A stretch of 52,030 nt of DNA. Source: Planctomycetia bacterium TMED53. Its GTDB lineage: Bacteria > Planctomycetota > UBA8108 > UBA1146. Positions 1 through 52,030 of this stretch are shown here, piece after piece (the stretch's first letter is position 1; each line of letters opens with the position of its first letter). The stretch spans positions 1 through 52,030 of the forward strand of contig NHDG01000056.1 in the NCBI GenBank assembly GCA_002167285.1. Reading direction: 5' to 3'. The notes below the pieces were generated by a model that ran no database searches, was not told where the DNA came from, and saw only the letters and a program-made list of their open reading frames with translations. The translations under genes were made by a program, and so were the position numbers.

Positions 1-214
1 ATGCATATCGAGCCTATTCAATAACATGAAATGAGTAGAGCTCATTTCTAGAGTATTATTTTTAGAAGTATACGGAATATACCGTTGGTGTTATCGAGAA
101 GACAAAAAACACTTTGTCATTTTCCGTGGGGGTGGATTGTTTGTTTTGTCTATGAATCAAGATATCTGCATTGCAGGATCTGGCGGTCTAATTGCTTTGG
201 GCTAACTTGATTAT

Positions 215-1000
215 ATGAACATTCATGAATCTCCTTTAACGAGCTTCGAACTCTCTCCCCCGCGTTGGTCGGGGGATGCCCTGTCTTTACGTTTTGAGAT
301 GCGGGAGCAGGGGTTGACGGCGGTGCCGGCGGCTGGGGATGCGTTTGGTGCGATCACGGTGGATCTGGGTTCTGCTTCGGTGGAGCGGCGGGTGGCGCAG
401 GGGCGTGGCGGGTTGCTGGCGAAGGCGCTGTTGCCGTCGGCGGATCAGCCGATGCCGTTGGTGTGGGATGTGACCGCCGGGCTCGGTCGCGATGCGATGA
501 CTTTGGCGCGGCTGGGGTGTGAAGTGGTGGCGTTTGAGCGCCATCCGTTTTTGGGGTTGCTGCTGCTGGACGGTCATCGACGGGCATTGCTGCGGGATGA
601 TGCCACCGGCGAAGCGGCACGGCGGCTGACGGTGCGCATCGAGGATGCGAGTGACGCCCTGTCACGGGTGGCTCAAGAAACGCCGGTGGACGATCAAGCG
701 CGGCGCCCGGATGCGATTCTCATCGATCCGATGTTTCCCGAAGGGAAGAACAAGGCCGCTGTCAAAAAGGAAGCGGTGCTGTTGCGGATGCTCGTCGGCG
801 AAGGAGCACGCCCGCATGAGGATGAAGCCCTGCTGAAAGCGGCTCTCGAAGCCGCCCGCTGGCGAGTGGCGGTCAAGCGTCCGCTGAAAGCCCCGAAGAT
901 CCTCGACACTCCCCCACCCCAGGCCACCTTCAAGGGCAAGAGCGTGCGCGTGGATCGGTATGCGTGTCAGGGTCGGTCGATCCCGAATTCCCGTTCCTGA
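215..1000 (+). CDS. rsmJ: RsmJ-like 16S rRNA (guanine-N2) methyltransferase
   Basis: Protein contains VWDVTAGLGRDAMTLARLGCEVVAFERHPFLGLLLLDG and DAILIDPMFPEGKNKAAVKKE, matching the RsmJ/YhiQ family pattern (DATAGLGRDAFVLA, IDPMFP..KSA.VKKE). Confidence 0.85.
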   Translation: MNIHESPLTSFELSPPRWSGDALSLRFEMREQGLTAVPAAGDAFGAITVDLGSASVERRVAQGRGGLLAKALLPSADQPMPLVWDVTAGLGRDAMTLARLGCEVVAFERHPFLGLLLLDGHRRALLRDDATGEAARRLTVRIEDASDALSRVAQETPVDDQARRPDAILIDPMFPEGKNKAAVKKEAVLLRMLVGEGARPHEDEALLKAALEAARWRVAVKRPLKAPKILDTPPPQATFKGKSVRVDRYACQGRSIPNSRS

Positions 1001-1096
1001 CCGGATCCTGAACTCCCCAAAGATTCACAATCCAGTCGGATGATTCTTCATGGAATCCGGGGAAGATTCCCTGTGTGAGACGGTGTGTTATTCAAA

Positions 1097-1135
1097 GAGG
1101 GGGGCCGGGATTTTCTGCTTTCCGGTCTCCCCCTC
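1097..1135. other. GC-rich inverted repeat / possible bidirectional terminator hairpin
   Basis: GAGGGGGGCCGG-loop-CCGGTCTCCCCCTC in the intergenic region; imperfect stem, no long T-tract. Confidence 0.4.
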
Positions 1136-1200
1136 ATCATGGAAAGTTTGTGTGGATCCTGCGGGCTTTACTTTGTTCCGGTTTGGGAGACACTGTCGCC

Positions 1201-1251
1201 ATGAAAAACAAACTGCATCCCTATCTTGCTGAATTCCTCGGCTCTCTCGGC
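1201..1251 (+). pseudogene. Truncated aquaporin (MIP family) 5' remnant
   Basis: Translation MKNKLHPYLAEFLGSLG closely matches the start of the intact aquaporin at 9365 (MKISLHPYLAEFLGTFG); hand-aligned 36/51 nt identical, and similarity extends into the 5' leader (CACTGTCGCCATG vs GACTGTCACCCATG). Similarity ends at the stop codon of the minus-strand ABC gene (1254). Confidence 0.75.
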
Positions 1252-1253
1252 GA

Positions 1254-4151
1254 TCAGGTTGATTGCCTGGCGAGCAATCCGGCGAAGACTCCATCGGCGG
1301 CGGCAAGCTCGGCGTAGGTACCCTTCTCAACGACCCGACCCTTATCGAGAACGTAGATGCAATTCGCTTCGCGAATCGAGCTGAGGCGGTGGGCGATGAC
1401 GACGCGCGTCACATTCCTGCGATTGAGACTCTCGTTGACGATGTTTTGCGCCTTGTTATCGAGAGCGCTGGTGGCCTCATCGAGGAACAGGACTTTTGGC
1501 CGACGGATCAGGGCACGGGCGATCAACAACCTTTGCCTTTGTCCGCCAGAGAGATTGCTGCCCCCTTCACTGACCACGGTGTGAAGCTGCATCGGCATGT
1601 CGTAGATATCATCGGCGATCCCCGCTTCCTCGACCGCTTCCCAGGCTTCTTCCATGGTGTAAACGGAACCGACGGTGATATTTTCAAAGATGGTCCCCGC
1701 ACTGATATGCCCCGATTGCAACACCACCCCCAACTGGCGGCGAACGGCGGTGGAATCGACGGAGTCGATGTTTTGGCCGTCGAAACGGATCTCGCCACTT
1801 TCAGGAGTTTCAAAGCCGAGCATCAAACGCAGCAGGGTGGACTTTCCGCAGCCGGAAGTGCCGGTCAATGCGATCATCTCGCCAGGCTTGGCATGGATGG
1901 AAACATCTTCGAGGATCTTGGGCCCGTCTGCTGAGTAACGGAAATGAATCCGGGAGAGTTCGATCTCGCCTTTGATTTTCCCGGGATCGATGCTGGCGGA
2001 GGTCGTCTCCATCTCGGCTTCGAGGAGTGGCTTCATGCGTTCTGCGAGAACGGTGGTATCGAGGAAATCGACGATGGTGCTGCTCAGTGTCAATGCCCCA
2101 CCGAGGAAGACGCCGAGGGCGGTGTTGAAAGCCAGGAAGATACCGATCGAAAGAGCCGGTGCACCGGCAGCGGGCTCGGTGATCAACGGCATCGCCAACA
2201 TGAAGAGGGCCAAGGTACTGAGCATGGGAATCGTGCGATTGAAGAGGGCCAGGTTATCGACGATGACCTGAACTCTGTTGGAAAGGTGCAACTGTTTGGC
2301 GATGCGATTCATCCACAGGGCGAAGGCGCGCCTTTCGGCACCGGCGACCCGGAGCTTGCTAACAGCACTGATCAACTGGACCTCGAAGCCGAAGAGCTCC
2401 CCCTCCTCTTCCATCAATTTGCGGGCATGCCTTCGGATGAGAACTCCGCCGAGGAAGGTGACGATGGCCACTATGGTGGCGATGGCGATGGCCACCAAGG
2501 CGAGTTTGGCATTGTAGATAAAGAGCAGTATCACATTGAGCAGCGCCATCAGTGAGGTCAACAGTGTCAGCATCGTCGGCCCGCTGAACTCTTGGCTGAT
2601 GGCGTGGGCGGCGGAGATCCGTTGCAGGAGATCCCCGGTGGAGTAGTTCGAAAAGAAGGATGTTTTGAGCCGTAGAACCCGATCCCAAATCGCCGATTGG
2701 GATTCGAAATCGGTGTTCACTGAAAGGCGCAGTGAGACGAAGGATTGGAAGATGGAAAGGAGAGTCATTCCTAGGGTCACCGCCAACAGTGCCCCACCCA
2801 GCTCCAGGAGCAACCGAGAGTTGGAGTTGGGGATGGCGCTATCGAGGATGATGGCCATCGCTTGGGGGAAAAGCATTCCCATCACTGTCAGCACCACCGC
2901 AGCGGTGGCGAAAGCGGTGATATCTGGAAACTTGTTCTTCAAGCTGAAGGCGACCAGATCGACTGGCTTGTTTTTGTCTTCCCCCAAGGTACGGATCAGA
3001 ACCAGCGCATGCCTTTTGAGACGCTGCTGGGTGGACCCATTGATGAGAGTCTTCGAGTCATCGCGGGGGTCGTGAATGTGATAACGCCCTTTGTTGTCGA
3101 GGAGGATGGCAACCGGGCGATCATCCTCTTGCAGGTAGCCGACCAAGGGGCCGACATCCCGCTTCCACCAATCACCTCGGAAGACGACCTTGCGATACTG
3201 AATGCGGGAGGCGCGGGTGATCGCTTCGGCAGGATCACTCAACTTTTCCAAATCGGTAGATTCTGCCATCGGCAAGATGGGGATCCCCTTGGCATTGCCG
3301 ACCGTCTTCATCACCGAGTAGAGATCTTCGCCGGGGTTTTGCAAAGCCACCTGCGGGTTGAGCACGGAAGCCAGGGTTGCCAAAGCGTGCTGGGATCCCT
3401 TTTCTTCGATGGTTTCACGCCGCTTGACCCGTTGTAAGTTTCTTTCGCCCTCTTCGGAGCGGGTTGCATCGCGACGCTTTTGGATGAGGTCATTGAGTTG
3501 CTGTAGAGCATCGAGTGCAGGGTTTTGGTCGATGGCGGCTGGATCAGCGATTTCGAATGCGAGTTCTTCGGTGGCCTCGATCCAGCAGCCGCGTGGGAGC
3601 AGCAGTGGTGAATCTTCACTGCTGAGAGCCATTTCGCCACTGAGGAGTCCTGCCCCTGTCGAGATGTGGATCCAACAACTTTCCTGATGCGGCGTCGTCA
3701 CCATGTGCCCCGGCGAGATGGAAGCGCTCGTATCGCTTTGCAGACGATCGCTATTGGCAGGCGCACCTCCGGCCTGCAAAAGCGGGCTGAGTTTCGATGC
3801 CCATGAACCGACGACATCGGCGATCGATTGTTGCAGCGCTGCTGCAACGAGATCGAGTTTATCGAGGGGCAGTTCGAGGATTTGCATCGAGTCATGGGAG
3901 CTGACCATGCAGCAATACTCACTGGTTGCGGCGTGGTGGGAGATGGAGAAGAGGCTATCGCCAAGTTGGATCTCCCCCAACGGCTTTCGGCGGCCGGATG
4001 ATTGATCATCGATGACGTCGGTGGCCACCAACTCGCCGTGACCTTCGATCACCAACCAGAATTTATCCCGATCGCGGAGAAGCAGAGATTGATGGCCTGA
4101 CGCATGGTGGATCTTGCCGTGCGACTCGAGGGATTCAAATCGCCGACTCAT
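1254..4151 (-). CDS. NHLP/NHLM-type peptide export ABC transporter, permease/ATPase with N-terminal regulatory-like domain (ABC2 type)
   Basis: 965 aa; Walker A GTSGCGKSTLLRL, signature NLSGGQRQRLLIARAL, Walker B VLFLDEATSAL; long N-terminal cNMP-like region and TM domain; coupled (ATGA overlap) to an upstream C39 ABC transporter. Confidence 0.85.
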   Translation of the reverse strand: MSRRFESLESHGKIHHASGHQSLLLRDRDKFWLVIEGHGELVATDVIDDQSSGRRKPLGEIQLGDSLFSISHHAATSEYCCMVSSHDSMQILELPLDKLDLVAAALQQSIADVVGSWASKLSPLLQAGGAPANSDRLQSDTSASISPGHMVTTPHQESCWIHISTGAGLLSGEMALSSEDSPLLLPRGCWIEATEELAFEIADPAAIDQNPALDALQQLNDLIQKRRDATRSEEGERNLQRVKRRETIEEKGSQHALATLASVLNPQVALQNPGEDLYSVMKTVGNAKGIPILPMAESTDLEKLSDPAEAITRASRIQYRKVVFRGDWWKRDVGPLVGYLQEDDRPVAILLDNKGRYHIHDPRDDSKTLINGSTQQRLKRHALVLIRTLGEDKNKPVDLVAFSLKNKFPDITAFATAAVVLTVMGMLFPQAMAIILDSAIPNSNSRLLLELGGALLAVTLGMTLLSIFQSFVSLRLSVNTDFESQSAIWDRVLRLKTSFFSNYSTGDLLQRISAAHAISQEFSGPTMLTLLTSLMALLNVILLFIYNAKLALVAIAIATIVAIVTFLGGVLIRRHARKLMEEEGELFGFEVQLISAVSKLRVAGAERRAFALWMNRIAKQLHLSNRVQVIVDNLALFNRTIPMLSTLALFMLAMPLITEPAAGAPALSIGIFLAFNTALGVFLGGALTLSSTIVDFLDTTVLAERMKPLLEAEMETTSASIDPGKIKGEIELSRIHFRYSADGPKILEDVSIHAKPGEMIALTGTSGCGKSTLLRLMLGFETPESGEIRFDGQNIDSVDSTAVRRQLGVVLQSGHISAGTIFENITVGSVYTMEEAWEAVEEAGIADDIYDMPMQLHTVVSEGGSNLSGGQRQRLLIARALIRRPKVLFLDEATSALDNKAQNIVNESLNRRNVTRVVIAHRLSSIREANCIYVLDKGRVVEKGTYAELAAADGVFAGLLARQST

Positions 4152-6337
4152 GATGCATCCGCCTCTGAAAATTCATCATCCAGCTTCAGCAGTTGGGCGT
4201 AGGAGCCGTCCTTTTCCCACAGTTCATCATGGTTGCCGCGCTCGACTACTTTGCCGTACTCAAGCACGATGATCTCTGTGCAATCACGGATGGTGCTCAA
4301 GCGGTGAGAAACGAAAATTGAGGAGCAGCCACGCATCCGCATCCGATCGAGAACGACCCGCTCCGTTTCGGTATCGAGGGCGCTGGTGGCTTCATCGAGG
4401 ATCAGGATCGTCGGATTTGAGACCAGGGTTCTAGCGATTTCGAGGCGCTGCCTTTGGCCACCACTGAGGTTGTTTCCGCCTTCGAGTAGCTCGCAATCGA
4501 AGCCGCCCTGGAGACCGACGACCGTATCGAGGATCGCCGCATCTTCGCAGGCGTGAATGATGTCGTCATCGGGGACGGTCGAATCCCACAGGGTTAGATT
4601 TTCTTTGACGGTGCCACTGAAGAGTTGAATCTCTTGGCTGATGAAGCTGAAGGAGTTGACAAAGAGATTACGCGGTAGCTCGTCCATCGGAATGTCATCA
4701 AAGTAGATGGTGCCACTCCACGGCTTGAGTTCTCCGGAGATCAGTTTCGCTAAGGTTGATTTTCCGGAGCCACTGCCACCGACGAGGGCGATGCGGTCCC
4801 CGGGCTTGATGTGGATGTTGAGATCTTCCAGCAGTGGCGGCTCGAGGACGTTGTAACCAAAGGTGACATTCTCTAAACGGATGTCCCCCTTGAGGAAAAC
4901 CTTCTCTTCATCGGGGTGACTTTCGGGGGCTCCGCTTTTTGGATCTTCGAAGGGATACTTGAGGACGTCATCGACTCGCTCCAAGTCACCGCGCATCTCT
5001 TGAATCTCAGAACCGAGATCGAGGAGGCTGTTGACCGGAGCGAGAAAGCTCGCCATCAACGATTGGAATGCGACGAGCATACCGATGGTCAATGCTCCAT
5101 CGATGACACGGAAGCCACCGAGAATGATGACCAGGAGTGTCGCCAAGGTGCTCAGGAAGCTTGGGATGGCGACGAGGACGGTATTGCTGACTTGCAGGTT
5201 TTGTTGGGCGTTAACCGCCTTCGAGTAGTAACCGGACCACTTTTCATAAAAGCCCGATTCGAGGCCACTCGCCTTGATTGTTTCCATGCCCTGTAAACCC
5301 GCCATCGCTGTTCCATGGGCCTTGCCAAATTCTTGCAGAACTCGCATCGACGCTTCGATTCGACTTTCGGAAATCCACCTCAAGATCATGAAGTTGAGCA
5401 CCGCCACACAGAGTCCGACCGCTGTCAGCAGGACGTCGTAGTAGAGCATCACGGCGAGGTACAACCCGGCCATCACCACATCGATAGCGGTTTGTGCCAA
5501 GCGCCCAGAGATATTGTTGGCGATATCCTGGTTCAGTTGGCTTCGATTGGCGACTTCACCGGCGAAGCGTTGCACGTAGAACTCGTTGGGAAGTTGCAAA
5601 AGGTGCCAGAAAAATTGGCTCGACAAACGAATCGTAAGATTGAGGCGCAATCGCCTCAGTGAATTCATCTGCAGATACTTGAGACCGAGATTCAAAATGA
5701 TGGCAAAGAACATCGAAAAGATGATGGGCTTGGCCCAATTCGTTCTGTTCTCCAAAATGATCTCATCGAGGAAGACCTGCATCAGGACCGGAAACAAGAT
5801 TCCAGGAATGACCAATAGGAACCCGATGAAGATGCAGAAAAGGATCGGCAGCTTAGCCCCGATCAATCGCTCCGAGATCGCCAGCAGCAAGCTGGGCTTG
5901 CGGCCACCTTTTTGAAACTCGTCGGTGGGTTTCATCGCCAATGCGACTCCGGTGAAGCTTCTTTCAAATTCATCCATCGGGATGACCCGGTGCCCCATCG
6001 CCGGGTCGTTGATGTACGCGTGATCGCCTTTGAAGCCTTCAAGGACGACGAAGTGGTTGAAATCCCAGAAGAGGATGCAAGGTAACTCTAGTGATCGAAG
6101 GGAGGCTGCATCCGACTTGATCCCGTGTGCCTCCATGCCGTATCGACGAGCGGCGCGCAGGACATTGGCGGCTTTACTTCCATCTCTGGAAACTCCGCAC
6201 TCTGCGCGCAATTTTGCCAACGGTTCGATACGGCCGTAGTAACCCAAGACCATCGCCAGCGAGGCGGCACCACATTCGACCGCTTCCATCTGCAGGACCG
6301 TCGGGGTTTTGACCCGTTTATTGGAGGGCTTGGCCAT
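4148..6337 (-). CDS. NHLP-type peptide export ABC transporter with N-terminal C39 peptidase domain
   Basis: 729 aa; C39 motifs QMEAVECGAASLAMVLGYYG (catalytic Cys), FNHFVVLEG (His), NDPAMG (Asp); TM domain; GGSGSGKSTLAKL, LSGGQRQRLEIARTL. Confidence 0.92.
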   Translation of the reverse strand: MAKPSNKRVKTPTVLQMEAVECGAASLAMVLGYYGRIEPLAKLRAECGVSRDGSKAANVLRAARRYGMEAHGIKSDAASLRSLELPCILFWDFNHFVVLEGFKGDHAYINDPAMGHRVIPMDEFERSFTGVALAMKPTDEFQKGGRKPSLLLAISERLIGAKLPILFCIFIGFLLVIPGILFPVLMQVFLDEIILENRTNWAKPIIFSMFFAIILNLGLKYLQMNSLRRLRLNLTIRLSSQFFWHLLQLPNEFYVQRFAGEVANRSQLNQDIANNISGRLAQTAIDVVMAGLYLAVMLYYDVLLTAVGLCVAVLNFMILRWISESRIEASMRVLQEFGKAHGTAMAGLQGMETIKASGLESGFYEKWSGYYSKAVNAQQNLQVSNTVLVAIPSFLSTLATLLVIILGGFRVIDGALTIGMLVAFQSLMASFLAPVNSLLDLGSEIQEMRGDLERVDDVLKYPFEDPKSGAPESHPDEEKVFLKGDIRLENVTFGYNVLEPPLLEDLNIHIKPGDRIALVGGSGSGKSTLAKLISGELKPWSGTIYFDDIPMDELPRNLFVNSFSFISQEIQLFSGTVKENLTLWDSTVPDDDIIHACEDAAILDTVVGLQGGFDCELLEGGNNLSGGQRQRLEIARTLVSNPTILILDEATSALDTETERVVLDRMRMRGCSSIFVSHRLSTIRDCTEIIVLEYGKVVERGNHDELWEKDGSYAQLLKLDDEFSEADAS

Positions 6338-6343
6338 GGAGGA

Positions 6344-7786
6344 TCAGTTCCCCCCCAGCTCTTTGAGGAAGGGAAGCAAAAAGGTGATCGGCTTTCGATA
6401 TTCGGTGGTCGCATCGATAGCGACCGTCATACCGGAGGTGACCTTGATTTCTGGCCCCTTACCTGAAGACCACTCGTAACCACTGCTCGTTTCATCGGAG
6501 CGTTTGAGGTTGCTGCGAACTTCAATCATCGATCCGCCGGTGCCCAAGCTTTGGGCAAGTTCCTTGTTGCCGATGGTGGCGGCGATGGAATCGGTCGAAC
6601 GCGGAATTGAAGAAACGCTCGTCACCTGACCGAGGATGCTGCCGAAGCGTTCCTTTTTGACGGTGGTCGGAGTGACACGGGTAGGCATGCCTTCGGCGAC
6701 TTTTTTACCGTCTTTGACTGGGAAGTAAGCGACGACTACGAGGGCATCTGTGCCCGCGTTGTTTTCCATCGATCCGATCTGCTGACCCGGGGCCAAAACC
6801 TGGCCGGGGGCTATGTTCAGTTCGATGACCTTGCCCGAATAAGGAGCTTTGATCACCGATTGATGACTCAAGTTTTGAGTCAGCCGCTGCACTCGGCCTT
6901 CGGCTTCTTTGATCAACATGTTTTGTTGTGAGTTCTCAGTCAGCTCTGCTTGGTCGAGTCGCGCAATCTGAACATCGAGTTCTTCCAGCTTGCGGTTCAG
7001 TTCTTCGATGTCGTCAAGACGTGTTTGGTGCTCGGCGAGGAACTGCAGTTTTTGATAATCGAGATCGTGTTTTTTCACTTGGAGTTCAGAGAGGGAGACT
7101 TTGTTGGTCAACAACTCCTGACGGGTGTCGTGAAGATCTTCATCGTACTCAGAGAAGATTTCATCTTTAGCTAAGTCTTCGTAGTTGGCGAGTTTTCCCT
7201 TTAGGTACTCCCCAAGTGATAACAAATCCTGTTCCAAGGTGTTGAGCTGTTCGACCTGCTTCTTCAGGTAAAGTTCTTTTTCGTCATGTCTGAGAGTCGC
7301 CAGGTCGGTGTGGATTTGAATCTGTTTTTGGTACCAGGCTTTTTTGGTTTCGATAAACGATTTTTCTGAACTGAGGGTTTGTAGGCGAAGCTCTTCATTG
7401 AGTTTGGTTTTGGCTTTGAGTTCTGCGAGCATCGCCTCTTCGACTGCCAGCTGCCCTTCCAGTTCTGGTTGGTATACCTCTGCGATGACCTGGTCGTATT
7501 GAACAGATTCACCTGGGCCTACCTTCAGCTTGAGCAGCTGACCTTGGGAGTGGCTGTGCAGGGGGACCACTTTTCCGGGGAAAACCATGATCCCGTTGGC
7601 TTTGACATTGACCGGTATTTGGCCAAAGAAGCACCAGAGGATGAAACAAGCCATCCCCAGCCCAACGACAAATACGGGCAGCCAATTGCGGCGCGGTAAC
7701 ACCTCGAGCATGGTGTCGAGCTGCTCTGGCGTGGAGATATGCTCCAGTGCTTTCTTTTGAAACAAGGAGGGCTTTTCGGCGGACAA
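6344..7786 (-). CDS. HlyD-family secretion adaptor of the NHLP export system
   Basis: 480 aa; single N-terminal TM, biotinyl-lipoyl-like half motif (VPLHSHSQGQLLKLKVGPGESVQYDQVIAEVYQPE), coiled-coil region, then APYSGKVIELNIAPGQVLAPGQ. Confidence 0.85.
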   Translation of the reverse strand: MSAEKPSLFQKKALEHISTPEQLDTMLEVLPRRNWLPVFVVGLGMACFILWCFFGQIPVNVKANGIMVFPGKVVPLHSHSQGQLLKLKVGPGESVQYDQVIAEVYQPELEGQLAVEEAMLAELKAKTKLNEELRLQTLSSEKSFIETKKAWYQKQIQIHTDLATLRHDEKELYLKKQVEQLNTLEQDLLSLGEYLKGKLANYEDLAKDEIFSEYDEDLHDTRQELLTNKVSLSELQVKKHDLDYQKLQFLAEHQTRLDDIEELNRKLEELDVQIARLDQAELTENSQQNMLIKEAEGRVQRLTQNLSHQSVIKAPYSGKVIELNIAPGQVLAPGQQIGSMENNAGTDALVVVAYFPVKDGKKVAEGMPTRVTPTTVKKERFGSILGQVTSVSSIPRSTDSIAATIGNKELAQSLGTGGSMIEVRSNLKRSDETSSGYEWSSGKGPEIKVTSGMTVAIDATTEYRKPITFLLPFLKELGGN

Positions 7787-7820
7787 AATTACTCCTGGCG
7801 GTTAACGGTTATATCAACAA

Positions 7821-8372
7821 TCAATGTTTTCGGGATCGCTCGATCAGGTATTCGAATCGGCGACCGGCCAACGACACCGCTTCCAAAACATCCGGATCGA
7901 CGATGCTGAGATCGTCATCCTCGTTTTGTGCTTCGGCAGCTTTGATATTCCCTGCTGTGAGTGTGGTTTGAGTCAGATGGATCAAACGTTGGGCTAGGCA
8001 AACGCCGATCGCTTTGTAAAAGCGACTGCCAAAGTTTGCATCGGTTCTCAACTTTGCAGATAGATCCCTGCGGGAAACTTTCAAAACATTTGTTTGCTCG
8101 AGGGCGATCAGGGTTACGGCGGGAGGTCTCGAATCAAGGAATGAAACTTCACCGACGATTTCGCCGGGGTAGAGGGTCGACAGGGATTTCTCAGGATTGG
8201 CGAGGGTGGTGACCTTGAGAGAGCCTTCAAGGATGATGCCGAGAGAGTCGAGGTGAACCCCCTCTTCGATGAGAGTCTCCCCCTCCTGGAGAGCTTGGGT
8301 CTTTCCAACCCTGGCGAACCAATCGATATCCAGGTCTTCAAGGACTCCTAGGATGATCAATGAATTACGCAT
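7821..8372 (-). CDS. Cyclic nucleotide-binding (Crp-like) domain protein, no obvious HTH
   Basis: 183 aa; GETLIEEGVHLDSLGIILEGSLKVTTLANPEKSLSTLYPGEIVGEVSFLDSRPPAVTLIALEQTNVLKVSRRDL matches the cNMP-binding beta-roll; no C-terminal winged helix seen. Confidence 0.8.
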   Translation of the reverse strand: MRNSLIILGVLEDLDIDWFARVGKTQALQEGETLIEEGVHLDSLGIILEGSLKVTTLANPEKSLSTLYPGEIVGEVSFLDSRPPAVTLIALEQTNVLKVSRRDLSAKLRTDANFGSRFYKAIGVCLAQRLIHLTQTTLTAGNIKAAEAQNEDDDLSIVDPDVLEAVSLAGRRFEYLIERSRKH

Positions 8373-8444
8373 CGCTGTTAAACCTGTTTCTACTATTCGA
8401 CATTGACAATAGCGTCTGTTAAGAATCTATTTTGCACATAAAAA

Positions 8445-8489
8445 AAACCGATTGCCCCAACTAAATTAAGTGGTTGAGGCAATCGGTTT
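8445..8489 (-). terminator. Rho-independent terminator downstream of the small double-glycine peptide gene
   Basis: 12-bp perfect stem AAACCGATTGCC / GGCAATCGGTTT with an A-run at the plus-strand left side (U-tract on the minus transcript). Confidence 0.75.
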
Positions 8490-8543
8490 GAAGTTTGTAG
8501 TGCTTCTCTTGGTCTGGTTCGTTAAACCAGGCCTGAGTTACGA

Positions 8544-8741
8544 CTACTTGCCCTTGGTATTGATCTTGGTCGGATCGGGCTTGGGATCAAAAGCGTCTCC
8601 ACCACCGGGCATTGGCTTGTGATCGTCTCTGGCGCTGGCGGCAGTCTTCTTAGCTTTGAGCATTTCTTCTTTAGACATGCCTTTGGCTCCGCCTGCAACA
8701 CCCTCAAGATCTGCGTCGGAAATTTTGTTCTCGTCACTCAT
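8544..8741 (-). CDS. Candidate double-glycine-leader precursor peptide exported by the NHLP system
   Basis: MSDENKISDADLEGVAGG|AKGMSKEEMLKAKKTAASARDDHKPMPGGGDAFDPKPDPTKINTKGK; leader resembles 'LSDxELExVAGG' double-glycine leaders; start chosen at ATG 8741 with RBS-like AGAAGGTGG 8 nt upstream. Confidence 0.75.
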   Translation of the reverse strand: MSDENKISDADLEGVAGGAKGMSKEEMLKAKKTAASARDDHKPMPGGGDAFDPKPDPTKINTKGK

Positions 8742-9364
8742 GGTTTGACCCACCTTCTATCTTGGAGACCCAATAAACGGGGACACAGCATTCGCTGCAA
8801 ACTATTGAAAACGGCGTTGTTGGATCTCCGCCTTCCAACGCCAACTTCCTTCACTGTCAATAAACTCCTAAAAAGCTAGGAAATCAATGACCCGAACTTC
8901 AGGTCCTCACAGTCGATTTCATAAAATCTGTATCAGATCCTATCGATCGATCAGACACCCCAATCTTACATTTTAGGAACTTCCGGGTAAAGGTCTCAGC
9001 TTGAGAGATTAAATATATGAGATTATTACAGTTATGAAATTTCAATGAATGATTCCCTCGTTGAGGGAGCCTTTAAGGGGTTGGGTTTTCCCGATATATC
9101 CCCCAATTTTCCAACATATGCGTTACAGGAACTCAAGAAGGTGCATCCGATAAATTTGAACCTTCAGGTCGGGAATTTGACGTCAGTTTATGCACGACGC
9201 GGTGATAGCAGTGACGGGTTTGAAGTTGTAAGTCGGAGGATTGATCGAAATGAGTTTCTGCCATCGACCTTGCTTTTACCTCCGAATCGATTTGCGATAA
9301 CGGAGTGATTTCAAGTTGATCTTTACTCGTTTGCAATTTTGGAAATTTAGAGAGACTGTCACCC

Positions 9365-10036
9365 ATGAAAATCTCGCTTCACCCCTACCTCGCGGAGTTT
9401 CTCGGGACTTTCGGTCTGGTGGTCAGTGCGACCAGTGCCGGAACTCTGGCCAGCCTTGGTTATTCCATCAGTCCGCTGGGAGATGGGCTCTTCTCAGGGG
9501 TGGCGGTGCTTTTGATGATTCTCCTCTTTGGCCCTGCTTCTGGGGCGCATATCAATCCGGCGGTATCGATAGCGATGGTGCGTGCTGGAAAGTTATCGAA
9601 GTCAAAGCTGCCCGGTTACCTGATTGCCCAGTTTTTCGGGGCTGTGCTGGCGAGTGTGGTGATGCGGCAGATTTTTGCTGAGGCCCCCTCTATTGGTGCT
9701 CATCAGCCGGGAAGCTTGGGGTTGATCGGCAGCTTGTGGATGGAAGTATTGCTGACCGCCATTCTCGTCGGCGTGATCTTCTGGATCATCGATCAGGATT
9801 GGGCGAAGGGGCCGATCCCCGCCGTGGTCATCGGTCTAACGGTCACGGTGGAGGTGGCCCTTGCCGGATCCTTGAGCGGGGCTTCGATGAATCCGGCGCG
9901 CAGTTTTGGTCCGGCGCTGGTTTCCGGCGAGCTGGCCTCGCTGTGGATCTACTTTGTGGGTCCATTTGCCGGTGGTTTGGTGGCGGTCACGCTGTGTCGG
10001 CTGCTGCGTCCGGGCCCCTGTTGCCAGACCTGCTGA
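9365..10036 (+). CDS. Aquaporin / MIP-family channel
   Basis: Two NPA motifs (GAHINPAVSIAMV and GASMNPARSFGPALVSGE), six TM-like segments. Confidence 0.93.
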   Translation: MKISLHPYLAEFLGTFGLVVSATSAGTLASLGYSISPLGDGLFSGVAVLLMILLFGPASGAHINPAVSIAMVRAGKLSKSKLPGYLIAQFFGAVLASVVMRQIFAEAPSIGAHQPGSLGLIGSLWMEVLLTAILVGVIFWIIDQDWAKGPIPAVVIGLTVTVEVALAGSLSGASMNPARSFGPALVSGELASLWIYFVGPFAGGLVAVTLCRLLRPGPCCQTC

Positions 10037-10103
10037 GGGGTTGAGGTCGGTTCCTCATGACTGATGATCAGAGCGGTGTGTTTGCCGTTTTGATCGGAGG
10101 TGT

Positions 10104-11708
10104 GTGATGCGGACGATGGTTGGAACCCTTGTAGCAGGGCTGTTGTTGCTGGCCAGTTGTGCCGGCAGTCCGCAGCAAAGGGAGGTGGAAGCGACCACTC
10201 CCAATATCCTGTTTATCTTTACCGATGATCACGCCTCCCATGCCATCGGTGCCTATGGCAGCCGTTTTCCTGGCGATAACACCCCGCACCTCGATCAGCT
10301 GGCGGCAGAGGGGATGCGCTTTTCCCGTTGCGCGGTGACCAATTCGATTTGCGCACCGAGTCGGGCAGTCATCCTGACCGGCAAGTACAGCCATCTGAAT
10401 GGGGTGCTCACCAATGCGGAGCGTTTCGATGGTGCACAGGTGACCTTCCCCAAATTGCTTCAGGAACAGGGATATCAGACGGCGCTCTTCGGAAAGTGGC
10501 ATTTGAAGTCGGAGCCGACAGGTTTTGATCACTACGAACGACTGATTGGCCAGGGCCCCTACTACAACCCGAAGATGCGTTTCCCGGACGATTCGAAACA
10601 GGGTTTCGGTGAGCGGCTTCATGAGGGTTACACTACCGATGTGATCACCGATTTGGCCATCGATTGGTTGAAGGGGCGGGAAGAAGGATCTGGCCCATTT
10701 ATGGCGATGGTTCAACACAAGGCACCCCATCGGCATTGGCAACCGGCGCCGCGACATCTGGATCTGTTTGCGGATATCGAGATAGCGGAGCCTTCGAATC
10801 TCTTTGACGATTACTCGACGCGGGGGACTGCCGCCCATATTCAGGATATGGAGATCGCCACCACGCTGACCCCCCACGATCTTAAATTGGCTCCTCAAGG
10901 ACGCTTTAACGCTGATCAGCAGAAGTTGTGGGATGCGGCCTATGAACCCAGGAATGCCGCATTTCAACAAAAGAAGGCGGAGATGAGCGAGGAGGAGATC
11001 GTTCGTTGGAAGTATCAACGCTACCTCAAGGATTACCTGCGCTGTATCCGTGCGGTCGATGAAAATATCGGTCGCTTATTGGAGACCCTCGATGAACTCG
11101 ATTTAAGTCGTGGCACCATCGTCATCTATTCATCGGATCAGGGGTTTTTCCTCGGGGAGCATGGGTGGTTCGATAAGCGCTTTATGTATGAGGAGTGTTA
11201 TCGCACGCCGCTGATCGTGCGTTGGCCAGGGGTGACGGATCCGGGGCAGGTGAATGATCAACTGGTCAGCAACGTCGATTACGCGCAGACATTCCTCGAT
11301 ATTGCAGGATTCTCCGAAAACCGTGAGGAAGTGCAGCAGATGCAGGGAATTAGCCTAAAGCCGCTGCTTCAGGGAGAGGACGTTCCGGTCCGTAAGAGCC
11401 ACTACTACCAGTATTACGAGTATCATCCGGATCGAAAAACCGCCCATATGGTTCGTAGGCATCGGGGAGTGGCCACCGGTCGCTACAAGCTGATTCACTT
11501 CTATAATCTCGATGAGTGGGAGCTGTACGACCTCAAAGAAGATCCCCATGAGATGGTCAATCGCATCGACGATGAGGAACTCTCGCACATCCGCAAAGAT
11601 CTAGCGGCTGAGCTGGAGAGGCTCGCAAAAGAGCTCAAGGTTCCCGACGATCGAGGTAGTGTTTCCAGGGATCCTCACCGCCTTATCGAGGGTCTAAAGC
11701 AGCGATAA
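10104..11708 (+). CDS. Secreted/lipoprotein sulfatase
   Basis: Lipoprotein-type signal ([10 protein letters not shown]); [19 protein letters not shown]; sulfatase signature [22 protein letters not shown]. Confidence 0.9.
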
Positions 11709-11944
11709 GAGCGCAATTTGGGCGAAGTTAGCCCTTGAATCTCATGGTTATTTCGTAAACATGTAGCGCTTACCAAAAATACAAAGAGATACGTATATAA
11801 AAATATAAACAAATGGTGACTGTGGCCTGTCGACCGTCTGTTGCATGCTTGTATTCTCGCGTGGGGCCCCTAGCTTGCAGAGAAACGAATTCTGGGGATC
11901 CGGGAGTATACGTTAATGATGTAAATGGAAGTAATTGCCCGGGA

Positions 11945-12724
11945 TTACAGGCAGGATTGAGCGCAGTCGAGGGGGTCTGGCGTCAGATCTTGGGAACATT
12001 CAGGGAAGGGAGTCACGGGCGCTGGGCCGCCATTGAAGAGGAAGTATAGCCCGTAGATGGGGTCACTCAGATTGAAGCCTCCATCGTCATTCACATCTGC
12101 AGCTTTGCGGCAAAGGATGGGGCTGACCGTGTCTGGCTGAAACAGATTTCCTAAGCTGGTAATCACATCCGACATGTTGAAGGAGCTATCAACATTGACG
12201 TCTCCGCGCATGAAGTTCTGCTGAATCGGGGGGGTGATCCGCAGTACCAGATTCGTCAGGGCGATATTGTCGATGAGGATGGAATCCTGTTCCTTGAGGT
12301 TGATGAATAGAACTCCCCCACCGAAGGCGTCTTCTAGGGTAAAGCTCCCTGAATTGGGGAGATCGGCGGAATTCCACTGCAATAAGATAGGATTGGTTTG
12401 GTAGAAGTTCAGGCCGATGACGCAAACCAAATCTGTATTCGAAGGAGAACGCCGACAGGTTTTCCATTCTTGGCCATCGATGCTGATCCAGGAATGGAAT
12501 GCAGAGTTGTTCGCTGGCGGTGTGCTGTATTCGTCTTCACCTTGGACAAATCCGTCGGAGGCGCCTTGCGCCTGGGAGAGGATGAGGGTGTTGATGCCAC
12601 CTCCCGCTGCACCAAGGGATGAGCTGGCTTCTAGCTCAAGATAGAACTCTTGCGCTGAGGTAGCCGCCGGAAGCAACAGGCAGGTGGTTACGAGCGAGAT
12701 AAATAATGTCTCGGTGAGTTTCAT
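11945..12724 (-). CDS. Secreted protein with C-terminal dockerin-like repeats
   Basis: Signal peptide MKLTETLFISLVTTCLLLPAATSAQ (start chosen at 12724); GDVNVDSSFNMSDVITSLGNLF and ADVNDDGGFNLSDPIYGLYFLF duplicated Ca-binding/dockerin-like segments. Confidence 0.7.
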   Translation of the reverse strand: MKLTETLFISLVTTCLLLPAATSAQEFYLELEASSSLGAAGGGINTLILSQAQGASDGFVQGEDEYSTPPANNSAFHSWISIDGQEWKTCRRSPSNTDLVCVIGLNFYQTNPILLQWNSADLPNSGSFTLEDAFGGGVLFINLKEQDSILIDNIALTNLVLRITPPIQQNFMRGDVNVDSSFNMSDVITSLGNLFQPDTVSPILCRKAADVNDDGGFNLSDPIYGLYFLFNGGPAPVTPFPECSQDLTPDPLDCAQSCL

Positions 12725-13003
12725 CACACGTCCATAGGTCAGATCTTTGCCGTTTTCGGCGAAGACCCTTTCAGGTTGAATAACGTTCGGAATGAAAACC
12801 AATTTGGGTCGAGAATATAAAAGGTGACCCTGGTCCCTATTCCGGGATAAACAGTCGAATAATACAGGTCTCATCTTATGGTGAGTTGGGACCGTGATGA
12901 AGCGCGAAGGACCTGAGTCACAAGTGGCAGTTCTGACACTCAGGGCACGTTTGCAAGGTCTTCAGGCTCTATCGGGCGATCTCAGAAGATGATCTCTGAA
13001 GAA

Positions 13004-14617
13004 TTATCTCAATGGGCCTGGTTGCAGCAGGTCCTCCAGTTGAATGCCGTAATCCTTCAAGATCGTCCCGGTGGCATTGCGATAGCCGGTGATCGCTTTG
13101 CGCACGCGGATCTGCGCTTGCAGTTCCTGGACTTGGGCGGAGAGCAAACTGTTCTGCACCTGCAAGACTTGGTAGGCGGTGGAGACTCCTGCCTCGAGGC
13201 GACGGGTTTCCCCATCGAGCTCTTCGCGGCGCAAGCGTGTCGCTGCCTGGGTTGTTTCGACGGCCTGGCGTGCGCTCTCCAGTTCTCGGACCGCGCGGGT
13301 GACTTCTAGAATGATGCCATTGGAGAGCTGGTCCTTGTTGAGCTGAGCCAGCCTCAAATCTTCCCGGGCTTGCATTTGGCGGTTTTTGGCGGCCCTTTGC
13401 CCCAGCGGGATCTGCAAGTTGAGCCCGGCGCTCCAAGAGTAGTCGTCCCCCACATTGGACCAGGATTCGCTGAAACTGAGGCCATTCCCCGGTTGGCTGA
13501 AGCTGCCGGTCAAATCGAGGGTGGGCAGCAAATCGTTCTCTCTGACCCTCAGCAGGTCTTTGCTGCTAGCGATCTGTAGATCACTTTGGGCCAGCTCCAA
13601 CCGACGGACGAGCGCCTCTTCGACGACCGCCTCCATCTCAGGTGTGAACTGAGTCGGATTGAGTGCAGAAGTGGGAATGATCTCCACATCCTTGAGCAGA
13701 GACGGAGCTCCTACCGAGCGGCGAAATTCAGGGGCATTGATGCTGTCGAGAAGGATGTCCTGGAGATCACGCAGGATGTTGAGGGCGGCGATGATGCTGG
13801 ATTGCTGGGTGGCCACATTTGCCTCGGCGCTGATGACGTCGAGTCGTGTTCCCAATTGTACTTCGAGGCGACGACGATTGAGGTCTAAAAGCTCCTGTGC
13901 TTCTTGCAGTGCACTCCTCTGAACCTCGACGTTGCGGCGCGCGTAGACGAGATCCCAGTAGCTGCTTTCAACGCTGGCCACCGTAGTTTCCATCGATCTC
14001 ACAGTCGCCAACTTTGAAGACTCAGCATTGCGCAAAGCTACGCGTAGATTGGTTTCGGTAATTTCCTTGCCGCGGCCGCGAAGAAGAGGCTGGGTCAGTG
14101 ATAACTCGACCCCACTGCGATAGTTCAAAGGTAGGAAGAAAGGACTGCTGGAGGTGGTTTCAGAGCGGTTGCCATTGAGGCGGAATTGCCAACTGGTGCC
14201 GTATCGCATCAAGCCGGAAAGCCCCATGAAATAGCTGTCATTGGAGCGATTTGAGGTCTCTCCGACTTCGGCTCCATCGATGATGCTGGTCGACGTTGTT
14301 TCTGATTCGCTGAGGGAAAACCCGGTGCTGAAAAGGGGGTCGAATGCCGCTTCCGCGATGAGCGGATCGAGGTAGGCCCTACCCTGAGAAACGCGCTGAA
14401 CTTGTAAGCCTAGGTTGTGTTCGAGGGCGAGTTGGATCGCCTCGGAGAGGCTCAGTTTACGAATCTCTCCCGATTCAAAGATGCGCTCTTCATCGCTGAC
14501 GGGATTATTTTTCATCTCCAATGCGTGGGTGGCTGGAGTGATCAGCAGCACCACAACGGCAAAGAGAAACGCAGTGGAAAAGGGCACTGCAGAGTTGCGC
14601 AGAGATCGTGCAAACAT
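13004..14617 (-). CDS. TolC-family outer membrane efflux protein
   Basis: LSLSEAIQLALEHNLGLQVQRVSQ, repeated coiled-coil regions, LDVISAEANVATQQSSIIAALN, final AYQVLQVQNSLLSAQVQELQAQIRVRKAITGYRNATGTIL. Confidence 0.9.
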   Translation of the reverse strand: MFARSLRNSAVPFSTAFLFAVVVLLITPATHALEMKNNPVSDEERIFESGEIRKLSLSEAIQLALEHNLGLQVQRVSQGRAYLDPLIAEAAFDPLFSTGFSLSESETTSTSIIDGAEVGETSNRSNDSYFMGLSGLMRYGTSWQFRLNGNRSETTSSSPFFLPLNYRSGVELSLTQPLLRGRGKEITETNLRVALRNAESSKLATVRSMETTVASVESSYWDLVYARRNVEVQRSALQEAQELLDLNRRRLEVQLGTRLDVISAEANVATQQSSIIAALNILRDLQDILLDSINAPEFRRSVGAPSLLKDVEIIPTSALNPTQFTPEMEAVVEEALVRRLELAQSDLQIASSKDLLRVRENDLLPTLDLTGSFSQPGNGLSFSESWSNVGDDYSWSAGLNLQIPLGQRAAKNRQMQAREDLRLAQLNKDQLSNGIILEVTRAVRELESARQAVETTQAATRLRREELDGETRRLEAGVSTAYQVLQVQNSLLSAQVQELQAQIRVRKAITGYRNATGTILKDYGIQLEDLLQPGPLR

Positions 14618-14809
14618 GGTGGGCCTCCGGGATCTGCCCCCTTTAAGGGGTGCTTCCCATCATAGGCGAGTTGCCACTGCTACAGCAAGGAAAGCGGGCA
14701 GAACTCCCCCATGCCCACGACCTATTTTGATCGAAGTTTTCGGCTCGCCGATGGGCTTGTAGTCGGGCTTCCTGAGGCCTTGAGGGCAAGCTGTAAGTGC
14801 TTTATATGA

Positions 14810-15574
14810 CTAGCTTTGTGTTAAAACGTGTCCGCGTGTAGAGACGGGTCTGGGGCGCAGTCTGCCGACGGATGCAGGCACCGCATAAAGCAGCATCAAT
14901 GTGCCGGTGACTAGTAAAGAAAGTAGCGTGAGCACGATCAATGCTTTGCCAAATTCCGCTTCGTAGAAGCGCTGTAAAAACCAGCCGTTGCTGAAGACGC
15001 CGAGTCGAAAACCGATCCATTCGGCAAAGAAGAACACGCCGACTACACCGACTCCGGCAAGTGCACCCGCCATCGCTTCTCTGGTTCGAAGCCCGGCAGC
15101 GAGAACCATCGCAGCAAGAGCAACGACCACCAAAAGAGCTGGCATGTCGAGAGTTGCGACCCCTGAGAAGGAGTTACCCAGAGAGTGGAAAAACGCTCCA
15201 GGCCCCCTCTGGGCGGCGAATTCGAGGGATTCTGGGCTTGGAACCACTGCGCTCAACTGTGGAAATTTTAGGACGCAAAAGAGGCTCGCCCCCACCAAGG
15301 CAGAGAGTCTTAAGAAGCTGCCAAGGGGCAGTGCGAGTCTTTGGACTCGGCAATCTCCTTCGAGGAGGAGCGGTTCACCGTCTCTCCATGGAGACATTCC
15401 ATTGATCGGAGTTGCGGTCGCCAGGCAGGTCAAGGTGCGTGCTAAGAGATCGGGGATCAGGGCTGGGAAGAGGATGCATTTCATCACGCCGCGGGATAAC
15501 AGGTCTCCTCGAAGTTGACCGATGGCCCACGAGAGAATTGAGATCGTCACGATTAAGCTTGTCAGCAGTAGCAT
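14810..15574 (-). CDS. Hypothetical multi-pass membrane protein
   Basis: 254 aa with several hydrophobic segments (ALLVVVALAAMVLAAGL; GALAGVGVVGVFFFAEW; LIVLTLLSLLVTGTLMLLYAV). Confidence 0.55.
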   Translation of the reverse strand: MLLLTSLIVTISILSWAIGQLRGDLLSRGVMKCILFPALIPDLLARTLTCLATATPINGMSPWRDGEPLLLEGDCRVQRLALPLGSFLRLSALVGASLFCVLKFPQLSAVVPSPESLEFAAQRGPGAFFHSLGNSFSGVATLDMPALLVVVALAAMVLAAGLRTREAMAGALAGVGVVGVFFFAEWIGFRLGVFSNGWFLQRFYEAEFGKALIVLTLLSLLVTGTLMLLYAVPASVGRLRPRPVSTRGHVLTQS

Positions 15575-15660
15575 TATGAGTGCTCCGGATGGCTATCGGC
15601 GGCGGGAAGAGGAAGCCGTAAAAGGATTCCATCCCCCCGCTGATCTCGGCCACCCAACAC

Positions 15661-16590
15661 TCAAGATTTTTTGACGATGAGGTCGGTGACGCGCTCGTAA
15701 TCCTCAGTGGAGAAGAAGTCGATGGTGATCTTTCCACGGCCTTTTCGATCTGTTTGGACGACTGAAACCTTTGTCCCTAAAAATTGCCCAAGTCGCTCCT
15801 CTTCCTCTTTGACGTGGGTCGAGGCGGCATCGGGCTTGCTTTTGGCCTTTGTAGGGTGCGCTGATGGGGTGGATTCGTGGGAATCATCCCCACGGATAGA
15901 GTTGTCCAAGTCGCGCACTGTCCAGTTGTTGGACAGTAATTTTTGGTGCCATTCTTTGCGCTCTTGCCGACTTTGGACGCCGAGCAAAATCTTGGCATGG
16001 CCTGAGGAAATTTTGCGATCCATCAAGCTTTGCTGGATTTCCCGATCGAGCTCGAGGAAGCGAAGAGTGTTGGCAACACTGGAGCGTTTCTTTTGCACAT
16101 TTTCAGCGAGTTGCTCCTGGGTCCAGTCGAAGGACTCTTGAAGGGCTTGGTAAGCACGAGCCAGCTCGATGGGGTTGAGATCTTCCCGCTGCAAGTTCTC
16201 AGTCAGTGCAAGAGCGAGCATGCGATCATTTTCAATCTCGCGGACGATGACAGGGATCTCCTTCAACTCAGCTACTCGGGAGGCGCGCAGCCGGCGTTCT
16301 CCGGCGATCAGCTCGTAGCCACCCTGTGGGCGTAGGCGAACCACCAGGGGTTGCAGAATGCCGTCGGCAGCCACGGAGCGGGAGAGCTCGTCGATGGCAT
16401 GGGGGTCGAAGACGCTGCGGGGCTGGTCTGGATTGGCGTGGATCTCATCCGGAGAGACGAAGCGAATTTCAAGTCCCTTTGTGGATGAGGCGTCTTCAGC
16501 GCTGCTATCCACGGCAGCCGCTGGGGGAGGCGGAGTTTGTTCCGACCTGCGAATCAGGGCATCAAGCCCGCGTCCGAGTTTGCGATTCAT
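15661..16590 (-). CDS. parB: ParB/Spo0J-family chromosome partitioning protein
   Basis: RKLGRGLDALI start, NPDQPRSVFDPHAIDELSRSVAADGILQPLVVRLRPQGGYELIAGERRLRAS, ALTENLQREDLNPIELARAYQAL, ISSGHAKILLG. Confidence 0.95.
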   Translation of the reverse strand: MNRKLGRGLDALIRRSEQTPPPPAAAVDSSAEDASSTKGLEIRFVSPDEIHANPDQPRSVFDPHAIDELSRSVAADGILQPLVVRLRPQGGYELIAGERRLRASRVAELKEIPVIVREIENDRMLALALTENLQREDLNPIELARAYQALQESFDWTQEQLAENVQKKRSSVANTLRFLELDREIQQSLMDRKISSGHAKILLGVQSRQERKEWHQKLLSNNWTVRDLDNSIRGDDSHESTPSAHPTKAKSKPDAASTHVKEEEERLGQFLGTKVSVVQTDRKGRGKITIDFFSTEDYERVTDLIVKKS

Positions 16591-17344
16591 GTCTCAGGAT
16601 CTCCTTTGCCAAGTTCATGTAGGACCAGGCTCCGGGGGAGCGCGAGTCATACAGGGGGATCGGTTGGCCGTGGCTTGTGGCTTCGGCCAGGGTCGAATCT
16701 CTTAAAATGGGGGTCTCCAGGGTTTCCTTAGGGAAGAACCTTTTGACTTCCTGGGCGACATCCAGGCACAGCTCCACCTCGGGGCTGTAGAGGGTTAGGA
16801 CCAGTCCCTGGATCTCAATCTCCCGCTGTAGATCTTGCTCTGCTTGACGAACTCGCGCCAGTACCTGGGCGAGGCCCTCCATGGCAAAGTACTCACATTG
16901 AACCGGGATGAGGACTGAATCCGCCAGGCCAAGGGCGAGGTCTGTCATCGGTCCAAGGCTGGGGGGGCAGTCGAGGATCACGAAATCGGGAGCCTCTTCG
17001 TGGGTGGACGACCATTCTTCGCGGAGGGTCGTGACTCCCGTTCCTCGGGCTTGTCTTTCGTCGATGGGGACTTGCAAGTGCAGTGAGCTGGGAAGGCATA
17101 GGAGGCCCTCCATGGCGGTTTGCTGGCAGGCTCTGTGCCACGCGAGGCGACCATCGAGGATGTCCGGCAGGAGTGATTTCTCGGGCCCCTCCAGGCCAAG
17201 GCCGCTCGTTGCATTGCTTTGGGGGTCGAGGTCTACCAGGAGAACCCGGGACCCTGCTTGTGCCAGGTAGGCGGCAAGGTTGATAGCGGTCGTGGTTTTG
17301 CCGACGCCACCTTTTTGACTGGTGACAGCGATGATTCGTGCCAT
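16562..17344 (-). CDS. parA: ParA/Soj-family partitioning ATPase
   Basis: Deviant Walker A ARIIAVTSQKGGVGKTTTAINLAAYLA, VLLVDLDPQSNATSGLG, DFVILDCPPSLG; overlaps parB. Confidence 0.95.
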   Translation of the reverse strand: MARIIAVTSQKGGVGKTTTAINLAAYLAQAGSRVLLVDLDPQSNATSGLGLEGPEKSLLPDILDGRLAWHRACQQTAMEGLLCLPSSLHLQVPIDERQARGTGVTTLREEWSSTHEEAPDFVILDCPPSLGPMTDLALGLADSVLIPVQCEYFAMEGLAQVLARVRQAEQDLQREIEIQGLVLTLYSPEVELCLDVAQEVKRFFPKETLETPILRDSTLAEATSHGQPIPLYDSRSPGAWSYMNLAKEILRHESQTRTRA

Positions 17345-17432
17345 TCCCTGAGTTCCCCTCTGATCGGACTAGCCCATGAGACTATCCGCGGAACGGTGGG
17401 GATCAAGCTCCCAGAGTGGCTCGATCTAAAAT

Positions 17433-17448
17433 TGTTCCACGTAGAACA
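17433..17448. promoter_or_regulatory. parS: parS-like site (one mismatch)
   Basis: TGTTCCACGTAGAACA, one mismatch from the palindrome TGTTNCACGTGNAACA; upstream of parA. Confidence 0.75.
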
Positions 17449-17475
17449 ATTTCGTTTCTGGGGATACAAGCGGAT

Positions 17476-17491
17476 TGTTCCACGTGGAACA
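17476..17491. promoter_or_regulatory. parS: parS site (perfect palindrome)
   Basis: TGTTCCACGTGGAACA, perfect 16-nt palindrome matching the bacterial parS consensus; upstream of parA. Confidence 0.9.
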
Positions 17492-17565
17492 ATCGCAGAG
17501 TTTCCAGGATTTGTTCCGGTCGAGGCGACTTGGGGTTAACATGTAACTGACAAGGAGTAGGGGAA

Positions 17566-18288
17566 GTGCGAATCGCGATCATCTCAGACATTCATGCGAA
17601 TCTCGAAGCCCTGGAGGCGGTGTATGCCTTCTTGGATGGCCAATCGGTGGATCGAGTGTTATGTCTTGGAGATGTGGTGGGGTATGGACCTGATCCTTCC
17701 AAGTGCCTTGGGTTGATCCAAGAACGCTGCGAAATCGTCGTTGCCGGAAATCATGAACATGCCGTCCTTGGTCTTCTCGATTTGGATTACTTCAATCCCG
17801 TGGCCAGGCATGCCACTCATTGGACTCGCGATGCCTTGTCAAAGGCTGAGCTCGAAGTCTTGCGAAGCTGGCCCCTGACTCACGTCGAGGACCCTTTGAC
17901 TTTGGTGCATGGCAGCCTCGATCAGCCCGATCTCTTCGACTACATCCAAACCAGCTGGGAGGCCCACCTCTCCTTCCAGCAACTCAAAACGCCGGTGGGA
18001 TTCATCGGTCACTCCCACGTGCCCATCACATTTCTACTCAGCGATGTCATCGACTACTCGACTGAGGACGAGTTGCTGCTCGACTTTGGCAACCAGGCCA
18101 TCGTGAACGTTGGGAGTGTGGGTCAGCCGCGAGATGGCAATCCGGATGCCTCGGTGGTCATCTTTGACCCGGAGCAAGGAATGGTGCAGAGACATCGAAT
18201 TCCTTACGACATCGAAGCGGTCCAAGCGAAGATTCTCGAATCAGGCTTGCCCGAGTTTTTGGCGCAGCGCCTGGCGGATGGGCGTTAG
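17566..18288 (+). CDS. Metallophosphoesterase (YfcE/calcineurin-like)
   Basis: MRIAIISDIHANLEALEAV, LCLGDVVGYGPDP, VAGNHEHAV, VHGS, GHSHVP, NVGSVGQPRDGNP motifs. Confidence 0.9.
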   Translation: MRIAIISDIHANLEALEAVYAFLDGQSVDRVLCLGDVVGYGPDPSKCLGLIQERCEIVVAGNHEHAVLGLLDLDYFNPVARHATHWTRDALSKAELEVLRSWPLTHVEDPLTLVHGSLDQPDLFDYIQTSWEAHLSFQQLKTPVGFIGHSHVPITFLLSDVIDYSTEDELLLDFGNQAIVNVGSVGQPRDGNPDASVVIFDPEQGMVQRHRIPYDIEAVQAKILESGLPEFLAQRLADGR

Positions 18289-18479
18289 CGTAAGTCCTTA
18301 TATTGTAAATACTTATGACGTCAGCCCCGAGTGTGTAGAAGCTTATTAGCAGGCACGAATTTGCAGGTATAAAGCGGGATCATCGACTCGATCCAAGCAG
18401 AATTGAAGCGCGAAAATTAAAGCCGTTGCGGGGCAGCTGGGTGAAGATTCTTTATCGATTGAGCAAGTCGAAATGAGAC

Positions 18480-18734
18480 TCAGGATTGTGATGAATCATC
18501 CCTCGGCGGGTCGTCGTCGTCGTTTTCGATCGTTTGCTTAAGCTCGTTGCTGGAATCCTTGATGCCTCTTTTGAACTCGGTGATGCCGCGACCCATGTTG
18601 CGCATAACGTTCGGCAAGCGGCTGCCAAATAGCAACAGTGCGACCACCAAGATCACGACAAGCTCGACTGGGCCTGGAGTCCAGGCAAGTTGAATGAGAT
18701 CGAGTTGGACAAAATTTTGAGTCAGTGCAAGCAT
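18480..18734 (-). CDS. tatA: Sec-independent protein translocase TatA/TatB family
   Basis: N-terminal TM followed by FGSRLPNVMRNMGRGITEFKRGIKD amphipathic helix; acidic tail. Start placed at MLALTQ (18734). Confidence 0.85.
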   Translation of the reverse strand: MLALTQNFVQLDLIQLAWTPGPVELVVILVVALLLFGSRLPNVMRNMGRGITEFKRGIKDSSNELKQTIENDDDDPPRDDSSQS

Positions 18735-18940
18735 CGGTTCCTCCAAAAAAAACAGCGCAGATCCCAAACTCAATCACTCAAAGAACGACTTCAAAGAATC
18801 GATTTCAATCGTCATTCGCAAAAGGTCAGCAAGCCGGTTGCTGTCGATGGATCTATCGACTGATTTAGAGCTCTATTATAGCCCCTAGGCAATCCTACGG
18901 GCAAGATCAGCAAAGGCTACGAAAACCGATAATTTGGGCG

Positions 18941-19585
18941 TTATTCGGCCTCTGCGCCACACAGAGAGAGTGTGATCAATTGGGACATCTGGGCCCTTAG
19001 GGCGGCCATCAGCTCTCTTTCAGAGGATTCAAAGGAGACGTAGATCTTCCCTGATTCCGGATCTTCCGGAACACGAACTCGGAACTCTTTGGAGGTGACG
19101 CGAGTGCCATCGCTGACTCGGAATACCCACCAGCGAACGACGAATCTTCCTTGCAACATTCCTGGCGTCCGCGGGTCACTGAAGCGAATACTTTCGATGC
19201 GTCCGGTGAGCACGTGAGTGGCATCGACTTCTCGACCAACAACATCCCATGGAACTTCATCGCTGTCGGTATGAAAAACCAGATCTTCCACACCGCGATC
19301 AGACAGTGGTGTGATGGGGGGGCAGTCACTACTCATCTGCATTTCGAGGTTTTGAGCGAGGCGGATGCCTTCTTCGGATTCGTAGTGCCAACGCAATGCA
19401 GAAACCGATCTGCCCTTCTCTTGAAAGGGGACGATGAGCAATCGTGATTCCCCGAGATCGACCTCTGGGGCGAGCCTCTCCTCGGTTCCAGAACAGCCTG
19501 TCGAGATGGGTAGAAGCAGCAATAAAAGCACTCTGAGGCTTAAATGCAGCAGATGAGCAGCAATCGATGAACACGGCGGGGTCAT
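18941..19585 (-). CDS. Hypothetical lipoprotein
   Basis: Signal/lipobox-like LLLLLLPISTGCSGTEE; located downstream of the Lpt-like gene; start estimated at 19585. Confidence 0.5.
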   Translation of the reverse strand: MTPPCSSIAAHLLHLSLRVLLLLLLPISTGCSGTEERLAPEVDLGESRLLIVPFQEKGRSVSALRWHYESEEGIRLAQNLEMQMSSDCPPITPLSDRGVEDLVFHTDSDEVPWDVVGREVDATHVLTGRIESIRFSDPRTPGMLQGRFVVRWWVFRVSDGTRVTSKEFRVRVPEDPESGKIYVSFESSERELMAALRAQMSQLITLSLCGAEAE

Positions 19586-19668
19586 GGAAAACCTCTTCCT
19601 GGAACTGCGATGGAACTCCGCATCATAGGCGCAGATATCTTTATGAAAAGTCACCTGTTCAGGTCTTA

Positions 19669-22617
19669 TCAAGGTCCCGGTCGGCGGTCGAGGCGACCCA
19701 TGCGTCCGAGGCTCGATTCGATCTCTCGAAGAGACCAGCCCCCAGCGCTTGGGAGCGATTCGACACGGTAGCCATTTCTCCTCTGCGTCAACTTAACGGC
19801 GCGGGATGGGGGGAGACTGGAAACACCATCGCGGAAGACCTGAACTTGCTGCCTGCGACTTCCGGTCAGTTCGACGGTGCGATTGCGAGCCAGGATGCGA
19901 GCTCTCTCAGAGAGGATTCGGTAGGGCCCGCCGCGAAGATCGACCGATCCCCAGGCGAGTGCTTCGTGCGCTCGAATCGTCGGATCATTGGCATCTTCTC
20001 GCAGTACCAGAAGCAACTCATCGGACCTGAGATCCACCTTACCCGGGGTGTCACGGCGATCTCCTTCAAGATGGATCACTGCGCTCAAAACCGAAGAAAG
20101 GAGTGCTTCTAGACGCTCTGAAGAGTTTTTTCCCGGGTCGGTGGTTCTCACCAAGACGACCTCCCTGGCGACGATTTCGTCTTTGGGATCGTCCCCTCTA
20201 TGGAAGGTTTGAAGGCCTTGGCCGTCTCCGGAGGAGAGGCTCAGGCGTTGCTGGGCGATATCCCAGTTGAACACATCTCCGCGGAATTCGAGGGCATTCT
20301 GAGGCTGTGCCAAAGTGATTCCGCCGCTTCCTGTCACCGCCTTCAGCGATGGGGGTTCACTCTCGAAATCGACTTCCGCCGTGATGTTTTTCGCATCGAG
20401 CTGCCATGCCATCGGCTGCTCTGAGAGTTCGCCCTGTTTTCCCGGTTGGCTTGCGAGGTAGATCTGCGCTTTCGCATCTCCATTGAGGGAGACGGTCGAT
20501 TCGTTGCGATCGATGGTGATGGCATTCGCTTCGATGGAGCCGGGTGATTTTTCAGCAGAGGAAACTTCGACGCGTTGTTTACCGGGTCCTTGAAAGCGGA
20601 ATCTGTTTTCGCCGACGTCCCACAAAAACTCTCGGCCTTCAGCGCGCAGGTTTTGATGGACGATTTTCACGGGGCGAGAGTCGCTACCAAGGGCTCGAGC
20701 TGCGGAGATCTCTCCCCAGCGGGGGGTGTCTAGCTCGGCCTCATCAGTGGGTTCGATCTGGTCAAATTGGACGACGACTTCAGAGCATTCCAGAGCTAGC
20801 TCATTGAGGCCGGATTCCCCCTCAGGGCCCCGTAGAACGCCATCTACGGCCCCTTTTCCGCGGGCTTGGCCCTCCAATGAAGAGAGCTCCAGAGCGTTGG
20901 CGGTCAGGCGGATGCGCTCACCCATCAAGATCTGCTGTCTTCCGGAGCCAGTCAATTCAAGGAGTCCATCCTGACCCCTCCAGAGCAGATTTTCTGCATT
21001 CACTGTGAGGGTGTCACTGCCTTCAATTTGCATGCGGATCGGTTCTTGGTCCCCGGTCGCTTGGAGGCTTTCAAGTCGCTGTCGGGCATCCCATGTGAGA
21101 ACCAATTCGGCGGCATTCACTCTTCCCGAAGAGTCGGGACCCAACCAGTCACTTGATTTTTGAGTCGGTCCTTGGGGCCACTCTACCAATGCCGCATCGA
21201 CTTCCCCGAGAAAAGTGAGCCTCGGTGAGTTGTCGATGAACGCCACCGTATCAGCCGAGATGCGATTCTCTCCTTCGGAGAAGGTGGCCCTGCTGCGCTC
21301 TCCGGAAACGATTTCCAACTGCTTCTTTGGGGCGTTCCAAATCAAAGCATCACCGTAGATGGCGGCGCCCTTTTCGCGCTGTTCTTTGACGACCACCGGT
21401 TGCCCCAATTTGCCGATGGCCCGCAAGGTTTCCAGACTGCCGTCACCAAAGTCAAAAGTGGCTGTTTCGGCTGATACTGCCCATTTCTGGCCACCTTCGG
21501 GCCCCAAGCGATCTGCTGAGCCGGTTGCTGGGCCTTGTAGAGAACCGCTAATTCCGCCCTCTAAAATGCAGCGGGAAGCGCCGGTTTGAACTCGCGCCCG
21601 GGCTGCTGAAAACCGACCTGCAGGATGGACGATGACGACATCGCCAGTGAGCTCGACATGGTCGGAGCCTTCATTCCATTTCAGCTCGCTACCTTCGATA
21701 CGCGTTTCTTCATCGACGAAAACGGTGATCGGGTTTTCTCGAGCTTGCGAACGGATGCTCATCAACCGACGACTGACAGGGTCGAGTTCCATATCGAGAT
21801 AGTCGGTTGCGATGTGTCTCAGTGGCACTTCGATTTGTGGATCCAAGTTTGCACTGCTAGCGACTTCAAAAATTTTCACACCCCCATCGAAGCGCGCGTT
21901 ACGACCATCTCTTTCGAGCACCAGTGGACCTTGGCAAAGGATGCGCACTTGGTCATCGGAGTTCTCTCCGGAGCCCTCGATGAAGGGGCCGCTACCGTCG
22001 GCGGTGAGGCCCATCAAGATCGGTGGCGAGAGGGTAAATTGCTCCAAACCTGAACTTGATCCGACGTTTCCACGGAAGCCTGAATTTCCACGTAACTCTA
22101 GTTCTGGCCATATCATACGAACAGGGGAACGACCTTCTAGACTGACGTCTGCGCCATCTTTCCAGCGGATTTCGATGTCTCGGGTTTCAAGCCTTGGAGA
22201 ACCTCCAGCACCGATGGCGAGGAGCTCTCCCTCAACGCGTGCGTTCTCGGAGTTTTGATCGGTGACGACTCGGTCTGCTTCGAGCAGGATGTTTTCATCC
22301 GCTTCTTGTTCATCACCGAAGTAGACGGGCAGCTCGATGACGGCATCGATGAGCGTGGTTTGGCTGACAAGGTTTTCTGCTGAAAGAACGACTCCCGAAG
22401 AGTTGTCCATGTGGCCTTTGAGAAGAAAGCGAAGACGTCCGCGAATCAAATCGTAAGAGCGGTAGGACATGCGGTTCTGTTCAACCGGCTCGAGATCGAC
22501 TTCTTCAGTATCGGCGAATTCGCCATCTGTATCTTTACCTCCGAACTGGCCGGTCAGCGCAAGGAAGGCGACGAGGCCGACGGAGAAGATGCCAAGAAAG
22601 AAGGATAATCGCTTCAT
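19669..22617 (-). CDS. Very large LptC/LptA (OstA-like) periplasmic LPS-export-related protein
   Basis: About 983 aa; N-terminal anchor MKRLSFFLGIFSVGLVAFLAL, repeated OstA-like beta elements (DHVELTGDVVIVHPAGRFSAARARVQ; LLELTGSGRQQILMGERIRLTANALELS; STVSLNGDAKAQIYLA); adjacent to kdsC. Confidence 0.65.
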   Translation of the reverse strand: MKRLSFFLGIFSVGLVAFLALTGQFGGKDTDGEFADTEEVDLEPVEQNRMSYRSYDLIRGRLRFLLKGHMDNSSGVVLSAENLVSQTTLIDAVIELPVYFGDEQEADENILLEADRVVTDQNSENARVEGELLAIGAGGSPRLETRDIEIRWKDGADVSLEGRSPVRMIWPELELRGNSGFRGNVGSSSGLEQFTLSPPILMGLTADGSGPFIEGSGENSDDQVRILCQGPLVLERDGRNARFDGGVKIFEVASSANLDPQIEVPLRHIATDYLDMELDPVSRRLMSIRSQARENPITVFVDEETRIEGSELKWNEGSDHVELTGDVVIVHPAGRFSAARARVQTGASRCILEGGISGSLQGPATGSADRLGPEGGQKWAVSAETATFDFGDGSLETLRAIGKLGQPVVVKEQREKGAAIYGDALIWNAPKKQLEIVSGERSRATFSEGENRISADTVAFIDNSPRLTFLGEVDAALVEWPQGPTQKSSDWLGPDSSGRVNAAELVLTWDARQRLESLQATGDQEPIRMQIEGSDTLTVNAENLLWRGQDGLLELTGSGRQQILMGERIRLTANALELSSLEGQARGKGAVDGVLRGPEGESGLNELALECSEVVVQFDQIEPTDEAELDTPRWGEISAARALGSDSRPVKIVHQNLRAEGREFLWDVGENRFRFQGPGKQRVEVSSAEKSPGSIEANAITIDRNESTVSLNGDAKAQIYLASQPGKQGELSEQPMAWQLDAKNITAEVDFESEPPSLKAVTGSGGITLAQPQNALEFRGDVFNWDIAQQRLSLSSGDGQGLQTFHRGDDPKDEIVAREVVLVRTTDPGKNSSERLEALLSSVLSAVIHLEGDRRDTPGKVDLRSDELLLVLREDANDPTIRAHEALAWGSVDLRGGPYRILSERARILARNRTVELTGSRRQQVQVFRDGVSSLPPSRAVKLTQRRNGYRVESLPSAGGWSLREIESSLGRMGRLDRRPGP

Positions 22618-23123
22618 GCAGGGCTTTCCGGCAGGGACAGGATCCAGTCGCAAACTTGCCTGACAGCGCCAAATCCGCCTTTTTGCGCGGTGACGAGGTC
22701 TGCAGATTCGCGCACTTCGGCGGTCGCATCCGCGGGTGCTACAGAGAATCCGGCCACTGCAAATGCGGGCAGATCGATGAGGTCGTCGCCGATGTAGATC
22801 GTCTCTTCAGCACGGATCCCCAGCTCTTCGAGGACCACACGTAAGCAATCTGCCTTATCGCGGATCCCAGTGTGCAAAGAGGTGATTCCCAGCTCTTGGG
22901 CTCTAAGGTCGGTGCTGCCACTCGGGCGCCCGGAGATCCAAACGACGGCGATGCCGTTGTCGAGCAAACGGCGGATGCCGGCACCATCAGGGATGAAGAA
23001 GCCTTTCGACTCGTTGCCATCGGAGTGAATCGTCACCGTGTTGTCGGTGAGGACACCATCGACGTCGAGGGCGAGAAGCCGGGGTCGGGTGGTGGGGAAG
23101 TGATCGGGTCGTACGCTCATCAT
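22614..23123 (-). CDS. kdsC: KdsC-like HAD phosphatase (3-deoxy-D-manno-octulosonate 8-phosphate phosphatase family)
   Basis: LLALDVDGVLTDNTVTIHSDGNESKGFFIPDGAGIRRLLDNGIAVVWISGRPS, YIGDDLIDLPAFAVAGFSVAPADA. Confidence 0.88.
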   Translation of the reverse strand: MMSVRPDHFPTTRPRLLALDVDGVLTDNTVTIHSDGNESKGFFIPDGAGIRRLLDNGIAVVWISGRPSGSTDLRAQELGITSLHTGIRDKADCLRVVLEELGIRAEETIYIGDDLIDLPAFAVAGFSVAPADATAEVRESADLVTAQKGGFGAVRQVCDWILSLPESPA

Positions 23124-23268
23124 GAACATAGTCTGGCCTGCGATCTTCGGTGGGCAAGTCAGAATTCTAGCCTTCCTGCACCCTTCGCCTCTGCTTCTGA
23201 TATCCTGCAGTGGGTTGTGGCAGCCTGGAGGCGTTGATTCGGCTCGGGCAGCAAACAGGAGAGGCGCG

Positions 23269-24135
23269 ATGAAAGCAGAGAGAATGACGTTGGAAGAGCA
23301 CGACGAAGCGGAAGCAGACACCCCGGACGAGCAGGTCAGCGGCGAGTCTGATTCTCCCGATTCCGCGCCTGATTCTGCACCCTGGGAAGATGGGTTCTGC
23401 GCCCAGCTAGAAGAGTATTCTGGCCCCCTTGAGTTGCTGCTTTACCTGATTCACAAGAACGAGATCGACATTCTCTATATTCCCATCGCGTCGGTTCTCG
23501 AGCAGTTTCTTGAGCATGTCCACGAGGCCCGAGAGCGCGGGCAGCTCGATCTACGAACCACCGGCGATTACCTGGTGATGTCTGCCCGTCTGATTGAGAT
23601 CAAGGCGCGAATGCTTTCACCTCAGCTCCTCGATGAGGAGGATGATCTTCTCGAAGAAGAGCTTGAAGATCCGCGCAAAAACTTGGTCGAGCAGTTGCTG
23701 GAATACCGTGATTTCAAGGAGCGGGCGCTGCTACTACAAGAAGCCCATCGGCGGCGTTCCCTTGGCTACGAGCGGGTTCAGGATGGTATGCCGCCGCCGC
23801 CTCCGGGGACCCTCGATCTTTCGGAGGCTTCAGCCCTCGATCTGTCGGCAGCATTTCAGCGGGTTCTCGACATGCTTCGTGAGCGCAGTGCATTCAGTGT
23901 CATCCAAGGTGAGGAAGTTCCTGTCGAACAATCGATGGGGGAGATCCTCAACACATTGAAGTCACGGCCGGGCCAATCGGTACCCTTTGAGGATCTGTTC
24001 CCCGTCGAACGCGGAATGTCCGGAGCGATCAGCACCTTCCTCGCGCTTCTGGAATTGGCGCGCTTGCACCAACTCAACCTGGTTCAGGTCAATAGCTCTG
24101 ATCCGCTGATGGTTCATCTTCGGTCGGAGGAGTGA
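23269..24135 (+). CDS. scpA: Segregation and condensation protein A
   Basis: YSGPLELLLYLIHKNEIDILYIPIASVLEQFLEHV, TTGDYLVMSARLIEIKARMLSPQ; start chosen at ATG 23269. Confidence 0.92.
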   Translation: MKAERMTLEEHDEAEADTPDEQVSGESDSPDSAPDSAPWEDGFCAQLEEYSGPLELLLYLIHKNEIDILYIPIASVLEQFLEHVHEARERGQLDLRTTGDYLVMSARLIEIKARMLSPQLLDEEDDLLEEELEDPRKNLVEQLLEYRDFKERALLLQEAHRRRSLGYERVQDGMPPPPPGTLDLSEASALDLSAAFQRVLDMLRERSAFSVIQGEEVPVEQSMGEILNTLKSRPGQSVPFEDLFPVERGMSGAISTFLALLELARLHQLNLVQVNSSDPLMVHLRSEE

Positions 24136-24139
24136 GCAG

Positions 24140-25144
24140 ATGCGGGGCCTCTTCCTCGGTTCTGGACCTTTTGGCATCCCTGCTTTGCGCAGGCTCCAAG
24201 AGGTTTGGCCAGACCTCGTTGTCGGTACTGTTCCTGACGCTCCGCAGGGGCGCCAACGCAAGTTGGCCCCATGTCCCCTCAAAAAGGCAGCCCTTGAGAG
24301 CGGCTTAGAGATCTTTGAAACCGATCGCCTGAAGGGCAAATCGGGCCGTGAGTTTTTACAACTCACCGGGGCAGAACTGGTGATGACTGCAGATATTCGG
24401 CTGATCCTCGGACGTTCATTTCTCGAGGGAGTGCCGCTGGGGTGTTTCAATTTGCACGGATCGATTCTTCCCCGCTGGCGTGGTGCTGCCCCGATCGTCA
24501 GGGCTCTGCTGGCCGGCGACGAGGAGATCGGCGTTTCCCTTTACCGCATGGTTCCGGCCCTCGACGCCGGCCCTGTCGTGGCAGTTCATCGCTGGGCTCC
24601 ACCGGAAAACGTCACCGCGGATCAAGCGGAGGAATATCTGAGTGAGCGTGCGGCGGATCTGTTGATCGACAACTTGGCAGCGTTGCAATCGGGGCAGCCT
24701 CCCCTCCTGGATCAGGATGATGCCCTGGCCACTTTTGCGCCGAAGGTTGAGAAGTCAGAGGGTTGGATCCAATGGGGTGAATCTGCAGATCACATCGATC
24801 GGCAGATCCGAGCCCTCCAGCCGTGGCCAAAAACGCGCAGTTTGTGGTCTCCAGCGCAAATGGCGGATGAGGCTTCAGAGACCCTCATCTTGCACCAGGC
24901 TGCGGCTTTGGAATCTTCCTCTGATCGCCAGGAATCGGCCGTTGAATCACCAGGGACGGTGGTGGAAGTTTCGGAAGAAGGTATCGTAGTTGTATGTGGA
25001 CACGGCTTGATCCGCATCGAGCGATTACAAAGAGCCGGCAAAAAGCCGCTGCAGGCGGTCGAGTTTCTTCGGGGCTTAAAAATTGCGCCTGGGGATAGTT
25101 TCCTTGATCCACCGCAGCAGACGAAGGGTGAGAGTGGGCGATGA
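24140..25144 (+). CDS. fmt: Methionyl-tRNA formyltransferase
   Basis: GSGPFGIPALRRL, GCFNLHGSILPRWRGAAPIVRALLAGDEEIGVSLYRMVPALDAGPV. Confidence 0.92.
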   Translation: MRGLFLGSGPFGIPALRRLQEVWPDLVVGTVPDAPQGRQRKLAPCPLKKAALESGLEIFETDRLKGKSGREFLQLTGAELVMTADIRLILGRSFLEGVPLGCFNLHGSILPRWRGAAPIVRALLAGDEEIGVSLYRMVPALDAGPVVAVHRWAPPENVTADQAEEYLSERAADLLIDNLAALQSGQPPLLDQDDALATFAPKVEKSEGWIQWGESADHIDRQIRALQPWPKTRSLWSPAQMADEASETLILHQAAALESSSDRQESAVESPGTVVEVSEEGIVVVCGHGLIRIERLQRAGKKPLQAVEFLRGLKIAPGDSFLDPPQQTKGESGR

Positions 25145-26775
25145 CGGGCCATAGAAGTAAAACTGGCCACAGGTCTGCAAAGGGCCCTTCACCGGAGGAT
25201 TCACGGGGTTCTCAGCGTGATCCGAAGCGTGATTTTCGTAAGGAAGCACGGAAGGACCCACGTGAGGATCCACGGGAGGATGAACCCGAGGTCGAGGAGA
25301 TTCTCGAGCCGCCGTATACCGCACCCCTGTTACAGGGAAGTGGTCATCGCGGTGGCGAGGTTTTCAGCGCTCGGGCTGCGGCGATTCACCTGCTGACTTT
25401 GTGGGAGCAATCCTCCTCAGCACCGATGGAGTCTTTGCTGGGGGAGTATCTGGAGTACACCGGTCTTGCCGATTCTGATCGTCGCTTTCTCGTCGAGTTG
25501 TGTTACGGCAGCGTTCGTATGCGCGGGACGGTTCGTCACCTCGCCGATCACTTTATGGATCGCGCGTTCACTGAAGCGGAACGCACGGTTCGTTCTGCCA
25601 TCGCCATCGGCATCTACCAACGGGTCTACCTGAAAACAGCCGCTCATGCGGCGGTCTCTGCCACCGTTGACGGTTGGCGAGAGGTTGCTCGTTATCTTCC
25701 TGAAGTCGTTGGAGATCCGCCGGAGAGAAGGAATCCAAAAGCGGAAAGCGGCTACATCAATGCCGTTTTACGCAGTGCCTGCGATGGTCTCGAACATACT
25801 GATGAAGATCTCGGCGATCCAGGAGACGCGGTCAGAACCCGAGACGGTTGGGTACGAGTCAAGGATCTGCGACTCCCTTCCGGATCGAAGGGGCGCATCT
25901 TGCGCAGGGGATTGCAGTTCAGTCATCCCCCTGAGCTGATCCGACGCTGGCTCGAACGTTACCAGGAGGATCGGGTCGTCGAGATGCTGCAGCGCAACAA
26001 TGAAGCCCCACCGTTGTTTATCGCTCTTCGAGGCTCCAGAGACCCTGAACACCAAATTCGTATGATGTCGACGATCGACCAAGAGGCTCGGATTGCTCGA
26101 GGGGCACCACGAACCATCGAGGTTCTCGGAGGCGGTCGCATCGAACGGATTCCAGGGTTCACCCAGGGCGATTTTTGGGTTCAGGATCTGACCGCTCGCC
26201 GCCTCGCCCTGCGCATGCCGAAGGGCCAGGATGTGGAACTCCTCGATCTGTGCAGTGCTCCCGGCGGCAAGCTGGCCACCCTTCTCGACCGTGGAGGCAT
26301 CCGCAAGGCGCTCGCCTGCGATGTCTCGCAGGAGAAACTGCAGCTGATTCGCGAAAATCTGGACCGTCTCAACCTGCTCGATCTGCACCAGACCGAGTTT
26401 TCAGAAGTGCCAAAGGATCCCACTAATCTGCGATTTGATGATTCCTTCAATCAGATTCTCGTCGATGCCCCTTGCTCCAACAGTGGCGTGCTCAATCGAA
26501 GACAGGATGCACGCTGGCGTTTTCGTCCCGATGAAATTTCCGAGTTGGAGCAATTGCAGTCCGGTCTCCTGAAGACGGCGATTCGTCATCTTCGAAGGGG
26601 AGGGCATCTTTTGTATTCCACCTGTTCGGTTGAACCTCAGGAGAATCAGGATGTGATTCGCCGGGTGCTTGAGCAGAACACGGAGATCCGTCTTGTTGAA
26701 GAGATGGAAGTGCTTCCCGGTGACCTGGGGGGTGATGGCGGCTACGCCGCTTTACTCCAGCGGGTGGATCGCTGA
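25141..26775 (+). CDS. rsmB: 16S rRNA m5C methyltransferase RsmB-like (NusB-like N-terminus)
   Basis: ARAAAIHLLTLWEQ NusB-like region; VELLDLCSAPGGKLATLLD, ILVDAPCSNSGVLNRRQDARWR, LLYSTCSVEPQENQDVI; coupled to fmt. Confidence 0.88.
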   Translation: MTGHRSKTGHRSAKGPSPEDSRGSQRDPKRDFRKEARKDPREDPREDEPEVEEILEPPYTAPLLQGSGHRGGEVFSARAAAIHLLTLWEQSSSAPMESLLGEYLEYTGLADSDRRFLVELCYGSVRMRGTVRHLADHFMDRAFTEAERTVRSAIAIGIYQRVYLKTAAHAAVSATVDGWREVARYLPEVVGDPPERRNPKAESGYINAVLRSACDGLEHTDEDLGDPGDAVRTRDGWVRVKDLRLPSGSKGRILRRGLQFSHPPELIRRWLERYQEDRVVEMLQRNNEAPPLFIALRGSRDPEHQIRMMSTIDQEARIARGAPRTIEVLGGGRIERIPGFTQGDFWVQDLTARRLALRMPKGQDVELLDLCSAPGGKLATLLDRGGIRKALACDVSQEKLQLIRENLDRLNLLDLHQTEFSEVPKDPTNLRFDDSFNQILVDAPCSNSGVLNRRQDARWRFRPDEISELEQLQSGLLKTAIRHLRRGGHLLYSTCSVEPQENQDVIRRVLEQNTEIRLVEEMEVLPGDLGGDGGYAALLQRVDR

Positions 26776-26922
26776 TTCCCTGATTCTCTTGCCTCTTTCC
26801 CCTGAAGCGGGGTTGTCCCCTTGGCCTACAATTGTAAAGATTTGATAAGCGAATTGAAAAGAGCCCGTGTAATTCAGGCCGTTTTCGTGTAGATTGACGG
26901 AGGCAGCGTAAAGGGGCGAGCG

Positions 26923-27669
26923 ATGCAAGAGTCTGTAATTAAACAAGTTATGGGTCCTATCCCGATTCCCGCCCCGAGACTCTTCACGTTTTTGATGTTC
27001 AGTGTTCTGTGTTCTCCGCTGGTTTTCTCCGCTCCGGTTGGAGATGGTGCCGGGGCTGCTCGCAGGCCTCTCGATCTCCCTTCAGGCGGGGCGACCCATG
27101 CTGAAGAGGAGGAGCAAGAGGCGCCTGATCTGATCCACTTCTATGGCCATGATCACGAGGGAGACAACTTTGTTTGGGTCCTGGATATATCAGGCAGCAT
27201 GGGCGACGAAACCGGTGGTGAACTGATCGATCAGTTGAAGATGGAGTTTTCCCAGGCGGTGACGTCCCTCAGCCGAACCAGTTCTTTCAGTGCCCTCGCT
27301 TTTGACAACAACCTTTATCCCTTCGATATGGTCAGTCGCATGGCCACTCCCTCGCGCAAGAATGCGGCGATCTCCTGGTGTAACGGGTTGATTGCAGAGG
27401 GTGCGACGTGCCTGACTGTGGCAGCGATCACCGGGCTGGAAATTTCCCGCACTCGCCAGACTGATTCCACGCGCCTGATCTTCGTCGGAGATGGGGTCCC
27501 ATACTGTTATGGTGAGGTCGATCTTGAGCAGTCCATCGGTGATATTCAGAATGCCAACTGGGAACATACCCCCATTGATGCGGTGTATGTTGGAAACCAG
27601 GAACTGGGCCTTCAGTATTTCCAAATGCTCACCGAGAGTTGCAACGGTCGCCTGACGATCTGCCAGTAG
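26923..27669 (+). CDS. Secreted/anchored von Willebrand factor A domain protein
   Basis: Signal-like N-terminus; MIDAS FVWVLDISGSMGDETGGELIDQLK. Confidence 0.8.
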   Translation: MQESVIKQVMGPIPIPAPRLFTFLMFSVLCSPLVFSAPVGDGAGAARRPLDLPSGGATHAEEEEQEAPDLIHFYGHDHEGDNFVWVLDISGSMGDETGGELIDQLKMEFSQAVTSLSRTSSFSALAFDNNLYPFDMVSRMATPSRKNAAISWCNGLIAEGATCLTVAAITGLEISRTRQTDSTRLIFVGDGVPYCYGEVDLEQSIGDIQNANWEHTPIDAVYVGNQELGLQYFQMLTESCNGRLTICQ

Positions 27670-27742
27670 CCGGGCCCTGCCGAGAGCGGGCTCTTCGAGG
27701 CGAGTGCTTGACCTCTCCACGGTTCTTCCGTCTGATGGAGTC

Positions 27743-28636
27743 ATGCATAAAATCGACCTTCGAGGAACTCTCAGAATCTCTCAGCGCGTGCTTTTGGGGC
27801 TGTTCTGCGCCTTTTTGGCTCATTTCCCAGCCATCGAAGCCCAAGGTCAGCAGGGCCTCTCTGGGGATCCATTGGACCTCGCTATCGATCGGGAGCTGGA
27901 CCGAGTCGGCCGTGAAGAAAAACAGGTGCGCTATCGGGGTCAATATCGGGCTCTGATCCCCCTCGGATCTGAAGGGGCTCGGCGGTTGCTGCACAGATTG
28001 CTCGATGAAGACCGACCCTTCGATCAGCGGCAATCTTGCGCCAATGCGTTGATGGATGTGGCAGGGCAAGAGTTGATTCCGCAAGTCGAAGAGACTTTGC
28101 GTGCCGATCTACTCCTCGAAGTTTGGGTCGAGAGAGAGCTGGTCCTGCTGTTGGCGAAACTCGGTCAAAGAGATCGTGTCGATCAGTGGATCAGAGAGTT
28201 GCAAAGTGTTGCAGGCCAGGTACCCAATACGGCCACATTGCCGGCGATCCTCGATGCTCTGGCCCGAATGGCGGATCTGCAGTTTCGCAGTGGACGGGTG
28301 CGGGAAGCTGCCGTGACCCACCAACAACGCATCGATTTATTGGGTGATATCGCAGCCAGGGTGCGCCCCGAATTGGGTGTCGGTCTGACCGATGAACAGA
28401 AAGCGATTCACTACAATCTCGCATGCTGTCACGCTCTTCTTGGCGAAACTGAGCAGGCACTCAAAGCTTTGGAGACGAGTCTAGAGGCGACCACTATCCG
28501 CCTGGAAATGGCTCTTGTCGATGGTGATTTGAAGTCACTACGAGAGTTGCCGCAGTGGAGAGTGTGGGTTGAGAAGAATACCCCTGCAGCTGGGCAAGAA
28601 GAGGCGTCGGAGGACGCCGATGGAGATCAGAGATGA
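27743..28636 (+). CDS. Hypothetical secreted protein with TPR-like C-terminus
   Basis: Hydrophobic N-terminus LLGLFCAFLAHFPAIEAQG; IHYNLACCHALLGETEQALKALETSLEA resembles TPR. Confidence 0.6.
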   Translation: MHKIDLRGTLRISQRVLLGLFCAFLAHFPAIEAQGQQGLSGDPLDLAIDRELDRVGREEKQVRYRGQYRALIPLGSEGARRLLHRLLDEDRPFDQRQSCANALMDVAGQELIPQVEETLRADLLLEVWVERELVLLLAKLGQRDRVDQWIRELQSVAGQVPNTATLPAILDALARMADLQFRSGRVREAAVTHQQRIDLLGDIAARVRPELGVGLTDEQKAIHYNLACCHALLGETEQALKALETSLEATTIRLEMALVDGDLKSLRELPQWRVWVEKNTPAAGQEEASEDADGDQR

Positions 28637-30183
28637 GACTCCCGCTATCGATTCAATGCTGCTTGCTGTGGTTGTTTTTCACTTCACCTGGCGTTTTGCA
28701 TGCACAGGATCAAACCTCTAAACAGGTGCCAGGCACGCCCCCAAACATTGTGTTTTTCATCGTCGATGATCTCGGCTGGCAGGACACAGCACTCTCTCTT
28801 CATCAGGAGAGCGCGCCGTTTCAACAGCATTATCGTACGCCGAATCTGCAGCGGCTGGCTCGCGAGGGGCTCGTCTTTTCAAATGCCTACGCATCTTCGC
28901 CAGTGTGTACGCCGACGCGCACCAGCATCATGACGGGGCGTTCACCGCAGGCGAACGGCATCACCTACTGGATTCTTCATAAGGATCGGGATACCGGAGG
29001 GCCGCGGGATGGGACCGTGACTCCTCGATGGAATGTGAATGGTTTGCAACCGGGGGATGTGACCTTACCCGGGATTTTGCAAAAGGGTGGATATCGCACT
29101 ATCCACGCCGGAAAGGCCCATCTCGGTGCCCATGGCAGCGACGGCGCTGACCCGAAAAACCTCGGTTTCGAGGTCAATATTGCCGGGCATGCCGCCGGCG
29201 CCCCTTCAGACTTTCGGGGTCGCAGAAACTACTCCCGTGATCCTGAAAACCCGGGTGCTAAGGTTTGGGATGTCCCCGGTCTCGAAAAGTATCACGGTAC
29301 CGATACCTATCTCACAGAAGCGTTGGCTCTCGAAGCGGCAACTGCGATTCACCAAGCCCATCAGGATGGAAAGAGTTTCTTTCTTCACTTTTCTCCTTAT
29401 GCAGTGCACACGCCGATTATTGCCAATCAGAGACATCTCGAAAATTATCCAGACCTTTCCAAAGTCGAAGCTGCTTACGCGACGATGATCGAATCGGTGG
29501 ATGAAGCGTTGGGGGTGTTGCTCAAAACCCTTGAGAAGTTAGAGATCCTCGATGAAACCTTCATCGTCTTCACCAGTGATAACGGAGGCTTGTCTGCCCA
29601 CACGCGAGAGAAGCCGCATCATCGTCACAATCATCCCCTTTCCAGCGGTAAGGGTTCTGCTTTGGAGGGGGGAACTCGAATACCTCTTGTCATGCATTGG
29701 CCAGGTGTCATCGAAGGGGGTGCGAGAAGCTCTCTTCCGGTGATCAGTCACGATCACTTTCCGACACTTTTATCGATCGCTGGTTTGGTCGGTCCCGCGG
29801 ATCACATGGAGCAGGTGGAGGGCCAAGACTTGACGCCTCTCTTTGAAAGCGGCACTGATCCAGAGTGGCAGGAAAGAGCTCTATATTGGCATATGCCACA
29901 TTTTTGGGGCCCGCGGGGGCCGGGGATCCAGCCCTTCAGTTCGATTCGTCGAGGCGATTGGAAGATGATTTATTACCACCATCCAAAGCCGAAACGGGTG
30001 CTCTATAACCTGGCTGAGGATATCGGTGAAAAACGTGATTTGGCTGCTGAGAAAAAGAAGCTGCTTGAATTACTGTCGAAGGATTTGGCGGATCACCTGC
30101 GAAAAACAGCGGCGGCGATGCCGAGTCGGGATGGACAGACGATCCCCATGCCGGACCAGTTGTCGGGGTCCACTGAAAACTGA
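28633..30183 (+). CDS. Secreted sulfatase
   Basis: Signal peptide; NIVFFIVDDLGWQDTALSL, SSPVCTPTRTSIMTGRSP, HAGKAHLG, FTSDNGG; coupled to the upstream ORF. Confidence 0.92.
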   Translation: MRLPLSIQCCLLWLFFTSPGVLHAQDQTSKQVPGTPPNIVFFIVDDLGWQDTALSLHQESAPFQQHYRTPNLQRLAREGLVFSNAYASSPVCTPTRTSIMTGRSPQANGITYWILHKDRDTGGPRDGTVTPRWNVNGLQPGDVTLPGILQKGGYRTIHAGKAHLGAHGSDGADPKNLGFEVNIAGHAAGAPSDFRGRRNYSRDPENPGAKVWDVPGLEKYHGTDTYLTEALALEAATAIHQAHQDGKSFFLHFSPYAVHTPIIANQRHLENYPDLSKVEAAYATMIESVDEALGVLLKTLEKLEILDETFIVFTSDNGGLSAHTREKPHHRHNHPLSSGKGSALEGGTRIPLVMHWPGVIEGGARSSLPVISHDHFPTLLSIAGLVGPADHMEQVEGQDLTPLFESGTDPEWQERALYWHMPHFWGPRGPGIQPFSSIRRGDWKMIYYHHPKPKRVLYNLAEDIGEKRDLAAEKKKLLELLSKDLADHLRKTAAAMPSRDGQTIPMPDQLSGSTEN

Positions 30184-30203
30184 TTCTGTCGTGGTGGGTG
30201 ATC

Positions 30204-30479
30204 CTAGCTGGCGGGCTGGATCAGGCCAGCATCGAGAAGAGTGCGATACGCGCCCTTCTTGCTGATGGTTTTAAGAGCACGAGTACTCAGGCGAACGCGA
30301 ATAAAACGGTTCAACTCAGGAACCCAGATGCGCTTGCTTTGAAGGTTGACCTTGAAGCGACGTTTCGTCACACCGGTGATCTTGATTCCGACGTGACCGG
30401 AGCGCTTGGATTTACCGCGGGTCTTCTTGCGATTTCCTGAGGCGGTGCGAGCTCCAGTGATCTGGCAACGGCGTGACAT
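30204..30479 (-). CDS. rpmB: 50S ribosomal protein bL28
   Basis: MSRRCQITGARTASGN...KRRFKVNLQSKRIWVPELNRFIRVRLSTRALKTISKKG. Confidence 0.92.
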   Translation of the reverse strand: MSRRCQITGARTASGNRKKTRGKSKRSGHVGIKITGVTKRRFKVNLQSKRIWVPELNRFIRVRLSTRALKTISKKGAYRTLLDAGLIQPAS

Positions 30480-30884
30480 CGTTCGGTCCTGTTCTCAAGT
30501 CGGAGATTGATCTCCGTACTCGTCTCAAAGCGGTCTCAAAAATCTGCGACTGCACTGACAAGGCCGTGGATCCGATCAGTTCCTGATGCATTCAACAGGG
30601 CTCTGAGGATCGACAGGGACTTGCAGGAGTCCTCTACCAAAGAAGGAGCGTACCGATCTGGCCCCGAAGGGTCAACCAAACCCGCTGCTCTGGTGGCGAT
30701 GATTTGGGTGCTATCAGAAGCTCCAAAAGTGACGAATTCGCAGGAATTTGGGCGAATAGTCGTCGATCGGACGTTCCGACTGATTTCCGGTATTACGCAG
30801 CGATTCTGTTTTCTTCACTGGACCCGGAGATATCCGACCACATCATGGCAACCTCAAAGACACGACCGAACGGAGAATGGGGAT

Positions 30885-32072
30885 ATGGGAATTTTGCGGT
30901 GTCCATCAGCATGGGTCCTGGCTGGCATATTGGCTACGGCCTTGGGTTGTATCGGTGAAGCTGAATGGATTCGCGATCCCGGGGATGGAGGAGTTGCGGT
31001 GACCGATGGAATCGTCGTCGAGCCCTGGGGCGAAATCGATGGTGAGGCTGTTCAGCGATACACCCTCGACAATGGAAGTATGCGGGTTCGCATCATCGAT
31101 TACGGAGCCACTGTCACCGAATGCCTCGTGCCTTCAAAAAATGGTGACGAGTTGGTGGATGTCGTACTTGGATTTGATGATCTCGAAGGATACATGGAGC
31201 GCAGCCCATACTTCGGATGCATCGTTGGCCGCTGTGCCAATCGTATCGCCAATGGCAAGTTTGAATTAGGTGGAAGCACTTACACTCTCGCCACCAATAA
31301 TGGGCCTCATCATCTTCATGGTGGAGACAAGGGTTTCGATAAGCGAATTTGGGAGTCTCGCCCGATTTCTTCAGAGAAGGGGATCGGCGTTGAAATGCGC
31401 CTGATCAGTCTTCCTGGGGATGAAGGGTATCCCGGTGAAGTGCGCGCTGCAGTTCGATACATCCTCACTCCTGATCAGCAATTGAGAGTAGAGATGGCCG
31501 CTGAAGCCGGGGTTTCGACACCTGTAAATTTGGCTCACCACTCCTACTGGAACCTGGCAGGTCACGGCTCGGGAAGCTGTCTCGATCAAGAGTTGCAACT
31601 GCAATGTTCGAAATACACTCCTGCGCAAGATTTGATTCCAACCGGAGAGATCGCTGCCGTATCAGGAACACCGATGGATTTCACCAAATCGCGCGCGATC
31701 GGATCACAATTGGATCAACTCCCCAAGCCTGGCGAGCCATTTTATGCCGGCGGTTACGATCACAACTACGTGATTGACGGTGAATGGGGAGTCTTGAGGC
31801 TTGCTGCCAAGGCGAGTTCAGCGAAGACCGGTATCGTGATGAACGTCTACGCCGACCAACCCGGATTGCAGTTTTATAGCGGTAACTTCCTCGACAACGT
31901 CTCAGGCAAAGGTGGAGCAACCTACCCTCAATACGGTGGGTTCTGCCTTGAGAGCCAGATATGGCCTGACGCGATTAACCGCCGGGATTTGAAAGATTGG
32001 CCCAATGTGGTCTTGAACCCTGGTGAGCTTTACACGCACACCATGGTCCACGAGTTTTCCGTGGTGGATTGA
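30885..32072 (+). CDS. Aldose 1-epimerase (galactose mutarotase), probable lipoprotein
   Basis: Start chosen at ATG 30885 with lipobox-like WVLAGILATALGC; GCIVGRCANRIANGKFELGGSTYTLATNNGPHHLHGGDKGFDKRIWE, VNLAHHSYWNLAGHG, ESQIWPDAIN. Confidence 0.9.
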   Translation: MGILRCPSAWVLAGILATALGCIGEAEWIRDPGDGGVAVTDGIVVEPWGEIDGEAVQRYTLDNGSMRVRIIDYGATVTECLVPSKNGDELVDVVLGFDDLEGYMERSPYFGCIVGRCANRIANGKFELGGSTYTLATNNGPHHLHGGDKGFDKRIWESRPISSEKGIGVEMRLISLPGDEGYPGEVRAAVRYILTPDQQLRVEMAAEAGVSTPVNLAHHSYWNLAGHGSGSCLDQELQLQCSKYTPAQDLIPTGEIAAVSGTPMDFTKSRAIGSQLDQLPKPGEPFYAGGYDHNYVIDGEWGVLRLAAKASSAKTGIVMNVYADQPGLQFYSGNFLDNVSGKGGATYPQYGGFCLESQIWPDAINRRDLKDWPNVVLNPGELYTHTMVHEFSVVD

Positions 32073-32530
32073 AGTTTGTTTTGATTCGCAATCTCCTCAT
32101 CCTCATCTCGCTCTTCAATGTTGGGTTTGGCATCTGGGTCATGATCGACCCCGTGCAAGTGATGCTATGGATGTTGGAAATGCAAAACTCAGCGGTTCCA
32201 CCTGTTGATGCGATTCAGCCGGCGACGAAGGGTGAGTTTAGAGCGGTTCTCGGGGGATTGGTGATGACTCTTGGCCTGGTGACACTCCGTTGCCTTTGGA
32301 GCCCTATCTATGCGGCTTGGTTACAGCCATTGGCATGGTGTTTCCTTGGGCTGGCCTTGGGGCGATTTTCCAGTTTGCTGCTGGATGGAATATCCAATTA
32401 CACGATCATCGCCGCATCGGCCGAAGTTGGGACTTCCTGGATGTTGGGAGTTCATTCTCAAAGACTTCTTTCCGCTCAAGAGCATGAAGATGAGGAGCTG
32501 GAAGAAGAAGAGTTTGAGGAAGAGTTTTAA
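32069..32530 (+). CDS. Small membrane protein, possibly DUF4345-like
   Basis: Four hydrophobic segments, FNVGFGIWVMIDPVQVMLWML, acidic C-terminus; ATGA overlap with the upstream gene. Confidence 0.55.
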   Translation: MKFVLIRNLLILISLFNVGFGIWVMIDPVQVMLWMLEMQNSAVPPVDAIQPATKGEFRAVLGGLVMTLGLVTLRCLWSPIYAAWLQPLAWCFLGLALGRFSSLLLDGISNYTIIAASAEVGTSWMLGVHSQRLLSAQEHEDEELEEEEFEEEF

Positions 32531-32739
32531 GCTCGATCCCCAGTCTTCAAATCGAGAGTTCTCGTCACATAATCTTGTGTCAGCTCTTACATGTCTAACG
32601 AGGCTCAGGAGGTCTCTCCAAAAGAGTTCTTCGTAGACATTTACGTCGCATTAATGGAGAATCAGGACGTAACTAACTCATTGGTCCTAAAAAGCGGGCA
32701 TGCCGTAGATGGGATCCCTGAGCTCCTGAAGGGCATTTC

Positions 32740-34644
32740 ATGAACAATTCCGATGCAGCATTTGCTGCCATCTTCGCCCGGTTTCTGGGCGCGCTGTGCA
32801 TCATCTTCGCGGTGGTCACTTCGAGTCATGTGATTCAATTTTCCATCGCTCTTTCCCAAGATCCGCCGGCTCAGCAAGATCCCGTCGAAGATGACCTTCT
32901 TGGCGATGATTTACTCGAAGATGACCTTCTGGCAGGTGAAGAGGAACCGGTTGTGGCGGAGGAGCTGTCCTCGATCGAGGCCCATGAAAAGGTCTTTGCC
33001 AAAAGCAATTTCCCGTCGGCAGATGAGTGCGCTCTTTGCCACCCCAAGCAGTACAAGGAATGGTCTGTTTCTCAGCACGCCTACTCCCAGTTAAGCCCGT
33101 TGATGATGTCGATGCAGAATGCCATGAACGTGGGTACGAGCACGACCAACGGAGATTTTTGTCTCCGTTGCCATGCTCCTGTTGGTTCTGATATCGGCGA
33201 GCCCTTCAGTGCCTCCAACCTCGAACGCCATCCAGCCTCAAGGGAGGGGATCACATGCGTCACTTGTCACAGAATGAGTGCCGGTTACAGAAAAGTATCC
33301 GGGCGAATTGGCATCGATAAAGGTGACGTCTTCGACTCGGTGAAAGGCGCACTGGGGAACGAGGAGTTAGCGCGGGTTCTGGCAGATAAAAAACAGTTCA
33401 AAGTGAACACCGATCGCGATGGTGTGGGTCGTGCGATTCATACCGAGATCGAGCCCTTCTTTGAGCTCACCACTCCCGCGTTTTGTGGAACGTGCCATGA
33501 AGTTTTCGCACCCAACGGCCTGCGTGTGCACGAGTTGATGACTGAGTACCGTAATTCCCCTGCTGCGGCTGAGGGGATCACCTGCAATGATTGCCACATG
33601 GGTAAAGAGCAGGGAATTCCGGCAGGATATGAATGGGGCCCAGCTGCAGTGGTCGGTGGCCAAGAGACCGCTCCCCGCAAGCTGACCAACCACTTCTTTG
33701 CGGGCCCCGACTATTCGTTGATTCACGAGGGAATCTTTCCTGTGAATAAAAAGGCAAATGAGTTCAAGAGCCTATCTGAGTGGTTGAAGTTTGATGTCGA
33801 AGCGGGCTGGGGAACCGATGAGTTCGAAGACAACTGCCCTGAAGATCACCCATTCCCAGAATCTTGGGTATCCATCGACGATCGTTACGAGGCCCGTGAG
33901 ATCATCGATGAGCAGCAAGAGTTATTGGCATGGGCAAAAGAGCAGCGAATCGCTGTTCTTAAACGCGGGTTTGGTCTCTCTGATATTCGCGTCACTAACC
34001 ATGATGAAGACGGGCTCGATTTTGAAATTGACGTACGCAATTTGACTCGAGGTCATAACCTCCCGACGGGATTCGATGCCGAGCGAGTTTTCGTCGTGCA
34101 GATCGACGTTAAAAATGCTGCTGGCGAAGTCGTTTTTCAATCTGGAGATAGGGACCCGAATGGCGATTTGAGAGACACCTTTTCTCTCTATGTTCGCAAC
34201 GGTGAAGTGCCTCTCGATGAGCAGCTGTTCAATTTGCAATCCAAGTTTATGTCGCGCAACATTCGCGGTGGTGATCAAGAGCAGGTGTTGACCATCAACA
34301 CTTCTGTTTCAGCGCTTCCCTTTATCCGTCCTGCGTCACGGCCCAATAATATTTACGGCCACCCCAAGGGGATGCGAAAGCATCGCCGTGGGATCGAACC
34401 TTTGGGGCATCGAACCGCTGAGTATCACGTCAGTCCGGATCTTCTCAAGGGAGAGGGGCCCTTCACCATCGACGCTCGATTCGTTTCGCAATCGGTTCCT
34501 GTCAATCTGATTCATCAGACGATGCATGTCGGCTTTGACTACAACATGTCTCCGCGAGCGCTCGCAGAGAAGTTGGTCGATGGAGCTGTGGTAGTCGCGG
34601 AGAAAACAGCAGTGACCAGTGCAGAAGGGGAGGAGGGACGATGA
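32740..34644 (+). CDS. Pentahaem c-type cytochrome
   Basis: Five CxxCH motifs (CALCH, CLRCH, CVTCH, CGTCH, CNDCH) after a signal-like N-terminus and an acidic DDLL-rich stretch. Confidence 0.88.
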   Translation: MNNSDAAFAAIFARFLGALCIIFAVVTSSHVIQFSIALSQDPPAQQDPVEDDLLGDDLLEDDLLAGEEEPVVAEELSSIEAHEKVFAKSNFPSADECALCHPKQYKEWSVSQHAYSQLSPLMMSMQNAMNVGTSTTNGDFCLRCHAPVGSDIGEPFSASNLERHPASREGITCVTCHRMSAGYRKVSGRIGIDKGDVFDSVKGALGNEELARVLADKKQFKVNTDRDGVGRAIHTEIEPFFELTTPAFCGTCHEVFAPNGLRVHELMTEYRNSPAAAEGITCNDCHMGKEQGIPAGYEWGPAAVVGGQETAPRKLTNHFFAGPDYSLIHEGIFPVNKKANEFKSLSEWLKFDVEAGWGTDEFEDNCPEDHPFPESWVSIDDRYEAREIIDEQQELLAWAKEQRIAVLKRGFGLSDIRVTNHDEDGLDFEIDVRNLTRGHNLPTGFDAERVFVVQIDVKNAAGEVVFQSGDRDPNGDLRDTFSLYVRNGEVPLDEQLFNLQSKFMSRNIRGGDQEQVLTINTSVSALPFIRPASRPNNIYGHPKGMRKHRRGIEPLGHRTAEYHVSPDLLKGEGPFTIDARFVSQSVPVNLIHQTMHVGFDYNMSPRALAEKLVDGAVVVAEKTAVTSAEGEEGR

Positions 34645-36023
34645 GCAGGAACCCGGCGTTTTTACTGATCTTCATCTTGCTCTTTACTGTTCCAGTCGTA
34701 GCACAGGAGGAGGAGAGTCCGAGCCGCTTGCCGGATCACCCGATTCCACTTCTAGATGAATCGTTGATTGAACCGCATCCGCCATTGATTGAAATCGGCC
34801 CAGGATTGTTGTCTACCGGGCGCTTGGAGAGGGGCTTCGATGTTCCTGGAGGAGCGGTTTGGAGACCTTCTTTTTGGGTTTATGGAAATCTGCGTTCAGG
34901 AGTAAATCTGGTCGATCCAGGCGGCAGCGGTGATCGCATTGTTGAGTGGGCGCAACGACTCGACATCTTTGGCAATCTGCAATTGAACGGTACCGAGAGA
35001 ATTTTGATCGGAATGCAACCGCTGCATCAGCGCGGAAGTTTCAGCCGCTACGTCTTTGAGCCTGAGAGTGAAGAAGGTTGGGTCGATGAGACCAATACTC
35101 GGCTTACCACGTTCTTCTTTGAAGGTGAACTTTCTGAGCTGATTCCAGCTCTCGATCCGGATGGCACTCGTAAACTCGATTACGGTTTTAGTGTTGGGCG
35201 ATGGAAGGTTGATCTTCAGGACGGGCTTCTCGTCAACGACATGATGGATGCGGTAGGAATCACTCGGTTTGTTGCTGTTCCTGGAACTGCGACGACCCGA
35301 ATGACACTGATCGCTGGCTGGGATGAAGTCAGCCGGGACAACAATTTGCTCTCTGAAGGATCCAGGTACCTGTCATTCTCAGCAGAGGCAGATACATACC
35401 AAAGCACCATCGATCTCGACTTGGTTCATGTTGAGGCTCCTGTTGAGGAGGGTGGATCCGGTTGGTTTTTGGGATGGGGCTCTTCTCAGAGACTCAAGTT
35501 TGGTGGCGAGAGCTACAACACGACCTTTCGCATTTGCAGCTCATTTGCGGATGAAGAGGACAATGCAGCAGTCAGTACGGGAACCCTCTTTTTTGCTGAG
35601 GCGTCAAAAACTCCTATCGGCACTTCCGACATGACTTATGCCACCTTCTTCCTTGGCATCGATGAGTTTGCTTCTGCTGCCAGGGGAGAAACGAATGGCG
35701 GACCACTTGGAAAAGCTGGGCTTCTCTTCGCTGCTGCTGGTTTGGGACGGTATCGACCTGCGTTGGGGAATCGTGCCGACGACTCCTATGGTGGTTCATA
35801 TGGGTATCAATGGAGTTTTGATCGGGGGACTACCAATTTGGTATTCGAAATCGGTGCAAGATCTGCATTAGAGGGGGATGGGCCAGCAACCGGAGCTGTC
35901 GGCGGCCGCTACCAAAAGAAACTTAATGGAAGAACGATGTTTCAAATGGATACCTATGTAAAAAAAGAAGAGAGCGCAGACATCGGTCACGGCTTGAGGG
36001 CTGAAATTCTGGTGAGGTTCTAG
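34641..36023 (+). CDS. Predicted outer membrane beta-barrel protein
   Basis: Signal peptide (FLLIFILLFTVPVVAQ), amphipathic strand-like sequence throughout, C-terminal Phe (RAEILVRF); overlaps the upstream cytochrome gene. Confidence 0.65.
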   Translation: MSRNPAFLLIFILLFTVPVVAQEEESPSRLPDHPIPLLDESLIEPHPPLIEIGPGLLSTGRLERGFDVPGGAVWRPSFWVYGNLRSGVNLVDPGGSGDRIVEWAQRLDIFGNLQLNGTERILIGMQPLHQRGSFSRYVFEPESEEGWVDETNTRLTTFFFEGELSELIPALDPDGTRKLDYGFSVGRWKVDLQDGLLVNDMMDAVGITRFVAVPGTATTRMTLIAGWDEVSRDNNLLSEGSRYLSFSAEADTYQSTIDLDLVHVEAPVEEGGSGWFLGWGSSQRLKFGGESYNTTFRICSSFADEEDNAAVSTGTLFFAEASKTPIGTSDMTYATFFLGIDEFASAARGETNGGPLGKAGLLFAAAGLGRYRPALGNRADDSYGGSYGYQWSFDRGTTNLVFEIGARSALEGDGPATGAVGGRYQKKLNGRTMFQMDTYVKKEESADIGHGLRAEILVRF

Positions 36024-36032
36024 GATACCCCG

Positions 36033-37283
36033 ATGGAGATTGTCTACCTCCTAGGATTAGCTCTCATTGGATGGGTTGTTATCGAGGCAGCCATGGGAGC
36101 GATCTTGTCAGTGACTCGGTCGATCAAAAGGGCGAAGCGTCAAGCTTTACAGGCAGATCAATTGAATAGAGAGCTGGCAGAGGCGTCTACAGAATACTCA
36201 ACGAAGGATTCCGATCGCTGGAAGGGTTTCCGGCGCTTCAGTGTCGTCAATAAAGTTTTGGAAGCTGAAGACATTTGCTCCTTTTATCTGAGTCCGGTCG
36301 ATGGTGGATCGGTTTCTGCTTTCGAATCAGGTCAGCACATCGGTTTCAGATTTACGATTCCCGGAGATTCAAAGCCAACAATTCGGAGCTACTCTCTCAG
36401 CTCCGGTGCTATCGACGATAAAACTTATCGTGTCACTGTGAAGAAAGTACCCGCTCCCCCCGGGACTGATTTTCCTCCCGGAAAGGGCTCCAAGTATTTT
36501 CATGAAGAGCTCAATGCTGGATCGATCATTGAAGTCAGTGCGCCAAATGGAAAGTTTCTGCTCGATCGAGAAGATCGGCGCCCAGCTGTGCTGCTTGCTG
36601 GCGGAATTGGTATCACGCCGTTGTTGAGCATGCTGGAGACGATGAGCTCAGAAGGTAGCGATAGAGTATGTCACCTTTTCCATGCGGTCAGGAGCCACAG
36701 AGATCACGCCTTTGCGAATCGACTGATAGAGCTGGACCGGAGTATGGAAAATCTACACCTACACACGTTTTTCAGTAGCCCTGAAGCTGGCAGCGTACCG
36801 GAAGGTGTGCATACAGGATTTCTATCTGTTGACGTCATCCGTGAGACTGTGGGTACCCTTGATGCGCAAATTTACATTTGTGGGCCACCACCGATGATGC
36901 AGGCCTTGGTTCCCGCTCTCGAAGATGCGGGAGTTCCTGCTGAAGATTTGAAAATGGAAGCCTTTGGCCCGGCGTCAGTAAAAAAGAAAAAATCTTCACA
37001 GGCGCTGAAAAGCAAAGAGGGATCTCGCTCTGGGCCGGTGATCAAGTACGGCAGTAGCAACATGGAAGTGCAGTGGGATGGAGAATCGAGCATTCTCGAG
37101 ATGGCAGAGGAGAATGATGTCGATATCGATAGCAGTTGCAGAGCCGGAAGTTGTGGAACTTGCCAGGTGCGATTGCTTTCTGGAAAAGTAAAATATGAGG
37201 ACAAGCCGGCTTTCGATCCGGAGGAGGGGCATTGTTTGACCTGTATCAGCATCCCCGATGGGGATGTCGAACTGGATGCATGA
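36033..37283 (+). CDS. Membrane-anchored FAD/NAD(P)H oxidoreductase with C-terminal plant-type [2Fe-2S] ferredoxin domain
   Basis: N-terminal TM; FAD motif RSYSLSS; GGIGITPLLSMLE; YICGPPPMMQAL; CRAGSCGTCQVRLLSG...HCLTC. Confidence 0.9.
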   Translation: MEIVYLLGLALIGWVVIEAAMGAILSVTRSIKRAKRQALQADQLNRELAEASTEYSTKDSDRWKGFRRFSVVNKVLEAEDICSFYLSPVDGGSVSAFESGQHIGFRFTIPGDSKPTIRSYSLSSGAIDDKTYRVTVKKVPAPPGTDFPPGKGSKYFHEELNAGSIIEVSAPNGKFLLDREDRRPAVLLAGGIGITPLLSMLETMSSEGSDRVCHLFHAVRSHRDHAFANRLIELDRSMENLHLHTFFSSPEAGSVPEGVHTGFLSVDVIRETVGTLDAQIYICGPPPMMQALVPALEDAGVPAEDLKMEAFGPASVKKKKSSQALKSKEGSRSGPVIKYGSSNMEVQWDGESSILEMAEENDVDIDSSCRAGSCGTCQVRLLSGKVKYEDKPAFDPEEGHCLTCISIPDGDVELDA

Positions 37284-37326
37284 CGAAGCCACGCAGTGAA
37301 CTGAGAATGATTGAAAGAGGAATCTG

Positions 37327-38337
37327 ATGATTCAACAACTCACTTTGCTTTTCTTAACGACGATGATCATCATCGGTGTGGGTCAAGATGCGCAAGACTC
37401 ACAAGTAGCACCTCTACCCGTGGGACCAGGATTTGATCCGAAAGCGATCGTTGGAGCCTCAGAGTGCACTGAATGCCATACCCATTCAGCGGCGATTTGG
37501 GAGAAGTCCGTTCACCACGGAACGATTACCGATATGCCTCGCAGCGAAAAGGGTAGAGAGATCGCCAAGAAGATGGGCATTCGGCGAATTAAGAGTGAGA
37601 GCTTGTGCCTCGATTGCCATTCCACAAGTCATTGGGAAGATGAGAAGTTGAAACCGTCTTCTGGGGTTTCTTGTGAATCATGCCATGGCGCTGGAATGGG
37701 TTGGGTCAAGCTGCATGGCGAATTCAGTGGCAAGGAAGAGGGCCAGGAAACAGCGGATGAGATTGCTCGCCGGTGGCGCGCTTCTGAAGCAGCTGGGATG
37801 TTACGGCCAACTATGATTGCCGATATTGCACGAAATTGCGTCAGCTGCCACGTGGTTCCCCACGAGGAACTTGTCAATGTTGGTGGGCATCCTGCAGGGT
37901 CAGATTTTGAATTGGTGGCGTGGAGTCAGGGGAATATCCGTCACAATAATTTTTACACCAAAGGTAAAGAGAACAAAGTGGCCTCTATTGAGCGCCAACG
38001 ATTGTTGTTTGCTGTTGGAATGTTGGCTGAAATGGAGTTGCTCCTCAAGGCGGTGGGTACCGCAGAAAAAATGGGGGATTACGCCAAGGCAAATGCACGC
38101 AGATTCGCTGCGTTGCGCAAGAAGTTGGCCGCTGCTGCCAAGGCCACTAGCCAACCTGATTTAATCAAAGCGCTCGAGGCAGTGGCTAGTTTGAAACTCA
38201 GCCTGAAAAATCAAGAAGCTATTTTGGCAGCCTCGGAGTCCATCACGGCATCATTGGATGGATTAGCTGCTACTTCTAATGGGTCAGATCTTAAAGGGAT
38301 TGATTCGATGCTTCCTGAAGAAGCGGATTACAAATAG
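37327..38337 (+). CDS. Tetrahaem c-type cytochrome (cytochrome c554-like)
   Basis: Signal peptide; four CxxCH motifs: CTECH, CLDCH, CESCH, CVSCH; additional His-rich ligand candidates (KSVHHGTI). Confidence 0.88.
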   Translation: MIQQLTLLFLTTMIIIGVGQDAQDSQVAPLPVGPGFDPKAIVGASECTECHTHSAAIWEKSVHHGTITDMPRSEKGREIAKKMGIRRIKSESLCLDCHSTSHWEDEKLKPSSGVSCESCHGAGMGWVKLHGEFSGKEEGQETADEIARRWRASEAAGMLRPTMIADIARNCVSCHVVPHEELVNVGGHPAGSDFELVAWSQGNIRHNNFYTKGKENKVASIERQRLLFAVGMLAEMELLLKAVGTAEKMGDYAKANARRFAALRKKLAAAAKATSQPDLIKALEAVASLKLSLKNQEAILAASESITASLDGLAATSNGSDLKGIDSMLPEEADYK

Positions 38338-38348
38338 GGGTTAACTGA

Positions 38349-40034
38349 ATGAGTTCGGATACTGGGCTGGACCATCTAGGTTCTGAAGAAAACTCCCGGG
38401 GAAACTGCTTCAGTAAGGAGCCGCTTTCCCGGGAGATTCTTGATTGGCTCCGCGTGAACTCTGTACTTTCGATTGCATGGGATGAGTGTAAATCTAGGGG
38501 CAAATCCCCTGAGTCAATATTGCAGCTGGATGCTCGTGTTGTTGAATACCACAAATCAGAGATCATTTTGCGAAAAGGAGATTACGGCGGGTCGGTGCTG
38601 ATCCCGTTAAATGGATCTGTTCGTGTGAATCTTGAAGAGTCAGGTGAAAAGCATTTTGCCCGCAAAGAGTTATCTAAAAGACGCAGTTGGTTCTCTGCGT
38701 TGGGTCAGTTGTTCAGAAGGAAATCTCCTGTAGAGACTTTGCTGACTAATTCAGGCACAGCGAATGGCTACAACTCAAGAGTCTCTGTTCCCAGGCTTCA
38801 CATCGATCTTGAGGCATACATCCAAAAAAATCTTACGCGAAGAATCGAAATCGGCGACATATGCGGGGAGATAGCGGCTCTGAGAAGAAGTCCAAGAACA
38901 GCATCCATATTTGCAGAAACCGACTGCAGTTTACTTGAGATTCGTTGGCAGGGCGTGCGGGAGATCTTGAAGAACTCAAAAGAGTTCAGCTGGTATTTAG
39001 AAGATTTGATTGGCGACCGTCGACATCAAATCTTTTCTGGAATGAATGCTTTCAAAGATTTGACAGAAGGAACACAGCGTGCGCTTACTTCGAAGAGTAT
39101 CTTTGAACGATGGGGTTCTGAGCACTGGAATCGAAACTTTAGAAATATTCTCCAATCCCATTCTTCAATGATCGACCGGGAGCACCTGATATTGCCTCAG
39201 GGGCATCATGTCGATGGCCTATACGTATTATTGAGTGGCTTCGCAAGGGTGACCCATTTGGAGGCAGGAGAAGAGAAAACAATCGGCTACTTGAGGCCAG
39301 GTGATATTTATGGATTCAAAGAGTTGATGCAATTTGTTCAAAGTGGAAAAAGATCCCCCGCGCTGCGAAGTATCCGCGCTGTCGGAGCTATCGATTTAGT
39401 GGTGATCCCCGTTGACGATTTCGTTGAGCATGTGTTGCCAGAGTTAAAAGAAAAAGACATCAAGGCTTTGAGGTCAGAAAGGGGTTTGATCTCAACCGAG
39501 ATGCTGAACTTCTTCCTCGATCATAGAATCATCAATGGTAATCAGACGATGTTGATCGATATGAATCGGTGTACCGATTGCGATGATTGTGTGAAAGCTT
39601 GTGCGGTGACCCATGACGGAAACCCTAGGTTTATTAGAGAAGGTTATCGGCATGCCAGTTTGATGGTGGCAACTGCTTGTATGCACTGTATCGACCCTGT
39701 GTGCCTCGTTGGTTGCCCAACTGGTGCGATTCACCGAGAACCGGAATCAGGAAGTGTGGTCATCACGCGATCCGAGTGTATCGGTTGTGCGTCTTGTGTT
39801 GAATCTTGTCCATACAACAATATTCGAACAGTAGAAGTGCACGATGCAAATGGAGAGCCTGTCATCGATTTTGAAACAGGAAAGCCCGTCTTGAAGGCGA
39901 CGAAGTGCGACCTTTGCGTTGATCAGCCATCTGGGCCAGCTTGTGTGAATGCTTGTCCCCATGATGCACTTCACCGCGTGAACTTTTCCGATGTATCTGA
40001 GCTCTCAAAGGTGATCGGGAGAATCACAGGATGA
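38349..40034 (+). CDS. Fusion of two cyclic-nucleotide-binding-like domains with a four-[4Fe-4S] ferredoxin (DmsB/NrfC-like) domain
   Basis: Two beta-roll regions (VEYHKSEIILRKGDYGGSVLIPLNGSVRV...; LPQGHHVDGLYVLLSGFARVTHLEAGEEKTIGYLRPGDIYGFKELM) followed by CTDCDDCVKAC, CMHCIDPVCLVGC, CIGCASCVESC, CDLCVDQPSGPACVNACP. Confidence 0.88.
   Translation: MSSDTGLDHLGSEENSRGNCFSKEPLSREILDWLRVNSVLSIAWDECKSRGKSPESILQLDARVVEYHKSEIILRKGDYGGSVLIPLNGSVRVNLEESGEKHFARKELSKRRSWFSALGQLFRRKSPVETLLTNSGTANGYNSRVSVPRLHIDLEAYIQKNLTRRIEIGDICGEIAALRRSPRTASIFAETDCSLLEIRWQGVREILKNSKEFSWYLEDLIGDRRHQIFSGMNAFKDLTEGTQRALTSKSIFERWGSEHWNRNFRNILQSHSSMIDREHLILPQGHHVDGLYVLLSGFARVTHLEAGEEKTIGYLRPGDIYGFKELMQFVQSGKRSPALRSIRAVGAIDLVVIPVDDFVEHVLPELKEKDIKALRSERGLISTEMLNFFLDHRIINGNQTMLIDMNRCTDCDDCVKACAVTHDGNPRFIREGYRHASLMVATACMHCIDPVCLVGCPTGAIHREPESGSVVITRSECIGCASCVESCPYNNIRTVEVHDANGEPVIDFETGKPVLKATKCDLCVDQPSGPACVNACPHDALHRVNFSDVSELSKVIGRITG

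Positions 40035-52030: not shown

What the first reader, a model, noticed from the sequence alone, without database searches (positions are those of the whole stretch)
8544..8741. Minimal NHLP-exported peptide: double-glycine leader, no Cys in core, no modifying enzyme nearby
The 65-aa product has a typical leader ending VAGG and a charged, Pro/Gly/Lys/Asp-rich core with no Cys or Trp. Canonical lanthionine or Cys-heterocycle chemistry is therefore excluded for this core. The neighbouring C39 transporter, second ABC protein, HlyD adaptor and cNMP protein form a dedicated export line with no LanM, YcaO or radical-SAM gene in the window. It may export an unmodified signalling, adhesion or toxin peptide.
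Basis: partly seen in the sequence, partly recalled or inferred. Interest (0 to 1): 0.7.

Follow-up and report, generated by a model that had tools for sequence, protein, structure and literature searches.

The report
Planctomycete double-glycine peptide export family
A small gene in an uncultured planctomycete makes a peptide with a cut-and-export tag beside its own export machine, and the same tag is fused to many unrelated short peptides elsewhere in that genome and its relatives, with none of the three best-known peptide-modifying enzyme types found in this genome.

Summary
The small ORF is real. It lies on the minus strand (8544-8741, 65 aa) as first gene of an NHLM-type export operon: precursor, terminator, cNMP-domain protein, HlyD, C39-ABC, second ABC. 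A leader profile built without this genus finds it at E 1.4e-11; the next window ORF is chance level. It sits at the same place in 7 of 7 loci where the upstream DNA is held, always followed by a terminator hairpin. The transporters are NHLM members, but the precursor is not an NHLP peptide: it has a short class-II-type double-glycine leader.

41 ORFs with this leader occur in nine family genomes, three of them in this genome, and in 0 of 6 family genomes without the operon. Near-identical leaders carry unrelated cores, mostly Cys-free (33 of 38), hydrophilic and Lys/Gly/Asp/Pro-rich; some carry Flp-pilin-like or MopE-like pieces. No LanC-like or YcaO protein occurs in 17 genomes searched, and no SPASM radical-SAM in this one.

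Best reading: one exporter releasing a repertoire of unmodified extracellular peptides; function undetermined.

The parts
8544..8741 (-). precursor peptide gene, 65 aa; leader residues 1-18 (MSDENKISDADLEGVAGG), predicted mature peptide residues 19-65 (47 aa, computed 4982.7 Da, net charge +4)
   Evidence: syntenic orthologues in 6 other genomes
8440..8489 (-). intrinsic terminator (17-bp stem and U run) between precursor and export genes
   Evidence: -27.5 kcal/mol, z -7.3, 0 of 200 shuffles as stable; region 8430-8500; an equivalent hairpin in 7 of 7 loci examined. The consensus scanner did not list it, since it allows loops of 3-8 only
7821..8372 (-). cNMP-binding-domain protein, TIGR03896-like, 183 aa
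   Evidence: PF00027 E 5.7e-16; TIGR03896 125.9 bits, below cut-off
6344..7786 (-). HlyD-type adaptor, TIGR03794, 480 aa
   Evidence: over cut-off
4148..6337 (-). C39 peptidase/ABC exporter, TIGR03796, 729 aa; Cys22, His95 and Asp111 align with the C39 residues of PCAT1
   Evidence: residue numbers counted by hand; catalytic roles recalled
1254..4151 (-). second ABC permease/ATPase without C39 domain, TIGR03797, 965 aa
13004..14617 (-). TolC-type outer membrane efflux protein, possible outer-membrane partner (inferred; not in the operon)
   Evidence: PF02321 E 3.9e-45; kept beyond the sulfatase gene in G001 and G002

Best explanation
The ORF encodes one substrate of an NHLM-type, C39-containing type I exporter that serves a dispersed family of double-glycine precursors. 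Inferred steps: the precursor is made in excess over the export proteins (a terminator right behind it lets only part of transcription through); the short acidic leader docks on the C39 domain of the TIGR03796 ABC protein and is cut after Gly18; the 47-aa, Lys/Pro/Asp-rich, mostly disordered core leaves through the ABC pair, HlyD and a TolC-type channel without lanthionine, azole or SPASM-radical-SAM modification. The other precursors, carried elsewhere with the same leader but unrelated cores, use the same exporter. As most likely role I commit to extracellular or cell-surface peptides (matrix, adhesion or surface-charge function) rather than pore-forming bacteriocins, because no core has a hydrophobic stretch. 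Shown: gene reality, synteny, terminator, leader family, co-occurrence with the exporter, core composition, absence of three enzyme classes. Inferred: cleavage, export, absence of any modification, and the role (about 0.4 for surface/matrix).
For: Gene reality: leave-genus-out leader HMM E 1.4e-11; precursor upstream of the cNMP gene in 7 of 7 loci with that DNA held (G000, G001, G002, G007, G009, G011, G014), while in G003, G013 and G015 the contig ends first. Purifying selection on the leader: non-synonymous proportion 0-0.18, at or below the synonymous proportion in all 12 pairs; cores change faster (0.09-0.39). Terminator in 7 of 7 with different stem sequences. Export module over NCBIfam cut-offs; C39 Cys/His/Asp aligned to PCAT1 4ry2. 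One exporter, many substrates: leader ORFs (41 in all) in 9 of 10 family genomes that have the module or a fragment of it, 0 of 6 without (one-sided hypergeometric 8.7e-4, not corrected for kinship). No LanC-like or YcaO in 17 of 17 genomes, no SPASM in G000, with controls ringing. Cores: 33 of 38 without Cys, median GRAVY -1.28, 0 of 38 with an 11-residue window above 1.6. AlphaFold model of the precursor: mean pLDDT 60.9, two short helices, no globular fold.
Against: No expression, processing or secretion data. The assembly is 83% complete, so an enzyme could be missing, though G001 (95%) and G013 (92%) also lack all three classes. Only three enzyme classes were sought genome-wide; ATP-grasp ligases, non-SPASM radical SAM enzymes, dioxygenases and methyltransferases were not. 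A SAM methyltransferase lies beside the tandem orphan precursors in G009, G013 and G014, so some substrates may be modified. G003 has the exporter but no leader ORF was found (its operon is cut by a contig end). The surface/matrix role rests only on composition and analogy.
Confidence: 0.7

Rival explanations
1. Antagonism: the leader family is an arsenal of unmodified class II-like bacteriocins or microcins whose cores diversify against competitors.
For: Double-glycine leaders; sub-threshold leader matches to class II bacteriocin models (NF038167 in 12 of 39 members, TIGR03949 in 11 of 39); up to 7 precursors per genome; cores evolve fast, with pN above pS in 4 of 12 pairs.
Against: No core has a membrane-inserting hydrophobic stretch (0 of 38); no immunity gene lies between precursor and exporter in the window operon.
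Confidence: 0.25
2. Modified natural product: the cores are altered by an unlinked enzyme of a class not searched here (for example an ATP-grasp ligase linking Lys/Thr to Asp/Glu, or a methyltransferase) before export.
For: Cores are rich in Lys, Asp, Thr and Ser; NHLM exporters elsewhere go with modified peptides (PMC2887384 passages); a methyltransferase lies beside orphan precursors in G009, G013 and G014.
Against: No enzyme gene was recognised in the operon of the window or in its syntenic copies; no LanC or YcaO in 17 genomes and no SPASM in G000; core sequence is poorly conserved apart from a frequent C-terminal Gly-Lys (13 of 38).
Confidence: 0.2
3. Signalling: the operon peptide is a diffusible signal and the cNMP-domain protein is part of its response.
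For: A cNMP-domain protein is kept in the operon; double-glycine peptides act as signals in Gram-positive bacteria (PMC7595303, start of abstract in the listing).
Against: No receptor kinase gene is part of the operon; a signal needs a conserved core, but operon cores are only moderately alike; many unrelated cores share the leader.
Confidence: 0.1
4. Spurious ORF: an untranslated frame upstream of the export genes.
For: The ORF is short, modelled as disordered, and Pfam recognises nothing in it.
Against: Leader HMM, synteny, codon-level constraint and terminator.
Confidence: 0.02

Closest known systems
NHLM/NHLP export systems (TIGR03794/03796/03797; Haft et al. 2010, PMC2887384, passages read)
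   Same: Same three-gene exporter over curated cut-offs; [quoted passage not shown]
   Different: The precursor lacks the NHase-like or Nif11-like leader and has a short (18-34 aa) class-II-type leader; no modifying enzyme of the three searched classes in G000; a terminator-separated first gene; leader plus unrelated cores.
EbfG1-4 with PteB in Synechococcus elongatus (PMC4997328 abstract; PMC9981879 passages)
   Same: Small double-glycine proteins secreted with the help of a C39-peptidase transporter; no modification step is mentioned in what I read; several per genome.
   Different: EbfG form one four-gene operon and EbfG1-3 are amyloid-prone with hydrophobic hotspots; the planctomycete cores are hydrophilic, Lys/Pro-rich and scattered. 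Homology of the peptides was not tested.
Prochlorosins (ProcA/SyncA; PMC10783134, passages)
   Same: Conserved leader ending in GG, non-conserved cores, precursors distributed across the genome.
   Different: Prochlorosins carry a Nif11-type leader and are modified by a LanM-type enzyme; here no LanC-like protein was found in 17 genomes and 33 of 38 cores have no Cys.
Cyanobacterial bacteriocin clusters, including the CTB family (NF038167; PMC3140520, abstract and passages)
   Same: C39 ABC, HlyD and double-glycine precursors, mostly without lanthionine enzymes.
   Different: This precursor scores 12.5 bits against NF038167 (cut-off 32); cyanobacterial cores are described as rich in Gly, Cys, Ser and Thr.

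Membership tests
NHLM export module | TIGR03796 C39-ABC, TIGR03797 ABC and TIGR03794 HlyD over curated cut-offs, adjacent | tested here: met
   1034.8/853.3, 838.4/709.4 and 308.4/156.2 bits; adjacent genes 1254-7786
C39 peptidase exporters (PCAT/AMS) | Catalytic Cys, His and Asp of the C39 domain present | tested here: met
   Cys22, His95 and Asp111 align with the CGAA, HFVV and DP-G motifs of PCAT1 4ry2; activity not tested, roles recalled
NHLP precursors (TIGR03793) | NHase alpha-like leader | tested here: not met
   no match for the window peptide (E <= 1); 1 of 39 family members at E 0.0017
Nif11-type precursors (TIGR03798) | Nif11-like leader | tested here: not met
   no match for the window peptide; 2 of 39 members, best E 8.2e-5
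CTB family bacteriocin (NF038167) | score over curated cut-off | tested here: not met
   12.5 bits against 32
TIGR03896 transport-associated cNMP protein | score over curated cut-off | tested here: not met
   125.9 against 161.05 bits; lacks the first 138 model positions; 0 of 148 genomes reach the cut-off
Lanthipeptide / TOMM / SPASM-type RiPP | LanC-like, YcaO or SPASM radical SAM enzyme in the genome | tested here: not met
   none in G000; assembly 83% complete; SPASM matches in 7 of 17 genomes (5 over cut-off), among them G008, which has no operon
Membrane-active class II bacteriocin or microcin | amphiphilic or hydrophobic core and a linked immunity gene | tested here: not met
   0 of 38 cores with an 11-residue hydropathy window above 1.6; no extra gene recognised in the operon; killing not testable here
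EbfG-like biofilm matrix proteins | secreted and needed for biofilm | not testable with these tools
   needs genetics in a cultured relative

The most novel reading that the evidence does not exclude
The leader is a roaming secretion tag. In this planctomycete family a leader cassette of about 54-102 bp recombines onto unrelated coding fragments, including a copy of the mature N-terminus of Flp pilins and a MopE-type metal-binding motif, and so builds a fast-changing repertoire of unmodified exported peptides served by a single exporter.
Probability: 0.3. Interest if true: 0.75.

Novelty: new variant of a known kind. Interest (0 to 1): 0.5.

Why it matters
NHLM exporters are usually read as the sign of a modified peptide. 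This family is a case where the same exporter goes with short-leader, Cys-poor precursors and with none of three main modifying enzyme classes in the genome, so transporter-based mining would misname the product. It also gives a clean test of core swapping: within one genome, leaders 81-92% identical carry cores about as alike as shuffled sequence. Representatives of each core group are short enough to order as synthetic peptides, so matrix, toxin and signal readings are directly testable.

Tried and rejected
One search covered the plus-strand translation by mistake; its hit is only that frame matching itself and was dropped. G000:C38 (E 0.56) was read and dropped as chance: no leader seen. 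An Hcp-like reading of the G014:C152 core was my recollection; Pfam at E <= 5 did not support it, so it is not claimed. A shared neighbour gene in 8 orphan loci turned out to be chaining through a repeated dockerin-like C-terminal stretch and was rejected. The simple terminator scan missed the hairpin because its loop is too long. A plasmid search with one Flp-like orphan found nothing. G013:C17 (281-aa open frame, no Met) and G014:C50:5564 (masked bases before the leader) are counted among the 41 ORFs but not among the 38 complete ones. G007:C156 failed the automatic Met/GG rule and is also outside the 38; its sequence was trimmed by hand for alignment A3 only, which is why A3 has 39 rows. 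G118:C26 (E 1.1e-3, other family) is outside the 41.

Not in print: paper searches listed, by title and start of abstract, no paper on this precursor family or on double-glycine peptides of Planctomycetota; only open-licence PMC papers are held.

Full report
WHAT IS THERE. On the minus strand the window holds, in reading order, a 65-aa ORF (8741 to 8544), a hairpin with a U run, a 183-aa cNMP-domain protein, an HlyD adaptor, a C39-ABC protein and a second ABC protein whose start overlaps the stop of the first. The three transport proteins pass NCBIfam's curated cut-offs for the NHLM export module; the cNMP protein is like TIGR03896 but below its cut-off. The window is contig C85 of an unnamed 2.98-Mb draft genome, 83% complete. 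Named relatives of the C39 protein at 78-88% identity (7 loci) are metagenome bins: four are titled Planctomycetota or Planctomycetia, one Bacillota and two just bacterium.

IS IT MORE THAN CHANCE. A leader HMM made from 19 leaders of other genera gives the ORF E 1.4e-11 in this window, with nothing else above 4.1 bits and a best of 9.3 bits in 40 reshuffled windows. In the seven genomes where the DNA upstream of the cNMP gene is held (G000, G001, G002, G007, G009, G011, G014) the precursor is there; in G003, G013 and G015 the contig ends first. In G001 and G002 the flanking aquaporin, sulfatase and outer-membrane genes are kept too. Leaders are under purifying selection (non-synonymous proportion 0-0.18, never above the synonymous one, 12 pairs); cores change faster, with the non-synonymous proportion above the synonymous one in 4 of 12 pairs. 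A strong terminator-like hairpin follows the precursor in 7 of 7 loci although its sequence differs between genera, which suits a precursor made in excess of its exporter.

NOT A DEDICATED LINE. The same leader occurs elsewhere. In G000 two more precursors lie on contig C67, with no transport gene seen beside them but with a tRNA-Ala close by. Over the family, 41 leader ORFs were found: 3, 2, 1, 5, 7, 5, 7, 7 and 4 in G000, G001, G002, G007, G009, G011, G013, G014 and G015. Ten of the 16 family genomes have the module or a fragment of it (TIGR03796 in nine; cNMP and HlyD genes at a contig end in G009); leaders at E <= 0.01 occur in 9 of these 10 and in 0 of the 6 others. The exception is G003, whose operon is cut. 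The chance of this split is 8.7e-4 if genomes were independent, which they are not. Outside the family, among the other genomes of the 148 searched, only G118 has a leader at E <= 0.01, although nine of them (G118 included) carry a TIGR03796 protein. Among 33 leader hits on contigs other than the operon's, 16 lie within 1 kb of a contig end against 5.7 expected, so the counts are probably too low.

LEADER KEPT, CORE SWAPPED. Over 77 within-genome pairs of complete precursors the mean identity is 0.55 for leaders, 0.26 for cores and 0.23 for shuffled cores; the 9 pairs with leaders at least 80% identical have cores at 0.12-0.29. At DNA level two G013 leaders, on C74 and C75, are 95% identical while upstream and core are 59% and 52%. 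Two precursors carry a second leader-like GG motif inside (G015:C77, G007:C71). Core groups by eye: Lys-rich helix plus Pro/Lys tail ending in GK (the operon type), an (N/H)-x-(S/T)-(S/T)-(R/K)-SN type, an ATAIEYGLIA type, and singletons.

ODD CORES. In G009, G011 and G013 the core begins with ATAIEYGLIA(A/S)L directly after GG, matching the Flp pilin family at positions 7-19 (E 9.2e-5 at best, 22.6 bits, below the cut-off of 32.2); G014 has ATAIKYGLIAS. No Flp gene over the cut-off was found in 17 genomes. The same 12-mer also stands inside 795-1016-aa open frames in G001 and G005, with different codons; I cannot explain this. One G014 core matches the MopE metal-binding motif (E 1.3e-5, 25.8 bits, cut-off 27).

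NO KNOWN MODIFYING ENZYME. LanC-like 0 of 17 genomes; YcaO 0 of 17; SPASM radical SAM 7 of 17 (5 over cut-off), but not G000, G001, G002, G013 or G015, and present in operon-free G008. The control genomes rang for each family. Other enzyme classes were not searched. In other planctomycete families the same transporter stands near a long open frame that looks LanM-like by eye (G096), and Nif11-type leaders with a radical-SAM-like frame stand near the cNMP and HlyD genes in G090 (not confirmed by HMM), so the enzyme-free pairing looks special to this family.

HOW IT PROBABLY WORKS. Shown: the parts and their linkage. Inferred: the leader docks on the C39 domain, whose Cys22, His95 and Asp111 align with those of PCAT1, is cut after Gly18, and the 47-aa core leaves through the ABC pair, HlyD and a TolC-type channel (an OEP gene lies at 13004-14617). 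The core is hydrophilic (GRAVY -1.29, charge +4) and modelled with one short helix (residues 24-37) and no fold (mean pLDDT 60.9). None of 38 cores has a membrane-inserting stretch. I therefore favour a surface or matrix role (about 0.4) over toxin (0.25), hidden modification (0.2) and signal (0.1); no functional evidence exists.

COMPARISON. It works like the NHLM systems of Haft et al. (PMC2887384, passages read), with many scattered precursors per exporter, but the precursor fails the NHLP and Nif11 tests. Leader and core behaviour is like prochlorosins (PMC10783134, passages) without the LanM. The nearest described double-glycine proteins with a non-antibiotic role that I found are EbfG1-4 of Synechococcus (PMC4997328 abstract; PMC9981879 passages), which are partly amyloid-prone, unlike these. 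Verdict: new variant of a known kind.

Noticed in passing
window 1187-1250 (+) and 9349-9424 (+): A degenerate copy of the first codons of the aquaporin gene (MKNKLHPYLAEFLGSLG) overlaps the 3' end of the second ABC gene, while the full aquaporin gene starts at 9365: the export operon lies between two direct copies. Local score 31 against a background maximum of 18. Not seen in G002.
   Followed up: partly
L187 and L188 (G001:C3, G005:C18): The Flp-pilin-like 12-mer ATAIEYGLIAAL stands inside large secreted-looking proteins (795-1016-aa open frames) with codons different from those in the precursors.
   Followed up: partly
L109 7112-7966 (+), L107 4556-5410 (-), L111 2854-3702 (-): A SAM-dependent methyltransferase gene follows the tandem orphan precursors in G009, G014 and G013; it is not among the ORFs listed in the matching G011 locus L110 (Pfam run on the G009 copy only).
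   Followed up: partly
window 38349-40031 (+): Protein with two cNMP-binding stretches fused to 4Fe-4S ferredoxin domains, near cytochrome genes; separate from the export operon.
   Followed up: no
L193-L197, L052-L056 (G043, G118, G133, G033, G053, G031, G097, G090, G096, G045): In other planctomycete families NHLM operons are varied: Nif11-like long-leader precursors in G033 and G090, a LanM-looking frame beside the operon in G096, and another short Cys-free precursor candidate (MPKNRPINDEDLKKVSGAG...) in G031.
   Followed up: partly

Follow-up and report, generated by a model that had tools for sequence, protein, structure and literature searches.

The known effectors of cyclic nucleotides are transcription factors, kinases, channels, and exchange factors. 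To our knowledge, where cAMP controls electron export in bacteria, it does so transcriptionally. The mtr genes of Shewanella, for example, respond to cAMP through the regulator CRP (PMC4417206). The locus analyzed here encodes an iron–sulfur protein with tandem cyclic nucleotide-binding (CNB) domains. The HycB/HydN/DmsB/NrfC subunits (HDCR HycB3, 7qv7; FHL subunit 2, 7z0s; NrfC-like, 2vpw) have four Cys sets in the same order as this protein, lack sensor domains, and work with molybdopterin or hydrogenase partners. In contrast, the fusion protein carries a tandem CNB module, and its operon partners are a reductase, a cytochrome b, and multiheme cytochromes, with no Mo/Ni enzyme. The tandem CNB arrangement is shared with the PKA regulatory subunit (PKA-R) and PKG (4z07, 6rsx), and domain 1 of the fusion has the canonical Glu/Arg pair; unlike in these proteins, the effector would be an iron–sulfur wire rather than a kinase, domain 1 holds a long insertion, and the domain 2 pocket has been lost in this clade. 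The MtrCAB, Pio, and Pcc conduits likewise run a chain of c-type multiheme cytochromes from the inner membrane to an outer-membrane β-barrel, whereas the present locus has a pentaheme cytochrome and an OprD-like barrel, yielded no clear MtrA/B homology with Pfam and NCBIfam models, and would receive its electrons from an NAD(P)H reductase by way of an Fe-S/cytochrome b unit. As for NuoEFG and diaphorases, a NuoEF gene and a NuoG-like Fer2_4 N-terminus would feed the same CNB-ferredoxin in a distant clade, but quinone and proton-pump subunits are missing here and the output is the cytochrome b/decaheme pair. From sequence comparison, we predict that the system works like a diaphorase-fed porin–cytochrome conduit with a PKA-R-like sensor.

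The window, that is, the whole stretch of DNA that was analyzed, comprises 52,030 nucleotides of Planctomycetia bacterium TMED53 (contig NHDG01000056.1). The focal gene (C1) spans positions 38349–40034 on the forward strand and encodes 561 residues, exactly as reported in the initial annotation, in the order cNMP-binding domain 1 with an insertion, cNMP-binding domain 2, and a ferredoxin with four [4Fe-4S] clusters. Neither a signal peptide nor a Tat motif was seen in the protein, which is therefore presumed to be cytoplasmic. Pfam cNMP_binding (PF00027) matched it over three stretches with 92.5 bits (cut-off 27.5), and a Foldseek comparison of its AlphaFold model with the PDB placed the tandem CNB domains of PKG and PKA-R on top (E = 2e-15); both searches identified the N-terminal regions as cNMP-binding folds, in agreement with the two regions recognized earlier. 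Moreover, the family profile matched the cyclic nucleotide domains of PKG, PKA-R, and HCN among PDB sequences. In a six-frame PF00027 search of the genome, domain 1 (38541–38975, forward strand) was split, with profile positions 2–43 at 38541–38663 and 40–88 at 38829–38975. This two-segment match confirmed the long insertion that had been noticed in the first region, which measures about 55 residues (about residues 97–160). Domain 2 (39177–39428, forward strand) was intact and matched as one segment in the same search.

The phosphate-binding cassette of domain 1, GDICGEIAALRRSPRTAS (38853–38906, forward strand), contains G173, E174, A177, and R183, all invariant in a 40-member alignment across phyla, and the motif FGE[IL][AS]AL.R.PR[TS]A[ST] was found in domain 1 nearly everywhere in a 68-member alignment. 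In the latter alignment, the domain 2 cassette of the core clade was degenerate, reading [FY]G[LF]xE without the phosphate-binding Arg; it is canonical in the distant clade (L094–L096) and also in Sphingobium (L122). The conserved phosphate-binding Arg anticipated for the β-roll pockets was hence present in domain 1, as invariant R183 in the alignment, and absent from domain 2 in the core clade. The best reading of domain 2 in this clade is that of a putative structural pseudo-sensor.

The C-terminal part of the protein (39546–39983, forward strand) holds Cys408/411/414/418, Cys444/447/452/456, Cys477/480/483/487, and Cys520/523/532/536, the four complete [4Fe-4S] sets described at the outset. 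All 16 cysteines, located by Pfam, PDB sequence matches, and alignment, were invariant in the 40-sequence alignment, which included other genera and phyla, indicating that the four-cluster pattern is not due to chance. Fer4_11/Fer4_7 and 4Fe-4S dicluster domains scored above the Pfam cut-offs at about residues 400–545, and the PDB sequence relatives of this part were HycB, HycB-like, and NrfC-like four-cluster subunits. The DmsB, HydN, and NrfC models matched the four-cluster region, always far under their equivalog cut-offs; the best equivalog score was 76 bits, compared with cut-offs of 214 for DmsB, 260 for HydN, and 1003 for AegA. The initial description of a DmsB/NrfC-like ferredoxin therefore stands for the type and the Cys order, whereas family membership fails on both equivalog scores and partners. 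Judged by scores and partners, the fusion falls outside the DmsB, NrfC, and HydN families, and it does not belong to CRP/FNR either. A CRP/FNR regulator with stray Fe-S motifs was ruled out, as there was no HTH match and domain 2 is followed by the four [4Fe-4S] sets. A chance or frame artefact was ruled out by the invariance of the 16 cysteines and the cassette residues across phyla, and a MAG chimera by the recurrence of this operon in five genomes of the genus, in three further genomes of the family, and in complete genomes. A search of a phage-protein library with the focal protein returned a generic ferredoxin alone. The AlphaFold model of the focal protein had a mean pLDDT of 68, with about 80–90 in the sensor cores and <55 in most of the cluster region, and this weakness means that the clusters cannot be placed against the sensor. 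Elsewhere in the host genome (L002:1471–2997, contig C89 of G000), a four-cluster ferredoxin is fused to an NrfD/DmsC-like membrane domain in a 508-residue protein.

The focal gene lies within a run of seven same-strand genes. Upstream, C5 (32740–34644, forward strand) encodes a pentaheme c-type cytochrome that has one N-terminal hydrophobic, signal-like segment and resembles the solved cytochrome c552 (PDB 5ze8). It is followed on the same strand by C6 (34641–36023), a predicted outer-membrane β-barrel, by C4 (36033–37283), an FAD/NAD(P)H reductase with an N-terminal membrane anchor and a C-terminal plant-type 2Fe-2S ferredoxin, and by C3 (37327–38337), a tetraheme protein resembling cytochrome c554. 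Downstream, also on the forward strand, C2 (40031–40858) encodes a diheme b-type membrane protein and C0 (40855–42930; likely GTG start at 40855) a membrane-anchored decaheme cytochrome. Three junctions show 4-bp overlaps, namely C5/C6 (34641), C1/C2 (40031), where the ATG of C2 overlaps the focal stop (ATGA), and C2/C0 (40855), where the putative GTG of C0 overlaps the C2 stop (GTGA). The C6 barrel had no Pfam match; its AlphaFold model had a mean pLDDT of 80 and found its best PDB matches in MOMP and OprD-family porins, which points to an OprD/MOMP-like porin fold. C2 carries four invariant histidines, His74/His88 and His248/His262, with each pair 14 residues apart, which we take, from established knowledge of cytochromes b, to be the ligands of two b hemes. 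In C0, an N-terminal Cys-rich segment is followed by basic residues and one TM helix, so that the hemes should be periplasmic; the Cys-rich cytoplasmic segment is a candidate metal- or cluster-binding site and a possible point of contact with the Fe-S subunit. The N-terminus of C0 (40855–41160) and those of its relatives repeat the pattern W.CG..G.PC..GP...G.C......C.P, without a Pfam match. A PDB search with the C0 decaheme cytochrome gave no match, and conduit homology in the operon amounted to weak general multiheme matches (Mtrc-MtrF_II-IV domain), with the DmsE-type decaheme model well below its cut-off. In searches with Pfam and NCBIfam models, no known catalytic oxidoreductase subunit (molybdopterin, NrfA-type CXXCK) was encoded in the window operon.

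Two other regions of the window were noted. Convergent with the operon, two FAD monooxygenase-like genes flank a MalY-like aminotransferase gene (42942–46537, reverse strand), and relatives of these genes adjoin the operon in the genus and in the sister genus. A second, short cNMP-binding protein of 183 residues (7821–8372, reverse strand) is encoded upstream of a same-strand membrane-fusion-type efflux/secretion gene, with no visible link to the focal operon.

A search for relatives, with one genome per species, returned 46 loci, of which 43 contained the fusion or its fragments and three (L074, L075, and L077) were merely short ferredoxin matches. Of the 294 genomes sampled in the host phylum, 59 matched at E ≤ 1e-20, the weakest of these matches being partial in their coverage of the protein. 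Nine named phyla were represented in a tree of 66 members, with clustered phylum labels; the focal fusion is no lone oddity and belongs to a conserved family that reaches across at least nine phyla. Some members carry additional FHA domains, N-terminally in L036, L046, L055, and L058 and internally in L092. FHA domains bind phosphothreonine, and their addition to the CNB-ferredoxin suggests a second, phosphorylation-linked input. A generic RefSeq product name was all that was found by way of annotation, with no known family of described role, and a literature search on cNMP binding together with ferredoxins, multiheme proteins, or Planctomycetes, which covered open-licence papers and is thus weak evidence, found no description. 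The gene set forms a widespread electron-transfer operon that is apparently undescribed.

Conservation of the gene set was evaluated in 41 full-context loci, defined by flanks of ≥6 kb in both directions. C2 and C0 were present in 40 of the 41, the C4 reductase in 36, and the C3 tetraheme protein in 35; the C5 pentaheme and C6 barrel genes were found in 24 loci each and were missing nearby in the other 17. Neighbor clusters C7, C13, and C41 were disregarded as long antisense ORFs in GC-rich loci. C2 occurred in 46 of 288 planctomycete genomes (the host phylum), and 45 of these 46 also have the fusion. Furthermore, in 59 of 62 loci, C1 and C2 overlapped or were separated by ≤60 bp; over-long ORF calls account for part of the negative gaps. 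Because of this co-occurrence and the C1/C2 adjacency, C1, C2, and C0 were taken as the constant core of the system.

The input module around this core varies. In the core clade, it is the FNR-type reductase C4. In the distant clade (L095 and L096), the fusion has a NuoG-like N-terminus (Fer2_4 and further Fe-S sets), and the next gene encodes a NuoE–NuoF fusion, as recognized by Pfam in L095 and by sequence in L096; in L097, a NuoEF protein adjoins a split version of the fusion. The split version (L097:7018–13690, G216) comprises a CNB and Fe-S protein of 866 residues and a separate four-cluster ferredoxin of 237 residues. In Sphingobium plasmids (L122), the fusion is joined to a pyridine-nucleotide-disulfide oxidoreductase, and the genes after it are related to C2 (E = 3e-28) and C0 (E = 3e-36); the RefSeq annotation of the fusion is merely 'cyclic nucleotide-binding domain-containing protein'. 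On plasmid pMSHV of Sphingobium herbicidovorans, the order at 7735–18846 is oxidoreductase-CNB-CNB-ferredoxin, cytochrome b, decaheme, and phosphodiesterase (PDE)-like phosphoesterase; the decaheme protein has an FHA-like N-terminus, and a ten-heme LVIVD-repeat cytochrome of 1329 residues is encoded nearby. That three kinds of NAD(P)H module are found with the same core supports NAD(P)H as the electron partner.

Several loci also link the operon to enzymes of cyclic nucleotide metabolism. A class III cyclase gene adjoins the operon upstream on the opposite strand in six loci (L033, L053, L070, L076, L088, and L089) and lies nearby in two (L051 and L069), and in L097 a class III cyclase–protein kinase fusion is adjacent to the split system. 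A cyclase was encoded within 5 kb in 6 of the 25 family-carrying genomes, whereas cyclase counts and genome sizes lead one to expect 0.28; with one genome per genus, the figure was 3 of 18 (P = 0.0014). In the linked cyclases, the metal-binding Asp is conserved, as are the Asn/Arg residues. Their base-selecting positions are non-canonical, and therefore we do not claim cAMP as the product. Those of L069 and L089 carry FHA domains. The cyclases of L053, L033, L088, L070, L076, and L051 form a subfamily with the pattern VDYYGD ... KYGPRG..VN.A.R. In Sphingobium, the gene after the decaheme cytochrome encodes a calcineurin-like phosphoesterase, whose best NCBIfam matches were the models for SpdA and for the 3',5'-cAMP phosphodiesterase, both well below the cut-offs. 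The host genome encodes three class III cyclase domains, none of which adjoins the focal operon, and in most lineages no cyclase adjoins the operon.

We consider it fairly probable that the operon encodes a transmembrane conduit from NAD(P)H to multiheme cytochromes, with the cytoplasmic Fe-S subunit under allosteric cyclic-nucleotide control. Electrons from NAD(P)H would enter via the flavin/2Fe-2S reductase (C4), and the four [4Fe-4S] clusters of the fusion would relay them to the diheme cytochrome b (C2), from which they would pass to the membrane-anchored decaheme cytochrome (C0) and the periplasmic tetraheme protein (C3); where present, the outer-membrane porin (C6) and the pentaheme cytochrome (C5) may take the output to the outer membrane. 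The tandem CNB module would serve as the allosteric switch. A 3',5'-cyclic nucleotide bound in domain 1 may alter the geometry of the CNB helices, and this change may shift how the ferredoxin domain docks with, or is spaced from, its donor (reductase) or acceptor (cytochrome b), so that the second messenger could raise or lower electron export without acting through transcription. Since the host genome has a heme-copper oxidase, the operon would be an additional outlet rather than the sole respiratory chain. A broader reading seems to us about evenly balanced between true and false, namely that the family is a cyclic-nucleotide-gated respiratory complex in at least nine phyla, in which cAMP, cGMP, or a related cNMP controls trans-envelope electron flow and an invariant core of tandem-CNB ferredoxin, diheme cytochrome b, and decaheme cytochrome has recruited NAD(P)H modules (FNR, NuoEF/G, or pyridine-nucleotide oxidoreductase) and extra FHA inputs.

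CNB folds can have structural roles or bind other ligands. The complex may accordingly be real, with CNB domains that dimerize or tether the Fe-S subunit or bind another ligand, and that do not sense cNMP. We regard this as unlikely. It draws on two observations that also count against the gated-conduit reading: the domain 2 pocket is degenerate throughout the core clade, where the phosphate-binding Arg is lost, and neither the host nor most lineages have a cyclase gene beside the operon. Some regulators with a CNB fold are known not to bind cNMP, and trypanosome PKA-R was among the fold matches. The non-canonical base-selecting positions of the linked cyclases, the low scores of the PDE-like gene, and the weak model of the cluster region weigh against the gated-conduit reading as well. 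Against the structural alternative, the Glu/Arg pair of domain 1 is invariant in nine phyla, a degree of conservation that structure alone would not require, and the cyclase linkage recurs in at least three genera. Because of this invariant pair, together with the cyclase and PDE-like genes linked in several lineages, ligand-controlled electron flow via sensor 1 appears to be the best-supported reading. The ligand-gated or allosteric flow suggested in the initial annotation is in this respect partly supported; the degenerate domain 2 pocket, the conserved multi-gene operon, and the wide distribution of the fusion are additions to that picture.

Other alternatives concern the far end of the chain and its direction. 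The tetraheme protein resembles cytochrome c554 and the pentaheme protein cytochrome c552, and the absence of nearby pentaheme and barrel genes from 17 of the 41 full-context loci would suit a regulated periplasmic reductase system, acting on a nitrogen or sulfur oxyanion or in detoxification, with the barrel as an accessory porin. We regard this explanation, too, as unlikely; against it, the window operon lacks a known catalytic subunit (molybdopterin, NrfA-type CXXCK), and barrel and pentaheme genes co-occur, in 24 loci each. It appears distinctly improbable, on the other hand, that the conduit runs inward, carrying electrons from an extracellular or periplasmic donor to NAD(P)+ or an iron–sulfur pool, and that the cyclic nucleotide restrains this flow. 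Porin–cytochrome conduits can run inward, as in PioAB photoferrotrophy (PMC10304953), no sequence feature fixes the direction, and the heme-copper oxidase of the host leaves no obvious need for the operon as a sole terminal sink. Nevertheless, reduction of NAD(P)+ from c-type hemes needs energy, the operon encodes no energy-coupling subunit, and the modules that were repeatedly recruited usually oxidize NAD(P)H.

If the proposed export conduit under cyclic-nucleotide control is correct, a sensor built into an electron wire would be a new class of cyclic nucleotide effector. Relatives of the fusion are present in the isolates Hwanghaeella grinnelliae, Sphingobium herbicidovorans, and Ca. Uabimicrobium amorphum, and the system is therefore open to testing. 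Such a sensor would allow the cell to change rapidly from retaining reducing power to exporting it and back, and the operon would represent a defined electron-export system in Planctomycetota, Verrucomicrobiota, and marine proteobacteria.
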